Source of the DNA: Crocinitomicaceae bacterium
GTDB lineage: Bacteria > Bacteroidota > Bacteroidia > Flavobacteriales_D > Parvicellaceae
Assembly: GCA_002723085.1 (NCBI GenBank)
Contig: PBNK01000006.1
Span: 1 to 64,000 of the forward strand
Length of the DNA stretch: 64,000 nt
Direction: 5' to 3'
In this document: positions 1 to 64,000 of the stretch, in pieces
Numbering within the stretch: the stretch's first letter is position 1
Layout: each line of letters begins with the position of its first letter
Notes under the pieces: model-generated
What the model was told of the DNA's origin: nothing
Databases searched by the model: none
The model's input: only the letters and a program-made list of their open reading frames with translations
Made by a program: the position numbers and the translations under genes

Positions 1-1
1 T

Positions 2-1702
2 GATAGATACATTGCCAGAAAGCAAATAATTAGTGAATTAGATTCAATCGGACTGTTAACTAAAATTGAAGATTATAAACATACTGTACCTTTTTCTGAT
101 AGAGGTAAGGTCCCAATTGAGCCTTTATTATCAACGCAGTGGTTTTTAAAAATGGATAGTATTTCTAGAGAATGCTTAGAAAAAAATAATTTAGAAAAAC
201 CAAATTTTATTCCAAAGAGATGGCAGAAAGTATATAAAGATTGGTTAGTAAATATTAATGATTGGTGTATTAGTCGACAATTATGGTGGGGGCATCAAAT
301 ACCAGCATATTTTTATGGAGATGACAAAGATGACTTTGTTGTTGCAATTACAAAAGAAGAGGCATTATTAAAAGCAAAAGAAAAATCAGGAAGAAATATT
401 TCTGCTGACGAACTTATTCAGGATGAGGATGTGATGGATACTTGGTTTTCATCTTGGATTTGGCCAATAGCTGTTTTTGATGGTTTTTCAGATGGTGATA
501 AAAAAGAATTAGATTATTATTATCCAACAAATGATTTAGTGACTGCTCCTGAAATAATGTTTTTTTGGGTGGCTAGAATGATTATTTCAGGTTATGAATA
601 TAAAAATAATCCTCCTTTTAAGAACGTTTATTATACCGGAATAGTTAGGGATAAACTGGGAAGAAAAATGTCTAAGTCATTAGGTAACAGTCCTGATCCA
701 CTAGAACTTATTAAAAAATTTGGAGCTGATGGAGTTCGTGTTGGCATGTTGCTTTCTTCACCTGCTGGAAATGATTTATTGTTTGATAGTAATTTATGCG
801 AACAGGGTAGAAACTTTACTAACAAAATATGGAATGCTTTTAGATTAATTAATTCTTGGACAGTTAATGAAGACTTAGATCAATTAGAATCTTCAAAAGT
901 TGCTGTTAAATGGATGACAGAGAAATTTTACTTTAATCTTGAAAATATCAATCAATCTTATGATAAGTTTCGTATTTCTGAAGCTTTAATGGGGACTTAC
1001 AAATCTGTATGGGATGATTTTTGTTCATTGTTTTTAGAAATGGTTAAACCTTCCTATGGTCATCCAATTGATGCTAAAACATTTAATGAGGTAAAAGAAT
1101 TATTTGATTTGATTTTAAAATTAATCCACCCTTTTACACCTTTTATTGCTGAAGAAATTTGGCAACAACTTTATAAAAGAAATTCAAATGAATTTATTGT
1201 TAACGCCCAGTGGCCTAGAAAACCAATGTCATTAAAAAGTTTTTATCAAAATGATTTTAATGAATTTCAACTTGTAATTACTGAGCTCAGGAATTTAAGA
1301 AATCAAAAAAGCATAGCGAATAAAGTTGCAGTAGAGCTTAAAATAAAGAAGAATGTAAATCGTTCTAAAAATTTTGAAAGCGTATTAATTAAACTTGGTA
1401 ATATATCATCTTTAGAATATGTCTCAAAACCAGTAAGTGGAGCTTATTCTTTTGTGGTTAATTCAAATGAATTTTTTATTCCTTTTAATGATGAAATTGA
1501 TATTGATGCTGAATTGGATAAAATTCAAAATGAGATTGAGGATAGAAAAGGTTTTTTAAGCAGCGTTATGAATAAAATTAATAATGAAAAATTTATGGCG
1601 AATGCACCTCAAAAAGTGGTTGAAATGGAATTAAAGAAAAAATCTGATGCAGAAAGTCAAATTAAAGTATTGGAATCAAAATTAGCTTCCTTAAAAACAT
1701 GA
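2..1702 (+). CDS. valS: Valyl-tRNA synthetase, C-terminal part (5' end outside window)
   Basis: This is the C-terminal part of the class I synthetase that charges tRNA-Val in the cytoplasm. The reading frame is open from base 2, so the gene enters from the left edge; the first ATG at 152 is internal, because the codons before it read VPFSDRGKVPIEPLLSTQWF, which is typical ValRS sequence. The KMSKS ATP-binding loop (GRKMSKSLGN) is encoded near base 662. An anticodon-binding domain follows (PFIAEEIWQQL), then the C-terminal coiled-coil arm (about the last 70 residues, rich in Glu, Lys and Asn). The N-terminal HIGH motif lies upstream of the window. A glycosyltransferase gene starts 22 bases downstream. 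Identification is firm. Confidence 0.96.
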   Translation, partial: DRYIARKQIISELDSIGLLTKIEDYKHTVPFSDRGKVPIEPLLSTQWFLKMDSISRECLEKNNLEKPNFIPKRWQKVYKDWLVNINDWCISRQLWWGHQIPAYFYGDDKDDFVVAITKEEALLKAKEKSGRNISADELIQDEDVMDTWFSSWIWPIAVFDGFSDGDKKELDYYYPTNDLVTAPEIMFFWVARMIISGYEYKNNPPFKNVYYTGIVRDKLGRKMSKSLGNSPDPLELIKKFGADGVRVGMLLSSPAGNDLLFDSNLCEQGRNFTNKIWNAFRLINSWTVNEDLDQLESSKVAVKWMTEKFYFNLENINQSYDKFRISEALMGTYKSVWDDFCSLFLEMVKPSYGHPIDAKTFNEVKELFDLILKLIHPFTPFIAEEIWQQLYKRNSNEFIVNAQWPRKPMSLKSFYQNDFNEFQLVITELRNLRNQKSIANKVAVELKIKKNVNRSKNFESVLIKLGNISSLEYVSKPVSGAYSFVVNSNEFFIPFNDEIDIDAELDKIQNEIEDRKGFLSSVMNKINNEKFMANAPQKVVEMELKKKSDAESQIKVLESKLASLKT

Positions 1703-1724
1703 ATTTGTTATTTAATTTATTTAA

Positions 1725-2846
1725 GTGAAAAATATACTTTTTCTTTCTTCTTGGTATCCAAGTAAAATACATAAAACTCTTGGAAATTTTGTTCAATATC
1801 ACGCCAATGCAATTGCATTAAAACATAAAGTTTATGTATTATATGTAATTCCTAATTCAAGAAATTCATTTGAGATATCTAATTTTGTTGAAAATAATGT
1901 GGATACCACTATAGTCTATTTTAATAAGGGTAAATTTAAATATTTAAATTATTTGATTGCCTTTAGAAAAGGGTTGTCATTTTTAATAAAAAAAAGAAAA
2001 ATATCATTTGATCTTGCTCAAATGAATATTTTGCATCCGTCTTGTTGGCAAGCATTATATGTTAAATTGATATATAAATTACCTTATATAGTTTCTGAAA
2101 ATTGGCATGGACTTCAAGATTTAAGCAGGTATAATATTAAAGGAATAAGAAAATATTTAATCAAATTGACTATTAAGAAAGCTTCATTTGTTTGTCCAGT
2201 TTCAAAACAATTGCAGAACTCTATTGAAAAAGCAGGATTTGATGGTTCATTTAAAGTAGTACCCAATGTTGTAAATACAAATATTTTTAATTTATCGCCT
2301 TTAAAAGAAAGCTCTAATTTTACATTTTTACATGTTTCTACATTAACTGATTCAATCAAAAATATTTCTGGAATTCTTAATTCTTTTTCAAAATTAAATC
2401 AAGATAATTTAAGTTTAAGAATAATTGGAGATGGCGATACAAGTTGGATAAAAAAGAAGTCAAAAGAATTAAAAATTGATAACCAATTAACTATCGAAGG
2501 GGAAATGTCATATAAAGAAATTTCTGAAGCTATGAAAAATGCTGATGCTTTTGTCTTGTTTAGTAATATAGAGAACTTACCTTTAGTATTAATTGAGTCA
2601 ATGTCAACAGGTACACCAATAATAACTACAAATGTTGGTGGAATTCCTGAGATTTTTGATGAGTATATGGGTTTAATGATTGATGCAGGTGATGAGAGTC
2701 AATTAGTTGAAGCTATGGATTATATGATTAAAAACATATCAATTTATAATCCTAAAAAAATTAGAAATTATGCAGTAAATAATTTCAGTCAGGAAATAAT
2801 ATCAGATAAATTTGATAACCTTTATCAAAAAGCAATAAATAAATAA
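1725..2846 (+). CDS. Glycosyltransferase family 4 (GT-B fold)
   Basis: A 373-aa cytoplasmic glycosyltransferase of the group 1/GT4 type, probably acting on an envelope polysaccharide or glycolipid; the sugar and acceptor cannot be read from sequence. The start is GTG at 1725, which gives the usual N-terminal strand-turn KNILFLSSWYPS of the acceptor domain. The nucleotide-sugar domain shows VVPNVVNT and then the E-x7-E type region (LPLVLIESMSTGTPIITTNV), which contacts the donor in GT-B enzymes. There is no signal peptide or membrane segment. It lies between valS and ettA on the same strand, 17 nt before ettA, with no other sugar genes nearby, so its pathway is unknown. Confidence 0.85.
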   Translation: MKNILFLSSWYPSKIHKTLGNFVQYHANAIALKHKVYVLYVIPNSRNSFEISNFVENNVDTTIVYFNKGKFKYLNYLIAFRKGLSFLIKKRKISFDLAQMNILHPSCWQALYVKLIYKLPYIVSENWHGLQDLSRYNIKGIRKYLIKLTIKKASFVCPVSKQLQNSIEKAGFDGSFKVVPNVVNTNIFNLSPLKESSNFTFLHVSTLTDSIKNISGILNSFSKLNQDNLSLRIIGDGDTSWIKKKSKELKIDNQLTIEGEMSYKEISEAMKNADAFVLFSNIENLPLVLIESMSTGTPIITTNVGGIPEIFDEYMGLMIDAGDESQLVEAMDYMIKNISIYNPKKIRNYAVNNFSQEIISDKFDNLYQKAINK

Positions 2847-2863
2847 CAACCTAATTTAAAATC

Positions 2864-4552
2864 ATGTCAGAAGATAAAAAAATAATTTTTTCAATGGTAA
2901 ATGTAGGTAAGCTAACACCTCAAGGAAAGCAAATAATCAAAAACATTCATTTATCTTTTTATTATGGAGCTAAAATTGGAATTCTAGGTTTAAATGGGGC
3001 TGGAAAATCTACAGTAATGAAAATAATAGCTGGAGTTGAAAAGGATTTTCAGGGTGACGTTGTTTTCTCACCAGGTTATTCAGTTGGTTATTTACCCCAG
3101 GAACCTATTCTTGATGATTCCAAAACAGTTAAAGAAATTGTTCAAGAAGGAGTTCAAGAAGTGGTAGATTTATTAAAAGAATATGATGATATCAATAATA
3201 AATTCATGGATGAAGAAATCATGAATGATGTTGATAAAATGAATGCCCTTATTGATCAACAAGGAAAAGTTCAAGAAAAAATAGATCAATTAGATGCTTG
3301 GGATTTAGATTCTAAACTTGATTTAGCAATGAATGCACTAAGAACTCCTGAAGGCGATACAAATATTAAGAATTTATCTGGAGGTGAAAGAAGAAGAGTT
3401 GCTTTGTGTAGGTTGCTACTTAAGCAACCTGATATATTGCTTTTAGATGAACCCACTAACCACTTAGATGCTGAATCTGTACACTGGTTAGAACAACATC
3501 TTCAAAATTATAAAGGAACTGTAATTGCGGTAACTCACGATAGGTATTTTCTAGATAACGTTGCTGGTTGGATTTTAGAATTAGATAGAGGAGAAGGTAT
3601 CCCTTTTAAAGGGAATTATAGTTCTTGGTTAGATCAAAAATCTAAAAGACTTGCACAAGAAGAAAAAAGCGAAAGCAAGCGTAGAAAAGCCTTAGAAAGA
3701 GAGTTAGAATGGGTAAGGAAAGGAGCAAAAGGAAGACAAGCAAAAGGAAAAGCAAGACTAAATAATTATGAAACCATGAGAAATGAGTCTGTTAAGGAAA
3801 AAGAAAGTAAAATTGAAATTCCTATTCCAAATGGGCCCATATTAGGAAATGAAGTTATTGAAGCTGAAAATATTTCAAAAGGATATGCTGGTAACTTATT
3901 GTATGAAAATTTAAATTTCAAATTACCACCAGCCGGCATAGTTGGAATTATTGGCCCTAATGGTGCTGGAAAAACCACTTTATTTAAAATGATAATGAAT
4001 GAGGAAAACCCTGATTCTGGTTCATTTAAAGTAGGTGAGACGGTCAAAATTGGATATGTAGATCAGAGACATAAGACAATAGATGCTAATCAGTCAATAT
4101 ATGAAGTAATTAGCGGAGGCAACGATACTATTCAAATTGGTGGTCAATCCATAAATTCTAGAGCTTATGTTTCAAAATTTAATTTTAATGGAGCAGATCA
4201 ACAAAAGAAAGTTGGCGTTTTATCAGGTGGAGAAAGAAATAGACTTCATTTGGCAATGACATTAAAAACTGAAGCAAATGTATTATTATTGGATGAACCA
4301 ACAAATGACATAGATGTCAATACACTTCGTGCTTTAGAAGAAGGAATTGAAAGTTTTGCTGGTTGTGCAGTGGTAATTTCACATGATAGGTGGTTTTTAG
4401 ATAGGATTTGCACTCATATTTTAGCTTTTGAAGGTGATTCAAGTGTTTATTATTTTGAGGGCGGCTATACTGAATATGAAGAAAACCGTAAAAAAAGACT
4501 AGGAGCAGATATTATCCCTCAAAGAATTAAATATAAAAAATTAACACGTTAA
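2864..4552 (+). CDS. ettA: ABC-F ATPase, energy-dependent translational throttle protein EttA
   Basis: A soluble 562-aa ABC-F protein that binds the ribosomal E site and adjusts translation to cell energy. There are two ABC domains and no membrane segments. First domain: Walker A GLNGAGKST (residues 42-50), signature LSGGE (171-175) and Walker B LLDEPTNHLD (193-202). Second domain: Walker A GPNGAGKTT (364-372), LSGGE (453-457) and LLDEPTNDID (475-484). The basic linker around residues 280-302 (EWVRKGAKGRQAKGKARL) matches the P-site tRNA interaction motif of EttA. The length fits the family (about 555 aa). It sits between a glycosyltransferase and a cyclophilin gene, with gaps of 17 and 10 nt, so co-transcription is likely. 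Confidence 0.95.
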   Translation: MSEDKKIIFSMVNVGKLTPQGKQIIKNIHLSFYYGAKIGILGLNGAGKSTVMKIIAGVEKDFQGDVVFSPGYSVGYLPQEPILDDSKTVKEIVQEGVQEVVDLLKEYDDINNKFMDEEIMNDVDKMNALIDQQGKVQEKIDQLDAWDLDSKLDLAMNALRTPEGDTNIKNLSGGERRRVALCRLLLKQPDILLLDEPTNHLDAESVHWLEQHLQNYKGTVIAVTHDRYFLDNVAGWILELDRGEGIPFKGNYSSWLDQKSKRLAQEEKSESKRRKALERELEWVRKGAKGRQAKGKARLNNYETMRNESVKEKESKIEIPIPNGPILGNEVIEAENISKGYAGNLLYENLNFKLPPAGIVGIIGPNGAGKTTLFKMIMNEENPDSGSFKVGETVKIGYVDQRHKTIDANQSIYEVISGGNDTIQIGGQSINSRAYVSKFNFNGADQQKKVGVLSGGERNRLHLAMTLKTEANVLLLDEPTNDIDVNTLRALEEGIESFAGCAVVISHDRWFLDRICTHILAFEGDSSVYYFEGGYTEYEENRKKRLGADIIPQRIKYKKLTR

Positions 4553-4562
4553 ATAATAAATA

Positions 4563-4997
4563 ATGAAAAAAGCAATTATACATACTGAAAAAGGAGATAT
4601 GAATATAGAGTTCTATCATGAAGATGCTCCAAAAACTGTCGAAAATTTTATAAAACTTAGTAAAGATGGATTTTACAACGGACTAACTTTCCATAGGGTA
4701 ATTCCAGATTTTGTTGTTCAGGGAGGGTGTCCAACTGGTACTGGAGCTGGTGGCCCAGGATATTCAATAGACTGTGAATTAGATGGTGATAATCAATATC
4801 ATGATAAAGGAGTTTTGTCAATGGCGCATGCTGGTAGAAATACTGGTGGTTCTCAATTTTTTATCTGTCATAGCAGAAATAACACTTCTCACCTTGATAG
4901 AAATCATACATGCTTTGGAAAGGTTGTGTCTGGTCTAGAAGTTATAAATGAAATAAGAGAGGGCGATGAAATTAATTCAATTGAAATTTTAGAATAA
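4563..4997 (+). CDS. Cyclophilin-type peptidyl-prolyl cis-trans isomerase
   Basis: A compact 144-aa cyclophilin that isomerises Xaa-Pro bonds. There is no signal peptide, so it is probably cytoplasmic, as PpiB is. The sequence shows the catalytic-arginine motif [13 protein letters not shown], the substrate-binding segment [10 protein letters not shown] and the closing strand [10 protein letters not shown]. The residue equivalent to the conserved Trp of human cyclophilin A appears to be His in SHLDRNH, which is common in bacterial forms. It starts 10 nt after ettA and is followed 8 nt later by an alpha/beta hydrolase, so it is part of a dense same-strand run. The family is certain; the specific paralogue name is not. 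Confidence 0.93.
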
Positions 4998-5005
4998 ATT
5001 TAAAA

Positions 5006-5848
5006 GTGAAAGTGGTTAATAAGCCTTTTGTTATAAATGATGGAGAACCCTATCCAATTGTAGGAGACTTTTCATTTTCTAACAATACTAAAAAACCACC
5101 CTTAGTTATTTTTTGTCATGGATACAAAGGCTTTAAAGATTGGGGAGCTTGGAATTTAGTGGCTAGAGAATTTGTTAACAAAGGCTTTTGTTTTGTTAAG
5201 TTTAACTTTTCTTTAAATGGAGGGACTGTTGATAATCCTATTGATTTTCCAGATTTAAATGCTTTTAGTAAAAACACTCATTCTCAGGAGCTTAGGGATG
5301 TTAGTCGTTTATTGAGTTTTTTATTTAATGAACATGTAAATGATTTTAATCATTCAGACATTTCTATTATTGGACATAGCAGAGGAGGAGGGGTAGCGTT
5401 ATTATCTTCTGTTAAACATTCTATCATTAAAAAAGTTTGTACTTGGGCTTCAGTTGCAGACTATGGAGAAAGATTTCCTAATAATGAAGAAATTAATACT
5501 TGGAAGAAAAATGGAGTTAGATATGTTTTGAATTCTAGAACAAATCAAAACATGCCCCATGAATTCTCTTTTTATCAAGATTTTATAGATAATAAAAATG
5601 AATTAAATATTGAAAGTGCAGTTAAAAAAATTAATTTTCCTCAAATGATTATTCATGGAACATTGGATCAAGCTGTTCATTTAGATAATGCAAAAAGATT
5701 AATGAGCTGGAATAGATCTGCAATTTTACATACATTAAGAACTAATCATACTTTCGGCATCAAACATCCATGGTTATCATCAAGTCTTTCAATAGAAATG
5801 AAAGAAGTAGTTAATCAAACAATTTCATTTTTAAAGCAGAAAATTTAG
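5006..5848 (+). CDS. Alpha/beta hydrolase (serine hydrolase, dienelactone-hydrolase-like)
   Basis: A 280-aa cytoplasmic alpha/beta hydrolase starting at GTG 5006, the first start after the cyclophilin stop. The triad can be read: nucleophile Ser in the elbow IIGHSRGGGVALL, acid Asp in HGTLDQAVH, and His in TNHTFGIKH near the C terminus. The oxyanion-side motif FCHGYKGFKDWG lies near the N terminus. There is no signal peptide. The substrate cannot be inferred; close relatives are annotated only as alpha/beta hydrolases. The next gene, pyrR, has its own promoter-like box. Confidence 0.85.
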   Translation: MKVVNKPFVINDGEPYPIVGDFSFSNNTKKPPLVIFCHGYKGFKDWGAWNLVAREFVNKGFCFVKFNFSLNGGTVDNPIDFPDLNAFSKNTHSQELRDVSRLLSFLFNEHVNDFNHSDISIIGHSRGGGVALLSSVKHSIIKKVCTWASVADYGERFPNNEEINTWKKNGVRYVLNSRTNQNMPHEFSFYQDFIDNKNELNIESAVKKINFPQMIIHGTLDQAVHLDNAKRLMSWNRSAILHTLRTNHTFGIKHPWLSSSLSIEMKEVVNQTISFLKQKI

Positions 5849-5867
5849 CTTTTATATAAATACGTTA

Positions 5868-5875
5868 TATATTTG
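5868..5875 (+). promoter_or_regulatory. Bacteroidota -7 promoter box before pyrR
   Basis: TATATTTG matches the Bacteroidota -7 consensus TAnnTTTG exactly and ends 7 nt before the pyrR ATG. A TTTA at 5844-5847, 20 nt upstream, could be a weak -33 element. The implied transcript would have almost no leader, leaving no room for a PyrR-type attenuator. Confidence 0.45.
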
Positions 5876-5882
5876 TCTTTTA

Positions 5883-6428
5883 ATGAAATCTACTGAGATT
5901 CTAAATAGTCTTCAAGTATCGCACACCATAAGAAGACTTTGTTTCCAACTCATTGAAAACCATCACGATTTTTCTAATTCAGTTTTAGTAGGGTTACAAC
6001 CTAATGGTGTATATCTTGTAAATAGGCTTAAAAACGAATTAGAAAAGATTCATAATAAAAAAATTCAAACAGGTGCTTTAGATATTACATTCTATAGAGA
6101 TGATTTCAGAAGAAAAGAACAACCTTTAGTTCCTAGCGTTACTAACATTGATTTTTCTATTGAAAATAAAAAGGTCGTCTTAGTTGATGATGTATTTTAT
6201 ACTGGAAGAACTGTGCGTTCTGGATTGGATGCTATAATGACATTTGGAAGACCATCTAAAGTAGAATTTTTAACCCTAATTGAAAGAAGATTTTCCAGAC
6301 ACCTTCCTATTAGAGCAGATTACATAGGGCAATCCATTGATACTATTTCTGAAGAAAAGGTATTAGTTGAGTGGGAAGAAGAACATGGAAAAGATCAAAT
6401 ATTGTTGTACTCACCCAAAAGAAAATGA
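5883..6428 (+). CDS. pyrR: PyrR-type uracil phosphoribosyltransferase / pyrimidine regulator
   Basis: A 181-aa type I phosphoribosyltransferase of the PyrR family, which makes UMP from uracil and PRPP and, in Firmicutes, also binds pyr mRNA. The PRPP loop VVLVDDVFYTGRTV lies at residues 98-111, and ALDITFYRDD and RADYIGQSI are typical of PyrR. Its stop overlaps the pyrB start (ATGA at 6425-6428), so the two genes are translationally coupled. The RNA-binding role is unproven here: the leader looks too short for an anti-antiterminator. UPRTase or DNA-independent regulatory roles remain possible. Confidence 0.92.
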   Translation: MKSTEILNSLQVSHTIRRLCFQLIENHHDFSNSVLVGLQPNGVYLVNRLKNELEKIHNKKIQTGALDITFYRDDFRRKEQPLVPSVTNIDFSIENKKVVLVDDVFYTGRTVRSGLDAIMTFGRPSKVEFLTLIERRFSRHLPIRADYIGQSIDTISEEKVLVEWEEEHGKDQILLYSPKRK

Positions 6429-7356
6429 CAGATTTAAGTGTAGAACATCTATTAGGTATTAAGCAAATCACTGAGGAGGATATTCAATTAATCTTCAATA
6501 CAGCTGATAGTTTTAAGGAAATAATCAATAGACCCATAAAAAAGGTCCCAACCCTAAGAGACATAACTATTGCAAATTTATTTTTTGAAAACAGTACTAG
6601 AACTAAATTATCTTTTGAACTTGCTGAAAAGAGGTTATCAGCTGATATTGTTAATTTTTCTGCTGGTTCATCAAGTGTTAAAAAGGGAGAAACCTTAATA
6701 GATACAGCTAACAATATTTTATCAATGAAAGTGGATATGATTGTTATGCGCCATCCTTATCCTGGTGCTCATCAGTTTTTATCAAAACATGTAGATGCTA
6801 AAATTATCAATGCAGGAGATGGTACACATGAACACCCAACCCAAGCCTTACTTGATTGTTATTCAGTTCGAGAAAAATTTGGTGATGTTGCCGGTAAAAA
6901 AGTAGTAATTGTAGGAGATGTAAAACATTCTAGAGTAGCCCTTTCAAACATTTTGCTCTACAAAAATTAGGTGCTGATGTCATGGTTTGTGGTCCAACAA
7001 CACTCATTCCAAAATACATCAATCAATTGGGTGTAAAAGTAGAAACTGACCTTAGAAAAGCTTTAAATTGGTGTGATGTTGCTAATATGTTGAGAATTCA
7101 ATTAGAAAGACAGGATATAAAATATTTCCCAAGTTTAAGAGAATATACTATGCAATTTGGTCTCGATATGAATCTTTTAAATGAAATTGATAAACCAATT
7201 ACCATTATGCATCCAGGGCCAATAAATAGAGGAGTCGAAATCAGTTCAGAAGTTGCTGATTCTGATAATGCAATTATACTTAATCAAGTTGAAAATGGTG
7301 TTGCCATAAGGATGTCTGTTATATATTTATTAGCTGGGAAGATAAATAGAGTCTAA
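6425..7356 (+). pseudogene. pyrB: Aspartate carbamoyltransferase catalytic chain, interrupted by a 1-nt frameshift
   Basis: PyrB condenses carbamoyl phosphate and aspartate in UMP synthesis. The start is ATG 6425, overlapping the pyrR stop. The first frame carries the carbamoyl-phosphate motif FFENSTRTKLSF, MRHPYP and HEHPTQALLD, then runs into a stop at 6968-6970. The second frame (downstream of 6955, also holding ATG 6982) continues with LGADVMVCGPTTLIPKYI and the aspartate-binding IMHPGPINRGVEI. Adding one T to the T4 run at 6951-6954 restores NIFALQKLGADVMVCG, giving an uninterrupted protein of about 310 aa, the normal length. This may be a real mutation or a homopolymer error in the assembly. 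Both halves look well conserved, so if it is real it is recent. Confidence 0.9.
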
Positions 7357-7415
7357 ATTTTCTTAATTAATTATTTAAAAGTGCTATTTTAGTAGAAACC
7401 TAATTAATATTATTA

Positions 7416-7748
7416 ATGGCATTTAGTGTTGAAAAAATCAAAAATCAATCTGTAATCAGATGTAAATACGAAAAACTTGATACTATTTCAGGTCCAGAAT
7501 TGAAATCTCAATTTTTGTTTTTAAGTAAAAATGGAGATAATAATTTTGTTGTTGATTTAAGTGAGGTTAAATATTGTGATTCAAGTGGATTAAGTGCATT
7601 ATTAGTTGGAAATAGAATTTCTAAAGAACACAATGGCTCTTTGACCTTATTTGGTTTACAACCAGCTGTTGATAAGATAATTACCATATCTCAATTAGAT
7701 AAGGTTCTTAATATAACTTTAGATCAAGATACTGCGTTAAATCAATAA
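7416..7748 (+). CDS. STAS-domain protein (anti-sigma-factor antagonist-like)
   Basis: A 110-aa single STAS domain, like SpoIIAA/RsbV anti-anti-sigma factors. The conserved strand-loop VVDLSEVKYCDSSGLSALLV includes DSSG; one of these serines is the usual phosphorylation site for an anti-sigma kinase. There are no membrane segments. No partner kinase or phosphatase is encoded nearby, so the pathway is open; in Bacteroidota such free-standing STAS proteins are common and often uncharacterised. A small secreted protein starts 9 nt downstream. Confidence 0.85.
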   Translation: MAFSVEKIKNQSVIRCKYEKLDTISGPELKSQFLFLSKNGDNNFVVDLSEVKYCDSSGLSALLVGNRISKEHNGSLTLFGLQPAVDKIITISQLDKVLNITLDQDTALNQ

Positions 7749-7757
7749 ATTAAGAAT

Positions 7758-8501
7758 ATGAAAAAAATAATACTTACACTTTTTAGTTTTGCCATGATAA
7801 CTCTTTCTTATGGCCAATGCACACCTGATACCATTTACCAAGATTCAGTTTGGGGAATATGGCCTAATACAACTGAAAATTTTGCTCCTGGGGATATTGG
7901 TGTCCCTTATCAGCAAATTATAAACTTCAAAGTTCCAACAGATGCTGGTGATTTAGATTCTAATTATGCTGGAATATCCTTGACTAATGTAGCATTATTG
8001 TCTGTGAATGGAATTCCTGATGGTTTGTCTTTTGCTTGTGATGTTACAAATTGTACATGGTTGGCAGGGGCACAAGGTTGTGCATCTATTACTGGTACTC
8101 CAACAACAAATGGAACTTATCCTCTCGATTTAGAAATTGTTGGATGTGTTTTTGGTGGTGTAATATGTGATACTACATTTTTTAGTGATTATATAATTCA
8201 AATAGGCCCTGTTGGAATTGAAACCTATTCATTGCAAACCAAAACTTTTGAGTTAACTCAAAATTATCCAAACCCTACAAATCAAATGACAAATATTGAT
8301 TTTGTTTTAGGTACCTCATCTTCAATAGATTTTGTTATAACCAATTTAATTGGTGATATAGTTAGATTTGAAACCATTAATGCTGATAGAGGAGTCAATT
8401 CAATTTCAATTGATACTCAAAAATATCCAGATGGAGTGTATTTATATTCAATATGTGATGGAGTTTCAAAACAAACTAAGAGGCTTATCGTCAATCATTA
8501 A
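7758..8501 (+). CDS. Secreted protein with T9SS type A sorting domain
   Basis: A 247-aa exported protein. The signal peptide is MKKIILTLFSFAMITLSYGQ, with probable cleavage around GQ. The middle has a putative Ig/cadherin-like segment ending in the He_PIG-type motif ITGTPTTNGTYPLDLEIVG, with several paired cysteines. The last 80 residues form a type A T9SS sorting domain (NYPNPTNQ ... YPDGVYLYSI ... KRLIV), so the protein should cross the outer membrane through T9SS and be anchored or released. No catalytic motif is visible. A strong terminator follows 19 nt after the stop, closing the transcription unit. Confidence 0.85.
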   Translation: MKKIILTLFSFAMITLSYGQCTPDTIYQDSVWGIWPNTTENFAPGDIGVPYQQIINFKVPTDAGDLDSNYAGISLTNVALLSVNGIPDGLSFACDVTNCTWLAGAQGCASITGTPTTNGTYPLDLEIVGCVFGGVICDTTFFSDYIIQIGPVGIETYSLQTKTFELTQNYPNPTNQMTNIDFVLGTSSSIDFVITNLIGDIVRFETINADRGVNSISIDTQKYPDGVYLYSICDGVSKQTKRLIVNH

Positions 8502-8520
8502 TTACCTTTAATTATTTATA

Positions 8521-8544
8521 TCCCGCTTAGGCGGGATTTTTTTT
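8521..8544 (+). terminator. Rho-independent terminator
   Basis: A perfect 6-bp GC-rich stem (TCCCGC / GCGGGA) with the 4-nt loop TTAG is followed directly by eight T residues. It separates the small T9SS cargo gene from rnz, whose TTG start is only 4 nt beyond the T run, so rnz expression needs readthrough or an internal promoter. Confidence 0.92.
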
Positions 8545-8547
8545 GAC

Positions 8548-9477
8548 TTGAAATTTAAATTAACAATACTTGGATCAGGTGGAGCAATCCCAACAGTGCA
8601 AAAAAAACCTACTTCACAGTTTTTAAATGTTCAAGAAAGATATTTTCTTATTGATTGTGGTGAGGGCACGCAAATTCAATTAAGAAAATACGCTTGTAAA
8701 TTTCAAAAAATTGACAACATATTTATTAGTCATTTACATGGTGATCATTATTTGGGTTTGATTGGATTTTTATCCAGTTTAAACTTACTTGGCAGGAATC
8801 GACCAATTAATGTATATGCTCCTGAAAAACTTAAAAAAATACTCGATGTACATCAAGAAGTTAATGGGAGAAGCTTTGATTATGAAATTGTTTTTCACCC
8901 ATTAACATTTAATGATATTGCTCTTTTGTATGAAGATACTTTGCTTAAGATTTTTTCTTTTCCGGTACTACATTCTGTTTCTACATGTGGTTTTTTATTT
9001 AAAGAAAAAAAGCGACCTAGAAACTTAATAAAAGAAAAAATTAGTCAGTATAAAATCCCAGTTTCAAAATTAAACAGTATAAAATTAGGAAATGACTTTA
9101 TAGAAAATGAAATTGTAATAAAAAATTCTGAACTTACAATTTCACCATATAAAGAAAGATCATATGCTTATTGTGCAGATACTTTATATGATGAAAAAAT
9201 ATTGAAATACATCAAAAATGTTGACCTTTTATATCATGAAGCTACATTCTTATCGCCAATGCTTAATAGAGCTAAATCCACAAAACATTCTACAGCAGAA
9301 CAAGCAGCTTTAATCGCAAAGAAAGCAATGGTAGATAAATTATTAATTGGTCATTTTTCATCTAGGTATAAGGATATTAAACTATTTGAATCTGAGGCTA
9401 AAAATATTTTTGAACCAACTGTTGCTGTTTCAGATGGCGATCAATTTGAAATTCCCTTAAAGCAATCAAATACATAA
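8548..9477 (+). CDS. rnz: Ribonuclease Z
   Basis: A 309-aa metallo-beta-lactamase-fold endonuclease that removes 3' trailers from tRNA precursors. The zinc motif SHLHGDHYLG holds H62, H64, D66 and H67; further ligands are in VLHSVSTCG, the Asp of CADTLYD, the YHEATF segment and GHFSSRY. The start is TTG 8548, giving MKFKLTILGSGGAIPT, the standard RNase Z N terminus; no in-frame ATG is as good. The stop overlaps the mnmD start by one base (TAATG), so this is a tRNA-maturation/modification pair. It begins only 4 nt after the terminator T run. Confidence 0.93.
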   Translation: MKFKLTILGSGGAIPTVQKKPTSQFLNVQERYFLIDCGEGTQIQLRKYACKFQKIDNIFISHLHGDHYLGLIGFLSSLNLLGRNRPINVYAPEKLKKILDVHQEVNGRSFDYEIVFHPLTFNDIALLYEDTLLKIFSFPVLHSVSTCGFLFKEKKRPRNLIKEKISQYKIPVSKLNSIKLGNDFIENEIVIKNSELTISPYKERSYAYCADTLYDEKILKYIKNVDLLYHEATFLSPMLNRAKSTKHSTAEQAALIAKKAMVDKLLIGHFSSRYKDIKLFESEAKNIFEPTVAVSDGDQFEIPLKQSNT

Positions 9478-10139
9478 TGGAGCTTAAATTAAGGTTGACA
9501 GATGATGGAAGTCATACGTTGTATAGAAAAGATATTGATGAAAATTATCATTCAACACACGGTGCTGTTCAAGAATCAGAGCATGTTTTTATAAAAAATG
9601 GACTTAATTATTGTCATAAGGCCTTATTTAAGAACCATATTTCAATTCTTGAAGTTGGTTTTGGTACCGGATTAAATTGTTTTTTAAGTTATTTATATGC
9701 CAAAAACAATAAAGTCAGAATCAACTATTCCGGATTAGAAATTAATCCATTAAACGATAGCATTATAAGTCAATTAAATTATTGTTCAAACAATCAAGAA
9801 CAACTTATTTTTAATAATATTCATCAATTTGAATGGGGTAAATGGGGGAGTGTCTCTGATTTTTTTAAAATTAAAAAAATATCATCTTCTCTTCAGACTT
9901 GTAAATTTGAAAATAAATTCGATTTGGTTTACTTTGATGCATTTGGTCCAAGAGTTGAACATCAACTTTGGAATAAAAAATGGTATTCTAAAATTAAAAA
10001 CTTTCTTAATGATGATTCAGCATTAGTTACCTATTGCGCCAAAGGATCTGTAAGAAGAGATTTAATTTCAATAGGGTATAATGTGGAAAGATTAGAAGGA
10101 CCTAAAGGAAAAAGGGAAATGTTGAGAGCTTCTACTTAA
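9477..10139 (+). CDS. mnmD: MnmD-like tRNA U34 5-methylaminomethyluridine methyltransferase
   Basis: A 220-aa SAM-dependent methyltransferase equivalent to the N-terminal half of MnmC, expected to finish (c)mnm5U34 in tRNA anticodons. Motif I is LEVGFGTGLNCF. The characteristic DUF752 motif DLVYFDAFGPRVEHQLW is followed by TYCAKGSVRRDLISIGY and the C-terminal GPKGKREM. There is no FAD oxidase half, so it is the stand-alone type. It overlaps rnz by 1 nt and converges with the minus-strand methyltransferase by 8 nt. Confidence 0.9.
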   Translation: MELKLRLTDDGSHTLYRKDIDENYHSTHGAVQESEHVFIKNGLNYCHKALFKNHISILEVGFGTGLNCFLSYLYAKNNKVRINYSGLEINPLNDSIISQLNYCSNNQEQLIFNNIHQFEWGKWGSVSDFFKIKKISSSLQTCKFENKFDLVYFDAFGPRVEHQLWNKKWYSKIKNFLNDDSALVTYCAKGSVRRDLISIGYNVERLEGPKGKREMLRAST

Positions 10140-10686
10140 GACAATGATAAACAAAGGCTGGAGGTATGTTGACAGGAGTAAAAGTTATATTAACTGAAGA
10201 GAACCTTTTGTTTAAAATTTCTTTAGCATTTAAAGAATACTGAAACTGAATAAAAGAACCATCTTCTTTTAAAACTTTTTTAACTTCTCTAAATATTCCT
10301 GCTTTAATTCTTAAAGGGATAACAGCTAAAGGTAAGGATGAAATTATAACATCAACAGAATTGATGTTTTGCTCTTTAATAATGTTAGAAATGTTGTCAG
10401 CGCTCCCAAGAACAGGTGTAAATTGTGCATTCCCTTTAAATTTATGAGAAAGTTGCTTGTAAAATGATTTATTTAATTCTATGGAGATTAAATTAGATTT
10501 TGGAGACATTTTTTTAATGATTTCCTTAGTGAAAATTCCTGTACCTGGTCCTAGCTCTATAATGTTTTGATTCTTTTTAAAATCAATGCCTTTTAACATT
10601 TTAGCAGCTAAAAATTTAGAACTAGGAAGTACCGCTCCAACAGTTTTACGTTCTTTAATGAATTCTGAAAAAAAATTACTTTTCAT
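10132..10686 (-). CDS. SAM-dependent methyltransferase (phospholipid N-methyltransferase / rRNA dimethylase-like)
   Basis: A 184-aa class I methyltransferase. The N terminus FFSEFIKERKTVGAVLPSS followed by the SAM loop IIELGPGTGIFTKEI resembles PmtA-type phosphatidylethanolamine N-methyltransferases and their many uncharacterised relatives; the KsgA family shares the ELGPGTG loop. The post-II motif is VDVIISSLPLAVIP. There is no membrane segment. The 3' end overlaps convergent mnmD by 8 nt. A lipid substrate is only an inference from the N-terminal signature. The start codon lies inside an 8-bp inverted repeat. Confidence 0.75.
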   Translation of the reverse strand: MKSNFFSEFIKERKTVGAVLPSSKFLAAKMLKGIDFKKNQNIIELGPGTGIFTKEIIKKMSPKSNLISIELNKSFYKQLSHKFKGNAQFTPVLGSADNISNIIKEQNINSVDVIISSLPLAVIPLRIKAGIFREVKKVLKEDGSFIQFQYSLNAKEILNKRFSSVNITFTPVNIPPAFVYHCLK

Positions 10687-10704
10687 ATTTGATTAACAAA
10701 TATG
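10684..10704. repeat. Inverted repeat over the start of the minus-strand methyltransferase gene
   Basis: CATATTTG, a 5-nt spacer, then CAAATATG: a perfect 8-bp dyad whose left arm includes the start codon of the minus-strand gene. On the minus strand the upstream arm is one mismatch from the -7 box TAnnTTTG, so the dyad may be part of the promoter or an operator; chance in AT-rich DNA is also possible. Confidence 0.35.
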
Positions 10705-10761
10705 GTGATTTATATTAGAAAAAATAAAACTTCATTCAAAATCATACATACTTTATTATTA

Positions 10762-10793
10762 TTGATAAAAATCTATCAATTAGTTTAATTTTG
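10762..10793 (+). promoter_or_regulatory. Bacteroidota promoter (-33 TTG, -7 TAATTTTG)
   Basis: TAATTTTG at 10786-10793 matches TAnnTTTG, and TTG at 10762-10764 lies 21 nt upstream, a spacing typical of Bacteroidota promoters. The box ends 4 nt before the ATG at 10798, implying a leaderless or nearly leaderless transcript. Confidence 0.45.
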
Positions 10794-10797
10794 TATC

Positions 10798-12327
10798 ATG
10801 AAACATAAAATAATATTTGTTCTTCTTATATTAAGATTACCACTATTTTCTCAAGATGATTTTTCTGCAAAAAAAATGTTTGAGGATGGCAATTATATTC
10901 TAGCACTTAATGAATATGAACTTTTATTAAAAACAGATTCAACAAATAAAGAATGGCTTCATCATTTAGCAGTATGTTATTTGAATACTAATGGAGATAA
11001 ATCTAGAGCGGTTTCACCACTAGAAAAATTATTATTAGAAGTAAATGTTAAATCTATTAACTATTATTTGATGGGTAGGGCATATCATTACGATTATAAT
11101 TTTAGTTCTGCTATAGAAAACTTTAAAATGTTTTTACGAACAAATCCTATAAATAAAGAATTAGTTAATTCTGCTAACGAACACATTGAATATTGTTCCA
11201 ATGCAAAAGAATTAATGAAATACCCTGTAGATATAAGTTTTGAAAATTTAGGTAAAAACATTAATTCTTCATTTGATGATTATTATCCCTTTGTTAATAA
11301 TGATGAATCATATATTCAATTTAATTCTAAAAGAAATGAATTCAGCGTTGAAGAAAATTCAGGTCAATTTAAGTCTAACGTTTATATTTCCAATGTTAGT
11401 TTAGGAAAATATCAAAAGGCAAAACTTCTATCAAAAAAAATTAATACTGAGGAAGAGTCTGAAGAGATTGTAGGTATGAATTCTTCTGGTTCGAAATCAA
11501 TTATATATAAAGATGACTATTTGTTGGGGGGGGAATTATATATGGCTTTTTATGATAATAAATCAATAACTAAAATTGATAAATTTGATAAGTCTATAAA
11601 CTCAAAAAATGCTGAAATTGCAGCATGCATTTCAGATGACAATCAGAAGCTTTTTTTTGCAAGTGATAGGCCAGGAGGTTACGGAGGTGTTGATTTATAT
11701 TTATGTCAACGTTTGCCTAATGGAAAATGGAGTGAGCCAAATAACTTAGGACCTTATGTTAATACCTATATGGATGAAGATTTCCCTTCAATTTCATCTG
11801 ACGGTAAAACATTATACTTTTCTTCAAAAGGTCACTCAAGTATGGGAGGATATGATATATTTAAATCAAAATGGGACCCTATAAAAAGTAAGTTTTCGTA
11901 TGTTCAAAATATGGGTTTCCCCATTAATACACCTGAAGACAATTTGAATTTTAGATTAGCTTCTGACGATAGATTTGCTTATGTTTCAGCTGTAAGAAAA
12001 GAAGGTTTTGGAGGTTTAGATATTTATAGAATTAAATTTGAAAGTGTTGAGCCAAAGTATACCGTAATTAAAGGACTAGTTACCAAAGATGTTAATACTG
12101 ATTCAAGAGTAGATATTTCTATAACAGATTCTGAAACTTATGAAATTTATGGTGAATATTCACCTAATGATATTAATAGTAGGTACATTATTATTTTACC
12201 ACCAGGAAAATATTTTATTGATATTGATGCTGATGGATTCAATAGCATTAGTGAAGAAATTGAAATTCTAGATAAAATATCTTTCAAATCAGAAATAATT
12301 AAAAATATTCATTTAACTAGTAAATAA
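10798..12327 (+). CDS. Exported TPR and PD40 (WD40-like propeller) repeat protein
   Basis: A 509-aa envelope protein with a signal peptide ending at LFSQ (residue about 19). The N-terminal third has TPR-like helices (residues about 25-140). The next part is a beta-propeller of PD40 repeats with motifs such as LFFASDRPGGYGGVDLY, DFPSISSDGKTLYFSSKG and MGGYDIFKS. The C-terminal about 90 residues form a small beta domain (IKGLVTKDVNTDSRVDI). This order resembles PorE-type T9SS proteins and other gliding-associated OmpA proteins, but the peptidoglycan-binding OmpA domain is absent, so anchoring must differ. A role near T9SS is plausible, not shown. The rhomboid gene begins 5 nt downstream. Confidence 0.8.
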   Translation: MKHKIIFVLLILRLPLFSQDDFSAKKMFEDGNYILALNEYELLLKTDSTNKEWLHHLAVCYLNTNGDKSRAVSPLEKLLLEVNVKSINYYLMGRAYHYDYNFSSAIENFKMFLRTNPINKELVNSANEHIEYCSNAKELMKYPVDISFENLGKNINSSFDDYYPFVNNDESYIQFNSKRNEFSVEENSGQFKSNVYISNVSLGKYQKAKLLSKKINTEEESEEIVGMNSSGSKSIIYKDDYLLGGELYMAFYDNKSITKIDKFDKSINSKNAEIAACISDDNQKLFFASDRPGGYGGVDLYLCQRLPNGKWSEPNNLGPYVNTYMDEDFPSISSDGKTLYFSSKGHSSMGGYDIFKSKWDPIKSKFSYVQNMGFPINTPEDNLNFRLASDDRFAYVSAVRKEGFGGLDIYRIKFESVEPKYTVIKGLVTKDVNTDSRVDISITDSETYEIYGEYSPNDINSRYIIILPPGKYFIDIDADGFNSISEEIEILDKISFKSEIIKNIHLTSK

Positions 12328-12332
12328 TTTTT

Positions 12333-12968
12333 TTGCAGGCTCATATAATTCTTATAGGTATTACTGTTTTGATTTCTTTATTAGGGTTCTCTAATAATGA
12401 TATTAAGGAAAAAGGTTGTTTTTCACCTTACGATTACTTTAATAAAAAGAAATGGTGGTTGCTAATAACGCATGGATTTTTACATGCTGATTTTTTTCAT
12501 TTATTTTTTAATGTATATGTATTACATATTTTTGGAGATAGAGTTGAATCATATTTTATTAAAATTTCACCTGAAATTGGCATGTTTTACTTTGTCTTGT
12601 TTTATTTAGGGGCAATGATTTTTGCTACCCTTCCATCAATAATTAAACATAACAATAATCCTTCATATAGAAGTCTTGGTGCTTCAGGTGCTATTTCAGC
12701 AGTAGTGTTTGCTTATATTCTTATTGACCCTCTTTCAGAACTTGGTTTAATATTGATTCCAGGTTTATTTTTACCAGGATTTATATTTGGAGCATTGTAT
12801 TTAATTGCTGAACATTATTTAAGTAAAAAACAATATTCAAATATTGCACATGATGCGCATATAAGTGGTTCAGTTTTTGGTGTATTATTTATAATGATTT
12901 ACGATATTGATACTCTTTATAGTTTCATTAATGATGTAGGAACTTATTTTAGTAGTTTATTAAATTAA
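12333..12968 (+). CDS. Rhomboid-family intramembrane serine protease
   Basis: A 211-aa polytopic membrane protein with about six hydrophobic helices. The catalytic pair is readable: Ser118 in GASGA and His176 in HISGSVFG. The upstream motif HGFLHADFFHLFFNVYVL carries the conserved rhomboid HGFLH-x4-HL-x2-N signature. The start is TTG 12333, 5 nt after the previous stop. Rhomboids cleave transmembrane substrates in the bilayer; the substrate is unknown. Downstream, the aminotransferase gene begins 4 nt after the stop. Confidence 0.9.
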   Translation: MQAHIILIGITVLISLLGFSNNDIKEKGCFSPYDYFNKKKWWLLITHGFLHADFFHLFFNVYVLHIFGDRVESYFIKISPEIGMFYFVLFYLGAMIFATLPSIIKHNNNPSYRSLGASGAISAVVFAYILIDPLSELGLILIPGLFLPGFIFGALYLIAEHYLSKKQYSNIAHDAHISGSVFGVLFIMIYDIDTLYSFINDVGTYFSSLLN

Positions 12969-12972
12969 TTTC

Positions 12973-13844
12973 ATGTTAGAAGTAAATTTTAATGAAGACA
13001 TTTTATCAGAAAAAAAACTTTTTTTAAGTGATTTTAGAAGGGGATTTAATTTTGGCGATGGAGTTTTTGAAACCATTAGAGTTATAAATGGTCAACCAGT
13101 TTTTTTGATGGACATTATAAAAGACTTAATGCTGGTTTAAGAACGTTGATGTTTGATATTCCTACTTTTTATTCAAAACAATATTTTTTAGAACAAATAA
13201 AAAAACTATTAATTAAAAATAATATTAAAAAAGGTGGTAGAGTAAGGTTGTCTGTTTTTAGATCTGGAAATGGAACCTATATTCCTAACACCAATTCACC
13301 TTCATTTCTTATTGAAGCAAACGAAATCAATAATAATGAATACGTTATTAATGAAAAGGGGTTAACAATTGACATCTTCAACGACCTTAAAAAAAATCAT
13401 TCTATTTTATCATCATTAAAAACATCAAATTCACTAGAATATGTTTTGCCATCAATTTTTGCTAAAAACAATGGGTTTGATGACTGTTTATTGTTAAATA
13501 ATAATGGTCATATAATTGAATCAACCAATTCAAATGTATTTATAGTAATTAATAAAGTTTTGTATACTCCACCAATTTCTGACGGATGTGTTGGGGGAGT
13601 TACTAGAATGAACTTAATTAATTTATTAGTAAAAAATAAAGCAGTTGTTTATGAAAGCAATTTAAATGCACAACATTTATTATCAGCCGATGAAATTTTA
13701 TTAACAAACACAATCCAGGGAATATCTTGGGTATCTAGTTTTAAAAATAAAAGGTATTTCAATAATGTCGGGAAACAATTATTAAATGATTTAAATAAAG
13801 AAGTGTTTAGTTGTCAATTGGATTCAAAGGAAAGTTTGATATAG
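12973..13844 (+). pseudogene. Class IV PLP aminotransferase (PabC/IlvE-like), interrupted by a 1-nt frameshift
   Basis: A fold-type IV PLP enzyme; the small size and sequence suggest aminodeoxychorismate lyase or a D-/branched-chain aminotransferase relative. The true start is ATG 12973: the first frame encodes FRRGFNFGDGVFETIRV, a family hallmark, then shifts into a stop at 13138. The second frame (first ATG at 13149) carries SLKTSNSLEYVL with the PLP lysine, and ESTNSNVFIV. Restoring one T in the T7 run at 13100-13106 joins the frames as NGQPVFFDGHYKRLNAGLR. The repaired product would be about 290 aa, a normal length. The 3' end overlaps convergent yqgE by 38 nt. Either a recent mutation or a homopolymer assembly error. 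Confidence 0.87.
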
Positions 13845-14391
13845 CTTTATAATTACCCCCTTTTTCAGTTAAAATATCTTTCCAAAGGTCTTTATTATAA
13901 TTAAATAATTTTTTGTATTTATTGTTAGTTACTATCCATGAATTGGTTTTAATTTCTTCATTTAGCTGATTAGTTGACCAACCAGAATAACCAAGGAAAA
14001 AACGTATTTTATCAGTAGAGATTGCCCCTATTTTTATTAACTCTATTGTTTGTTCAAAATCACCTCCAGTCCATAGGTCTTGATCTATTTCAACAGACTC
14101 GTTAATTAATTCTCCATATTTATGAATAAAAAATAAATTGCTTGCATGAACTGGCCCTCCGTAACTTACATCAAGATTTGGAAGGTCTTTATCTGGAATA
14201 ATTTGATCTAGTGTTAATTCTAATTTATTATTTAATATAAATCCGTAAGAACCTTCATGGTTGTGTTCGCATAGGTATATAACTGCCCTAGAAAAATGAT
14301 CATCATTCATAAAAGGTTCTGCTAAAAGGAAACAACCTTTTTTAGGTTTAAGTTTACTAACCTTTGAGATATTTACAAATAAGTCTTTCAT
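13807..14391 (-). CDS. yqgE: YqgE/AlgH family protein
   Basis: A 194-aa UPF0301 protein. Hallmarks are GCFLLAEPFMNDDHFSRAVI near the N terminus, HNHEGSYGFILNN, YGGPVHASNLFFIH, and IRFFLGYSGWSTNQLNEEI. The family is widely conserved but its biochemical role is not established. Adjacency to a class IV aminotransferase gene is often seen in Bacteroidota. The gene overlaps the aminotransferase by 38 nt in convergent orientation. No promoter box is obvious in the 69 nt between it and miaE. Confidence 0.92.
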   Translation of the reverse strand: MKDLFVNISKVSKLKPKKGCFLLAEPFMNDDHFSRAVIYLCEHNHEGSYGFILNNKLELTLDQIIPDKDLPNLDVSYGGPVHASNLFFIHKYGELINESVEIDQDLWTGGDFEQTIELIKIGAISTDKIRFFLGYSGWSTNQLNEEIKTNSWIVTNNKYKKLFNYNKDLWKDILTEKGGNYKAISNFPLNPIDN

Positions 14392-14460
14392 AACTTATAA
14401 GTAAATCTATACAATTTTTTATAATTCCGATATATTGATAAATATACTTTGAATTTAAAA

Positions 14461-15039
14461 TTAATGAATTGCACTTCTCCATGGAAGTGACTCTGTTACT
14501 TTTGCTTCTTGTTCCAAAATTTCATCGACTCTTTTATTTACCACCTCACCATCAAAATAAATTTTAGCCATTTTTATAAAAGAATCAATATGTTCTAGCT
14601 CTTGTTTGTGAAGATTTAAATAAAATTTAGAAATTTTAGTATCATCAATTACTTCTCCAATAAGTTTAAACCTTTCAGAACCTCTTAATTCGGCAACAGA
14701 TGCTATAATTAACCTGTCCATGAACAAAAGTTCACTGTCAGATCGTACTATACTTAATAATCCTTTAATATAGGGGTCTTTTTGAAAAACTCCGTTTAAT
14801 ACATCTCCTCTGTATCTAATTAATTCATGAACTTGTCTAAAATGCATTAATTCTTCAACAGAAATTTGAATTAACTCATCAATAATCTCATGTTTGTTTG
14901 GGTATTTTGCTATTAATGATAAGCACATATTAGCAACTTTTCTTTCTGCGTCTGCATGATCTTGAAGAAAAGAATCAATATCTTTAATTGCTTCAATTGC
15001 CCATTCTTTAGGGGTGTCATATTTTAATTTAAAAATCAT
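14461..15039 (-). CDS. miaE: tRNA-(ms2)io6A hydroxylase MiaE
   Basis: A 192-aa ferritin-like non-haem di-iron monooxygenase that hydroxylates the isopentenyl group of modified A37 in tRNA. The carboxylate/His ligands are visible in the helices: DHADAERKVANM, SVEELMHFRQVHE, VAELRGSERF and HKQELEHIDSF. It begins 6 nt after the trkH stop, so it is probably the last gene of a trkA-trkH-miaE operon, although no functional link to potassium is known. Confidence 0.92.
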   Translation of the reverse strand: MIFKLKYDTPKEWAIEAIKDIDSFLQDHADAERKVANMCLSLIAKYPNKHEIIDELIQISVEELMHFRQVHELIRYRGDVLNGVFQKDPYIKGLLSIVRSDSELLFMDRLIIASVAELRGSERFKLIGEVIDDTKISKFYLNLHKQELEHIDSFIKMAKIYFDGEVVNKRVDEILEQEAKVTESLPWRSAIH

Positions 15040-15045
15040 AATTAT

Positions 15046-16536
15046 TTAATTTCGTTTCCAGAAGTAAGGAGTAAACAATACAAATACGGTAAATAATTCT
15101 AATCTACCCATAAGCATTAAGAAAGATAAAACCCATTTTCCAGCTTCAGGTATGTTCTGAAAGGTTTCTGCTGGACCAACTCCGCCAATACCAGGCCCAA
15201 CATTGCTAATTGCTGACGCTACAGCACTTATTGAAGTTAAAAAATCAACACCTAAAGCAGTCATAGTAATAGAACCTATGGTGAATATGAATAAATATAA
15301 AAATATGAACGCCAGTAAATTATATATTATCTGACTAGAAATGGATTCTTTATTTAGTAAAACAGGAATAACAGCTTTAGGATGAATTCTTCTTTTAAAT
15401 TCTAGCAGTCCATTTTTAATAAGAAGAACTATTCTAACAATTTTTATACCTCCACTTGTACTTCCTGCTGATGCTCCTGAAAATAGAAATAAAAAGAATA
15501 AAAATGTGAAAAATGCACCCCATGTAGTATAGTCTGCAGTTGCATACCCTGTAGTAGTAATTATAGAAACCAATTGAAAAGAAACATCTCTTAATGATGA
15601 TAAAAAACTATTAGTATGTTCATGGATGTGATGATAATAGGTTAGTAGGAGAGATATTGATATTACAGAAAAGAAATACCATTTAAATTCATCATTTTTT
15701 AAAATTTTTCTGATTTTTAATTTGAATCCGAAGTATAATAAAGTGAAATTGGTTCCAGCAGCAAGCATAAATACCATTATTATGGCTTCAACGTAAATGT
15801 TGTTAAAAGCTGCAATACTATCTTGTTTAGTTGAAAAACCACCAGTTGAAGTTGTGGTGAGGCTGTGGTTTATAGCATCAAAAAAACTTAATCCACAACA
15901 CATCAATAGAATGGTTTCTGTAATAGTTAATCCTAAATATATAATCCATAAACTTTTAGCTGTTTCCTTTATTCTTGGATGAATTTTATCTTTTGTAGGC
16001 CCTGGTGCTTCAGCTACGAACAATTCCATTCCCCCAATTCCTAGTAAAGGCAGTATAGCTATGGTTAAAACTATAATACCCATACCTCCAATCCATTGAG
16101 TCATGCTTCTCCAAAATAGAATACTTTTAGGCAATTCTTCAATATTTTCTAGAATGGTTGACCCTGTTGTTGTAAAACCGGACATGGTTTCAAAAAAGGC
16201 ATCAGTAAATGAACTTATAGACCCAGAAAATATAAATGGTAATGAACCAAATAAACTCATAAATAGCCATCCGCCTACTACAATTAAATATCCATCTCTT
16301 TTTTTGATTTCAGAATTCCTATCATTTTTGGTGCTCAAACGCATGATAAATCCAAAAAATAGGGTTATGAAACTACATATTATAAAGTCTTGAAATACAT
16401 CTATTTTATCGTAATAATAGGCAAATGGTAGCGAAGACAGCATTAGTGTCCCATTAAGAAGCATTAATGATCCAATTACATTAATAAACACTCCAGTATT
16501 GAATAGACTTTTATTTCTATTGGAAGAATTTTTCAA
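15046..16536 (-). CDS. trkH: Trk-type potassium uptake membrane subunit TrkH
   Basis: A 496-aa inner-membrane protein, the ion-conducting subunit of Trk. The four pore loops can be read in order: SGFTTTGST, TTTSTGGFST, ITTTGYATAD and SAISNVGPG, each with the selectivity-filter glycine. The helices between them are strongly hydrophobic. Its first 20 nt overlap the end of trkA, so the two subunits are co-translated. The pore residues agree with K+ transport; Na+ coupling cannot be judged. Confidence 0.95.
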   Translation of the reverse strand: MKNSSNRNKSLFNTGVFINVIGSLMLLNGTLMLSSLPFAYYYDKIDVFQDFIICSFITLFFGFIMRLSTKNDRNSEIKKRDGYLIVVGGWLFMSLFGSLPFIFSGSISSFTDAFFETMSGFTTTGSTILENIEELPKSILFWRSMTQWIGGMGIIVLTIAILPLLGIGGMELFVAEAPGPTKDKIHPRIKETAKSLWIIYLGLTITETILLMCCGLSFFDAINHSLTTTSTGGFSTKQDSIAAFNNIYVEAIIMVFMLAAGTNFTLLYFGFKLKIRKILKNDEFKWYFFSVISISLLLTYYHHIHEHTNSFLSSLRDVSFQLVSIITTTGYATADYTTWGAFFTFLFFLFLFSGASAGSTSGGIKIVRIVLLIKNGLLEFKRRIHPKAVIPVLLNKESISSQIIYNLLAFIFLYLFIFTIGSITMTALGVDFLTSISAVASAISNVGPGIGGVGPAETFQNIPEAGKWVLSFLMLMGRLELFTVFVLFTPYFWKRN

Positions 16537-17860
16537 TTTCGTGTATAGATTCAGTTAAAGAAAATACAACTGTTTTATCATTTTCCATAAGTTGGAAATT
16601 ACCAAATGGGATTATAGCCACACCGTCTCTTATAACTCCAGCAATATTTGATGTTTTAGGAAATTTAAGAGATTTAATTGGTGCTGTAGTTACTTTAGAA
16701 TTTGCTTTTACAATAAATTCAATAATTTCTGCATCAACACCATGAAGGTTAGCAACAGATGAAACATTTCCTTTTCTTACGTATTTAAAAATATTACTTG
16801 CCGCAATTATTTTCTTGTTAATTAATGTATCAACTCCAATAGATTGTGACAAATGGATATAATCAAAATTTTCAATTCTTGCAATTGTTTTTTTAATACC
16901 ATATTTTTTACCAACCAATGAAGACATTATATTCATTTCTGAATCAGCGGTTACTGAAATAAGTGCATCCATATCAGTTAGACCTTCTTCTTCAAGAAGT
17001 TTAACGTCATGACCATCCATATTTATAACTAATGTTTTGTTAAGAATGGCTGCAATCTCTTCACATCTTTCTCTATCTTTTTCAACTAAAGTTACTCTGT
17101 AATGTTTTTCAAGAAGTTCAGCTGTATATACACCAATTCTACTACCTCCCAATATCATAATGTCTTTAATCTTAAAGTTTTCGCGACCACATAGTTTTGT
17201 AAGTTTTTGAATAGATTCTTTTAAAGAAATAAAGTAAACAATATCATTTTCTTTTAAAATAGTATCGTTTCTTACAAGTAAAGTAGATTCATCTCTATGT
17301 AATGCTAATGGCTTAAAAGTCAAGTTGGGATTTAAAGAAGCACTTTCTTTGACAGATTTATTAACCAAAGGAGATTCACTTGTTAATGAAATTCCAAAAA
17401 CCGTTAATTTCCCATTTTCAAATTCTAAATCATCTGTAAAAGAGGCTTGTCTAATAAGTCTTTCAATTTCAAGTGTTGCTAAATGAGTAGGAGATATGAG
17501 AGTATCTATGCCTAACTCTTTGTAAAACTCATCTTTCTTTTGTTTTATAATTGAAACATCATTAATTCTAGCAATGGTCCTTTTAGCTCCCATTTTTTTC
17601 CCAAGTATAGAAATTAACATATTGGTTTCTTCACTAGAAGTTACTGCAATTAACAAATCGCTAGTTGAAATTAGTTTTTGATCTATATCTGCAATTGATT
17701 TGGCATCTACAGCAATAGTAAAAACATCAATTTGAGATGAAATAGACTTTAAACGTTCTTCATTTTTATCAATTAGATATATATCGTGTGATTCATCTGC
17801 AAGCAATTTTGCTAAGTGAACTCCTACATCTCCAGCTCCAGCAATGATAATTTTCATCAA
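16517..17860 (-). CDS. trkA: Trk potassium uptake regulatory NAD-binding protein TrkA
   Basis: A 447-aa cytoplasmic regulator with two tandem RCK units. The first Rossmann motif is MKIIIAGAGDVGVHLAKLL at the N terminus, with a TrkA_C domain after residue about 140; the second is IMILGGSRIGVYTAEL near residue 230, followed by a second TrkA_C domain. It binds NAD(H)/ATP and gates TrkH. The arrangement matches E. coli TrkA. It is the first gene of the minus-strand operon and has a well-placed promoter just upstream. Confidence 0.94.
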   Translation of the reverse strand: MMKIIIAGAGDVGVHLAKLLADESHDIYLIDKNEERLKSISSQIDVFTIAVDAKSIADIDQKLISTSDLLIAVTSSEETNMLISILGKKMGAKRTIARINDVSIIKQKKDEFYKELGIDTLISPTHLATLEIERLIRQASFTDDLEFENGKLTVFGISLTSESPLVNKSVKESASLNPNLTFKPLALHRDESTLLVRNDTILKENDIVYFISLKESIQKLTKLCGRENFKIKDIMILGGSRIGVYTAELLEKHYRVTLVEKDRERCEEIAAILNKTLVINMDGHDVKLLEEEGLTDMDALISVTADSEMNIMSSLVGKKYGIKKTIARIENFDYIHLSQSIGVDTLINKKIIAASNIFKYVRKGNVSSVANLHGVDAEIIEFIVKANSKVTTAPIKSLKFPKTSNIAGVIRDGVAIIPFGNFQLMENDKTVVFSLTESIHEIEKFFQ

Positions 17861-17871
17861 AATGATTTTTA

Positions 17872-17904
17872 CAAATATATGCGGATAAATAATGTTTAAT
17901 CAAA
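17872..17904 (-). promoter_or_regulatory. Bacteroidota promoter of the trkA-trkH-miaE operon
   Basis: Read on the minus strand, TTTG (17901-17904), 21 nt, then TATATTTG (17872-17879) matches the -33/-7 consensus. The box ends 11 nt before the trkA ATG, so the leader would be only a few bases long. Confidence 0.55.
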
Positions 17905-17929
17905 ATTGCTATAATTTTCTTGCAAATAA

Positions 17930-19060
17930 TTAGGCCATTTTTAATTTATCATTTTTTTCAGTGAAATTATTGATTACATTTTTAATTGGCTTAAACTGTG
18001 ATCTTAATGTTGGCCATTGGTCTTCATAATTATTTAACAAATCAAAAATTTTAGATTCATGTTTTTTAATATTAAAGGTTATTGAAGCAGCTGAAACACT
18101 AGGTGTACAACATTCGCCAACAGTAGATCCAATTATTTTAAATCCTTGATTGTTTGCTTTTACTGCTGCAGATTCATACCTGTCTAACAATTCAATTGTT
18201 GAGTTGTCTCTATGTTTTGTATTTATAATAGATAATGAATTGTTAGGCCAAATTAAATGCTCTGTTCCTAATTCAATGTTATTGTTACGATTAATATGAC
18301 TATTAACTGAAATATAAACTGATTGTTTTATTGTTTTTTCAATAATGCTAATATCAAATTTTGAATTTATTATATTTTCAATGTACTCTTCTGAGCATGA
18401 TATGTTGAATCCTAATTTATTCCCAGAATTATAAATAATTTTATTAATGTATTGTATGAAAATTTGTTTGTATTTTTTTTCAGAAACTGTACTCTTTTTG
18501 TTTTGGTTTGAAATGATGTCCTTTAAGGTTTCAATAGATTTATTTAATAAAGACAAAGCATTATAGTTCTCATATGAGTTTTTTATAAAATGCTGAAAAT
18601 TGGTGTTTATAATATTTGCAATTAATGCTTTTTTAGAAGTACTGAAGCTTTTTGATTTAGCATTAACTCCAAAAGTGTTTGATTTATTTACTTTTATTAA
18701 AACAACATCATAAGAAGAAGTTATTTTTGATTTAGTTTTTAATACTAGCCATAAATTGTTCTCTTCATCCTCAATTTTAAGTTGTTTAATATTTTGTCTC
18801 TTATGATTAGTATTTTTGATAGGAATAGACTCATTATTTAACCAATTTTGATTATTTATTTTTTTAGAAAATCGAATAAAACTTCTTAAAATTTCTTTGT
18901 CGTCAATAAATGAAAATTCTCCATCATTTAAAGAAATTATTTTTAATTTATTTTCATAAGAAGTAAAACATCCAAAAGCTTCGTGAATGCCAGGATACAA
19001 TTGCTGTATTGAATTCATGTAGTTTTCTACAGGATGCTTTATGAAAGAAAATAAACTCAT
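17930..19060 (-). CDS. Uncharacterised 376-aa protein with conserved C-terminal segment
   Basis: I do not recognise this family with certainty. It is 376 aa, has no signal peptide or membrane helix, and is rich in Asn, Ile and Lys. The N-terminal part (to residue about 130) looks mixed alpha/beta. The middle is helical. The C-terminal about 85 residues look the most constrained: LDRYESAAVKANNQGFKIIG, then STVGECCTPSVSAASITFNI and WPTLRSQFKPIKNVI, with adjacent cysteines (ECC) and a helix-turn-helix-like pattern. This segment reminds me of the tail of some Bacteroidota regulators, but that is a weak recollection. The gene stands alone between trkA and a repeat-rich gap. Confidence 0.7.
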   Translation of the reverse strand: MSLFSFIKHPVENYMNSIQQLYPGIHEAFGCFTSYENKLKIISLNDGEFSFIDDKEILRSFIRFSKKINNQNWLNNESIPIKNTNHKRQNIKQLKIEDEENNLWLVLKTKSKITSSYDVVLIKVNKSNTFGVNAKSKSFSTSKKALIANIINTNFQHFIKNSYENYNALSLLNKSIETLKDIISNQNKKSTVSEKKYKQIFIQYINKIIYNSGNKLGFNISCSEEYIENIINSKFDISIIEKTIKQSVYISVNSHINRNNNIELGTEHLIWPNNSLSIINTKHRDNSTIELLDRYESAAVKANNQGFKIIGSTVGECCTPSVSAASITFNIKKHESKIFDLLNNYEDQWPTLRSQFKPIKNVINNFTEKNDKLKMA

Positions 19061-19070
19061 ATAAGTTTAA

Positions 19071-19230
19071 AATTAAGTAAAATTTAAGTTTTGAGTATAT
19101 AAATTAAGTAAAATTTTAAGTATGTCGATAAAAAATTTAGTTTATAATTAAGTTTTAAATTTCTTCTTAACCTGTTAATTCAGGTGTTTTTAATTTTTTA
19201 ATTTCGATTTATAATTAAGTTTAATTAAGT
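19071..19230. repeat. Cluster of AATTAAGT repeats in the intergenic region
   Basis: Five exact copies of AATTAAGT lie at 19071, 19102, 19146, 19213 and 19223, with further near copies (such as AATTTAAGT at 19081). Two copies sit in a longer direct repeat, TTTATAATTAAGTTT. A 5-bp hairpin (ACCTG / CAGGT, 19170-19185) lies in the middle. The cluster fills the space between the 376-aa gene start and the small ORFs. It could hold regulator binding sites, or be slippage in AT-rich DNA. Confidence 0.5.
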
Positions 19231-19248
19231 AGAATTGATTGTTAAGAA

Positions 19249-19335
19249 ATGAGAAAGATGATGAAAAAAATAGAAGTTTTATTTAAAAAATTAGAAAACT
19301 TAATTTACAAAACGGCAATAAATACTCTTAAGTAG
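19249..19335 (+). CDS. Possible small ORF, 28 aa, basic amphipathic
   Basis: ATG to TAG encoding 28 residues, beginning MRKMMKKIEVLFKKLENLIY. The product is strongly basic with regular spacing of Leu/Ile, so it could form an amphipathic helix. The stop codon is immediately followed by the ATG of the next small ORF with no gap. There is no homologue I recognise; it may be spurious, but the tight coupling is suggestive. Confidence 0.3.
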   Translation: MRKMMKKIEVLFKKLENLIYKTAINTLK

Positions 19336-19476
19336 ATGTTTGATAAACTAAAAATATTAGTTAGAGATTTAATGGAACAAAATGATAATAATATAAAATT
19401 ATCTAAAGAAGAGGAAATAGTTAGGTTGCATAAAAAAAATAGATTTAAATCAAATGAAAATAGCAATTTTGTATAG
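19336..19476 (+). CDS. Possible small ORF, 46 aa, charged
   Basis: Starts directly after the previous TAG and encodes 46 residues: FDKLKILVRDLMEQ followed by a charged stretch (KLSKEEEIVRLHKKNRFK). It looks helical and soluble. It ends 62 nt before the phosphohexomutase ATG. It is not recognised. The pair of abutting mini-ORFs in a 478-nt gap is the only coding potential seen there. Confidence 0.35.
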   Translation: MFDKLKILVRDLMEQNDNNIKLSKEEEIVRLHKKNRFKSNENSNFV

Positions 19477-19538
19477 TATTTACAATTGATATACTTATAC
19501 TGATTACTTTTTCTATTTTAGCAAAAAATTTACTAGAA

Positions 19539-20948
19539 ATGTCAAAAATAAAGTTTGGAACTGACGGATGGAGAGCAATTATTGCTAAAGATTTTACGGT
19601 AGATAATGTTGCTAGAATATCTTATGCTACTGGTTTATGGGTTAAAGAAAATTTCTCTAATCCATCCATTGTTATTGGTCACGATTGCAGATTTGCAGGA
19701 GAATTATTTGTAGAAACATCAGTTAAGGTATTTGTATCTCTTGGTGTTGAAGTCTGTATGGCTAAAGGTTTTATAACTACACCTATGATTTCATTAGGTG
19801 CTAAAAAATTAAATGCATCAATTGGTGTGGTAATGACAGCAAGTCATAATCCTCCTTCTTATAATGGATATAAGCTTAAAGGGCATTACGGTGGACCTTT
19901 AACTACAGATAAAATTAACGAAGTTGAGCGTCTTATTCCTAATGAAAACCCCGTTGATTTAGATTCTATTTCTATTGATAAATCTATTAATTCAGGATTA
20001 GTCAAATGGGTTGATTTGGAACAAATGTATATTGACGAAGTTGAATCATCTTTTGATCTTAAAGCGATTAAAAATTCTGGCTTACATTTTGCATACGATG
20101 CTATGTATGGAGCTGGTCAAAAAGTTATGAAAAGAATTCTTGGAAACATGACCTTTTTGCATTGTGAATACAATCCATCATTTTATGGGCAAGCACCTGA
20201 GCCAATAGCTAAGAATCTTACTGAATTTTCAGATTTAATTATTAAAGATGGCACTATTGCTGCTGGATTAGCAACTGATGGAGATGCAGATAGAATTGGA
20301 TTATATAATTCAAAAGGAGAATTTGTTGATTCTCATCATATAATTTTGTTGTTATTCTTGTATTTACATAAATATAAAAACATGACTGGAAAAGTTGTTG
20401 TTGCTGCTTCAACTACGCCTAGAGTAGTTCGTTTAGCCAAACAATGGGGCTTTGATCATGACACTGTGGAAATTGGTTTCAAACATATTGCTAAACAAAT
20501 GATTACTGAAGATGTGCTAATTGGAGGTGAAGAATCTGGAGGAATTGCTATAAAAGGTCATATTCCAGAAAGAGATGGCATTTGGATGGGGTTAGTTATT
20601 TTTGAATACATGGCAAAATCAGGAAAATCTCTTGAAGATCTTATTTCTGAAGTATATGATCTTGTTGGAGAGTTTAAGTATTGGAGAGATGATTTGCATT
20701 TAGACGAAGATTTAAAAACAACAATTGTAGCAAAATGCAAATCTGGAGAGTTTTCAAAATTTGGCAATTATGTTGTTGATCATGTCGATACTACAGATGG
20801 ATATAAATTCATTATCAGTGATGATGAATGGTTAATGATAAGGCCGTCTGGAACAGAGCCAGTATTAAGATGTTATGCAGAATCAAAAACTCTTGATGGA
20901 GCTAAACAATTGTTGGCAGCATGTAAAGCAGAAATTGGAGTAGGGTAG
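19539..20948 (+). CDS. Phosphohexomutase (phosphoglucomutase/phosphomannomutase family)
   Basis: A 469-aa alpha-D-phosphohexomutase. All four family loops are present: the phosphoserine loop TASHNP (Ser102), the metal loop DGDADR (247-252), the sugar loop GGEESGG, and the phosphate-binding RPSGTEPVLR near the C terminus. The N terminus KFGTDGWRAIIAKDF is typical of the phosphoglucomutase/phosphomannomutase group rather than GlmM, but substrate choice (Glc, Man or GlcN phosphates) cannot be settled from sequence. Cytoplasmic. The stop touches the end of the convergent DUF4139 gene. Confidence 0.92.
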   Translation: MSKIKFGTDGWRAIIAKDFTVDNVARISYATGLWVKENFSNPSIVIGHDCRFAGELFVETSVKVFVSLGVEVCMAKGFITTPMISLGAKKLNASIGVVMTASHNPPSYNGYKLKGHYGGPLTTDKINEVERLIPNENPVDLDSISIDKSINSGLVKWVDLEQMYIDEVESSFDLKAIKNSGLHFAYDAMYGAGQKVMKRILGNMTFLHCEYNPSFYGQAPEPIAKNLTEFSDLIIKDGTIAAGLATDGDADRIGLYNSKGEFVDSHHIILLLFLYLHKYKNMTGKVVVAASTTPRVVRLAKQWGFDHDTVEIGFKHIAKQMITEDVLIGGEESGGIAIKGHIPERDGIWMGLVIFEYMAKSGKSLEDLISEVYDLVGEFKYWRDDLHLDEDLKTTIVAKCKSGEFSKFGNYVVDHVDTTDGYKFIISDDEWLMIRPSGTEPVLRCYAESKTLDGAKQLLAACKAEIGVG

Positions 20949-22586
20949 TTACCAATTTCTTATGCTTTTGTCTTTAGGATGTTTTATGTAATATTTTAGT
21001 AAAATTGTTTTGGACTCGTTAGGTTCTAAAGTAATTGTCCATTTAATTTTTCCATTATCATTATTCAATTTGCCCTCGCTAATGTCTTCATATATTACAT
21101 CTATTCCTTTGTCTTTCGAAACGGGAATCTGATCAATTAATCTTAAAGTAATGTCTTTGTTTTTATTGTTTCTTACTTTAATTTCATAGCCCACGTCTTT
21201 TTTGAGTTGACTTCCTATATTAGAAGATGAAGAGTAATCATTTATTTTATTCCTAGTTATAATTATTGACTTATCTCTTCCTAGAGAAATTGAAATTATA
21301 TTTTTTGTAGATTTTGTATTTAAATACGTTTCTCCAACTGATGATCCTTTGTAATATATATTGGCTTGACCTGGCAGTAAATTGTAATTTCCTAAACCAG
21401 TAAGATTTGCCATTAAAAAGGCATCTTTATCTTCTTTTGGAATTGAGTAATAATCGTAAGTAGTAGGAATGTTAATCTTTTGAATTTCAATATAATTTGT
21501 TTTTCCATTTGAAGGAATATTGTATGGAATTTGAATGTCATACTTTACAAATACGCCTCCAAAGTTTACCACAGTAAAATCTGCACTTGATCCTGATTCT
21601 TCTAATTCAACTACATCTTCTTGTAGGAGTGAGGAGCTCATATCAACAACCATATTTGGAGATGCATTCCGATATTCACCTTTTCTTTGTGTAGTAACTC
21701 TTTCTTTAAATTCAGGAACAAAAGATATGAAATCGGTACTAAAGCTAGGTTGTCTGTTTGATTGATTTAATTTTCCAGTTGATAAAGAAAGGCTTACGTT
21801 TTCCCAGTCTTCTTTAGTGTTTTGGTATACTTTTGCTTTATAAGTTAGTTCAATTGGAGATGAAACATCCACTGAACGTACATCATATAATGGAGCCCAA
21901 CCAGCGTTGGAAACATTGTATTTTAATGTGAAATTAACTGTTGTACTTTGTTTACAAGAAACTTGAAGAGTAATTTCTCCTGAAGAATTATTTCTGTTTT
22001 TTTGTTGTATGGCATTTAATTGTGATTTTAAATTTGAAATGGTTTTTTTGATTTTTTTAATGCTGTGATTGGCTTCCATCAAATTGGTTTCAATTTCCAT
22101 CATTCTTTTTCCAAAATATTCGCTTAACTCCATTAAGTCATCAATTATAAACTCTTTGTTAGAGTAAGTTTTATTTTTATCTAGAAGGTTTTTTTCTTCA
22201 TTGTAAACAGATAAATGAACTTCTCTAATTCTGAGTTTGTATTCCATTAGCTCTAGGCTATCCTTTAATACTTTATACTCTTTTACTTTCGTTTCTGCTA
22301 TAGCTAAATAATTTTTTGAATGATTAACAGAGCTAATTATGACATCTTTATTAGAAATTTTTGCCTGAATTGTTTGATCTTTAATGTAAGGTGACAACTC
22401 TGTAATAACAATTTCATTTGCTCCTTTAGCAAGGTTTACACTTCCAGATCTGTTAATTTCAGCGCCATTATTAAATACTGTAACATGATTAATGTTTGTT
22501 TTTGAGGTTTTTATTACGTTTTGCCCAAAAGAAAGTAGGGGAGAACAAGAAATAAATAATCCTAAAGCAAAAGTTTTTAAATTCAT
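20949..22586 (-). CDS. Exported DUF4139/DUF4140 protein (mucoidy-inhibitor MuiA-like)
   Basis: A 545-aa exported protein with a signal peptide ending at LLSFGQ (residue about 22). The DUF4140-like N-terminal domain (VTVFNNGAEINRSGSVNLAKG, then PYIKDQTIQAKI) is followed by a long coiled coil (residues about 95-200) and the C-terminal DUF4139 beta domain starting near YNVSNAGWAPLYDVRS. The family is named after MuiA, whose function is poorly known. A promoter-like box lies 26 nt upstream, divergent from surE. Confidence 0.85.
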   Translation of the reverse strand: MNLKTFALGLFISCSPLLSFGQNVIKTSKTNINHVTVFNNGAEINRSGSVNLAKGANEIVITELSPYIKDQTIQAKISNKDVIISSVNHSKNYLAIAETKVKEYKVLKDSLELMEYKLRIREVHLSVYNEEKNLLDKNKTYSNKEFIIDDLMELSEYFGKRMMEIETNLMEANHSIKKIKKTISNLKSQLNAIQQKNRNNSSGEITLQVSCKQSTTVNFTLKYNVSNAGWAPLYDVRSVDVSSPIELTYKAKVYQNTKEDWENVSLSLSTGKLNQSNRQPSFSTDFISFVPEFKERVTTQRKGEYRNASPNMVVDMSSSLLQEDVVELEESGSSADFTVVNFGGVFVKYDIQIPYNIPSNGKTNYIEIQKINIPTTYDYYSIPKEDKDAFLMANLTGLGNYNLLPGQANIYYKGSSVGETYLNTKSTKNIISISLGRDKSIIITRNKINDYSSSSNIGSQLKKDVGYEIKVRNNKNKDITLRLIDQIPVSKDKGIDVIYEDISEGKLNNDNGKIKWTITLEPNESKTILLKYYIKHPKDKSIRNW

Positions 22587-22611
22587 AATTAGATGTTTAC
22601 AACAATATTGT

Positions 22612-22619
22612 CAAATATA
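22612..22619 (-). promoter_or_regulatory. Bacteroidota -7 box for the DUF4139 gene
   Basis: Minus-strand TATATTTG, an exact TAnnTTTG match, ends 26 nt before the ATG of the minus-strand gene. It faces the surE box across 22 nt, forming a compact divergent promoter region. Confidence 0.45.
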
Positions 22620-22641
22620 ATGCCAAAACTTCAATATTAAC

Positions 22642-22649
22642 TAAATTTG
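22642..22649 (+). promoter_or_regulatory. Bacteroidota -7 box for surE
   Basis: TAAATTTG, an exact TAnnTTTG match, ends 5 nt before the surE ATG, again predicting a very short or absent leader. No clear -33 TTTG is found at the usual distance. Confidence 0.4.
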
Positions 22650-22654
22650 CTATC

Positions 22655-23428
22655 ATGAATAAACCATTAATTTTAATTACTAACGATGATGGATATAATG
22701 CTTTGGGTTTATCCTCTTTAGTTGAGGCTGTTAAAGATTTAGGGGAGTTATTAGTTGTGGCACCTGATCGCCCTCAATCTGGAATGGGGCATGCTATTAC
22801 GGTAAATGAACCTTTAAGGTGTTATCCTATAGATTTTTTTGAAAATATTAAAGTATTTTGCTGTACAGGAACACCTGTTGACTGTGTTAAAATGGGCCTT
22901 TATCAATTGAATGATAGAAAACCAGATTTAATTTTATCTGGAATTAATCATGGATCAAATGTGAGTACAAATGTTTTGTATTCAGGAACTATGTCTGCTG
23001 CAGTTGAAGGAGCATTAGAAGGAATTAAAAGCATTGGATTTTCTTTAACTAATTATAGCAGTGAAGCTGATTTTACTGCTTCTAGAGAAATGGTTACTAA
23101 AATCACAAAAAATGTATTAGAAAATGGTTTAAAAGAGGGTACATGCTTAAATGTTAATGTTCCGGATGTTCCTTTGAATAAAATAAAAGGCATCAAAGTG
23201 TGTAGACAGGGAAGAGCTTTTTGGGACGATACATTTGAAAAGAGAGTAGATCCATTAGGAAAAGATTACTTTTGGCTTACAGGTTCTTTTGGTTCTTCAG
23301 AAAATAAACCAAATGATAGCGATGTGTTTTATCTAGAAAACAATTACGTTACTATTGTGCCTACTCAATTTGACATGACATGTCATTCAACAATTGAAGA
23401 ATTAAAAAAACAAGGATTTGAGTTATGA
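22655..23428 (+). CDS. surE: 5'/3'-nucleotidase SurE
   Basis: A 257-aa metal-dependent nucleotidase that dephosphorylates nucleoside monophosphates. The N-terminal metal motif ILITNDDGYNALG holds D11 and D12; RPQSGMGHAITVN and LSGINHGSNVSTNVLYSGT complete the active site. Cytoplasmic. Its stop overlaps the start of the next gene (ATGA), beginning the surE - small membrane protein - lpxB - SpoIID run. Confidence 0.95.
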   Translation: MNKPLILITNDDGYNALGLSSLVEAVKDLGELLVVAPDRPQSGMGHAITVNEPLRCYPIDFFENIKVFCCTGTPVDCVKMGLYQLNDRKPDLILSGINHGSNVSTNVLYSGTMSAAVEGALEGIKSIGFSLTNYSSEADFTASREMVTKITKNVLENGLKEGTCLNVNVPDVPLNKIKGIKVCRQGRAFWDDTFEKRVDPLGKDYFWLTGSFGSSENKPNDSDVFYLENNYVTIVPTQFDMTCHSTIEELKKQGFEL

Positions 23429-23751
23429 ATAAAAATTGGATAAAAAAATTAGATCACTTTAAATATGGGGCAATTATGGGTCTTGTTTTTCCATTTATTG
23501 GCTTTTTTATTAGCTTTTTAATTAGTGGAGCAATGGATTTAGAATCATATTGGGATTCATTTACTAAAAATGTAGAGTTTACTAATGAAATACGAGCGGA
23601 TTATCGTCAAAGTATATTAGGTTTTTGTATGTTACCTAATATGCTTTTATTTTATTTTGGATATTTTCAATTCAAAATTGATAAATTTTCAAAAGGATTA
23701 GTTGGCATAACATTAATTTTGGCAGCTTTAAGTTTTATTTTTATTTATTGA
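23425..23751 (+). CDS. Small membrane protein between surE and lpxB
   Basis: A 108-aa protein with three hydrophobic segments (about residues 14-35, 66-82 and 89-107) and a charged loop between the first two. The ATG overlaps the surE stop by 4 nt, and lpxB starts 8 nt downstream, so it is co-translated with both. No known domain is recognised. Position in a lipid A gene run suggests an envelope role, but that is inference only. Confidence 0.8.
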   Translation: MNKNWIKKLDHFKYGAIMGLVFPFIGFFISFLISGAMDLESYWDSFTKNVEFTNEIRADYRQSILGFCMLPNMLLFYFGYFQFKIDKFSKGLVGITLILAALSFIFIY

Positions 23752-23759
23752 AATTATAA

Positions 23760-24893
23760 ATGAAATATTACATTGTTTCTGGAGAGGCTTCGGGTGATTT
23801 ACACGCTTCAAATTTAATGAAGGAAATCTTAAAAAAGGATCCAAATGCTAAGTTTAGGTGTTGGGGTGGGGATTTGATGAGAGAAGCTGGAGGTGAGGTG
23901 GTTAAGCACTATAAAGATTTAAACTTTATGGGGTTCTGGGAGGTGATAAAAAACATTAGAACCATTTTTAATAATCTAAAGTTTTGCAAGTTAGATATTG
24001 TTCAAAATAAACCTGATGTACTAATATTAGTGGACTATCCAGGTTTTAATATGAGAATTGCTAAATACATTTCAAATTTTCCCATACCTGTAATTTATTA
24101 CATATCTCCACAGGTTTGGGCGTGGAAAGAAAAACGTGTTGAACAAATTAGAAAATTTGTCACAAAGTTATTTGTTATTCTTCCTTTTGAAAAAGAATTT
24201 TATAAAAAACATAATATTGATGTTACTTATGTAGGTCATCCATTAATTGATGCCATTGAAGATTTTAAAACATCTAAAGCTGTTTCAAAAGCGGATTTTT
24301 TTAAAGATAATGACTTAAATGATTTGCCAATAATTACTTTGTTGCCTGGAAGTAGGAGGCAGGAGATTATCAAAAAACTACCTATAATGGTTTCATCTGT
24401 AAATGATAAGATAGATAAATTTCAAATTGTAATTGGTGGTGTTCAACTTCAATCTGATTTATACAAAGAATTAATAAATGATAAAAGGATTAAGGTTGTT
24501 TTTAATGATACTTATAATTTACTTAATCATTCTCATGTGGCTCTTGTAACTTCAGGTACAGCAACTTTAGAAACGGCATTGTTTAATGTTCCTCAAGTGG
24601 TTTGTTATAAAAGCAGTTGGTTTTCATATCAAATTGCTAAAATGTTGGTTAAAAATATAAAATACATTTCTCTAGTGAATTTAATTCTAAATAAAAATTC
24701 TGTTAAAGAGTTGATTCAAAATGAATTAACATCACTTAATTTAAGCAGAGAATTAGATAATATTTTGTCAAATATCAACCAAAATGAAATATTTGAAGAC
24801 TATAAAGTCTTAATTGAAAAGTGTGGGGGTAAAGGGGCTTCTAAACTTACTGCAAATGAGTTGTTAAAAACTATTGGGTTTAATGAAATTTAA
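23760..24893 (+). CDS. lpxB: Lipid-A-disaccharide synthase
   Basis: A 377-aa GT-B glycosyltransferase (GT19) that joins UDP-diacylglucosamine and lipid X in lipid A synthesis at the inner membrane. Hallmarks are YIVSGEASGDLHASNLM at the N terminus, the segment MGFWEV, ISPQVWAWKEKRVEQI, TLLPGSRRQEI and VTSGTATLETALF. Length and motifs are normal. It shows that the organism makes a lipid A outer membrane. Confidence 0.96.
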   Translation: MKYYIVSGEASGDLHASNLMKEILKKDPNAKFRCWGGDLMREAGGEVVKHYKDLNFMGFWEVIKNIRTIFNNLKFCKLDIVQNKPDVLILVDYPGFNMRIAKYISNFPIPVIYYISPQVWAWKEKRVEQIRKFVTKLFVILPFEKEFYKKHNIDVTYVGHPLIDAIEDFKTSKAVSKADFFKDNDLNDLPIITLLPGSRRQEIIKKLPIMVSSVNDKIDKFQIVIGGVQLQSDLYKELINDKRIKVVFNDTYNLLNHSHVALVTSGTATLETALFNVPQVVCYKSSWFSYQIAKMLVKNIKYISLVNLILNKNSVKELIQNELTSLNLSRELDNILSNINQNEIFEDYKVLIEKCGGKGASKLTANELLKTIGFNEI

Positions 24894-24925
24894 AAGAATT
24901 TGATGCGTTAATTTTACTATTAATT

Positions 24926-26092
24926 ATGACAATTAAATTATTAAATAAATCGTTTTTAACCATCATTATTTTTTTTCTAACCCTTTCAATTTCAGGAAAA
25001 GAAATGAAAATTGGCATTCTTAGGAATGTTAAAATGAAACAAGTTTTGTTTAAAGTTAATACAGGTTCATTTAGTATTAATAGTATTCAAAAAAACTTAA
25101 ATAAAGATCAGAGTATAAAAATTAGTATTTCGGGAAATAAGGTAAGGGTCAAACAGCTTGATAATTCTCTTGTTTTATTAGATACACTTTTTATAAAAAA
25201 CACTTCTGAAAATTCAATATTTAGTGTAAAAGGTATTGTTCCCAGTTTAAGGGAAAGAAAGTATTATGCTAAGCTTAAAGTTTTTGTTCAAAATGGATAT
25301 TTAACTCTGGTTAATGAAATCAATTTAGAAAAATATATAATTGGGGTTCTGGAATCTGAAGTTGGCTTGAATCGATCAAAAGATTTTTATAAGGTACAAG
25401 CTGTAATTAGCAGAACATATGCACTTAAAAATCAATATAAATTCCTTCATGAAGGGTTTTATTTAACTGATCTTGTTAATTGTCAGGTATATAAGGGGAG
25501 AATGTATAAAGACAAAACCATTGAACAAGCAGTTGAAGAAACCAAAGATTTAGTCTTAGTGGATGAAAATATGGATTACATTACAGCTGCATATTTTTCA
25601 AATAGCGGAGGACAAACTATAAATGTAGAAGATGTATGGCTTAAAGCATTGCCGTACCTGAGAAGCATACACGATCCATATTCAATTGACTGTAACAATT
25701 ATTCTTGGACTAAAACCATAGATAAATCTAAATGGCTGAATTATCTTAAAAGAAACTATAATTTCCCTGTTTACGATTCTGAAGCAGTTACTGCAGCATG
25801 TAATTTTAAACAAGAAATTCGTCATAAATACCTAATTGATTGGGTATATCAAATTCCTTTAAAGAAAATTCGAGAGGATTGGGGGCTTAAAAGTACTTAT
25901 TTTAGCATTTCTGAAAAAGACAACATCTTAACATTTAATGGCAAAGGCTTTGGTCATGGTGTAGGTTTATCGCAAGAGGGTGCAATGAAGATGATTGATC
26001 TTGGTTATGATTTTTTAGATGTTCTTAGATTCTATTATACTGACGTACACTTAATTAATCTTAGTATGCGTGATTTTTATTTGATTGATTAA
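24926..26092 (+). CDS. SpoIID/LytB-domain protein (probable peptidoglycan lytic enzyme)
   Basis: A 388-aa exported protein with an N-terminal hydrophobic signal segment (residues about 9-24). The SpoIID domain is clear: LEKYIIGVLESEVGLNRS, YKVQAVISRTYALKN, YFSNSGGQTINVEDVW, and the C-terminal GFGHGVGLSQEGAMKM. In Firmicutes SpoIID is a lytic transglycosylase acting on denuded glycan. The upstream glutamate (LESEV) fits the catalytic position. It follows lpxB by 32 nt and ends the run; 188 nt without a gene follow. Confidence 0.88.
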   Translation: MTIKLLNKSFLTIIIFFLTLSISGKEMKIGILRNVKMKQVLFKVNTGSFSINSIQKNLNKDQSIKISISGNKVRVKQLDNSLVLLDTLFIKNTSENSIFSVKGIVPSLRERKYYAKLKVFVQNGYLTLVNEINLEKYIIGVLESEVGLNRSKDFYKVQAVISRTYALKNQYKFLHEGFYLTDLVNCQVYKGRMYKDKTIEQAVEETKDLVLVDENMDYITAAYFSNSGGQTINVEDVWLKALPYLRSIHDPYSIDCNNYSWTKTIDKSKWLNYLKRNYNFPVYDSEAVTAACNFKQEIRHKYLIDWVYQIPLKKIREDWGLKSTYFSISEKDNILTFNGKGFGHGVGLSQEGAMKMIDLGYDFLDVLRFYYTDVHLINLSMRDFYLID

Positions 26093-26188
26093 TTATAGTA
26101 GGATATATGTTATAAACCTCAAGTTAACATAATATTAATTATAAGACAAAGTTATCAAGAAACAGATAAGTCCTTTTTCTAAATCATC

Positions 26189-26211
26189 TTATCAATGCCT
26201 CTAATTGATAA
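26189..26211. repeat. Inverted repeat in the gap before the papain-MORN gene
   Basis: TTATCAAT, a 7-nt spacer, then ATTGATAA form a perfect 8-bp dyad about 70 nt upstream of the next ATG; other TTATC/GATAA elements lie just before it (26151-26170). There is no T run, so this is not a terminator. It may be an operator. The rest of the 26093-26280 gap shows nothing else. Confidence 0.3.
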
Positions 26212-26280
26212 CCAATAACTTTAGTTAAAAAAATATATTTTAGAGTAAATTTTAAATAAACGTTGAATAATTAGCTCTTC

Positions 26281-28338
26281 ATGATTTTAAAAAAAACAAT
26301 TTTAGCTATAAAATTTATTTTCTTTTTAAACTTACTTTTTTCTCAAGGTCTGAAAATTAACAATCCAATAATTATAAAAAACCGCCATACCTTAGAAAAA
26401 TATTTACCATATGTTCATAATCAAATCAAAAACGAATGTCTTGCATATTCGTTGACTACTTGTCGTACAATATTATATGCCAGAGACAATGATATTAAGG
26501 ACATTAATGAAATTTCTTATGAAAGTTTTTCGCCTCATTATTCATATATAATTTTTAAGAGAGAAACCAATGATACAATTGATGAGTTTATGAAAGAAGA
26601 CTATAATGCGATAAATGAATTTGGTTTTTATAAAATTAAAAATCTTGAATTTCCTAACTACTACCCTTTTACTAATAATCATATTCACTCATTTCCTGAT
26701 TTAAATGTTCTAAAAAAAGATGCTTTAAAATATAAGTTTTCTAAAATTGATTCTATAAACATGAGTGACCCTAACAAAGAAAAAATCATAAAACATTATT
26801 TATGTAAAGACAATCCAGCAGTTGTTGGATTCAGTACATGGCCAGATAATTTATATCCAATTTCTAAATCATGGAATGAAGTAATAAATAATGATAATAT
26901 AGATACAAAAACTAATTTTGATACTGCTGGAGGTCATGCTGTAGTTTTAATTGGTTATGATGACACTATTAATGGTGGCTCATTTTTAATTTTAAATTCC
27001 TGGGGAAATGATTTTGGAAATAATGGAAAAATGTGGGTTTCATACAATAATTTTTTTAAAGAAGAAATTAACATTCATTTTGTTTTTTCTAATCAAACAC
27101 TTGATTCATTAATTGATAACCACTCTAAAGAAATTAATGAAATTAAAGGATTAAATCCTCAAAGACAGGACCTGATACCATTTGACTGGTCAGTTAAATT
27201 ACCAATTTTAAAAAAACTTGGTCATTATAAAGGAGATACTTTAAATGATGGCAAAAGAAATGCAAAAGGAGAATTTATTTCCCTTAATAATATTACGTAC
27301 TCAGGAAATTGGAAAAATGATGTTCCACAGGGATCAGGCAATTTAATTATTGATACTAATTTTGTTTATTCAGTAGATTGGAAAAATCAATTTAATTCAA
27401 ACGAAATTTCTCAAATAGGAACTTGGAATTATTCAAATGGAGGAAAATCTGTTGGAGCATTTAAAAATAACCTTTTAATTGGATTTGGTACTCAATACAA
27501 CAAATCTGGTAAAATAGTTTACAGAGGAGAATGGAAAAATGGTAAAATTAACGGTTATGGGATTAAATATTATAAATCTGGAGAAAAGGAATATGAAGGT
27601 GAATGGAAAAATGATAAAATGAATGGTTCTGGAACATATTATTATTTTGAATCTGGAGAAAAATATATAGGTTTATTTAAAGATAATTTATTTGACGGCA
27701 ATGGCATTAGGTATTATAAATCTGGAGAAAAGAAATATGAAGGAGAATGGAAAAATGATAAAATGAATGGTGCTGGAATATTCTATTATGAACCTGGAGG
27801 AAAATATATAGGTGCATTTAAAGATGATTTATTTAATGGCAATGGGATCAGATATTATAAATCTGGAGAAAAGGAATATGAAGGAGAATGGAAAAATGAT
27901 AAAATGAATGGTTCTGGAACATATTATCGTGAATCTGGAGAAAAATATATAGGTGCATTTAAAGATGATTTATTTAATGGCAATGGCATTAGTTATTATA
28001 AGTCTGGAGAAAAAGAATATGAAGGAGAATGGGAAAATAGTAAAATGAATGGCAATGGAATTTTCTATTATGAATCTGGAGAAAAATATATAGGTGCATT
28101 CAAAGATGGTTTATTTAATGGCAATGGCATTAGCTATTCTAAATCTGGAGAAAAGGAATATGAAGGAGAATGGAAAAATGATGAAATGAATGGTCAAGGA
28201 ATTTTTTATATTCATGGCAAAAAGCATTATGAAGGAGAATGGTTAAATGGAAAAAAACATGGAAAAGGTATTGAATATTATGAAAATGGATCAATTTATA
28301 GATCAGGTGTTTTTAAAAATGGAGAATTTGTTAAATAA
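26281..28338 (+). CDS. Exported papain-like (C1) cysteine peptidase fused to a MORN-repeat array
   Basis: A 685-aa two-part protein. A signal peptide ends at LLFSQ (residue about 22). Residues about 35-275 look like a C1 peptidase: Gln48 and Cys53 in NQIKNECLAYS, His219 in GGHAVVLIGYDD, and Asn239 in FLILNSWGNDFGNNGKMW, the full papain set in the right order. The Cys motif lacks the usual second cysteine (CGSCW). From about residue 305 to the end come 15 or more MORN units (YEGEWKNDKMNG, YIGAFKDDLFNGNGI), arranged as 47-residue double units. No T9SS sorting domain is present, so it may stay periplasmic or on the outer-membrane inner face. Function is unknown; substrate targeting by the MORN array is a guess. 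Confidence 0.8.
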   Translation: MILKKTILAIKFIFFLNLLFSQGLKINNPIIIKNRHTLEKYLPYVHNQIKNECLAYSLTTCRTILYARDNDIKDINEISYESFSPHYSYIIFKRETNDTIDEFMKEDYNAINEFGFYKIKNLEFPNYYPFTNNHIHSFPDLNVLKKDALKYKFSKIDSINMSDPNKEKIIKHYLCKDNPAVVGFSTWPDNLYPISKSWNEVINNDNIDTKTNFDTAGGHAVVLIGYDDTINGGSFLILNSWGNDFGNNGKMWVSYNNFFKEEINIHFVFSNQTLDSLIDNHSKEINEIKGLNPQRQDLIPFDWSVKLPILKKLGHYKGDTLNDGKRNAKGEFISLNNITYSGNWKNDVPQGSGNLIIDTNFVYSVDWKNQFNSNEISQIGTWNYSNGGKSVGAFKNNLLIGFGTQYNKSGKIVYRGEWKNGKINGYGIKYYKSGEKEYEGEWKNDKMNGSGTYYYFESGEKYIGLFKDNLFDGNGIRYYKSGEKKYEGEWKNDKMNGAGIFYYEPGGKYIGAFKDDLFNGNGIRYYKSGEKEYEGEWKNDKMNGSGTYYRESGEKYIGAFKDDLFNGNGISYYKSGEKEYEGEWENSKMNGNGIFYYESGEKYIGAFKDGLFNGNGISYSKSGEKEYEGEWKNDEMNGQGIFYIHGKKHYEGEWLNGKKHGKGIEYYENGSIYRSGVFKNGEFVK
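27571..28210 (+). repeat. Tandem 141-bp coding repeats (MORN array)
   Basis: Units beginning at 27571, 27715, 27856, 27997 and 28138 (spacing 144, 141, 141, 141) are nearly identical in DNA as well as protein; each encodes two MORN motifs starting at KSGEKEYEGEW. High DNA identity points to recent unit duplication or gene conversion, so the copy number may vary or be misassembled. Confidence 0.85.
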
Positions 28339-28342
28339 CTCT

Positions 28343-29215
28343 TTAATCTAAATAATTCAAATGCTTTTTTAGTAAACTTTGTACGGTTTCGTATTCTGAT
28401 TTTTTATTGATAATTATCAATAATTTTTCATCTAATTTATTTTTAACTTCTTTTTCAACCATCAATAATGGTTTTTCATCAGGCGGTTCTGGGAAAATAT
28501 TTTGTTCTTTAAATAATCTTCTGGTTACTACACAGACCTCATGAGCTTCCTCGAATTTATCTTCTTTCTCTAGTAAATAAGCCAATGCAATTAAACCGTA
28601 AGCATCATCAAGATTACTATTCATTTCTTTTCTAAGCTCATAATATTTTATAATTAAATTTCTTGCCGATTTAAAATCGCCCTTTGCTGTCGATACAAAT
28701 GATTTGTTAAAATGGTCAATCATATACATTCCTTTTGCTCCAATTTCATTGCTTATTATCATGCTTTGATTGTAGTAAGCTTCTGCTTTATCCATGTTGC
28801 CTATTAAACGCCACATTTCTGCATTCATATGAGCTTGATACATAGTCCATTGTTTATCGCCTGTTGAATTACTCAATTCAATTAACTTATTGCTCAATTC
28901 CAATAAAGTAACTGTATCTTGATTTCGTTGAGAATTTCTACATAAAGAGGTTAATGCTTTTCCAACAAGTGTGTCGTTTTTGGTTTCTTCCCCAATTTTT
29001 AAAACTTCATTAGCTAATTTTACAGATGCTTTATCATTGCCTTCTTTAAACAGTTGATAGGCTTGTTTTAGCATTTCGTTTGGATTGTTTTTAGTGCTTT
29101 TTATTTTATCTTCTAACTGAGAAAATAGATTAAAGCCTAAAAAAAGAAATAAGAAAGTATAGGTGGTTTTCAAATCATTTATTTTTTTTAAAATTAAAAA
29201 TTTATTGTCTATCAT
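28343..29215 (-). CDS. Exported TPR-repeat protein
   Basis: A 290-aa helical protein. The N terminus has a hydrophobic segment (residues about 20-32, TFLFLFLGFNLFSQ), probably a signal peptide with a long basic n-region; an internal start closer to it may be the real one. The body is a series of TPR helices (QAYQLFKEGNDKASVKLANE, IGNMDKAEAYYNQSM, LLEKEDKFEEAHEVC). It resembles the sensor part of Bacteroidota TPR regulators, but there is no DNA-binding or kinase domain. It converges with the MORN gene, 4 nt apart. Confidence 0.72.
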   Translation of the reverse strand: MIDNKFLILKKINDLKTTYTFLFLFLGFNLFSQLEDKIKSTKNNPNEMLKQAYQLFKEGNDKASVKLANEVLKIGEETKNDTLVGKALTSLCRNSQRNQDTVTLLELSNKLIELSNSTGDKQWTMYQAHMNAEMWRLIGNMDKAEAYYNQSMIISNEIGAKGMYMIDHFNKSFVSTAKGDFKSARNLIIKYYELRKEMNSNLDDAYGLIALAYLLEKEDKFEEAHEVCVVTRRLFKEQNIFPEPPDEKPLLMVEKEVKNKLDEKLLIIINKKSEYETVQSLLKKHLNYLD

Positions 29216-29235
29216 TAAATTGTTTTAATTTTTAT

Positions 29236-30045
29236 ATGAAGGAAAATTTTCAAACGTTAAGATATAAAGGCTATTCCACTACTCCATTATTATGGAATAA
29301 TGATGAGATTGCTGGTTTAAATCAATTTAAAATTGAAAATCATAATTTAAAGATTGATCTAATTAGTTCCTTTAATGAAATTCGTTTAGGAAAATTGATA
29401 GAACAATTTGTTTTAAATGATTTATCATCAAACATTAATGTTGAAATTATAGCATCAAATATTCAAATCATCGACAATCGAATTACAGTTGGTGAAATAG
29501 ACGCATTAATGAAGCATTTAAATGATTTTATACATTTAGAAATCGTATATAAATTTTACCTCTATGATCCTTCAATTAAAACCTCTGAAATAGATAGGTG
29601 GATTGGTCCAAATAGAAACGATTGGTTATCTAAAAAAATTGAAAAATTAAAAACAAAGCAGTTCCCAATTTTAAATCATGCCAAAACCAAATCAATTCTT
29701 AATCAACTTGGTTTAAGTTCCAATTTATTTCAACAAAAAGTACTGTTTAAAGCCCAGTTGTTTGTTCCATTTAATATGTTAAATAATAACTTTGAATTGA
29801 TTAACAATCAGTGTATTAAAGGGTTTTATTTAAGTTTTGAGGAAGTTCAAAAATTGAATACCCTATTTTATATTCCTTCAAAACTTGATTGGCTTTTAGA
29901 ACCTCACCTAAATGTTAATTGGTTGAATTATTCTAAATTCATTTTAGAGTTAGAAATAATTTTAAAACAAAAACAGTCGCCTTTATGTTGGATTAAAAAT
30001 TCTCAAAATGAACTCCAAAAAATATTTGTTGTTTTCTGGAATTAA
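29236..30045 (+). CDS. DUF1853 family protein
   Basis: A 269-aa cytoplasmic protein of the DUF1853 family. The typical segment is visible: GEIDALMKHLNDFIHLEIVY followed by KFYLYDP and WIGPNRNDWLSKKIEKL. The acidic/Lys pattern GEID-x(n)-HLE-x-VYK resembles a PD-(D/E)XK-like nuclease core, although no activity is established. It starts 20 nt from the divergent TPR gene and ends 6 nt from a convergent hypothetical gene. Confidence 0.78.
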   Translation: MKENFQTLRYKGYSTTPLLWNNDEIAGLNQFKIENHNLKIDLISSFNEIRLGKLIEQFVLNDLSSNINVEIIASNIQIIDNRITVGEIDALMKHLNDFIHLEIVYKFYLYDPSIKTSEIDRWIGPNRNDWLSKKIEKLKTKQFPILNHAKTKSILNQLGLSSNLFQQKVLFKAQLFVPFNMLNNNFELINNQCIKGFYLSFEEVQKLNTLFYIPSKLDWLLEPHLNVNWLNYSKFILELEIILKQKQSPLCWIKNSQNELQKIFVVFWN

Positions 30046-30051
30046 ATAAAA

Positions 30052-30420
30052 TCAAAAGTTAATGGTAGACTGTATTCTTTGTTTGGTCATTTGAATGATA
30101 CGTTTATTGTATTCTTTTGTATTCCTCAAATATTGATCTAATTCTAAGTCATTCAAGTGCCCAACAATTAATCCAATAATTAAATGCTTGATTTGTAAGT
30201 TTTTTGATAATTCATCATTAATACATTTTATTTTTTTTATTTGATTGAGTTTAGTCCACTTAATGGATGACTTTTCAATATGATTATGGAATGTTTTTAA
30301 GATGATGTCGTGCTGCATCTTCAAAATGGGACGCAATACTTTGTTTTGAAACATTTCTAATTCTAAATGAACCTCTCTCCTATTTGATACATTTATTTTT
30401 GGTCTTTCTTTATTTGTCAA
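30052..30420 (-). CDS. Hypothetical 122-aa helical protein
   Basis: A small, basic, mostly helical protein (EVHLELEMFQNKVLRPILKM, then HDIILKTFHNHIE). The start is TTG 30420, which overlaps the stop of the preceding gene (TTGA), so it is translationally coupled to the NAD(P)-binding protein. There is no signal peptide or known motif. It is the last gene of a three-gene minus-strand operon with tag. Function is unknown. Confidence 0.65.
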   Translation of the reverse strand: MTNKERPKINVSNRREVHLELEMFQNKVLRPILKMQHDIILKTFHNHIEKSSIKWTKLNQIKKIKCINDELSKNLQIKHLIIGLIVGHLNDLELDQYLRNTKEYNKRIIQMTKQRIQSTINF

Positions 30421-31061
30421 AGGTTAAATATTTTGGCAGGCAAGTATGTGTTAACATTATCTTTTGAATCACTTTTTAATACTTTAATCATTTTATTGGC
30501 CAATAAACTTACTGCCATTGGCTTTTGAGATTTAAACAAGCCAATAGCATTCAGTTTATTGATTATTGCAATTCCATTTTTTTCTACTTTTCTGATTCTA
30601 TCAGTTTGTCTAATTAACATGGGTGGTTGAAAAATATGAATGTATTTAAAATTGAGTTTTATTACTGCTTGTTCTAGTTCTCCTTTCATTTTAGGGTAAA
30701 AAAGTGGCGATTTCTCATTAGCTCCAATTGATGAAACCAACACATAATTACCAATAGCATTATCTGAAGCCAATTTAGCAAATTCGTATTGATAGGTATA
30801 GTCAATTTTATATTGAGCTTCTTTACTTCCTGCATCCTTTTTTGTTGAACCTAAAGCTGAAAACAATACATCGCCATTAATTTCACTTTTGTAAGTCTCA
30901 ATTTCATTAAAATCAATAATGTATTCCTTTATTTTATCGTTTTGAATATTTAATGAATTTCTTACAAATGCTTTAATTTCAGTGAAAGAATTATCTTTTA
31001 TAAGTTGATTAATTAGTTCAATTCCAGTTGCACCAGTAGCTCCAATAACAATAGCTTTCAT
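30417..31061 (-). CDS. NAD(P)-binding atypical SDR protein
   Basis: A 214-aa Rossmann protein. The nucleotide loop is MKAIVIGATGATGIELINQL, followed by FVRNS and YVLVSSIGANEKS in the position of the SDR Ser/Tyr region; the classical YxxxK is modified to YPKMKGELEQAVI, which does contain Y-x3-K. It resembles HTATIP2/YbjT-type atypical SDRs. The substrate is unknown. It lies 4 nt downstream of tag and overlaps the next gene. Confidence 0.82.
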   Translation of the reverse strand: MKAIVIGATGATGIELINQLIKDNSFTEIKAFVRNSLNIQNDKIKEYIIDFNEIETYKSEINGDVLFSALGSTKKDAGSKEAQYKIDYTYQYEFAKLASDNAIGNYVLVSSIGANEKSPLFYPKMKGELEQAVIKLNFKYIHIFQPPMLIRQTDRIRKVEKNGIAIINKLNAIGLFKSQKPMAVSLLANKMIKVLKSDSKDNVNTYLPAKIFNL

Positions 31062-31065
31062 TATT

Positions 31066-31614
31066 TTATTTAAAATTACATTGATTTGTGTGATCGTTTA
31101 TTACGCCAATCGCTTGCAAATAAGCATAAATAATTGTTGTCCCAATAAATTTAAATCCTCTCTTTTTTAAATCTTTACTGATTAAATCTGATAAGCTTGA
31201 TTTTGAAGGAATTTGTTTTTCAAAATCGAATTTGTTGTTTATGATTTTATTACCAGTGAACCCCCAAATGTAATTGCTGAAGGTTTTAAATTCAGTTCTA
31301 ATATTTATTATTTGTTGAGCGTTGTTAATGGTAGCATTAATTTTTAATCTATTTCTAACGATGCCTTTATTGTTCATCAATTCTTCTACTTTTTGTTTAT
31401 CGTATTTAGATACTGCGTTATAATTGAATTCATCAAATGCTATTTTATAATTTTCTCTTTTATAGAGAATTGTTTTCCAACTTAATCCAGCTTGAGCAGC
31501 TTCTAAAGTTAAGCACTCAAATAGCTTAAAATCATCGTATATTGGTCTTCCCCACTCTTCATCATGATATTTAGTCATTAATGCATCATATTCAGACCAT
31601 TTACATCTGTTCAT
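31066..31614 (-). CDS. tag: DNA-3-methyladenine glycosylase I
   Basis: A 182-aa helix-hairpin-helix glycosylase that excises 3-methyladenine from alkylated DNA. The zinc snap is complete and at the same residue numbers as in E. coli Tag: Cys4, His17, His175 and Cys179. The motifs CKWSEYDALMTKYHDEEWG and FECLTLEAAQAGLSW (with the catalytic-site Glu) are clear. It heads a minus-strand operon with an SDR protein and a small hypothetical protein. Confidence 0.94.
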   Translation of the reverse strand: MNRCKWSEYDALMTKYHDEEWGRPIYDDFKLFECLTLEAAQAGLSWKTILYKRENYKIAFDEFNYNAVSKYDKQKVEELMNNKGIVRNRLKINATINNAQQIINIRTEFKTFSNYIWGFTGNKIINNKFDFEKQIPSKSSLSDLISKDLKKRGFKFIGTTIIYAYLQAIGVINDHTNQCNFK

Positions 31615-31703
31615 TTTTTGGTTATTAAGTGTTAAATATAAATTAATTTAATAAGGATAAAATCAGTTGTTTGTTTTGAATTGAAAAAATTCTTTTTGGA
31701 AAA

Positions 31704-31728
31704 ATTAATGACTCTGCGGTCCATTAAT
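31704..31728. repeat. Imperfect inverted repeat between tag and the T9SS cargo gene
   Basis: ATTAATGAC at 31704-31712 pairs with GTCCATTAAT (31719-31728) if one base bulges, around a 6-nt loop. It lies in the 158-nt divergent gap. There is no T run. It is a possible operator for either gene; no other signal was found in the gap. Confidence 0.3.
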
Positions 31729-31772
31729 ACTTTAAATCATGTAACTTAAAGGGTTTTTAATTTATTCACAAA

Positions 31773-34700
31773 ATGAAAAAGATATTTTTAAGTTTTATAC
31801 TTACTGTTTTTATTACTGCATTTAACGCACAGTGCCATTATGTGTTTGACATGCAAGATTCCTATGGTGATGGCTGGAATGGGGCTTCTATTGAAGTAAA
31901 CATTAATGGAACATTTGCTGCTGACATTACTTGTAATGGGGGGGCTACTATAGACTCAATATCTACCATGAATGGTGATTTTGTTGAGTTATCTTTTGTG
32001 TCTGGAAATTGGGATACTGAAATTACTTTTCAAATTTACGATCCTTCAGGAACGCAAATTCTTTCAGTAGGTCCATTTGCAAATAACGATGGGAATGATT
32101 CTTTTTTATTGTCTGATTCTTCTAACTCTAGTTGTTTTCCTCAATATGTAGATGTTACTTTTCAGGTTGATATGAGTAAAGTTACTTCTAGCTTTACTTT
32201 ACCTGAAATTAACGGAAGTTGGAATGCTTATTGTGGAAATTGTGACCCTATGTCGGACCCTGATGGGGATAATGTATGGGAAAAAACAATATCCTTATTT
32301 ACAGGTTCTTATGAATATCTTTTTTCTGCTGATTCTTTTGCTATTCAAGAGAGTATTAATTCAAATTCTTCATGCTCTAATGGAAGTTTTGTTTTGCCTA
32401 GAAGGTTCTTAAATGTTGGTGGTCAAGATATTACACTTCCAATAGTTTGTTGGGAAGCTTGTGAAGCTTGTAATGATTTTCCTCAACCTCCTATTGGAGT
32501 TTCCTGCAACACAGGGGCCCCCTCTTTAGCATTTTCAGACGAATGTGATTCGCAAGGCAATTGGACTGGTGATTTTGGAACTGGCAATGGAATATGGCAA
32601 TCAAATTCAGGATTTACACCTACTGGTGGTACTGGTCCTGATGGAGCACATAGTGGGAATAATTACTTTTATTTTGAATCAAGCACTTTTGGCAATGGTG
32701 GTGCAAGTCAATTTGATACAGCTACAATTGTGTCTCCAATGATTGATTTAACCAATTCTTTTGATGATGCAGAGTTAACGTTTTGGTTACATGCTAGAGG
32801 TGACAATATGGGTAGTCTCAGTGTTGGATTGTCCAATTCACCTACAGGTCCTTTTAACGATGTTTATTATCAATTTGGTGAAACTCATGCCAATGACGAT
32901 GATCCATGGACTCAAATTGGCATTGATGTTTCAAATTATATAGGTCAAAACCTGTATGTAAGTTTTACTTATATGAGAAATTTTTCTGGGGTTAGTTATT
33001 CTGGAGATTTATGTATTGATTTAATTGAAGTTAATACATGTTCAACTTGTCCACCCCCTAATTCACTAAGTGTAAATAACATAACTCCAAATTCAGCTGA
33101 CATATCATGGACACCTATTGGTACTGAAACAGAATGGATGTTATATTACAATGGTGTTGGAGTTTACACTAACACTATTCCAACTACCATTACAAATTTA
33201 TCTCCTAATACTTCTTACAGTTGTAATGTTTCTGCCATATGCTCACCTTCTGACACTAGCGGACAATCTTCAGGAGTTGTTTTTACAACAGGCTGTGCAT
33301 ACTCAATGGCTCCAATAACTGAGAATTTTGATAATGGTTTTTCTCCATGTTGGTCTCAAGAGCTTTCTACTGATGATTTTGATTGGACTTTAAATGATGG
33401 TGGAACAAACTCTAACAATACTGGGCCTGATGATGATGTTAGCGTTGGAGGTAACTACATGTATACCGAAGCCTCTGCTCCTAGGCAAAATGGAGATGTT
33501 GCTGTAATGTATAGCGAACAAATAGACTTAAGCAATTTGACCAATCCACAAATACATTTTTATACACATATGTATGGTTCTGCTATTGGAGATTTACAAA
33601 TTGATATGTATGATGCTGGAAATTATGTTAATGTATTTAATAAATCTGGTGATCAAGGAGATTTTTGGATTGAGGAAACGGTACTTATTAACCCCACTAC
33701 AAATTTCGTACATTTTAAAATTACAGGAATTCTAAGTGTTGATGGAAATGGAGATACTTGGCCAGGTGATATTGCTATTGATGAATTTAGTGTAATGGAA
33801 GCAATTGCGACTGATTTAGGTATATTAGAAGGGGGAACAGTTTCCGCTTGTGATTTATCAAGTTCAGAACAAATTTCCATGCAAATTGTAAATAATGGAG
33901 TTAACTCAGAATCTAATTTTGATGTTTCGTACAAAATAAACACATCCGCTCCTGTAGTTGAAACATTTATTTTTACAATTAGCCCTGGAGATACTCTTAC
34001 TTATGATTTTAATACTCCAGTTGATTTAAGCAATGATGGAATGTATAATATTGAATACGAGTGTTTGCTTTCTTCAGATCAAAATTTAGTTGACAATGTA
34101 CTTATAAATAACGTTGAAAATTTCCTTAGTCCATTGCCACCTGTCACTATTGATGATACTATATGTAATGGTGATACAGCTTATTTAACAACTTTATCCC
34201 CTAATGGTTTGGTAAATTGGTATTTAGATATGAATGGAATTTCAGCTATTAATGGAAATTCAGTTTCTCCATCTCAAACTACTACTTATTATGGAGAAGT
34301 TCAGGCAGCCGATTTTTTTAGTGATGATTTTGAAAATTATCCTCCTGGTTCTTTAATTGCTCAATCTTCTTCGTCATGGCTTACTTACTCTGGTCTTGGA
34401 GGTGGTCAAGATGATGCAATGATTACAAATTCACCTCAAAATTCTGGAAACAATTCACTATTCATTAATGAAGTTCTTGAAGACGACATTTATCTTCCTT
34501 TTAATCAGGTTTATAATTCTGGTTCTGTAGAGGTATTAATTGATATGTATGTGTCAACTCAAGCACATTTGAATTTTGAAGATGATGTTATTCCTGGAGC
34601 AAATAATATTTTTGAACTTAGGTTTAAAAGCTCAGGAATGTTGGAGTTTGATATTGGTCCAACCACTTTACTTGGAAGCTACCCAGGTCCTGGTAAATGG

Positions 34701-35183
34701 TTTAATTTAAGAATTGTTGGGGACCTAAACACTTCTACTTGGTACATATATGTAGATGGTTCATTTCAAGGAGGTACTTCTTTTGCAGCTGGAGGAAATG
34801 TGGGTAATGTTCATTTTAATCCTGCTATTGGGGATGAGTACTATATGGAAAAAGTGGAATGGTATGCTTTTTCGGATGACGATTGTGTAAGTGCATTGTC
34901 GCCAATAACAGTAACCGTTGATGAATGTACTTTCATAAATGATAAATGGAGAGAATATTTAGATGTTTTCCCTAATCCAACAAGTGATATAGTTGTATTT
35001 AAAGCCAATTCTATTATTGAAAATGTTTTAATTTATGATGTCAATGGAAAACTTGCCCTATCATCTTTTGGTATAAATAAGACAATTCATAAGGCTGATT
35101 TATCAACACTTGAAAGTGGTGTCTACTTTGCAAAAGTGGCTACAAGTGAAGGAGTCATCAATGAAAAACTTATAGTTAAATAA
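31773..35183 (+). CDS. Large multidomain secreted protein with T9SS type A sorting domain
   Basis: 1136 aa. The signal peptide ends at TAFNAQ (residue about 20). Domains in order: a DSYGDGWNGASIEV beta domain (20-115), a carbohydrate-binding-like module (about 125-215, VTFQVDMSKVTSSF), a MAM-like domain (about 250-420), a fibronectin III domain (about 425-505), a second MAM-like domain (510-680), a CARDB-like domain, an Ig-like segment and a LamG/concanavalin-like domain (about 850-1035). The last 75 residues form a type A sorting domain (VFPNPTSDIVVFKA ... LESGVYFAKV). There are no catalytic residues, so an adhesive or carbohydrate-binding surface role is most likely. It is exported by Sec and then T9SS. 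Confidence 0.87.
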   Translation: MKKIFLSFILTVFITAFNAQCHYVFDMQDSYGDGWNGASIEVNINGTFAADITCNGGATIDSISTMNGDFVELSFVSGNWDTEITFQIYDPSGTQILSVGPFANNDGNDSFLLSDSSNSSCFPQYVDVTFQVDMSKVTSSFTLPEINGSWNAYCGNCDPMSDPDGDNVWEKTISLFTGSYEYLFSADSFAIQESINSNSSCSNGSFVLPRRFLNVGGQDITLPIVCWEACEACNDFPQPPIGVSCNTGAPSLAFSDECDSQGNWTGDFGTGNGIWQSNSGFTPTGGTGPDGAHSGNNYFYFESSTFGNGGASQFDTATIVSPMIDLTNSFDDAELTFWLHARGDNMGSLSVGLSNSPTGPFNDVYYQFGETHANDDDPWTQIGIDVSNYIGQNLYVSFTYMRNFSGVSYSGDLCIDLIEVNTCSTCPPPNSLSVNNITPNSADISWTPIGTETEWMLYYNGVGVYTNTIPTTITNLSPNTSYSCNVSAICSPSDTSGQSSGVVFTTGCAYSMAPITENFDNGFSPCWSQELSTDDFDWTLNDGGTNSNNTGPDDDVSVGGNYMYTEASAPRQNGDVAVMYSEQIDLSNLTNPQIHFYTHMYGSAIGDLQIDMYDAGNYVNVFNKSGDQGDFWIEETVLINPTTNFVHFKITGILSVDGNGDTWPGDIAIDEFSVMEAIATDLGILEGGTVSACDLSSSEQISMQIVNNGVNSESNFDVSYKINTSAPVVETFIFTISPGDTLTYDFNTPVDLSNDGMYNIEYECLLSSDQNLVDNVLINNVENFLSPLPPVTIDDTICNGDTAYLTTLSPNGLVNWYLDMNGISAINGNSVSPSQTTTYYGEVQAADFFSDDFENYPPGSLIAQSSSSWLTYSGLGGGQDDAMITNSPQNSGNNSLFINEVLEDDIYLPFNQVYNSGSVEVLIDMYVSTQAHLNFEDDVIPGANNIFELRFKSSGMLEFDIGPTTLLGSYPGPGKWFNLRIVGDLNTSTWYIYVDGSFQGGTSFAAGGNVGNVHFNPAIGDEYYMEKVEWYAFSDDDCVSALSPITVTVDECTFINDKWREYLDVFPNPTSDIVVFKANSIIENVLIYDVNGKLALSSFGINKTIHKADLSTLESGVYFAKVATSEGVINEKLIVK

Positions 35184-35290
35184 CTTAAAGATTTTAGATT
35201 TAAACACAAGGCTATTCAAAAAAATAGAATTACTGAATTTTGAGATTTAATATTTATTAGTTAATTTAATAAAATGTTAAATCCTATCTA

Positions 35291-37021
35291 TTGGTTTATG
35301 TTAGAAACATATTTGCTCTAATTTTAATTTTTTGTTTGACTTTTCAAGCAAAAAGCCAATGCCTTTTTACTTATGATTTAGGTCCTGATGTTTATTTATG
35401 TAGTGGTGATTCAATTCAATTGATAACACCAGTTGGACATACATATTCATGGACCCCTAATTATAATATTTCTTCTAATTCTGCATCATCTCCCTATGTA
35501 AAACCTGATGTTGATACTACTTATTATGTTTCAGTAACTGATGCTAACAATTGTAGTGTTTTAGATTCAATTAATGTATTTGTAAATCCACTTCCAATCG
35601 TTTCAGTTAGTGAAGACGATACAATATGTGCTGGAACAGCCACTCAATTAATTGCTTCAGGTGCTTTATCCTACACTTGGACACCAAATTATAATTTAAC
35701 TAACAATACTATCCCCTACCCAATAGCTTCCCCACTTATAGATACAAATTACATTGTTAATGGTTTAGACGCAAATGGTTGCAGAAATCAAGACACCATT
35801 AGAATTAAAGTATTGCCTCTTCCTGTTGCTGATGCAGGCCAAGACACCTCAATTTGTCCAGGATCATCAGTTCAATTAAATGCAAGTGGTGGGCATATTT
35901 ATCAGTGGCTAAATCCTGTGTCTTTATCAAATTTTTTAATTCCCGATCCAATAAGTTCTCCTTTAGATTCATCTAAATATATTGTTCAAGTTACAGACTT
36001 AAATGGATGTCAATCAATTGATTCAGTTTTTATTAATGTTTATTTACCTGCAAAAGCAGATGCTGGTTTTAGTGTTAGTTCTTGTGCAGATACTCCTATT
36101 CAATTAAATGCATCTGGAGGAATAAATTATTCATGGTCACCTTCAGATTATGTAAATCATCAAAATGTATTTAATCCAATGGCTTTCCCTGATGATGATA
36201 TGAATTTTATTGTTCAGGTAGAAGATTCTAACGGATGTTTTGATGTAGATACCATGAGAATAACTGTGTTTAAAATTTCTATTAATAACGATACTTTATT
36301 TTGTGAAGGAGATTCAATCATGGGATTTGTTGATGGTGATCCTGCAACTGTTTTTTTATGGAGCCCATCAAATGGTATTTCTGATACTTCTTCATTTGAG
36401 CCATGGATTAAACCTTCAGAAACAACAACCTACACCTTGAATGCCACAAATGCTCAAGGTTGTTCTTACCAAGATGATATAACAATTACTATTCCTCAAC
36501 CTGAAGCAATTATAGACACAAATTTTATAATTGGTTGTGAAGGAGCGATTCTTGAATTGAATAATAATTCAAATTCAGATTTTCTTTTTAATTGGAATTT
36601 TGATGATGGTTCCAGTTCTAATTTAAATAATTTAGAGAAAATTATTGATTATAATTCAAATTTAACTGCTCAACTTTCTGTTCAAGACGATAACGGTTGC
36701 ACTGATACTTCATTTTTAACTTATAATGGAATTGGATTAGGTTTTGATGACTATTACCAAATAGACATTCCAAATGTTTTTACTCCAAATAATGATGGTA
36801 ATAATGATTTATTTAAGGTTTCTTTACCTGGCAGAATGTATGAATGTGCTTCTTTAAGTATTTATAACCAGTGGGGTCAAATTCAATTCTATAACGATGG
36901 AAATAATCTAAATTGGGATGGAACTAATAATTCAGGAATTGCAGCTCCTCAAGGAACTTATTTTTATACGGTGTCAATAAAGCATGAATCTGCAAGTGGA
37001 ACATTCCAATTGTTTAGGTAA
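35291..37021 (+). CDS. Secreted Ig/PKD-type repeat protein with T9SS type B (gliding-associated) sorting domain
   Basis: 576 aa, starting at TTG 35291 to give VYVRNIFALILIFCLTFQAKSQ as signal peptide. An ATG at 35274 in another frame (MLNPIYWF) would join only if one base were missing, so TTG is preferred. Four or five repeats of about 80 aa follow (AGTATQLIASGALSYTWTPN, PGSSVQLNASGGHIYQWLNP), each with a Cys pair, then a PKD-like segment (FNWNFDDGSSS). The last 95 residues are a type B sorting domain (IPNVFTPNNDGNNDLFKV ... SIYNQWGQIQFY ... APQGTYFYTV). Type B proteins usually need a PorP/SprF partner; one is encoded 9.7 kb downstream. A Rieske oxygenase gene starts 15 nt later. Confidence 0.88.
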   Translation: MVYVRNIFALILIFCLTFQAKSQCLFTYDLGPDVYLCSGDSIQLITPVGHTYSWTPNYNISSNSASSPYVKPDVDTTYYVSVTDANNCSVLDSINVFVNPLPIVSVSEDDTICAGTATQLIASGALSYTWTPNYNLTNNTIPYPIASPLIDTNYIVNGLDANGCRNQDTIRIKVLPLPVADAGQDTSICPGSSVQLNASGGHIYQWLNPVSLSNFLIPDPISSPLDSSKYIVQVTDLNGCQSIDSVFINVYLPAKADAGFSVSSCADTPIQLNASGGINYSWSPSDYVNHQNVFNPMAFPDDDMNFIVQVEDSNGCFDVDTMRITVFKISINNDTLFCEGDSIMGFVDGDPATVFLWSPSNGISDTSSFEPWIKPSETTTYTLNATNAQGCSYQDDITITIPQPEAIIDTNFIIGCEGAILELNNNSNSDFLFNWNFDDGSSSNLNNLEKIIDYNSNLTAQLSVQDDNGCTDTSFLTYNGIGLGFDDYYQIDIPNVFTPNNDGNNDLFKVSLPGRMYECASLSIYNQWGQIQFYNDGNNLNWDGTNNSGIAAPQGTYFYTVSIKHESASGTFQLFR

Positions 37022-37036
37022 TAATTATTTAGAAAA

Positions 37037-38116
37037 TTGAAAAAGATTAATCCAATTATAAACGATGCTAATACTCTTCCAGGAGATTTTTATTGCTCTT
37101 CAGATTATTTTTTGAAAACCAAAAATGATTTGTTCCCAAATACATGGCAATTAATAGGATCTCCTGATGTGCTTAATATTTCTTCATCTGCTTATCCATT
37201 TACTTTTTTAGAAGGTTTTGTTGATGAACCATTGGTTTTTGTAAACAATAAAAATGGCGAATTAAATTGTTTTTCAAATGTATGTACTCACAGAGGAAAT
37301 ATTTTAATTCAGTTTGAAGGCCCTATTCAAAAAAAATTAAGTTGTGGGTATCATGGTAGAATGTTCTCCACTGATGGGAAATTTATTTCTATGCCTGAAT
37401 CTAATGGAATGAATAATTTTCCTTGCGAAGAAGATAATTTAACTAAAGTACCTTTTAATAAATGGAAACAATTTCTGTTTTCATCTTTGAGTCCTGAAAT
37501 AAATTTCAATGATTTTATTGGACAAATGGATGATAAAGTGTGTTGGATGCCAATTGAAAACTTTTTACATGATCCCACTCTGTCAAGAGATTATTTAGTG
37601 AAAGCAAACTGGGCTTTGTATTGCGATAATTATTTAGAAGGGTTTCATATTCCTTTTATTCATAAAGATTTAGCTCAATCATTAGACTATAGCATGTATA
37701 ATACTGAAATTTCAACTTATAGTAATCTTCAAATAGGATATGGTCGAGGGGCTGAGTTTTGCTTTGATTTGCCCAAAGACCATTCAGATTATGGTAGTAA
37801 TATTGCAGCCTATTATTTTTGGTTATTTCCCAATATGATGTTTAATTTTTATCCTTGGGGGCTTTCAACAAATCTTATAAAACCGCTTTCCAACGAATTA
37901 ACAAAAGTAGAGTTCAGGTCTTATGTTTGGGATAAATCAAAGTTAGAAATTGGTGCTGGTGCTCTTTTAGATAAAGTGGAAAGAGAAGATGAAGCTGTTG
38001 TTGAGTCAGTTCAAAAAGGTGTAAAATCAAGATTTTATAAACACGGTAGGTTTTCTCCTAGAATGGAAAAAGGTGTTCATCACTTTCATCAATTAATTAC
38101 TCGATTTGTCAGTTGA
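37037..38116 (+). CDS. Rieske non-haem iron ring-hydroxylating oxygenase, alpha subunit type
   Basis: A 359-aa cytoplasmic oxygenase. The Rieske [2Fe-2S] ligands are Cys83 and His85 (CTHRGN) and Cys103 and His106 (CGYHGRMF). The mononuclear iron site shows NYLEGFHIPFIH (His204, His209), with the preceding Glu/Asp. The start is TTG 37037. The family includes aromatic dioxygenases and choline/carnitine monooxygenases; no reductase or ferredoxin gene is adjacent, so the substrate and electron donor are unknown. The 3' end overlaps the convergent antiporter gene by 24 nt. Confidence 0.88.
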   Translation: MKKINPIINDANTLPGDFYCSSDYFLKTKNDLFPNTWQLIGSPDVLNISSSAYPFTFLEGFVDEPLVFVNNKNGELNCFSNVCTHRGNILIQFEGPIQKKLSCGYHGRMFSTDGKFISMPESNGMNNFPCEEDNLTKVPFNKWKQFLFSSLSPEINFNDFIGQMDDKVCWMPIENFLHDPTLSRDYLVKANWALYCDNYLEGFHIPFIHKDLAQSLDYSMYNTEISTYSNLQIGYGRGAEFCFDLPKDHSDYGSNIAAYYFWLFPNMMFNFYPWGLSTNLIKPLSNELTKVEFRSYVWDKSKLEIGAGALLDKVEREDEAVVESVQKGVKSRFYKHGRFSPRMEKGVHHFHQLITRFVS

Positions 38117-39556
38117 TTTCAATTTAGCTATTTTAATACTAGCATATGAAAAAATCAATGTCATTACTGGTGATAATAGATTGAGAAAGCAATACGGAAG
38201 ATATGTTATTGTGGCAACCCCCAATACGCCTGCTTGAGTTGCTCCACAGGTATTCCAAGGTACTAGAACAGAAGTTACAGTAGCTGAATCCTCAAGAGTT
38301 CTACTTAAATTTTTAGGGTCTAAATTGTAATCTTTATAAGAGCTAGCAAACATTCTACCAGGTACAACAATGGCTAAATATTGATCTGATGCTGTTAAGT
38401 TTAAAAAAATACAAGTGCTAGATGTGGTTAGAACTAAAGATTTTCTAGATTTTACAAAAACCATCAAAGAAGATGTTATTTTTTTCAATAATCCAGTAGC
38501 TTCCATAATTCCTCCAAAACTCATAGCACATATGATTAACCAAATGGTGTTTAACATGCCAGACATGCCGTCAGTTTCTATTAATGTATTTAATGATTTA
38601 TCGCCAGTTTCAACAGAAACATTAACAGTCATTGCGTTCATTACTGAAGTATATGTGTTTTTTAAATAAGTTAAAAAAGACGGGTTATTTGTATAATTTA
38701 AATGATTAATTAATTCTGGTTGAAAAATAAAAGCATAAAGCCCACCAAGTATAGTGCCTATTAATAATGCCGGTATTGCAGGTATTTTTTTTACTATCAT
38801 CCCAATAACTAAAATAGGTACTGTTAAGCTCATCCAGCTAATGTTATATGTATTAATCAAAGCATTTTGCATTCCATCAATTTGATCCATTTGATTATTT
38901 TCAGGAGAGCTCATTAATCCAATAACTAAAAAAGCTATTAAAGCCAAAACAATTGATGGTACAGTAGTATATGTCATATATTTAATATGAGTTATCAAAT
39001 CTGTTCCAGCCATTGCAGGGGCTAAATTGGTTGTATCAGATAATGGTGACATTTTATCGCCAAAGTAAGCTCCAGAAATTATGGCTCCACAAGTTAAACC
39101 TTCATGAATACCTAAAGCGTTTCCAATTCCTAACATAGCAATTCCAATTGTAGCAACAGTAGACCAACTGCTTCCAGTAGCTAGTGAAACAATGGCACAT
39201 AAAATACATGAGGCAAATAGAAAAAACTTAGGGTTGATGATTTCTAAACCATAATAAATCATCGAAGGCACAATCCCACTCAACATCCAAGTTCCTGCAA
39301 GAGAGCCAATCAATAATAATATTATAAGTGCACCCATTGCAGAAGAAATGCTTTTAATGGCTCCATTTAACATGTCTTCCCATCTTGTTCCATAAATGAA
39401 ACCAATTACTGCAGCAATAGCCCCTGAAAATAACAAGGTAATTTGATTTGAACCTGATAATGTGTTATCTCCAAAAAGCCAAACGTTAGTACCTAATAAA
39501 ATAATTAATAGAACAATAGGAATTAAAGCAATATATAGTGATGGGGTTTTTTGCAT
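38093..39556 (-). CDS. nhaC: NhaC-type Na+/H+ antiporter
   Basis: A 487-aa inner-membrane protein with about 11-12 hydrophobic helices. The NhaC-family signature is clear: SLATGSSWSTVATIGIAML, GAIISGAYFGDKMSPLSDTT and the C-terminal repeat SVLVPWNTCGATQAGVLG. It exchanges sodium, or possibly malate/lactate-coupled sodium in relatives, for protons, in keeping with a marine lifestyle. It stands alone on the minus strand, with a hairpin-forming repeat upstream. Confidence 0.88.
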   Translation of the reverse strand: MQKTPSLYIALIPIVLLIILLGTNVWLFGDNTLSGSNQITLLFSGAIAAVIGFIYGTRWEDMLNGAIKSISSAMGALIILLLIGSLAGTWMLSGIVPSMIYYGLEIINPKFFLFASCILCAIVSLATGSSWSTVATIGIAMLGIGNALGIHEGLTCGAIISGAYFGDKMSPLSDTTNLAPAMAGTDLITHIKYMTYTTVPSIVLALIAFLVIGLMSSPENNQMDQIDGMQNALINTYNISWMSLTVPILVIGMIVKKIPAIPALLIGTILGGLYAFIFQPELINHLNYTNNPSFLTYLKNTYTSVMNAMTVNVSVETGDKSLNTLIETDGMSGMLNTIWLIICAMSFGGIMEATGLLKKITSSLMVFVKSRKSLVLTTSSTCIFLNLTASDQYLAIVVPGRMFASSYKDYNLDPKNLSRTLEDSATVTSVLVPWNTCGATQAGVLGVATITYLPYCFLNLLSPVMTLIFSYASIKIAKLKSTDKSSN

Positions 39557-39574
39557 ATTTCAATTATTTAAACA

Positions 39575-39595
39575 TAGCTTAAAAAAATTAAGCTA
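39575..39595. repeat. Inverted repeat in the nhaC divergent region
   Basis: TAGCTTAA, five A, then TTAAGCTA: a perfect 8-bp dyad 19 nt upstream of the nhaC start on the minus strand and 56 nt upstream of the plus-strand gene. Its place between divergent starts suggests an operator rather than a terminator. Confidence 0.35.
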
Positions 39596-39650
39596 AGATA
39601 TATTTATTAGATTTAATTATAAATTTTTATTTCATATCTATTTTTTAATC

Positions 39651-40145
39651 ATGATTAAATATTTTTTAATCTTTATTTATTTTCTTTTTTCTTTTCAAAA
39701 CTTGAGTTCTCAAGACTCTGATAAAAGAAAATTACAAGTAAAAGGAACCGTTAGGAATATTGAAGGGAAAGTGAAAAATACTACTATAAGAATAGTTTAT
39801 GAAAATGGCGATGTAGATTCTGTCTTTTCCAAAAAAGGAAAGTATAATTTATTATTACAAGTAAATAGAAAAATACTAATTGAATTTATTAATAATGACC
39901 ATTATACTAAAAGAATTGCCTTTAATACTGAAATATTAAAGTCTCAAAAAAGCATACCATTTTTTGACTTAACAATTAATTTAGTTGAAATGGGTGTGTG
40001 GAATATCAAAGAGCAAGATGAAGATATTTTAGATATGCCAGTAGCATACATAAAGTATAATAGCAAAAGAAAAATATGGTATGATCAAAATGCAAAATAC
40101 AGTCGTGTTATTAATAAAAAAATTAAAAGCTTAGGAGTTTTTTAA
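39651..40145 (+). CDS. Exported small beta-domain protein (carboxypeptidase-regulatory-like)
   Basis: 164 aa with a signal peptide ending at NLSSQ (residue about 20). The body begins KRKLQVKGTVRNIEGKVKNT and GKYNLLLQVNRKILIEF, a pattern seen in carboxypeptidase-regulatory-like (transthyretin-fold) domains common in Bacteroidota envelope proteins. The C terminus is basic and lacks a sorting domain, so it is probably periplasmic or outer-membrane associated. It sits just before the giant adhesin gene, 99 nt apart. Function is unknown. Confidence 0.65.
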   Translation: MIKYFLIFIYFLFSFQNLSSQDSDKRKLQVKGTVRNIEGKVKNTTIRIVYENGDVDSVFSKKGKYNLLLQVNRKILIEFINNDHYTKRIAFNTEILKSQKSIPFFDLTINLVEMGVWNIKEQDEDILDMPVAYIKYNSKRKIWYDQNAKYSRVINKKIKSLGVF

Positions 40146-40244
40146 ATTTTAAGAATTTTTTCATCCTTATATTTTTTTATTTTGTCCTACATATTCTTTA
40201 TTTAATCATATTTACTATTCTTAATAGTTGATTTATCTATTGTA

Positions 40245-43200
40245 ATGAGTAAATTTGATAAGATGATTTTTAAACATTTTAAATTTTATTTTCTATTAAC
40301 CATTATGGTAATGGTCAATAATTTATATTCTCAAAATGTTGTATCTTCTTTTAGCTCAGATGTTTCTTCAGGTTGCTCCCCATTAATTGTAAATTTTAAC
40401 AATACCTCTACAAATGCATCTCAGTATAGTTGGGATTTTGGTAATGGAGCTTCTTCTAATTTGGAACACCCATCTACTACATTTACTCAGCCTGGTTTAT
40501 ACACTGTCATATTAATAACTACTAATCCATCATCAACAGATACACTCATTTCTACTAATTATATTGAGGTTTATGATTTGCCAACAGCAGATTTTTCATT
40601 TTCTTCAAACACGGATTTTTGTGTTTCAACTAATCAAATATCATTTACAAACAATAGTACTAATGCAACTTCATATATATGGGATTTTGGTGATGGAAAT
40701 ACATCTTCTTCAACAGATGCTTCTCATAGTTTTAATTCTGATGGGGATTACACTGTTAAATTAGTAGCATACAACTCTGATGGATGCCCTAATGAAAAAA
40801 TAGTAAGTCCTTTAACTATTTATCCAATTCCACAATTAAATTCTTCAGTTGATTTAAATTTTAGTTGTGATAGCACTAATTCTTTTAATTTTAATTCATC
40901 AGTTTCAAATGTTAATATAACCAATTGGTCATGGGATTATGGTGATGGGAATGTTTCAAATTCATCAAATGGTATTTCATCTTACTCTTTTAATTCTTCT
41001 GGAACTTTTTTCCCAAAAGCAATAGCCATTTCTGATCAAGGTTGTATTGACAGTTCTACTATCGATCCTATATATATTCCAAATCCTATAAATTATAGTC
41101 TATTAAATGATAAATCTAACGGTTGTGCTCCTTTACTAATAAATTTTCATTTGTCACCAAATTCAATCGTAGATAGTATTGAATGGGATTTTGGAGATAC
41201 ATCATTTGTTTCATCTTTTTACAACATTAACCATATATATTCAAATGATGGTTCTTTTCTTCCTAATTTAATTATTTACGATTCTTTAGGATGTGTTAGT
41301 CAATTAACTAGCAATATTACAATTGAAGTAGATTCATTGCCAACAGCAACTTATTCAATAGCGAATAATGTTGGTTGCCCTCCCCTATTAGTTCAATTTA
41401 ACTCAACTACTCATGTTGATAATGCTGTAAGTTGGGATTTTGGAGATACTACTTTTTCAAATGCATTAAATCCAAATCATACATATATATATAATAATGT
41501 TAACTCTCCAAAACTTGAAGTAACAAGTCCAAATGGGTGCAAAGCTTTATATTCTTTACCTGATGTAAATGCTGGTATGGTTTTAAATGAATTTATTTCT
41601 GATAAATCAACTGGATGTGCCCCTCTAGATGTTACATTTATATCAAATGCTCCATCAAATGCTGTCACCTATTTATGGGATTTTGGAGATGGAAACACAT
41701 CTACAGACTTAGATCCTATCCATACCTATGATACAATAGGTAAATATGATGTTAAATTTACTTGTTGGGATTCTTTAGGTTGTAAAGCATTTTATGAAAT
41801 TGATGAAATGATTGAAACTTTTGGAGAAGATGATGTTGTTTTTCCTGAAACTGATACAATACAATCTTGTTCTCCTTACACATATTTCACAGATGCAATT
41901 AACATTGGGCAAAGTTTTTGGAATTGGGATTTTGGTGATGGTACAGTTGATACTGGTGCAAGTCCTTCACATACCTATAATATGCCTGGAAATTACTTAG
42001 TGAAATTAAATGCAGACGCACCTAACGGATGTATGTATAACTCAGCTGACTATGCTTATATTATGATTGATGGAATGACCATTGATTTAGATATTTCTGT
42101 AGATACGGACTGTGATAATGGATCAATAGAAGTAACTAATAATTCTACTGGTATAGCTAATCATTCATGGAATTTTGGCGATAATAGTATTGATTCAGTT
42201 TCGAGTATTCAACATGACTATCCTAATACTGGTCAGTCTTATGTTGTTACTTATACTGCCATATCAAATTCGGGATGTATGAACAAACAATATATTCCAG
42301 TTATTTTTAGTTGTGGAACAGACACAACTATTGCTCCACCAGGATCACCATTACCTATGCCTGAAGTTGATCCAATTGTAATTCTGATTGATCCTAATAC
42401 AAATGCACCAATATTACAAAATTGTGGTCCTCAAGAAGTTAATCTATCAACCCCTTTTTCTTCTGCCCAAAACTTTTTGTGGGAATTTGGAGATGGAGGA
42501 ACTTCTACTGATAAAAATCCATATTATCAATATAATAATTCTGGAACTTTTGATTTAACTCACTATGCTTATCATTCTAATGGTGATATTGATACAATGA
42601 TTATTACGGAGTTTATTAATCAATATGTATTCAGTGCTGATTTTCAATTGACAAAAACTGAACTTTGTAATGAAGCAGAATTTAATTTCACCTCTACATC
42701 ATCTGGTATTGCTTCTTGGGATTGGCAAATTGACAATTTTTCAGTTAGTTCATCCTCATTTGGTTCTGTTGTTTTACCTTTAACTGATTCGGTTAAGCAA
42801 CTAACCCTTATTGCTGTTGATTCATTTGGTTGTGTTGATGTTAAACAACAGAGTTTGTTTTTATATCAACCTATTGTTTTAGTAGATCAAGATACTGTTA
42901 TTTGCTTTGGAAGTCCTTTATCAATAGAGTCTAGTTCTATTGCTGATTATACATATTCATGGGATCTTGATGATGGAACAATTATAACAAATGATACAGC
43001 TATATCTCATACTTATGCAAGTGCTGGAACATATTTAGTTAAGCTTTTATTAACTGATTCTAATGGATGCGTAAGAACGGAAAATATTGATTCGGTACTT
43101 GTCAAGCCTGTCAATTCAGAATTTACCCCAACAACAATAACCCCAATCTGTAAAGGAGACACCTTATCATTTTCAGCAAATGATTTAACAAACTCATCTT

Positions 43201-46160
43201 ATACATGGACTGGTGGAACAATTATTGGTTCTGGTGCGAATGTAGACATTGTTTTTAATACAACAGGCAATCAAATTGTTAAATTAAAGTCTACAAAAGA
43301 TGGTTGTAGTTATACAAATAAATCTGATACTATAGTTGTTAATGAAGCGGAAGCTCACTTTATTTTTGATCAAATTAATGGTTGTTTGCCAATTGAAGTA
43401 AATTTTTCAGACAGTTCTGTAAATGCTGTTCAATGGAATTGGGATTTTGGAGATGGAAATGGTTCCTCAGATGATAACCCGAATCATATTTACACAACAA
43501 TGCCTACTGACAGTGTTACATTAACAATTACTGATAATAACGGATGTCAAAAATCAATTTCTAATACAATAATTAACAGTTTAGATGCTCTTTTCTCTGC
43601 AAATGATACACTTGTTTGTCATGAATCACCTGTAACTTTTTCAACTGTAAATCCATCCATTAGCATATGGAATTGGGATTTTGGAGATGGGAATACTTCT
43701 AATTCACCAAATCCTGTTCATGAATATACAAATACTGGTACATATACTATATCACTTTATGTTTCTGATGGCCAAGGTTGTGAAGATTCTATTCAAAAAA
43801 TTGATTATGTTGATGTGCGCGGTGTTACTGCCAATTTTGATTTTACCTCTCCTAGTCAATGCCCACCAGTAGTGACCACTTTTAATAACACATCAACAGA
43901 TGGAATAAACTATATATGGGATTTTGGAGATGGGGCTAATTCTACTTTAGATAATCCAACTCATATATATTCTAACTCAGGCAGTTATCAAATAATTTTG
44001 TTAGCTACTAATTCATTAGGATGTGTTGATACTTTACTTCATCCTGATTCAATTCTTATACCAGGCCCTGTCGTAGACTTTAGTGTTGATCAAACTTTAG
44101 GTTGTGATTCTTTGACAGTTTCAATTTTAAATAATTCTTCAAATACTGTTTCGTATAATTTTGATTTTGGTGATGGTAATTCATCAACATCAATTAATCC
44201 TACTCATTCATACAGTCAAACAGGGACATTTAACATAACTATGGTTGCAGAAGACTCATCTGGATGTCAATCTTATTTAACTTATCCTAATTCTATTGTA
44301 ATTAGTCCTTCTCCTATAATTAATTTTAGTTTACCTGGTTCAGATTTTTGTGTTAATGATGTTTTTCAGATTCAAAATTTAACAACAAATGCAGACACAT
44401 ACTCATGGAATTTTGATTTACAAAATTTAAATGGTGTTTCGCCATCATTTACGGTAAACAACCCAGGTTTTTTACCTATTAAAATGATTGCATCAAATTC
44501 AAATGGATGTATCGATTCTACATTAGCATTTGTAACTGGTCATCAAATACCTGCAGTTTCCATTATTGACCCAGGTGTTATATGTATTAATGAAGGTGTT
44601 ATTCAGCTTAACTCATTAAATGCGCAATCAATAGGAGACATATATTGGACTGGTGATTGTGTAATTGATTCAATTAACGGAATCATTGACCCAAGTTTAT
44701 CTTCAAATATTAATATTAATGCCTATAACAATGGAATTTGTCCAAGCACTGATAATATTTTATTACAAGTTGAAACGCCTCCTGATCCTACGATTATGTC
44801 TGGCGATGAAATCTATTGTTATGGTGAATCTATTCCTGCTCCACTAACAAAAAGTCCTGGTGGAACTTGGTATGGTCCATTAGCTAGTTCATCAACAGGC
44901 TTAATTACAAGTACTCTTCCTGTTGGAATTCATTACTATACTTACATTACTAGTAGCCAAAATTGTTATGATACTTCAGAGTATTCAATAGATGTACATC
45001 ATCAACCAAATGCAACTATTTCAGGACCAACAAATATTTGCGATAATTTAATCACTCTTCAATTATCTTCTGCTGATAATGGTGGTGTATGGTCAGGACC
45101 AAGTATAAACGATAGTGCAATTATCAATGTTTCTAATTTAGGTATTGGAAGTTATACATACACTTATGAAATTAGTGGTTTTTGTAACGATATAGATTCG
45201 ATTGATATAGAATTACATCAGTTTATAGAAGCTGAGATAGTTGATCCTATTGCTGTATGTGAAGGTGAAGATTCTATAGCTGTAGTTGCAATGAGAAATA
45301 CTGGGACTTGGTCTGGGTTGACTGCAAATTATTTAGGAGATGGTGTTTTTAAAGTTGATCAACTTGATGATGGTACATACCCTATTTATTATACTTTAGA
45401 TGGATATTGTCCGGATACTGATACTTCTTATATTATAATTAATCCTGAACCTGAAATAGATGTTGATTTAACACAAGTATTACCATGTATAAGTTATCCT
45501 ATTGAAATTCAAAACAATTCAACCAATGTAATAAATGAAACATATTCATGGTATATAAATGATTCTATTTATTCAAATGAAAGTAATCCAATATTTGATT
45601 TACCTATAGGAGCATATAAACTTAAAATTCATGTTGTAAATCAATTTTCTTGTGAAAATGAAATAAATATTTCTGATGATGTGATAATTTATGACACATC
45701 TGCTCTTCCTTCTCCAGAAATTATAAGATCAACAGTGCTAGATGATATAGATGTTTATACTGAGTGGTATCCGAAAGAATTGCCAACAAATCGTGTGAAA
45801 GAATATGTGATTTTTAAATCCAATGGTCAAAATGAAGAATATGAGTATTTAGCAACATTAGATAAAACGGTAAATCATTACACAGATATTAATGTTGATG
45901 TTTTTGAAAATAGCTATACATATTATATTGTTTCAGTTAATGAGTGTAATGTTACTTCAAATGCTTCAAACATTAGTAGTTCAGTGCTTTTAGGTTATGA
46001 TAAACCTAATGATTATCAGACTGTTTTAAAGTGGACATCATATAAAGAATGGAAAGAAGGGGTTAACAGATATGAAATTCAGAAGTTAAATAAGTATGGT
46101 GAATGGGAGATTTTTAAAGTAGTTAACCATGATGTGAATCAAATATTAATTGACGAATGA
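40245..46160 (+). CDS. Giant PKD-repeat surface adhesin, lacking its own sorting domain
   Basis: 1971 aa. A second start (Met7, 40263) gives a compact signal peptide MIFKHFKFYFLLTIMVMV ending near LYSQ. About 14-16 PKD domains follow, each with the core W-D-F-G-D-G and spaced by about 85 aa (SYIWDFGDGNTSS, WNWDFGDGNGSSD and so on). Three Ig-like segments with C-Y-G-E or similar cysteines come next (about residues 1500-1750), then two fibronectin-like units; the second breaks off at VNHDVNQILIDE. The stop TGA at 46158 comes before the expected type B sorting domain, which is encoded in the same frame by the next ORF at 46185. Without it the protein could not use T9SS. It is likely a gliding or attachment adhesin if the split is bridged. 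Confidence 0.88.
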   Translation: MSKFDKMIFKHFKFYFLLTIMVMVNNLYSQNVVSSFSSDVSSGCSPLIVNFNNTSTNASQYSWDFGNGASSNLEHPSTTFTQPGLYTVILITTNPSSTDTLISTNYIEVYDLPTADFSFSSNTDFCVSTNQISFTNNSTNATSYIWDFGDGNTSSSTDASHSFNSDGDYTVKLVAYNSDGCPNEKIVSPLTIYPIPQLNSSVDLNFSCDSTNSFNFNSSVSNVNITNWSWDYGDGNVSNSSNGISSYSFNSSGTFFPKAIAISDQGCIDSSTIDPIYIPNPINYSLLNDKSNGCAPLLINFHLSPNSIVDSIEWDFGDTSFVSSFYNINHIYSNDGSFLPNLIIYDSLGCVSQLTSNITIEVDSLPTATYSIANNVGCPPLLVQFNSTTHVDNAVSWDFGDTTFSNALNPNHTYIYNNVNSPKLEVTSPNGCKALYSLPDVNAGMVLNEFISDKSTGCAPLDVTFISNAPSNAVTYLWDFGDGNTSTDLDPIHTYDTIGKYDVKFTCWDSLGCKAFYEIDEMIETFGEDDVVFPETDTIQSCSPYTYFTDAINIGQSFWNWDFGDGTVDTGASPSHTYNMPGNYLVKLNADAPNGCMYNSADYAYIMIDGMTIDLDISVDTDCDNGSIEVTNNSTGIANHSWNFGDNSIDSVSSIQHDYPNTGQSYVVTYTAISNSGCMNKQYIPVIFSCGTDTTIAPPGSPLPMPEVDPIVILIDPNTNAPILQNCGPQEVNLSTPFSSAQNFLWEFGDGGTSTDKNPYYQYNNSGTFDLTHYAYHSNGDIDTMIITEFINQYVFSADFQLTKTELCNEAEFNFTSTSSGIASWDWQIDNFSVSSSSFGSVVLPLTDSVKQLTLIAVDSFGCVDVKQQSLFLYQPIVLVDQDTVICFGSPLSIESSSIADYTYSWDLDDGTIITNDTAISHTYASAGTYLVKLLLTDSNGCVRTENIDSVLVKPVNSEFTPTTITPICKGDTLSFSANDLTNSSYTWTGGTIIGSGANVDIVFNTTGNQIVKLKSTKDGCSYTNKSDTIVVNEAEAHFIFDQINGCLPIEVNFSDSSVNAVQWNWDFGDGNGSSDDNPNHIYTTMPTDSVTLTITDNNGCQKSISNTIINSLDALFSANDTLVCHESPVTFSTVNPSISIWNWDFGDGNTSNSPNPVHEYTNTGTYTISLYVSDGQGCEDSIQKIDYVDVRGVTANFDFTSPSQCPPVVTTFNNTSTDGINYIWDFGDGANSTLDNPTHIYSNSGSYQIILLATNSLGCVDTLLHPDSILIPGPVVDFSVDQTLGCDSLTVSILNNSSNTVSYNFDFGDGNSSTSINPTHSYSQTGTFNITMVAEDSSGCQSYLTYPNSIVISPSPIINFSLPGSDFCVNDVFQIQNLTTNADTYSWNFDLQNLNGVSPSFTVNNPGFLPIKMIASNSNGCIDSTLAFVTGHQIPAVSIIDPGVICINEGVIQLNSLNAQSIGDIYWTGDCVIDSINGIIDPSLSSNININAYNNGICPSTDNILLQVETPPDPTIMSGDEIYCYGESIPAPLTKSPGGTWYGPLASSSTGLITSTLPVGIHYYTYITSSQNCYDTSEYSIDVHHQPNATISGPTNICDNLITLQLSSADNGGVWSGPSINDSAIINVSNLGIGSYTYTYEISGFCNDIDSIDIELHQFIEAEIVDPIAVCEGEDSIAVVAMRNTGTWSGLTANYLGDGVFKVDQLDDGTYPIYYTLDGYCPDTDTSYIIINPEPEIDVDLTQVLPCISYPIEIQNNSTNVINETYSWYINDSIYSNESNPIFDLPIGAYKLKIHVVNQFSCENEINISDDVIIYDTSALPSPEIIRSTVLDDIDVYTEWYPKELPTNRVKEYVIFKSNGQNEEYEYLATLDKTVNHYTDINVDVFENSYTYYIVSVNECNVTSNASNISSSVLLGYDKPNDYQTVLKWTSYKEWKEGVNRYEIQKLNKYGEWEIFKVVNHDVNQILIDE

Positions 46161-46289
46161 TTTAAATTAAATTGTAAATAAATAATGTTAAATAAAATAA
46201 AATATTCATTTTTAACTGTAATTATAGTTTTAATAATTGCTCCATTGTTTTTGTTTATTGCTCAAAACAGTAAGCCAGTATATAATGAA
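46155..46289 (+). other. Extra in-frame segment with two stops separating adhesin and sorting domain
   Basis: The adhesin and the sorting-domain ORF share one frame. Between them lie stops TGA (46158) and TAA (46179), then ATG 46185 and a hydrophobic stretch. Aligned with the preceding fibronectin-like unit (YTD-11 aa-YYIVSV), the unit continues as LID / NSKPVYNENLD-IYRIVAV, so roughly 46155-46265 is surplus. Short direct repeats flank possible borders: GAA at 46155 and 46287, ATTG at 46149 and 46257. Insertion, programmed bypass or true gene split are all possible. Confidence 0.55.
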
Positions 46290-46652
46290 AATTTAGATAT
46301 ATATAGAATTGTTGCAGTTAGAAATGAAAACGATCAAATTGTTAGTGTTTCTAATACGATATCTGTTGAAAAACCTTTAGCTATTTATGCCCCAAATGCA
46401 TTTACACCTGATGGGGATGGTGTGAATGATCAATTTACCATTGTTGGTCAGGGAGCCATTGATTATAAACTTGAAATTTTTAATAGATGGGGCCAAATGG
46501 TTTATAAATCTGAAGATATTACTGTTTCTTGGTCAGGAGATTTTCAAGGTAGTCCAGCTCCAATGGGTACTTATGTGTATAAAGTAAAAACAAATGCCTT
46601 TGATGGTGGTGAAAGAATGATAAAATCAGGAACTGTTGTTTTAATTAGATAA
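46185..46652 (+). CDS. T9SS type B sorting-domain protein (detached C terminus of the adhesin)
   Basis: 155 aa. Residues 1-27 are a basic start plus a hydrophobic helix (KIKYSFLTVIIVLIIAPLFL) that could act as a signal peptide or anchor. Residues about 40-65 (IYRIVAVRNENDQIVSVSNT) are the last strands of a fibronectin-like unit whose first half is at the end of the upstream adhesin. Residues about 70-155 form a type B sorting domain (YAPNAFTPDGDGVNDQFTI ... EIFNRWGQMVYKS ... PMGTYVYKV). As a free protein, a sorting domain without cargo would be unusual. It lies 24 nt after the adhesin stop and just before PorP/SprF. Confidence 0.8.
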   Translation: MLNKIKYSFLTVIIVLIIAPLFLFIAQNSKPVYNENLDIYRIVAVRNENDQIVSVSNTISVEKPLAIYAPNAFTPDGDGVNDQFTIVGQGAIDYKLEIFNRWGQMVYKSEDITVSWSGDFQGSPAPMGTYVYKVKTNAFDGGERMIKSGTVVLIR

Positions 46653-46712
46653 CTTGCATTTTCTTTTTTATTTTTATTGAAAAATTAAGCTATCAGAGTT
46701 GTATTAATTATA

Positions 46713-47687
46713 TTGTTTGCTTTAACAAGTTCTGTAATCAAAAGTCAAGATCCTCAGTTCAGTCAATTTTATGCAAATTCACTTTATTTGAATCCTGCTT
46801 TTGCAGGCAGAGATATGAGTCCTCGTTTTCATTCTGGTTATAGAAATCAATGGCCAGGTTTAGATGCTTATGTAACATATAATATTGAATATGATCAGTT
46901 TTCAAGAGATTTGCATGGAGGTGTAGGATTTCAATTTTTGTATGATAAAACTGGTGGTGGAATTTTAAATACTGGTGTATTTGCTGGTTGTTATGCTTAT
47001 CAATTAAAAATAAATAGAAAATGGTCTTTAAATTTTGGACTTAAAGGTGCTTTTGTCCAGAAAAGTTTAAATTTCAACCTTGCTACTTTTGGCGATCAAT
47101 TTGATAATAGTAGAGGGCAAATCTACCAAACAAACCAACAACAAGGTAACAATTCTAGCTATTTTGATTTCGGAAGTGGCCTTATATTATATTCTGATAA
47201 TTTATTTGGTGGAGTCTCATTTAACCATTTAACTAGACCTAATGAATCTCTTTATTTTAGTTCAAATAATGATGCAAGAATACCCATTAGAAGCACGGTT
47301 CATGGCGGTTACAAATTAAGAGTTTTAAAAAACGGTCTTTTTCACAAAGAATTATTTATAGCACCAAATGTTTTGTTGGATTTCCAATCAAATTTTAAAC
47401 AATTAAATTTTGGTTCTTATTTTTTAGATGGAATTTATGGAATTGGCATATGGTATCGTCATACTAGCTTTACAAATCCAAATGGTGATTTTTCACTTCA
47501 AGATGGATTAATTTTAATGGGTGGGATTGAAACATCAACCATGAGGCTTTGTTATTCATATGATATTAGTTTATCTTCTGTTGTTGTAGCTGCGCCAGGA
47601 GCTCATGAAATATCAATAACTTTTGATTTACCAGAAATACATAAACCTTCAAAAAAATTTAGGGTAATTCAATGCCCAATGTTTTAA
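46713..47687 (+). CDS. PorP/SprF-like T9SS outer-membrane beta-barrel protein
   Basis: About 324 aa, PorP/SprF family, which forms outer-membrane barrels needed for secretion of type B cargo. The hallmark start of the mature protein, SQDPQFSQFYANSLYLNPAF, is followed by alternating beta strands and a C-terminal strand. Start choice is a problem: TTG 46713 leaves only MFALTSSVIKSQ, a clipped signal peptide. The frame upstream reads AIRVVLIILFALTSSVIKSQ back to a TAA at 46686; TTG AAA AAT lies just before that stop. A rare ATC start at 46692 would give a perfect signal peptide. It is adjacent to the split adhesin/sorting domain, consistent with a dedicated partner. Confidence 0.88.
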   Translation: MFALTSSVIKSQDPQFSQFYANSLYLNPAFAGRDMSPRFHSGYRNQWPGLDAYVTYNIEYDQFSRDLHGGVGFQFLYDKTGGGILNTGVFAGCYAYQLKINRKWSLNFGLKGAFVQKSLNFNLATFGDQFDNSRGQIYQTNQQQGNNSSYFDFGSGLILYSDNLFGGVSFNHLTRPNESLYFSSNNDARIPIRSTVHGGYKLRVLKNGLFHKELFIAPNVLLDFQSNFKQLNFGSYFLDGIYGIGIWYRHTSFTNPNGDFSLQDGLILMGGIETSTMRLCYSYDISLSSVVVAAPGAHEISITFDLPEIHKPSKKFRVIQCPMF

Positions 47688-47708
47688 ATTAACTATTAAA
47701 CACTTAAT

Positions 47709-48509
47709 ATGTCACAAAGAATTTTTATTGTACCCCACGATTTGTCTTCAGTAGCTGATAAAGCATTAAATCAAGCTTTACACTTAAGTAAATCTATTGA
47801 TTCTAAAATTATTTTACTTCACATAATTCAGAAAGAATCTGAAAAAGAAAATGCTGATAATTACCTTAATAAAATTGTAGAAAAAAACCCATCAGTTCCA
47901 ATAGATTTAATTGTAAAAAAAGGAAGTATTTTTACTGATATTGGAAAAGTTGCTGATGAAAATAAAGCTTCAGCAATTATAATGGGAACTCATGGAGCTA
48001 AAGGCATGCAAAAAGTATTTGGCAGCTTTGCTATGAAGGTTATTATTAGTACTAGTGTTCCATTTATGGTAATACAAGAACATACTATTTTAAAAGATTT
48101 TAATAGAATATGTTTTTCAATCGAAGCTACATCTGAAAGTATGCAAATTATGTCTTTAGCAGGCAATTTAGCTAAAACATATAATTCTAAAATTTATATA
48201 ATCGCAGAGAAAGAAAAGGATAGGAAAATTGCCATTAAGATTAAAAATAATCTGACAATTTTAAGTAAACACATGAAAAAAATAGGAGTTAATTTTCATT
48301 TGGAATTATTAGAAAACAAATCATCATGGGTAAATACAGTTCAGGACTATGCAGCTGCCAATTCTATAGATATGTTTGCCTATTCCTATGATTCAGATAG
48401 ATTTCTTGCATCAAATGATAAGTTTTCTCAATCTCTTATATTTAATGAGTCTCATATTCCTGCATTAATAATAAATGCTAAAAAGATAACTGCATCAACT
48501 TATTTTTAA
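47709..48509 (+). CDS. Universal stress protein with two tandem UspA domains
   Basis: A 266-aa soluble protein. The first UspA domain (residues 1-125) has the ATP-binding pattern GTHGAKGMQKVFGSFAMKVI and ends in VPFMVIQE. The second domain (about 135-265) is more diverged and lacks a clear G-2x-G-9x-G motif (YSYDSDRFLASND), so it may not bind ATP. The stop overlaps the bcp start by one base (TAATG), linking it to peroxide defence. Confidence 0.87.
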   Translation: MSQRIFIVPHDLSSVADKALNQALHLSKSIDSKIILLHIIQKESEKENADNYLNKIVEKNPSVPIDLIVKKGSIFTDIGKVADENKASAIIMGTHGAKGMQKVFGSFAMKVIISTSVPFMVIQEHTILKDFNRICFSIEATSESMQIMSLAGNLAKTYNSKIYIIAEKEKDRKIAIKIKNNLTILSKHMKKIGVNFHLELLENKSSWVNTVQDYAAANSIDMFAYSYDSDRFLASNDKFSQSLIFNESHIPALIINAKKITASTYF

Positions 48510-48967
48510 TGAATTTAGATATAGGAGATATTTTTCCAGATTTTACATTAAAAGATGAAAATAATAATGATTTCACTCTTTCAGAAAATCTTAATGACCA
48601 ACATTTTGTAGTTTATTTCTACCCAAAAGATGAAACACCAGGATGTGTAAAACAAGCCTGTCATTTTAGAGATTCTTATGAAGAGTTTTTAAAATTTAAT
48701 TGTAAAGTCATTGGTGTTAGTGGGGATAGTGTAGAAAGTCATCTAAATTTTAAAAATAAAAACAATCTTCCCTTTACTCTTTTATCAGATAATAAAAATA
48801 TACTTAGAAACAAAATTGGAATTCCAAATGATTTTTTAGGTTTAGTTCCTGGTAGACAAACTTTTTTGCTGAAAAAAACTGGTGAAATTATTTTTACTTT
48901 TCACTCTTCAATCAATATGAAAAGACATATTGACGAAGCGCTTTCTACATTAAAAAAAATGAGCTAA
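48509..48967 (+). CDS. bcp: Peroxiredoxin of the BCP/PrxQ type
   Basis: A 152-aa thiol peroxidase reducing H2O2 and organic peroxides, with thioredoxin as usual donor. The active-site segment FYPKDETPGCVKQACHFRD holds the peroxidatic Cys46 and the resolving Cys51 five residues later, the PrxQ alpha2 arrangement. No signal peptide is present, so it is cytoplasmic. It is translationally coupled to the USP gene. Confidence 0.93.
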   Translation: MNLDIGDIFPDFTLKDENNNDFTLSENLNDQHFVVYFYPKDETPGCVKQACHFRDSYEEFLKFNCKVIGVSGDSVESHLNFKNKNNLPFTLLSDNKNILRNKIGIPNDFLGLVPGRQTFLLKKTGEIIFTFHSSINMKRHIDEALSTLKKMS

Positions 48968-49000
48968 ATTTTTTGGCTTGAAATTTGTAATATTTAAATC

Positions 49001-51193
49001 ATGATTAAAAAAACTTTATTTTCAATATTATTATGCTGCAGTTGTGTATTCTATTCTCAGTCTGAATTATCAAATGAATTAATTTGGCAAACCGGTGCAT
49101 TTTACCCTAATACCATAAGTGGAATTGAATCTATGAATGATGGAGAAAATTACACTTCAATTGATAGGTTTGAAAATGCAATTGAAATAAATCAATATTC
49201 TTACAAAAACAATAAAAAAATTAAAACAATTTTTTCTTCTAATGAATTTAAAGATTTTTCTTTTAATGATTATTCATTTAGTGAAGATGAAAATTTCATA
49301 TTATTAAGTACTAATGTTGAATCTATTTATAGACATTCTTCTAAAGGAAATTATTATATATATGATGTTAAAGAAAATACACTTTCTAAACTGACAGACT
49401 TTTCTTTAGGAAAGCAAAGGTTAGCTAAGTTTTCACCTGATGGTACAAAAATTGCTTTTGTAAGAAACAATAATCTTTTTTATGTAATTCTTGAATCAAT
49501 GAAAGAATTTCAGGTTACTATTGATGGAGAAATAAACAACATTATTAACGGAGCTACAGATTGGGTATATGAAGAGGAATTTAGTTTTCATAAAGGGTTT
49601 TATTGGTCTCCAGATAGTAAAAAAATTGCTTATTATAAATTTGATGAATCAAATGTGAAAGAATATCAAATGGAGATGTATGGTACCCTATACCCTACTC
49701 ATTACAAATTTAAATACCCTAAGGCTGGAGAAAGTAATTCTATAATTTCCATTAATGTATACAACATATTGCAAGAAAGAACTATTCCTTTTGATATTGG
49801 ATTAAATCCAGATATATATATACCTAGAATTACATGGGGTAAAGACAACGATAATTTATATGTTGTTAAATTAAATAGACTTCAAAACCAACTTGAAATA
49901 TTAGCTGGAAACTTTTCTAATACAATTCCTAATAGTCAGGGAGTCTCAACAAAAGTTATATATGAGGAAAAATCAGATACTTATATTGATGTGCACGATA
50001 ATATGGAATTTATTTCAGATGAAGAGTTCATATGGACAAGCGAAAAGAATGGTTTTAATCATATATATATTATAAATTATATTAAGCAAACTGAAAATCA
50101 ATTAACTAGCGGCAAATGGGAAGTTACTTCTGTATATGGATTAAACAATAAAACGAATCAATTGTATTTTCAAGCAGCAAAAAATCATCCAACTCAAAGG
50201 GAAATTTATAGTGTTAACCTTGAAACAAAATCGTTAAAATGCATTTCTTCTAAATCAGGTACTAATGAAGCTGAGTTTAGTAATAATTTTAAATATTTCA
50301 TAAATACCAATACCACAGCAAATACTCCTCATTACATTACTTTAAATAAATCTGACGGTAAAGAAATAAGAGTTATTGAAGACAATCAAAATCTAGTTAA
50401 AAGGATGGATAATTATAATCTTTTTCAAAAAGAATTTATTACTGTTCCAAATGGTAAAGGTCTTGATTTAAATGCATGGGTAATTAAAGATCCAAAATTA
50501 GATACTTTAAAAAAGCATCCATTGTTAATGTTTGTATATGGAGGTCCAGGAATAAATACTGTTAATGACTCTTGGTCTTGGATGAATTATTTTTGGTTTC
50601 AATATTTAGCAAAACAAGGATTTGTTGTTGTTTCAGTAGATGCAAGAGGAACTGGCTACAGAGGAAGAGATTTCAAGCACTCTACTTATCTTCAATTAGG
50701 AAAATTTGAAACTGAAGATCAAATTGCTGCAGCTAAATATTTTGGATCAAAAAATTATATAGATGAGAAGAATATTGGTATTTTCGGATGGAGTTATGGT
50801 GGATATATGTCATCTTTATGCATAACGAAAGGTGCTGATGTTTTTTCAACAGCTATTGCAGTTGCTCCTGTTACTAATTGGAGATTTTATGATAATATAT
50901 ACACAGAAAGATTCATGAGAACTCCACAGGAAAATGGCAGTAATTATGATGTTAATTCTCCTATAAATCATGTTGATAAATTAAAGGGTAATTACTTGTT
51001 GATTCATGGAACAGCTGATGATAATGTTCATTTTCAAAATGCGATTGAAATGACAACAGCATTAGTTAATGCCAATAAACAATTTGATCTTTTTAATTAT
51101 CCTGATAAAAATCATGGTATATATGGAGGAAATACAAGATTACATTTATATACACTAATGACTAACTTTTTAAATAATAACTTAAATGATTAA
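49001..51193 (+). CDS. Dipeptidyl peptidase IV (S9 family)
   Basis: A 730-aa exported serine peptidase removing Xaa-Pro dipeptides. The signal peptide ends at CVFYSQ (residue about 20). A beta-propeller N-terminal domain (DPPIV_N, about 60-460) contains the EE motif YEEEF that binds the substrate N terminus. The alpha/beta-hydrolase domain has Ser598 in GWSYGGY, Asp673 in HGTADDNVHF and His705 in KNHGIYGG, the complete triad. Expected in the periplasm or on the outer membrane, for peptide use. Its end overlaps the thioredoxin-like gene by 8 nt. Confidence 0.94.
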   Translation: MIKKTLFSILLCCSCVFYSQSELSNELIWQTGAFYPNTISGIESMNDGENYTSIDRFENAIEINQYSYKNNKKIKTIFSSNEFKDFSFNDYSFSEDENFILLSTNVESIYRHSSKGNYYIYDVKENTLSKLTDFSLGKQRLAKFSPDGTKIAFVRNNNLFYVILESMKEFQVTIDGEINNIINGATDWVYEEEFSFHKGFYWSPDSKKIAYYKFDESNVKEYQMEMYGTLYPTHYKFKYPKAGESNSIISINVYNILQERTIPFDIGLNPDIYIPRITWGKDNDNLYVVKLNRLQNQLEILAGNFSNTIPNSQGVSTKVIYEEKSDTYIDVHDNMEFISDEEFIWTSEKNGFNHIYIINYIKQTENQLTSGKWEVTSVYGLNNKTNQLYFQAAKNHPTQREIYSVNLETKSLKCISSKSGTNEAEFSNNFKYFINTNTTANTPHYITLNKSDGKEIRVIEDNQNLVKRMDNYNLFQKEFITVPNGKGLDLNAWVIKDPKLDTLKKHPLLMFVYGGPGINTVNDSWSWMNYFWFQYLAKQGFVVVSVDARGTGYRGRDFKHSTYLQLGKFETEDQIAAAKYFGSKNYIDEKNIGIFGWSYGGYMSSLCITKGADVFSTAIAVAPVTNWRFYDNIYTERFMRTPQENGSNYDVNSPINHVDKLKGNYLLIHGTADDNVHFQNAIEMTTALVNANKQFDLFNYPDKNHGIYGGNTRLHLYTLMTNFLNNNLND

Positions 51194-51659
51194 AAAAACT
51201 TTAACCCTACTGTTTATAACAATATCAAGTATTGTTTACACACAAAATGAAAATGCCCTAAAATGGGAGACAAAATTAGATCAAGCTATTAATAAAGCGG
51301 TTTCAGAAAATAAAACCATGATGTTGTTCTTTACAGGTAGTGATTGGTGCGGTTGGTGTATGAGATTGCAAAAAGAGGTTTTTGTAAAGCCTGAATTTAA
51401 AAATTGGGCAGATAAGAATGTAGTTTTAGTTGAACTTGATTTTCCAAGAAGAACTGCACAGGATCCAAAAATATCTCAACAAAATAGAGAGTTAGCACAA
51501 ATGTTTCAAGTAAGAGGCTACCCTACGGTATGGTTTGTTGAACCTGAAATTTCAGATAGTAATCAAATTAATCTAAAAAAAATAGGTTATCAAGGCTACC
51601 TAGCTGGAGGGCCAGTTGCATGGACAACTTCCGCTAATAAATTTTTATTAAATAAGTAA
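51186..51659 (+). CDS. Exported thioredoxin-fold protein (Thioredoxin_7 type)
   Basis: 157 aa with a signal peptide ending at IVYTQ (residue about 20). The redox motif is FFTGSDWCGWCMRLQKEVF, with Cys55 and Cys58 (CGWC), and a cis-Pro segment at RGYPTVWF. Such proteins are periplasmic disulfide reductases or isomerases. Its ATG lies inside the end of the DPP IV gene, so the two are coupled; a role in DPP IV disulfide formation is possible but unproven. Confidence 0.88.
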   Translation: MIKKTLTLLFITISSIVYTQNENALKWETKLDQAINKAVSENKTMMLFFTGSDWCGWCMRLQKEVFVKPEFKNWADKNVVLVELDFPRRTAQDPKISQQNRELAQMFQVRGYPTVWFVEPEISDSNQINLKKIGYQGYLAGGPVAWTTSANKFLLNK

Positions 51660-51729
51660 AACAAAAAAATTAATTTATTTAGTTTAAGTTTTATTTTTCC
51701 GTAAAGAAATGTAATCTTTATAGGAGTAA

Positions 51730-53412
51730 ATGAAAATATACCGATTCATACATAGTTATAGCATTAAAATTTTAAAAGAAGAATTTCAACTATCTAATGG
51801 TGATATTCTTGAACGTACTGCAAAAATTTCTTTTAATGATGCTCATAATAACTTAATTGAAAGAAGAAAATATGGTGTTATAGATAAGGAAAAATTATAT
51901 GAATTAATTAATTCTGGAAAAGAAATTGATGTATCAAATTGTTATGTCAAAAACTTTTCATTAAGCGATTATAAATACAAATACAAATTAAGTAAAGAGC
52001 AAAAAGTTGATTTAAAAAATTTTACTGCAGTTCAATCCTTATTTGAATCTGAGAAATCAGTTGACTTTTCAAATGCAAATTTTATTGGAGAAAAAACCGA
52101 TTTTTCGGGTACTCATTTTGGTTCTGGAAATTTAAGTTTCTATAATTCTGAATTTGGAGATTTTCCAGTTTCTTTTATTAACACAAGCTATAGCGAAGGA
52201 AATAGCAATTTCCAATACGTTAAATTCAATAATGGTAATGTCAACTTTGAAGATGCTACATTTCAAAATGGAGATGTAAGTTTTGTGAATTCTTATTTTG
52301 GAGATGGCTTCACTAATTTTAAAAACATACATTTTGGAAATGGAGATGTTAATTTTAGATTCAGCACTTTTAGTAAAGGAAATATTACGTTTGATAAAAG
52401 TGTATTTAATGGGGGTGACATTAATTTCTCTAAAATAGACTTTGGTGAAGGAAAAGTTGATTTTAGAAGAGTTGATTTTGGAGATGGAGATTTAGATTTT
52501 CAAGAAATAGAAGTAAAAGGGAAACAAAAAATTGTTTTTAGAAGGGCTAAATTTGGCAAAAGAAATACAAGTTTTAGAGATTTACATTTAAATGAATCAT
52601 CTATGGATTTTGATGAAGCAGAATTCAACAACGGAAAAGTTGATTTTTTTAAAGCAGAAGTTAAATCAATTTCATTTTCAAAATGTTTATTAAGTTGCTA
52701 TATAGATTTTAGAGTGGATAGCTGTGATACCATTAGCCTTAAACAATCTATTGTTCAGGATATTGTTGATCTTAATCCAGGTTTATCCAAAATGAAACTA
52801 AATAAACTTAATCTTTCTGGAGTAAGAAATATGGGTGATATTTTTATTTCATGGGATGATAATCGTGTACTAGATTTAATATGTAATCAAACAGATACTT
52901 CTTTACATGATAAGGCAGAGCAATTTAGACTTCTTAAGGAAGAATTTAGAGACACTGGCAGATATACAGATGAAGACAAAGCATATATATACTTTAAGCG
53001 TTTTGAATTAAAGGATCATGTTGAATCTTTAAAAAAAGAAAGTTTAATAAAACGAATTTTATATTATCCATCTTATGTTTTTCAAAAAATTATATTTGAT
53101 TGGATGGGTCTTTATGCGACCAACCCTTTTAGGGTAATATTTAGCATTTTAGTAGTTAATTTATTATTTGCCATTTTGTATACATTTTTCATGAATGATA
53201 CTAATGTAATTTCATGTATTTCAAATGAATTATCAATAACAGCTAAATTTTTTGAAAGCCTTTATTTTAGTGCTATCACTTTTTTTACTATCGGATATGG
53301 TGAATGTGTACCTTTAGGATTTTTCAAAATAATTGCTCCTATTCAAGGTTTTACAGGCGTGTTTCTTATGTCTTATTTTACAGTTGCATTCGTAAGGAAA
53401 ATTTTAAGGTAA
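51730..53412 (+). CDS. Potassium channel (2TM pore) with N-terminal 12-residue-repeat beta-solenoid
   Basis: 560 aa. Residues about 113-310 form some 16 tandem 12-residue repeats of the pattern F-x2-G-x3-F-x4; Phe (or Tyr) recurs at 113, 118, 125, 130, 137 and so on to 257, alternating +5 and +7, then with a one-residue slip to 306. This differs from the 5-residue pentapeptide pattern but suggests a beta-solenoid. After a mixed segment (310-460) come TM1 (about 468-487), a pore helix, the selectivity filter TIGYG (520-524) and TM2 (about 533-556): a KcsA-like pore. No signal peptide, so the solenoid is cytoplasmic. AGGAG 3 nt before the ATG is an unusual Shine-Dalgarno for this phylum. The gating ligand is unknown. 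Confidence 0.85.
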   Translation: MKIYRFIHSYSIKILKEEFQLSNGDILERTAKISFNDAHNNLIERRKYGVIDKEKLYELINSGKEIDVSNCYVKNFSLSDYKYKYKLSKEQKVDLKNFTAVQSLFESEKSVDFSNANFIGEKTDFSGTHFGSGNLSFYNSEFGDFPVSFINTSYSEGNSNFQYVKFNNGNVNFEDATFQNGDVSFVNSYFGDGFTNFKNIHFGNGDVNFRFSTFSKGNITFDKSVFNGGDINFSKIDFGEGKVDFRRVDFGDGDLDFQEIEVKGKQKIVFRRAKFGKRNTSFRDLHLNESSMDFDEAEFNNGKVDFFKAEVKSISFSKCLLSCYIDFRVDSCDTISLKQSIVQDIVDLNPGLSKMKLNKLNLSGVRNMGDIFISWDDNRVLDLICNQTDTSLHDKAEQFRLLKEEFRDTGRYTDEDKAYIYFKRFELKDHVESLKKESLIKRILYYPSYVFQKIIFDWMGLYATNPFRVIFSILVVNLLFAILYTFFMNDTNVISCISNELSITAKFFESLYFSAITFFTIGYGECVPLGFFKIIAPIQGFTGVFLMSYFTVAFVRKILR

Positions 53413-53494
53413 ACAAAGCCGTTTTTGTGAGTGATAATTCGCTAAAAATGTTATATTAGCATATTATAATTCAAAAAACATTACTAAATTAAAT

Positions 53495-54781
53495 ATGAGC
53501 GAAACGGTTAAGCTAACTATTGGAGAAAAAACTTATGAACTACCTGTAATTGAAGGGTCTGAAAATGAAAAAGCGATTGATATAACTAAATTAAGAGCTG
53601 AATCAGGTTATATTACTATTGATACTGGATTTAAAAATACTGGTTCAACCAAGAGTGCTGTAACCTTTCTAGATGGAGAAAAAGGTATACTTAGATACAG
53701 AGGATATCCAATTGAACAATTAGCTGAAAAGGCAGAGTTTCTAGAAGTTTCATATCTTTTAATTTATGGTCACTTACCTACTAAAACTGAATACCAAGAG
53801 TTTAAAGAAAATATAACAACTCATACTTTAGTTCATGAGGATATGAGAATGTTTTTTGAAGCATATCCAGCTAAAGCTCACCCTATGGGTATAATGGCTG
53901 CATCATTATGTACACTATCTACTTTCTATCCTGAATCGTTAGACCCTAATAGAAGCGATGAAGCTGTTGATTTAACTATTCACAGGTTACTTGCTAAAAT
54001 TCCAACACTGGCAGCATGGTCATATAAAAATGCCATGAGACATCCTGTAATATATCCAAAAAACCATTTTGATTATTGTGAGAACTTCTTACATATGATG
54101 TTTGCTATGCCGACTTGTGAATATTCACCTGATCCAATTATTACTAATGCATTGAACAAATTGCTTATTCTTCATGCTGATCATGAACAAAATTGTTCAG
54201 CATCAACTGTTAGAGTTGTTGGTTCTTCTCAGGCTAATTTATATGCATCCATTTCAGCTGGCGTTTCAGCTCTTTGGGGGCCATTGCATGGTGGAGCAAA
54301 TCAAGCTGTAATTGAAATGTTAGAAACCATTATTAATGATGGTGGAGATTTAGAAAAATGGATTAATAAAGCTAAAGATAAAGAGGATTCTTTCAGATTA
54401 ATGGGCTTCGGACATAGGGTTTATAAAAACTTTGATCCTAGAGCTAAAATTATTAAAAAAGCTGCAGATGATGTTTTGGGTAAATTGGGTGTTGTTGATC
54501 CTGTATTAGACATTGCTAAGAAACTTGAAGAAGTTGCTTTAAATGATGAATATTTTCAATCAAGAGGGCTATATCCAAATGTAGATTTTTATTCTGGAAT
54601 TATATACAGAGCTCTTGGAATACCTACTGAAATGTTTACAGTTATGTTTGCATTAGGAAGATTGCCTGGATGGATTGCTCAATGGAAAGAAATGATGCAC
54701 GATAAACAACCTATCAGTAGGCCTAGACAAATCTATACTGGAGAAACTGAACGAGATTTTGTGGATATAGATAAAAGATAA
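53495..54781 (+). CDS. gltA: Citrate synthase
   Basis: A 428-aa type II-like citrate synthase of the TCA cycle, condensing oxaloacetate and acetyl-CoA. The catalytic residues are visible: His in GPLHGGANQAVIEML, His in MGFGHRVYKNFDPRA, and Asp in PNVDFYSGIIYRALG. The N-terminal 40-residue beta extension (KLTIGEKTYELPVIEGSE) is typical of the larger hexameric bacterial enzymes, which are often NADH-regulated. Cytoplasmic. It stands as a single gene with an 82-nt upstream gap. Confidence 0.97.
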   Translation: MSETVKLTIGEKTYELPVIEGSENEKAIDITKLRAESGYITIDTGFKNTGSTKSAVTFLDGEKGILRYRGYPIEQLAEKAEFLEVSYLLIYGHLPTKTEYQEFKENITTHTLVHEDMRMFFEAYPAKAHPMGIMAASLCTLSTFYPESLDPNRSDEAVDLTIHRLLAKIPTLAAWSYKNAMRHPVIYPKNHFDYCENFLHMMFAMPTCEYSPDPIITNALNKLLILHADHEQNCSASTVRVVGSSQANLYASISAGVSALWGPLHGGANQAVIEMLETIINDGGDLEKWINKAKDKEDSFRLMGFGHRVYKNFDPRAKIIKKAADDVLGKLGVVDPVLDIAKKLEEVALNDEYFQSRGLYPNVDFYSGIIYRALGIPTEMFTVMFALGRLPGWIAQWKEMMHDKQPISRPRQIYTGETERDFVDIDKR

Positions 54782-54788
54782 CTTATTC

Positions 54789-55136
54789 TTAAGTTGGAAT
54801 GTTTTCCCATCTTACATCCTGATGAGATGCATTATAAACACACTCTCCATTAACTATCATTAATATTTGTGGAGACTGATGTATCACGTTGAATTGATTT
54901 GCAATTTCATTTGAAATTGACCTATACTTTAAAAGGTCTAGAAAATAAATGTTTTGAAATACTCTTTCACCTGTTTCGATTCTGTTTTTTGCCAAAGTAC
55001 TTATTGAGCATCTGGTTGAATGTTTAAATATTAAAACGGGTGATTCAAAAGATGCTTTAACAGCATTTTTAAGATCAAAATCGCTTTGTAAATAAATCCA
55101 ATTAAAATTGGGTTTATTAGATCTATACCAACTCAT
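54789..55136 (-). CDS. ytxJ: YtxJ-like bacillithiol-system thiol protein (monothiol redoxin)
   Basis: A 115-aa thioredoxin-fold protein of the YtxJ family (DUF2847), proposed to remove bacillithiol from mixed disulfides. The signature is LIFKHSTRCSISTLAKNR, with a single active-site Cys. Total length and the C-terminal strand SPQILMIVNGECVYNASHQD fit. Presence suggests that the organism uses bacillithiol, as many Bacteroidota do. It converges with gltA, 7 nt apart. Confidence 0.85.
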   Translation of the reverse strand: MSWYRSNKPNFNWIYLQSDFDLKNAVKASFESPVLIFKHSTRCSISTLAKNRIETGERVFQNIYFLDLLKYRSISNEIANQFNVIHQSPQILMIVNGECVYNASHQDVRWENIPT

Positions 55137-55199
55137 AGAAGCTAATGTTTTAGTTCAAATAAATAATAAATATTTATTACAAATTTACTTTAAAATAAA

Positions 55200-58199
55200 T
55201 TATTTAATATTTGAAATTCTTTTTAAATATTGCTTCTCTCCTATTTCAATTTTTAGAATATAAGTTCCATAAGAATTAGTTGAAATATCAATTTTTGTTT
55301 CTTGTTTATCTTTTAAATTATAACTTAAAATTAATCTACCTGTTAAATCAAAAACACTTACATTAATTGGATTATTTAATTTTTCATTAAATGAAATGTT
55401 AAATATACCTTTTGATGGATTAGGATAAATACTAAACATCGTTTCCCCATCTTCAAAAATTCCAATAAAAGAATCTACTAGAATATCATTTATTGTAGTT
55501 GAACAACCGTTAGCATCTGTAACAATCAATGTATATGAACCACTAACTAACCCACCAATATCTTCATTTGTTGAAGTATATCCAGAAGGTCCTGTCCATA
55601 AATATGTAAATGGAGAAACTCCACCAGAAACAGTAATGTTAATTACACCATCTGAACCAAAAGTTTCATCAACAACATAAGTGGTTACATTTATAGCCCC
55701 AGGTTGATTAACAGTTCCATAAACAGTACCTATACATCCATTACCATCTTGTATAATTACTGTTTGTGATCCAGCACTTAACCCATTTAATGAATTATTT
55801 GACACAAAACCTGATCCAAAATCATAAGTATATGTACTGTCTCCACCACTTCCAATAACTGTTAAAGTACCATCTGATAAACCATTACAACTAACATCAG
55901 TAGTTGTGATAGTACCAGAAATTTCATTTGGTCCAGAAAGTATAACTGGAATTAATGAAGTGCATATACTATCAGAAACAGATATTGAATAACTTCCCTG
56001 AGTCAAATTATTAAAAGTACCTGTGTTTTGTGGCCCATTACCAATGTCAAATGTGAATGGACCTGCTCCACCATTTATATTAACAGTAATGCTTCCTGTG
56101 CTATCTCCATAGCATGTTTCTTCAGTTGTATTAGAACTTAATGACCATGAACATGGTAGAGAGACACAGAAGTTATTTATTTCTTGATTTCCATAATCTG
56201 AATTTGCTGCAATAGTTGATGCTAACACAGTTCCTGATGCTACATCAATAATGGTATAGTCTCCATCAACACTACATGAATTCCATTGAGATCCATACAT
56301 TCCATCTCCATAGCTGTCATTTATAATAAAATCATAACAATCTATAGCCAAACATACAGTTGTGGTTATTAATTCACCACCAATAACGTCTGCATATGGG
56401 CCTCCGCTAGCTAAAACATTTGAATTAACGTCCTCAATTGTCCATGTTACTTCTGAACCCCAACAATCTGTATTAATTTCTACTTGAATATCTTGCCCTC
56501 CAATTGTAGCACTATAATTTGAGCTTGTTCCATCATTTAAAGGATTGCTATCGGAATTGCCATTAGGAAGTGTCGTATAGGCGTTAAATGTATGAGGACC
56601 AGCAGTTGTTGTCATATTTGCAAAAACAATAGTTTCAGAAGCTCCAGGAGCTAAATTTCCAGTCCAATTAAAAATGTTATTAACCCCTCCATCTAAATCA
56701 TAATTTATAGTTACAAAAGTTAAATTGTTTGTACCGTAATTTCTTAATGTTATTTCAGGGTCAAAATTATCTATACAATAGGCACCTCCCGGAGAAGTGA
56801 TCCCTGAAATACCAGCATCATCAGGAAGAGTTGGTGTATTAGGGTCCCACCCGTCATTAACAGTAGCAAATCCACAAGAATTTGGAGCTAAGTAACCGTC
56901 TAATCCATTATTCCATGAAACACCTATTCTACCGTAATAATCGTATTGGGCATTATTTACTGTTCCTGAACATGCAGCGGCACCACCATACAATTGACCA
57001 ATAATTCTGTGATTTTGATCAAATAATGGTGAACCTGAAGATCCTGGTTCGGTTACCCCCTCTTCCCATTCGTCAATATACCAAACAGCAGCTCCGCCAG
57101 CACTTGAATGATAAGGTGCATCATTGTCTTTACATATTTTTTTGACATCTCCTGAAGGATGATGAATGCCAATGGTTTCGGTAACTGTACTAGCATCAGT
57201 AGCGTCCCAACCAGCATAAAAACAATTCCAATTTTGAGCATCTGTAAGTGTCATGTTGTCAATTTCAAGCAATGCAAAATCAGAACCAGCAGAACTTACT
57301 AAAGTAGTAGCCCCATTTGCAGTTTGATCATATGGTGGACCAGGGTCAACAGAATTGGCTGTGGTAGCACAAGATTCAGTCCCAGGAGGGCTTTGCCAAT
57401 TAAATCTAAAAGCCCATGAACCAGTTCCACCTCCTAAACAATGATTAGCTGTTAAGAAATATGGTGTTCCATCGTTACAGGTGTTGTTAATTAAAGCTCC
57501 TGTACAAATACCACTTCCGTTTACCACAATCATGGCAACAGAGTTTATTTCATTTTCCCATCCATTACCAAGTGGGCAATTAACATCTATATTGCAATCT
57601 CCAGAAGAGTTTAGTGCTTTACTTAAGGAATTTTGGATAGGATCTAGACTTCTGTATCCATGTATTACATTAGATATTGTAAATGTACCCTGATATTTAA
57701 CATCAGCAGGTTCAAAATATTCTACAATAATTTTTTCACCATGGACTAATTCAGTTCCCAATTGACCATCAGTTCTGTTATTTATATTAGTATAGGCACC
57801 AACTTTATTTGTTTGGTTTTCATCGTATAAATACAAACGTGCCCCTTCAGGGAGATTATAATTTTCAAAAAGTAAATTCACAGTTAAAGCATTTTGACAT
57901 TCAATAGCCAATTGCCACAAGTTGTCACCATTAGGTAATATTGTCCAATTTCCGGAATTTTGGACAGTATAATTAACGTTGTATTTATATCCAAACCGCC
58001 AAGGCTTTTCTTTAGAAATATCATTTATAGCATCTTCAGAATCAATTAAAGATTGGTTATATCCCTTCATGGTTTTAATTGGGATAGTTTTAGTATCTAA
58101 TTTTCCCTTCCATCCAATTGGATTAGTATTGTTAAGGGTTTGTGAGTAAAAACATAATTGAAGAAATAGAGCAAAAATAATTGTACAGATTTTATTCAT
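55200..58199 (-). CDS. Secreted lysyl-endopeptidase-like serine protease with SprB-type repeats and T9SS type A sorting domain
   Basis: 999 aa. The signal peptide ends at CFYSQ (20). A propeptide region leads to a trypsin-fold domain (about 200-455) with His253 in TANHC, Asp307 in SDFALLEID and Ser388 in GSSGSPLFD; many cysteines and the general layout resemble Achromobacter-type Lys-C (S1E). Next come a CARDB-like domain (about 465-580), a DSYGDGMYG beta domain (about 590-680), three SprB-like repeats (CYGDSTGSITVNINGG, CNGLSDGTLTVIGSGG, GVINITVSGG), and an 80-residue type A sorting domain (IYPNPSKGIFNISF). It should be displayed or released outside. Lys specificity is an inference from similarity. 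Confidence 0.88.
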   Translation of the reverse strand: MNKICTIIFALFLQLCFYSQTLNNTNPIGWKGKLDTKTIPIKTMKGYNQSLIDSEDAINDISKEKPWRFGYKYNVNYTVQNSGNWTILPNGDNLWQLAIECQNALTVNLLFENYNLPEGARLYLYDENQTNKVGAYTNINNRTDGQLGTELVHGEKIIVEYFEPADVKYQGTFTISNVIHGYRSLDPIQNSLSKALNSSGDCNIDVNCPLGNGWENEINSVAMIVVNGSGICTGALINNTCNDGTPYFLTANHCLGGGTGSWAFRFNWQSPPGTESCATTANSVDPGPPYDQTANGATTLVSSAGSDFALLEIDNMTLTDAQNWNCFYAGWDATDASTVTETIGIHHPSGDVKKICKDNDAPYHSSAGGAAVWYIDEWEEGVTEPGSSGSPLFDQNHRIIGQLYGGAAACSGTVNNAQYDYYGRIGVSWNNGLDGYLAPNSCGFATVNDGWDPNTPTLPDDAGISGITSPGGAYCIDNFDPEITLRNYGTNNLTFVTINYDLDGGVNNIFNWTGNLAPGASETIVFANMTTTAGPHTFNAYTTLPNGNSDSNPLNDGTSSNYSATIGGQDIQVEINTDCWGSEVTWTIEDVNSNVLASGGPYADVIGGELITTTVCLAIDCYDFIINDSYGDGMYGSQWNSCSVDGDYTIIDVASGTVLASTIAANSDYGNQEINNFCVSLPCSWSLSSNTTEETCYGDSTGSITVNINGGAGPFTFDIGNGPQNTGTFNNLTQGSYSISVSDSICTSLIPVILSGPNEISGTITTTDVSCNGLSDGTLTVIGSGGDSTYTYDFGSGFVSNNSLNGLSAGSQTVIIQDGNGCIGTVYGTVNQPGAINVTTYVVDETFGSDGVINITVSGGVSPFTYLWTGPSGYTSTNEDIGGLVSGSYTLIVTDANGCSTTINDILVDSFIGIFEDGETMFSIYPNPSKGIFNISFNEKLNNPINVSVFDLTGRLILSYNLKDKQETKIDISTNSYGTYILKIEIGEKQYLKRISNIK

Positions 58200-58364
58200 G
58201 TAATTGTAATTTATTAAAATGAAATGTCGATTATTATTAAGATTTTTATTTAATATTAAATCTTTAATGTAATAATCGAATTGTTTAAATTACAAATTTT
58301 AATTAGTAATATGAATTTAGTTTAAACATACTCTCAAATTATTTGTAAATTAATATTGATATAA

Positions 58365-58751
58365 ATGAATGAATTATCTATTAAAACTTATAAATCATTT
58401 CTCTTTCTAAGAGTTCTTTGTGTTTGTACCATATTTGGATCTACCCTTAATGTGTTCATAACAATAGGATTTATTTCATTTGATAAATTGTTTGCATCTA
58501 TTTATATATTGTTAAGCATACTTTGTTTTGTTGGTGCTGTAATGATGTTTAAACTAAAAAAAAGCGGTTTCTATATATATGTTTTAGCTCAGCTTTTTCA
58601 AATTATTTATTCATTTATTTTTGTAATAGATACATATGCTCTTTATGTTCCAATTTTATCTGATTTAGTTGTTTTTCTATATTTCTTAATGATTTTTTGG
58701 CCTTTATTATTTGTTGTTTTATATGCATTTAATTTTAATCAATTAAAATGA
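58365..58751 (+). CDS. Small four-helix membrane protein
   Basis: A 128-aa protein with four strongly hydrophobic segments (about 13-33, 37-58, 68-87 and 98-121) and short charged loops (MFKLKKSGF). It has no recognised domain; the pattern resembles the uncharacterised multi-helix Bacteroidota proteins often annotated as DUF-type membrane proteins. It stands alone between the divergent protease gene (166 nt) and a 213-nt gap containing a tRNA-like fragment. Function is unknown. Confidence 0.72.
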   Translation: MNELSIKTYKSFLFLRVLCVCTIFGSTLNVFITIGFISFDKLFASIYILLSILCFVGAVMMFKLKKSGFYIYVLAQLFQIIYSFIFVIDTYALYVPILSDLVVFLYFLMIFWPLLFVVLYAFNFNQLK

Positions 58752-58818
58752 AGACCTTGTCGCCTACTTTGCATATACTCAACCCTACTCTATCATTAAA
58801 ATATAGACACTTTCTCTA

Positions 58819-58845
58819 GAGAATTACTAAGTGGAGCCGGAGGGA
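58819..58845 (-). repeat. tRNA/tmRNA 3'-end-like repeat, left copy
   Basis: Matches the right copy at 60327 in 23 of 26 positions (GAGAATtACTAAGTGGAGCc on the plus strand). On the minus strand it reads like a tRNA or tmRNA 3' end: a TTCGAA loop just upstream, then CCGGCTCCA. No complete RNA gene can be built around it. A 6-bp inverted repeat (CAGATT / AATCTG, 58846-58870) abuts it. The rest of the 58752-58964 gap shows nothing. Confidence 0.5.
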
Positions 58846-58964
58846 CAGATTTCGAACAATTTACAATCTGATTTGAAAAGACTTATTCGTTTTATTTATA
58901 AATTTAGTTCATAACTTAATGGAGAAGAAATTAACGTATTTCACTTATGCTCTCTTTGACACAC

Positions 58965-60320
58965 ATGAAACACCAACAATATTTGAAAAACTCAATACTA
59001 CTTTTACTTTTAAGCTTATTCATAATCACCACCTATTCTCAACTCCCTAAAGGTGACAGAATTTTAGCTTGGCAAGTAGATATGGCTCAAAACAACAATT
59101 ATGATTCTGCATATGCTTATGCACAAATAGGTTGCATGGAATCTATTCATTTAACATTCGCATGGTCAAGTATTGAGCCAAATAGTGGAATTTTTGATTT
59201 AAACTACATTAGTAACGTGTTGGATATAGCAAACATTTATTATCCAGCCTATGGAACAAAAGTAGAATTGCAAATTCCTACAATGAACACCAATGTAAAA
59301 GTAACTCCGACAGACTTAATTTTAACTGATTTTGATGATATAATGATGATTAACAGGTTTAAAACCCTTTTAGACACATTGTTTGCTCATATACCGAATG
59401 TTCAACTATCTGCCCTGAATATTGGTAATGAAAGTGATATTTACATGGGTTCAAATGCAATTGAATACAATCAATACAAAACATTCTTAGACTCTATAGT
59501 TCCCTACGCAAAGCAATTATATTTTAATCTACATGGAGAAAGCTTAAAAGTAGGAACTACATTTAGCTATCATGGACTTGTTCAAACTTCAACATCTTCC
59601 CTATGTCAAATGATAAATAACGGGTTAGATATTATTGCATTAACCTACTACCCATTAAATTCTGATTTCACTATGAAATCACCGTCAGTTGTTAATAGTG
59701 ATTTTAGTAGTTTAGTTGGTATATATTCTGATACTCTGCAACCAATTTATTTTACCGAATGCGGATATGCATCAAGTGATAGCTGTAATAGTTCAAACGC
59801 TTTACAAGCTCAATTTTATCAAAATGTTTTTAACTCATGGGATAATTATTATGATAATATTAAATATTTAACAATATTTAAATCAACTGATTGGTCTCAG
59901 CAGGAAGTGAGTGATTTAGGTACATTTTATGGAATTACAGACATCAAATTCCTTGAGTTTTTAAAAACTTTAGGTGTTCGAACTTGGGACAATAATGGAA
60001 CAAACAAACCTGCTTATGAAACTATTCTTTGTGAATTAAATACAAGAGCATGGTGTTCTGGAAATTGTAACATAACAGGGATTAATAAAAAAGAAGAAAT
60101 TAACATAATTAAAATTTACCCTAATCCTACAAATGGTCTAATTAATATTGATACTAAAAAATTAATTGAAAAAATAAAAATTTACACTGTTACAGGAAAT
60201 TTAAGCTTTACTTCAGATGATAAGATATTAGACATCCATTCGCTATCAAATGGAATATACTATTTATCTATTGAATTTGAATCAGGAAAAATAGAAAGAA
60301 AAAAAATAATCAAACTATGA
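58965..60320 (+). CDS. Secreted TIM-barrel glycoside-hydrolase-like protein with T9SS type A sorting domain
   Basis: About 451 aa from ATG 58965, which gives the signal peptide MKHQQYLKNSILLLLLSLF ending near TTYSQ; an ATG at 58947 would add six residues before it. The body looks like a clan GH-A (beta/alpha)8 barrel: HLTFAWSSIEPNSGIFDL, the acid/base-type segment ALNIGNESD at strand 4, and a nucleophile-type Glu in PIYFTECGYAS at strand 7. The family (GH5, GH53 or other) cannot be assigned. The last 75 residues are a type A sorting domain (KIYPNPTNGLINID). The gene lies alone between two tRNA/tmRNA-like repeats, a hint of mobile origin. Confidence 0.8.
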   Translation: MKHQQYLKNSILLLLLSLFIITTYSQLPKGDRILAWQVDMAQNNNYDSAYAYAQIGCMESIHLTFAWSSIEPNSGIFDLNYISNVLDIANIYYPAYGTKVELQIPTMNTNVKVTPTDLILTDFDDIMMINRFKTLLDTLFAHIPNVQLSALNIGNESDIYMGSNAIEYNQYKTFLDSIVPYAKQLYFNLHGESLKVGTTFSYHGLVQTSTSSLCQMINNGLDIIALTYYPLNSDFTMKSPSVVNSDFSSLVGIYSDTLQPIYFTECGYASSDSCNSSNALQAQFYQNVFNSWDNYYDNIKYLTIFKSTDWSQQEVSDLGTFYGITDIKFLEFLKTLGVRTWDNNGTNKPAYETILCELNTRAWCSGNCNITGINKKEEINIIKIYPNPTNGLINIDTKKLIEKIKIYTVTGNLSFTSDDKILDIHSLSNGIYYLSIEFESGKIERKKIIKL

Positions 60321-60326
60321 AAACGA

Positions 60327-60352
60327 GAGAATCACTAAGTGGAGCTGAAGGA
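60327..60352 (-). repeat. tRNA/tmRNA 3'-end-like repeat, right copy
   Basis: Partner of the 58819 repeat. On the minus strand the sequence upstream and through it reads GGACGAGGGTT, then ATCCTTCAGCTCCA, close to the T arm and acceptor 3' strand of tmRNA (E. coli ssrA ends CAGCTCCACCA) or an Ala-type tRNA, but with a damaged T loop (TTAAAAA). It looks like a decayed copy or an attachment-site remnant. Confidence 0.5.
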
Positions 60353-60371
60353 TTTTTAACCCTCGTCCAAT

Positions 60372-60407
60372 AAAAAAGCCTTAAACTTTAAACAAATTCA
60401 AGGCTTT
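60372..60407 (-). terminator. Rho-independent terminator after tRNA-His
   Basis: On the minus strand AAAGCCTT (60400-60407) pairs with AAGGCTTT (60375-60382), followed by a T run (60372-60377). It lies 10 nt past the 3' end of tRNA-His and would end its transcript. Confidence 0.7.
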
Positions 60408-60417
60408 AAAAATTAAG

Positions 60418-60491
60418 GGTGGAAGACGGGATTCGAACCCGCGACCCTCGGTACCACAAACCGATGCTCTAACCAGCTGAGCTACATCCAC
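60418..60491 (-). tRNA. tRNA-His (GTG anticodon)
   Basis: A 74-nt cloverleaf on the minus strand: acceptor GTGGATG / CTTCCAC, D arm GCTC / GAGC, anticodon stem TCGGT / ACCGA with loop TTGTGGT (anticodon GTG), T arm GCGGG-TTCGAAT-CCCGT. A G at 60492 supplies the histidine-specific G-1 opposite C73; the 3' CCA is not encoded. The acceptor stem has one T-T mismatch at its sixth pair. A -7 box lies just upstream and a terminator downstream, so it is transcribed alone. Confidence 0.96.
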
Positions 60492-60503
60492 CATATGAGT
60501 TGC

Positions 60504-60511
60504 CAAATATA
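60504..60511 (-). promoter_or_regulatory. Bacteroidota -7 box of tRNA-His
   Basis: Minus-strand TATATTTG, an exact TAnnTTTG match, ends 12 nt before the mature tRNA 5' end. No -33 TTTG at the standard spacing was found. Confidence 0.5.
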
Positions 60512-60576
60512 TATATTTTTTTTTCAGATTTGCACATACAAATGAACTATCGATAAATTTTTAATTAATTTTAAAA

Positions 60577-61500
60577 ATGGAATTATTAAAAACCCTTTGC
60601 TCTATTCATGCTCCCTCAGGTAATGAAGGTCCAGTAAAAGATTTTTTATTGGATTACATTTCAAAAAATAGCTCCAATTGGTCAACTCAGCCAGAAATTA
60701 TTGTTGGAGACGAAATTCAGGATTGTATAATTTTAAAATTTGGAACACCAAAAACAGCCATTTTTGCTCATATGGATTCCATTGGCTTTACTGTTAGGTA
60801 TGGTAAAGAACTTATCAAAATTGGTGGGCCAAGAACTAACGATGGCATTAAGTTGATTGGAAAAGATAATATTGGAGATATTGAAACCGAAATAGTCAAT
60901 TATGAAGATGAAAAAGGGAATAAACACTTTGAGTATGTTTTGGACAGAGACATTGATAGAGCCACAGAATTAACTTTTAAACCGAATTGGAGAGAGAATA
61001 AAGACTTTGTTCAATGTTGTTATATGGATAACCGTTTGGGTGTATGGAATGCCTTAGAGGTAGCCAAAACCTTAGAAAACGGAGTAATTTGTTTTTCTTG
61101 TTGGGAAGAAGTTGGTGGTGGAAGTGTTGGGTACTTAGGAAAATACATTTATGAAAAATGGAACGTAAGGCAAGCATTAATTTCTGATATTACTTGGGTT
61201 ACTGATGGGGTAAAACACGGTGAAGGTGTAGCTATCTCAAGAAGAGATTCTGGAATTCCAAGAAGAAAATATGTAAATAACATTATCTCATTAGCCAAAC
61301 AAAGTGGGATTCCATTTCAAATTGAAGTAGAGTCTAGCGGAGGAAGTGATGGCAATCAATTGCAAAAGTCCTCCTACCCTTTTGATTGGTGTTTCATTGG
61401 AGCTCCTGAAGATCATGTTCATTCGCCTGATGAAAAAGTACATAAATCTGATATTAACGCTATGGTAGCTTTATATAAATACTTAATGATTCATTTGTAA
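60577..61500 (+). CDS. M42-family metallo-aminopeptidase
   Basis: A 307-aa cytoplasmic zinc aminopeptidase (glutamyl aminopeptidase/FrvX type). Metal and catalytic residues are visible: His65 in AHMDSIGF, Asp151 in [10 protein letters not shown], Glu177/178 in CWEEVGGG, Asp204 in LISDITW and His282 in DHVHSPDE. It is somewhat shorter than typical M42 enzymes (about 350 aa), mainly in the inserted beta domain. The stop overlaps the next start by one base (TAATG). Confidence 0.87.
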
Positions 61501-62273
61501 TGGAATACGGAATTAGCATATTAGGTATTGTCCCTTTAAGAGCTGAAGCAAAAGATCAAAGTGAAATCATATCTCAAGTTTTATTTGGTCAGCATTTTAA
61601 AATAATAGAAACCCAACCTAAATGGATAAAAATTGAATTGGCATCTGATAAATATGTAGGTTGGATATGTGCTAAACAATATGTTGAGATTACGCATGAA
61701 GATTATGATAATTTATCTTTAAATGATTTCCCTTTAGCTGAAGATGTTTTCTCATCATTAATCAATATCGAGGCTAATGAATACGTTCCAATTTCCATGG
61801 GTGCAGTTCTACCTTTCTATCATGAAGGAATGGTTAAGATTAGAAATAAGAAATACAAATACAATGGAACTGTTTCAAACAAAACCAATTACAATATAAT
61901 ATACTACGCAAAACAATTTTTAAATGCTCCATACTTATGGGGTGGAAAAAGCATATTGGGAATTGATTGTAGCGGGTTTACTCAATTGGTTTGCCAAATG
62001 TGTGGAATAAACCTTCCAAGAGATGCATATCAACAAGCTTTAGAAGGTGAACTCATTGAAAATATAGATGATATTATTGAAGGCGATTTAATCTTTTTCA
62101 TTAATGAAAATCTTAAAATTCATCATGTTGGAATAGCAATGGATAATAAATCTATTATTCATGCATCTGGACAAGTAAGAATAGATGAATTATCAAAAAA
62201 TGGTATCATTCATTCTGAAAGCAAATCATTAACACATAAGTTGCATTCTATAAAAAGAGTTACGTATCATTAA
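61500..62273 (+). CDS. NlpC/P60 (C40) peptidase with SH3-like domain
   Basis: 257 aa. The N-terminal half is SH3b-like (VPLRAEAKDQSEIISQVLFG ... WIKIELASDKYVGWI). The C-terminal catalytic domain has Cys157 in LGIDCSGFTQLV, His209 in KIHHVGIAM and a third polar residue, His221, in IIHASG. It resembles DL-endopeptidases that cut gamma-D-Glu-diamino-acid bonds (YkfC type). No signal peptide, so it probably acts on recycled muropeptides in the cytoplasm. It is coupled to the M42 gene, so the pair fits peptide or muropeptide degradation. Confidence 0.9.
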   Translation: MEYGISILGIVPLRAEAKDQSEIISQVLFGQHFKIIETQPKWIKIELASDKYVGWICAKQYVEITHEDYDNLSLNDFPLAEDVFSSLINIEANEYVPISMGAVLPFYHEGMVKIRNKKYKYNGTVSNKTNYNIIYYAKQFLNAPYLWGGKSILGIDCSGFTQLVCQMCGINLPRDAYQQALEGELIENIDDIIEGDLIFFINENLKIHHVGIAMDNKSIIHASGQVRIDELSKNGIIHSESKSLTHKLHSIKRVTYH

Positions 62274-62381
62274 GCGTCATTTTGACATAAAATTATTTAT
62301 TTAATATGTAATGCGCTGACTTTGTGTCACTTTAAGGGGTTAGGTTTAAATTTTGATGATACTATAGTATAATATTTAATT

Positions 62382-64000
62382 ATGGATTTTAATCAATTTA
62401 CACACAAAACACAACAAGTAATTTCAAACGCACAGCAATTGACCATGAGCTATGGCCAACAGGCAATTGAAAATGCTCACCTACTTAAAGCCATTATAGA
62501 AACAGATAAAAATGTTTTCCCTCATATAGTTAATAAATTTGGAGCAAATATTGAAATGATTTCAAAGGCTACTGAAAGCATTATCTCTACTTTCCCAAAA
62601 GTAACTGGTGGCGAGATCAGATTTAGCTCTACTACTCAACGTACTGTTTCTGAAGCAATTCAAATTGCAAAGAAAATGAAAGATGATTTTGTTTCTATCG
62701 AACATCTTTTAATTGGACTGGTAAAATCATCTGGTTCTATAGGTCAATTATTAAAAGATAATGGATTTATTATCAAAGATTTAAATCATATTATCTCAAG
62801 TTTAAGAAAAGGTGAAAAAGTTACTTCGGCAAGTCAAGAAGACACATACAATTCATTAAATAAATACGCCAACAACTTAAATGTACAAGCGGAAGATGGT
62901 AAACTAGACCCTGTTATAGGAAGAGATGATGAAATTAGAAGAGTTTTACAAATTTTAACACGTAGAACTAAAAACAATCCAATATTAATAGGTGAACCTG
63001 GTGTAGGTAAAACAGCTATAGCTGAAGGAATTGCACATCGAATTATAAAAGGAGATGTACCTGAAAATCTAAAGGACAAGATTATATTTTCATTAGACAT
63101 GGGAGCTTTAATTGCCGGTGCTAAATATAAAGGAGAGTTTGAGGAACGCTTAAAAGCTGTAGTTAAAGAAGTTATTGCTGAAAGTGGTCGTGTAATACTA
63201 TTTATAGATGAAATACATACACTTGTCGGTGCTGGTGGTGGTGAAGGAGCTATGGATGCTGCTAACATTCTTAAACCTGCCTTAGCAAGAGGAGAGTTGC
63301 GTGCTGTTGGAGCCACTACTCTAGATGAATATCAAAAATACTTTGAAAAAGACAAAGCACTAGAAAGAAGGTTTCAGAAAGTATTAGTTGATGAACCTGA
63401 ATCTGAAGATGCTATTAGTATACTTAGAGGGATTAAAGAAAAATATGAAAACCACCATAAGGTTCAAATTAAAGATGATGCAATTATTGCTTCAGTAGAA
63501 TTATCACAACGCTATATAACTGATAGATTTCTACCAGATAAAGCCATTGATCTTATTGATGAAGCAGCATCTAAACTCAGAATGGAGATAAACAGTAAAC
63601 CTGAGGAGTTATATGAAATTGAACGAAAAATACTACAGCTTGAGATAGAAAGAGAAGCCATAAAAAGAGAAAACGATAAAGCTAAATTACAATCTATAAA
63701 AAAGGAGTTAGCAGAATTAAACGAAAGTAGAATTGATTTACAGGCTAAATGGGAAGATGAAAAAAGCCATGTGGATGCCATACAAAATGCAAAACAAGAG
63801 ATTGAGCAATTAAAATTAGAAGCCGATCAAGCTGAAAGAAATGGAGATTTTGGTACAGTAGCAGAAATTAGATATGGAAAACTAAAACAACAGGAAGAAA
63901 AAATATCAAACGAGAAAGCACTTCTTGCCGAAATTCAATCCAAATCTAAAATGATTAAGGAAGATGTGGATGCTGAAGAAATTGCTGACGTAGTAGCTAA
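62382..64000 (+). CDS. clpB: ClpB disaggregase, N-terminal part (3' end outside window)
   Basis: The first 539 codons of the Hsp104/ClpB AAA+ chaperone, which rescues aggregated protein with DnaK. The N-terminal Clp_N repeats (MDFNQFTHKTQQVISNAQQL) are followed by the first AAA+ domain: Walker A GEPGVGKT (204-211), pore loop GAKYKGEFEERL, Walker B FIDEIH (Asp276, Glu277) and the sensor GATTLDEY. From about residue 400 the charged coiled-coil middle domain that distinguishes ClpB from ClpA/C begins. The upstream 108-nt gap has a short dyad (TGAC-N5-GTCA, 62317-62329); no CIRCE element is present. Confidence 0.96.
   Translation, partial: MDFNQFTHKTQQVISNAQQLTMSYGQQAIENAHLLKAIIETDKNVFPHIVNKFGANIEMISKATESIISTFPKVTGGEIRFSSTTQRTVSEAIQIAKKMKDDFVSIEHLLIGLVKSSGSIGQLLKDNGFIIKDLNHIISSLRKGEKVTSASQEDTYNSLNKYANNLNVQAEDGKLDPVIGRDDEIRRVLQILTRRTKNNPILIGEPGVGKTAIAEGIAHRIIKGDVPENLKDKIIFSLDMGALIAGAKYKGEFEERLKAVVKEVIAESGRVILFIDEIHTLVGAGGGEGAMDAANILKPALARGELRAVGATTLDEYQKYFEKDKALERRFQKVLVDEPESEDAISILRGIKEKYENHHKVQIKDDAIIASVELSQRYITDRFLPDKAIDLIDEAASKLRMEINSKPEELYEIERKILQLEIEREAIKRENDKAKLQSIKKELAELNESRIDLQAKWEDEKSHVDAIQNAKQEIEQLKLEADQAERNGDFGTVAEIRYGKLKQQEEKISNEKALLAEIQSKSKMIKEDVDAEEIADVVA

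Follow-up and report, generated by a model that had tools for sequence, protein, structure and literature searches.

The divided adhesin locus

The T9SS recognises its cargo by a C-terminal signal that is part of the cargo chain, and cargo is sought in genomes through that signal. The window analysed here (the whole stretch of 64,000 nucleotides) contains a giant adhesin gene that ends inside a domain, followed by a short open reading frame (ORF) that holds the rest of this domain together with a sorting domain. The question is whether these are the pieces of one interrupted gene or two proteins and, if the latter, how the adhesin is recognised for export.

The adhesin gene (40245..46160, plus strand; delineated from the ORF listing, Pfam and NCBIfam models) is an ORF of 1971 aa that encodes a signal peptide, about 14 PKD domains (Pfam PKD_4 in 14 stretches), one complete fibronectin-like (FN3) unit and a further FN3 unit that is cut after strand E. 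The C-terminal half domain (strands A-E, 45975..46157, plus strand), with an end point that is conserved according to alignments and to the tails past the profile end, reads ..EWEIFKVVNHDVNQILIDE*, that is, ..NQILIDE directly before the stop codon TGA (46158-46160, plus strand). The initial annotation had placed the end of the adhesin in the middle of a fibronectin-like unit; its coordinates are right, and alignment with homologues in which the two parts are fused confirms the unit. The 1971-aa ORF contains no CHU_C domain (Pfam), no match to the type B C-terminal domain (CTD) model and no other recognised T9SS signal. A T9SS type B substrate carries the CTD on the same chain, and the adhesin alone, with an ORF that finishes at half an FN3 domain, falls short of this definition.

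The adhesin stop is followed by an intergenic spacer of 24 nt (46161..46184, plus strand) that contains an in-frame TAA (46179-46181), and then by a gene for a protein of 155 aa (46185..46652, plus strand, ATG 46185; supported by the ORF, orthologues and dN/dS). This small protein consists of a Sec-type signal peptide, MLNKIKYSFLTVIIVLIIAPLFLFIAQ (46185..46265, plus strand; leader comparison and hydropathy, the end point inferred from the conserved ..AQ), FN3 strands F and G (YRIVAVRN..VSVSNTIS, 46293..46370, plus strand; alignment with fused homologues and AlphaFold2 strands 37-45 and 53-62), and a type B T9SS C-terminal sorting domain (CHU_C, 46389..46649, plus strand). The CTD matches PF13585 with E=1.3e-19 and 70.5 bits (cut-off 27) and TIGR04131 with about 54 bits (54.3; cut-off 35), in agreement with the earlier reading that the remainder of the unit and a type B sorting domain continue in the same frame past TAA 46179, from ATG 46185. 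The next gene encodes an outer-membrane protein of the PorP/SprF family (46713..47687, plus strand; PF11751 E=1.5e-55, TIGR03519 218 bits), likely the shuttle and anchor of the CTD; its start codon is listed as TTG, and the true start may be further upstream. With its type B CTD, its Sec-like leader and this PorP/SprF gene nearby, the small protein shows the sequence features of a T9SS type B substrate. On the 5' side of the adhesin, positions 39651-40145 encode an exported protein of 164 aa without a Pfam or NCBIfam match; a similar gene (L031, 10753-11262) also lies upstream of an adhesin, so that this protein may be a member of the adhesin gene cluster.

A gene boundary with variable genomic context

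A profile built from the last 61 residues of the adhesin was run on 299 genomes of the order, with matches in 17 genomes, all of the split type, and on a class-wide sample of 395 genomes, with matches in 53. The matching proteins fall into two discrete types: those that stop 0-7 residues past the match, and those that run on for another 123-144 residues, which comprise strands F-G and the CTD in the same chain (the fused homologues). In the alignment, the FN3 unit is uninterrupted in the fused homologues, whereas the split pairs break between strands E and F. Both genes are present in 56 genomes, where the adhesin stops at this FN3 point, mostly within 0-7 residues, an end position that is shared by four families within the order and by many across the class.

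When relatives were searched with the small protein, eleven genomes of the same family were found to encode a counterpart as an ORF on its own (about 150-170 aa, 47-59% identity). In those that also have the upstream gene, the end of the adhesin is unchanged, and the start of the small ORF follows after about 10-100 nt; among more distant genomes, the gap reaches about 520 nt in locus L035. The relative frame of the two ORFs among orthologues is 0, 1 or 2, and the close relatives L021 and L023 (dN of the mature small protein 0.018) are one net spacer base apart and hence in different frames. Of the 56 genomes, 16 have the small gene downstream of the adhesin (in all three frames) and 18 have it upstream; one has it on the opposite strand, and in the other 21 it is on a different contig. 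Some of the last 21 may be neighbours in fragmented assemblies; fragmentation does not explain the unlinked state in assemblies of 10-30 contigs, such as G604 and G430. Also among the more distant genomes, the two genes are head to head on opposite strands in L034 (seen again as L065), and in L033 the small gene and PorP lack an adjoining adhesin. The L065 contig (CATLPG010000040.1) is titled Saccharospirillaceae and yet carries a Bacteroidota T9SS adhesin pair; the title of this MAG looks wrong.

This variability bears directly on the junction in the window, which had been taken for an insert splitting one gene. The supposed insert is actually the 24 nt of intergenic DNA past the stop together with the codons of the signal peptide. 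The small ORF does share the frame of the adhesin ORF, and this has to be put down to chance, as orthologous pairs occur in all three relative frames. In T4 gene 60 bypassing, matching codons stand before the stop and after the gap, and the window resembles it in having such codons on both sides of the gap. The GAA pair is present as described (46155-46157 and 46287-46289); it is no evidence for bypass because, at the 2.7% GAA frequency of the adhesin, chance alone would place one or more in-frame GAA codons in a stretch of 50 codons in 75% of cases. Unlike in gene 60, the gap in the window is made up of a gene boundary and a signal peptide of a type that the orthologues share, and neither frame nor gene order is conserved. 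A bypass of the gene 60 type calls for both parts in cis, in downstream order and with conserved take-off and landing sites, and this candidate was rejected because 40 of the 56 genomes have the small gene elsewhere, namely upstream, on the opposite strand or unlinked. The initial annotation had set the comparison of orthologues over the junction as a test of bypass, and the two ORFs recur in other relative frames and gene orders, which refutes it; programmed bypass or stop readthrough uniting the two ORFs, for which the shared frame and the GAA before the stop and at 46287 are the arguments, accordingly retains a negligible probability. The varied gene order means that no translational link can account for the pair and that the connection between the two genes lies at the protein level.

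A recent in-frame insertion that inactivated the adhesin, or an artefact of assembly, would fit the fact that the adhesin ORF does finish inside a domain. Both are refuted by the same end point and a separate small gene in dozens of independent assemblies, by conservation across the class and by purifying selection on the small gene; we give this explanation virtually no credence. It is near certain that the adhesin and the small protein are two separate proteins.

Co-occurrence and origin of the split

At the first threshold, 35 genomes of the class sample contain a split-type adhesin, and the small gene is present in all 35. This count includes G382, in which the adhesin end lies in an open frame of 69 aa (L292, G382:C3 about 85186) and is apparently frameshifted, with the small gene kept; the frameshift is apparently a sequencing error or decay. 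Six further genomes of the class initially showed the small protein only, and a broader adhesin profile then found a split adhesin in all six, ending 1-23 residues beyond the match, which brings the class sample to 41 genomes with a stand-alone small gene and a split adhesin in 41 of 41. In the order sample, the small gene is present in 16 of the 17 genomes with a split adhesin. Contig ends intrude in several cases: the G006 contig has the adhesin and stops about 200 nt past it; in G022, the small gene has as its head-to-head neighbour a large protein of which the contig end leaves the N-terminal part; and in G023, the small gene itself is at a contig end. Genomes that encode only fused FN3-CTD homologues lack the stand-alone small gene, and G371 encodes a split pair and a fused paralogue together. 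Fisher tests at the first threshold give p=3e-44 (class) and 6e-22 (order), both overstated by the kinship of the genomes; the variety of families and gene orders is a better argument than these values.

In a tree of the 41 split pairs (adhesin end and small protein concatenated) and 31 fused homologues, the split pairs fall on one side of a branch with support of 100/99. Judging from this sequence tree, the split was probably one old event; its direction was likely from fused to split.

Conservation of the small protein

The small protein of the orthologues always has the same order of parts, that is, leader, strands F-G and CTD. The leaders are variable and share little sequence; as judged by inspection and hydropathy, all are Sec-like, and most end in AQ, GQ or SQ. 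The F-G strands and the CTD are conserved. Of six pairs compared, five have a dN/dS of 0.04-0.17 for the mature small protein and one, a very close pair, of 0.4, and the leaders evolve faster; these estimates indicate that purifying selection acts on the mature small protein. In three genomes of genus g4 (L027:9742-9800, L030:8989-9040 and L031 around 4842, minus strand), an ATG is missing near the leader of the small gene, which seems to begin with a TTG 20 nt past the adhesin stop; the junction DNA of this genus (..AATGAATAATTATA..TTTAG) is better conserved than the leader codons. A PorP/SprF gene is close to the small gene also in L064, L068, L265 and others, and in many genomes with distant small genes, a single-sequence search did not recognise one beside it.

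At the sequence level, the conserved features are thus two separate genes that each encode a leader, an FN3 domain of which each gene supplies a part, and a CTD that is restricted to the small protein. Strands A-E are encoded in the adhesin and strands F-G in the small protein, contiguous in the fused homologues, which is the sequence pattern of strand complementation. Among the options raised in the initial annotation, the two-protein design with a hydrophobic leader that exports a free sorting domain is the one that the orthologues support.

Structure prediction

AlphaFold2 was given the read-through chain of the window, with both stops as residues, and 79 alignment rows, each covering one half, the halves never being paired. 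In a first alignment (A4, two FN3 units per adhesin row), MAFFT placed the adhesin rows over the small protein; it was replaced by an alignment with half-domain adhesin rows (A5), which aligned cleanly. The resulting one-chain model has a pLDDT of 86 and a pTM of 0.74, with 91-96 in the half FN3 domain, 53-61 in the leader and 93-98 in the CTD. Strands F-G reach a pLDDT of about 80-92 next to the adhesin half vs 65-77 without it: the small protein alone, modelled with the same small rows, gives 77, 66 and 65 over residues 31-60 and above 90 in the CTD. The top PDB matches of the joined model in Foldseek are mainly tandem FN3 proteins, e.g. contactins and fibronectin. The higher order of F-G in the presence of the adhesin half supports docking of the halves in the model without proving it, as this support comes from a single read-through chain.

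A proposed two-chain T9SS substrate

Taken together, these observations make it quite probable that the pair is an old split T9SS substrate, in which the sorting domain is given in trans by strand complementation of the split FN3 domain. The adhesin and the small CTD protein would each be exported through Sec by their own signal peptides, and the half domain of the adhesin would be completed in the periplasm by the F-G hairpin of its small partner. This non-covalent joint would place the CTD on the adhesin in trans; the complex would then pass through the T9SS and be held at the surface by the PorP/SprF protein that is encoded next door in the window. The small protein would accordingly be the sorting and anchoring subunit of the large one. 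We consider it reasonably likely that this is a class-wide mode of T9SS export with the sorting signal outside the cargo chain: in the periplasm, a small sorting subunit would clip onto the half FN3 domain of a giant adhesin and serve as the non-covalent, replaceable tail through which the adhesin is secreted and anchored. We know of no T9SS precedent for the export of a ~200 kDa adhesin via a non-covalent partner. The proposal is compatible with what is established for type B CTD proteins, which depend on a cognate PorP/SprF shuttle and require for secretion up to 235 residues, more than the conserved CTD (PMC12618676, PMC10202324), and which are held at the surface by PorP-like proteins (PMC9143113).

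The two proteins could instead be a functionally linked secreted pair that does not interact by complementation, the half FN3 domain and the F-G strands being relics of an old gene split. The small protein would then work by itself, e.g. capping PorP/SprF or binding it as a ligand, and export or retention of the adhesin would be achieved by other means. The type B protein PG1035 of Porphyromonas gingivalis has been proposed to cap PorP (PMC9143113). Also in line with this explanation are G013 and G020, two genomes of genus g6 (L033:9161-10792 and L032), which encode PorP/SprF and the small protein but in which a split adhesin was not recognised; their genus-mate G006 has the adhesin. This points either to divergence of the adhesin in these two genomes or to a different partner of their small protein. 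Relics, however, would not retain the end point and the F-G residues class-wide, and neither the near 1:1 co-occurrence, even of unlinked genes, nor the lack of another recognised T9SS signal on the adhesin fits this explanation, which we regard as unlikely. Covalent linkage of the exported halves after translation, by an isopeptide bond or transpeptidation, is very improbable: PorU is known to process T9SS substrates with type A CTDs in a sortase-like manner (PMC10202324), but neither PorU nor PorV is needed for type B secretion (PMC9143113).

Comparison with known systems

The closest parallels on the T9SS side are the Flavobacterium johnsoniae pairs SprB-SprF and Fjoh_3952-Fjoh_3951, which have in common with the window the type B CTD, the large repetitive adhesin and, as in several relatives too, the PorP/SprF gene directly downstream. 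These systems carry the CTD in the adhesin chain, whereas in the window it is on a separate exported protein (PMC12618676). The PG1035-PorP-PorE system of P. gingivalis is alike in that a type B CTD protein is held at the surface by a PorP-like protein; PG1035 migrates at about 50 kDa and is not described as supplying half of a domain in a different protein (PMC9143113).

Two loci of genus g4 (L038:3311-6599 and L039:1717-5003) encode two stand-alone small CTD proteins of 166 and 176-188 aa that are not of the F-G type. Their neighbours are a repetitive fibre-like protein and a ~640-aa protein resembling a PorP/SprF-OmpA fusion, and here too the sorting domain may be on a chain of its own. Donor-strand complementation is the assembly principle of P. 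gingivalis fimbriae and of chaperone-usher pili, and the likeness is that an incomplete beta-sandwich of one exported protein would be filled by strands of another. Unlike in pili, the strands would be those of a two-strand FN3 hairpin that carries a sorting signal, and the system would be the T9SS; the likeness is one of principle, and homology is not claimed. In the searchable literature, we found no description of T9SS export by split substrates, donor strands or piggybacking. Each of the elements is known singly, namely type B substrates, PorP/SprF shuttles and strand complementation; the searchable papers contained no T9SS adhesin with its sorting domain encoded by a second gene whose product fits a split FN3 domain, and this combination appears to be new.

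If the proposal is true, the naturally split FN3 domain could become a protein-joining tag. It would also become testable why type B signals need residues outside the CTD and whether the T9SS transports multi-chain complexes, and giant adhesins devoid of a CTD would belong to the T9SS via a partner, having been overlooked by CTD-based searches.
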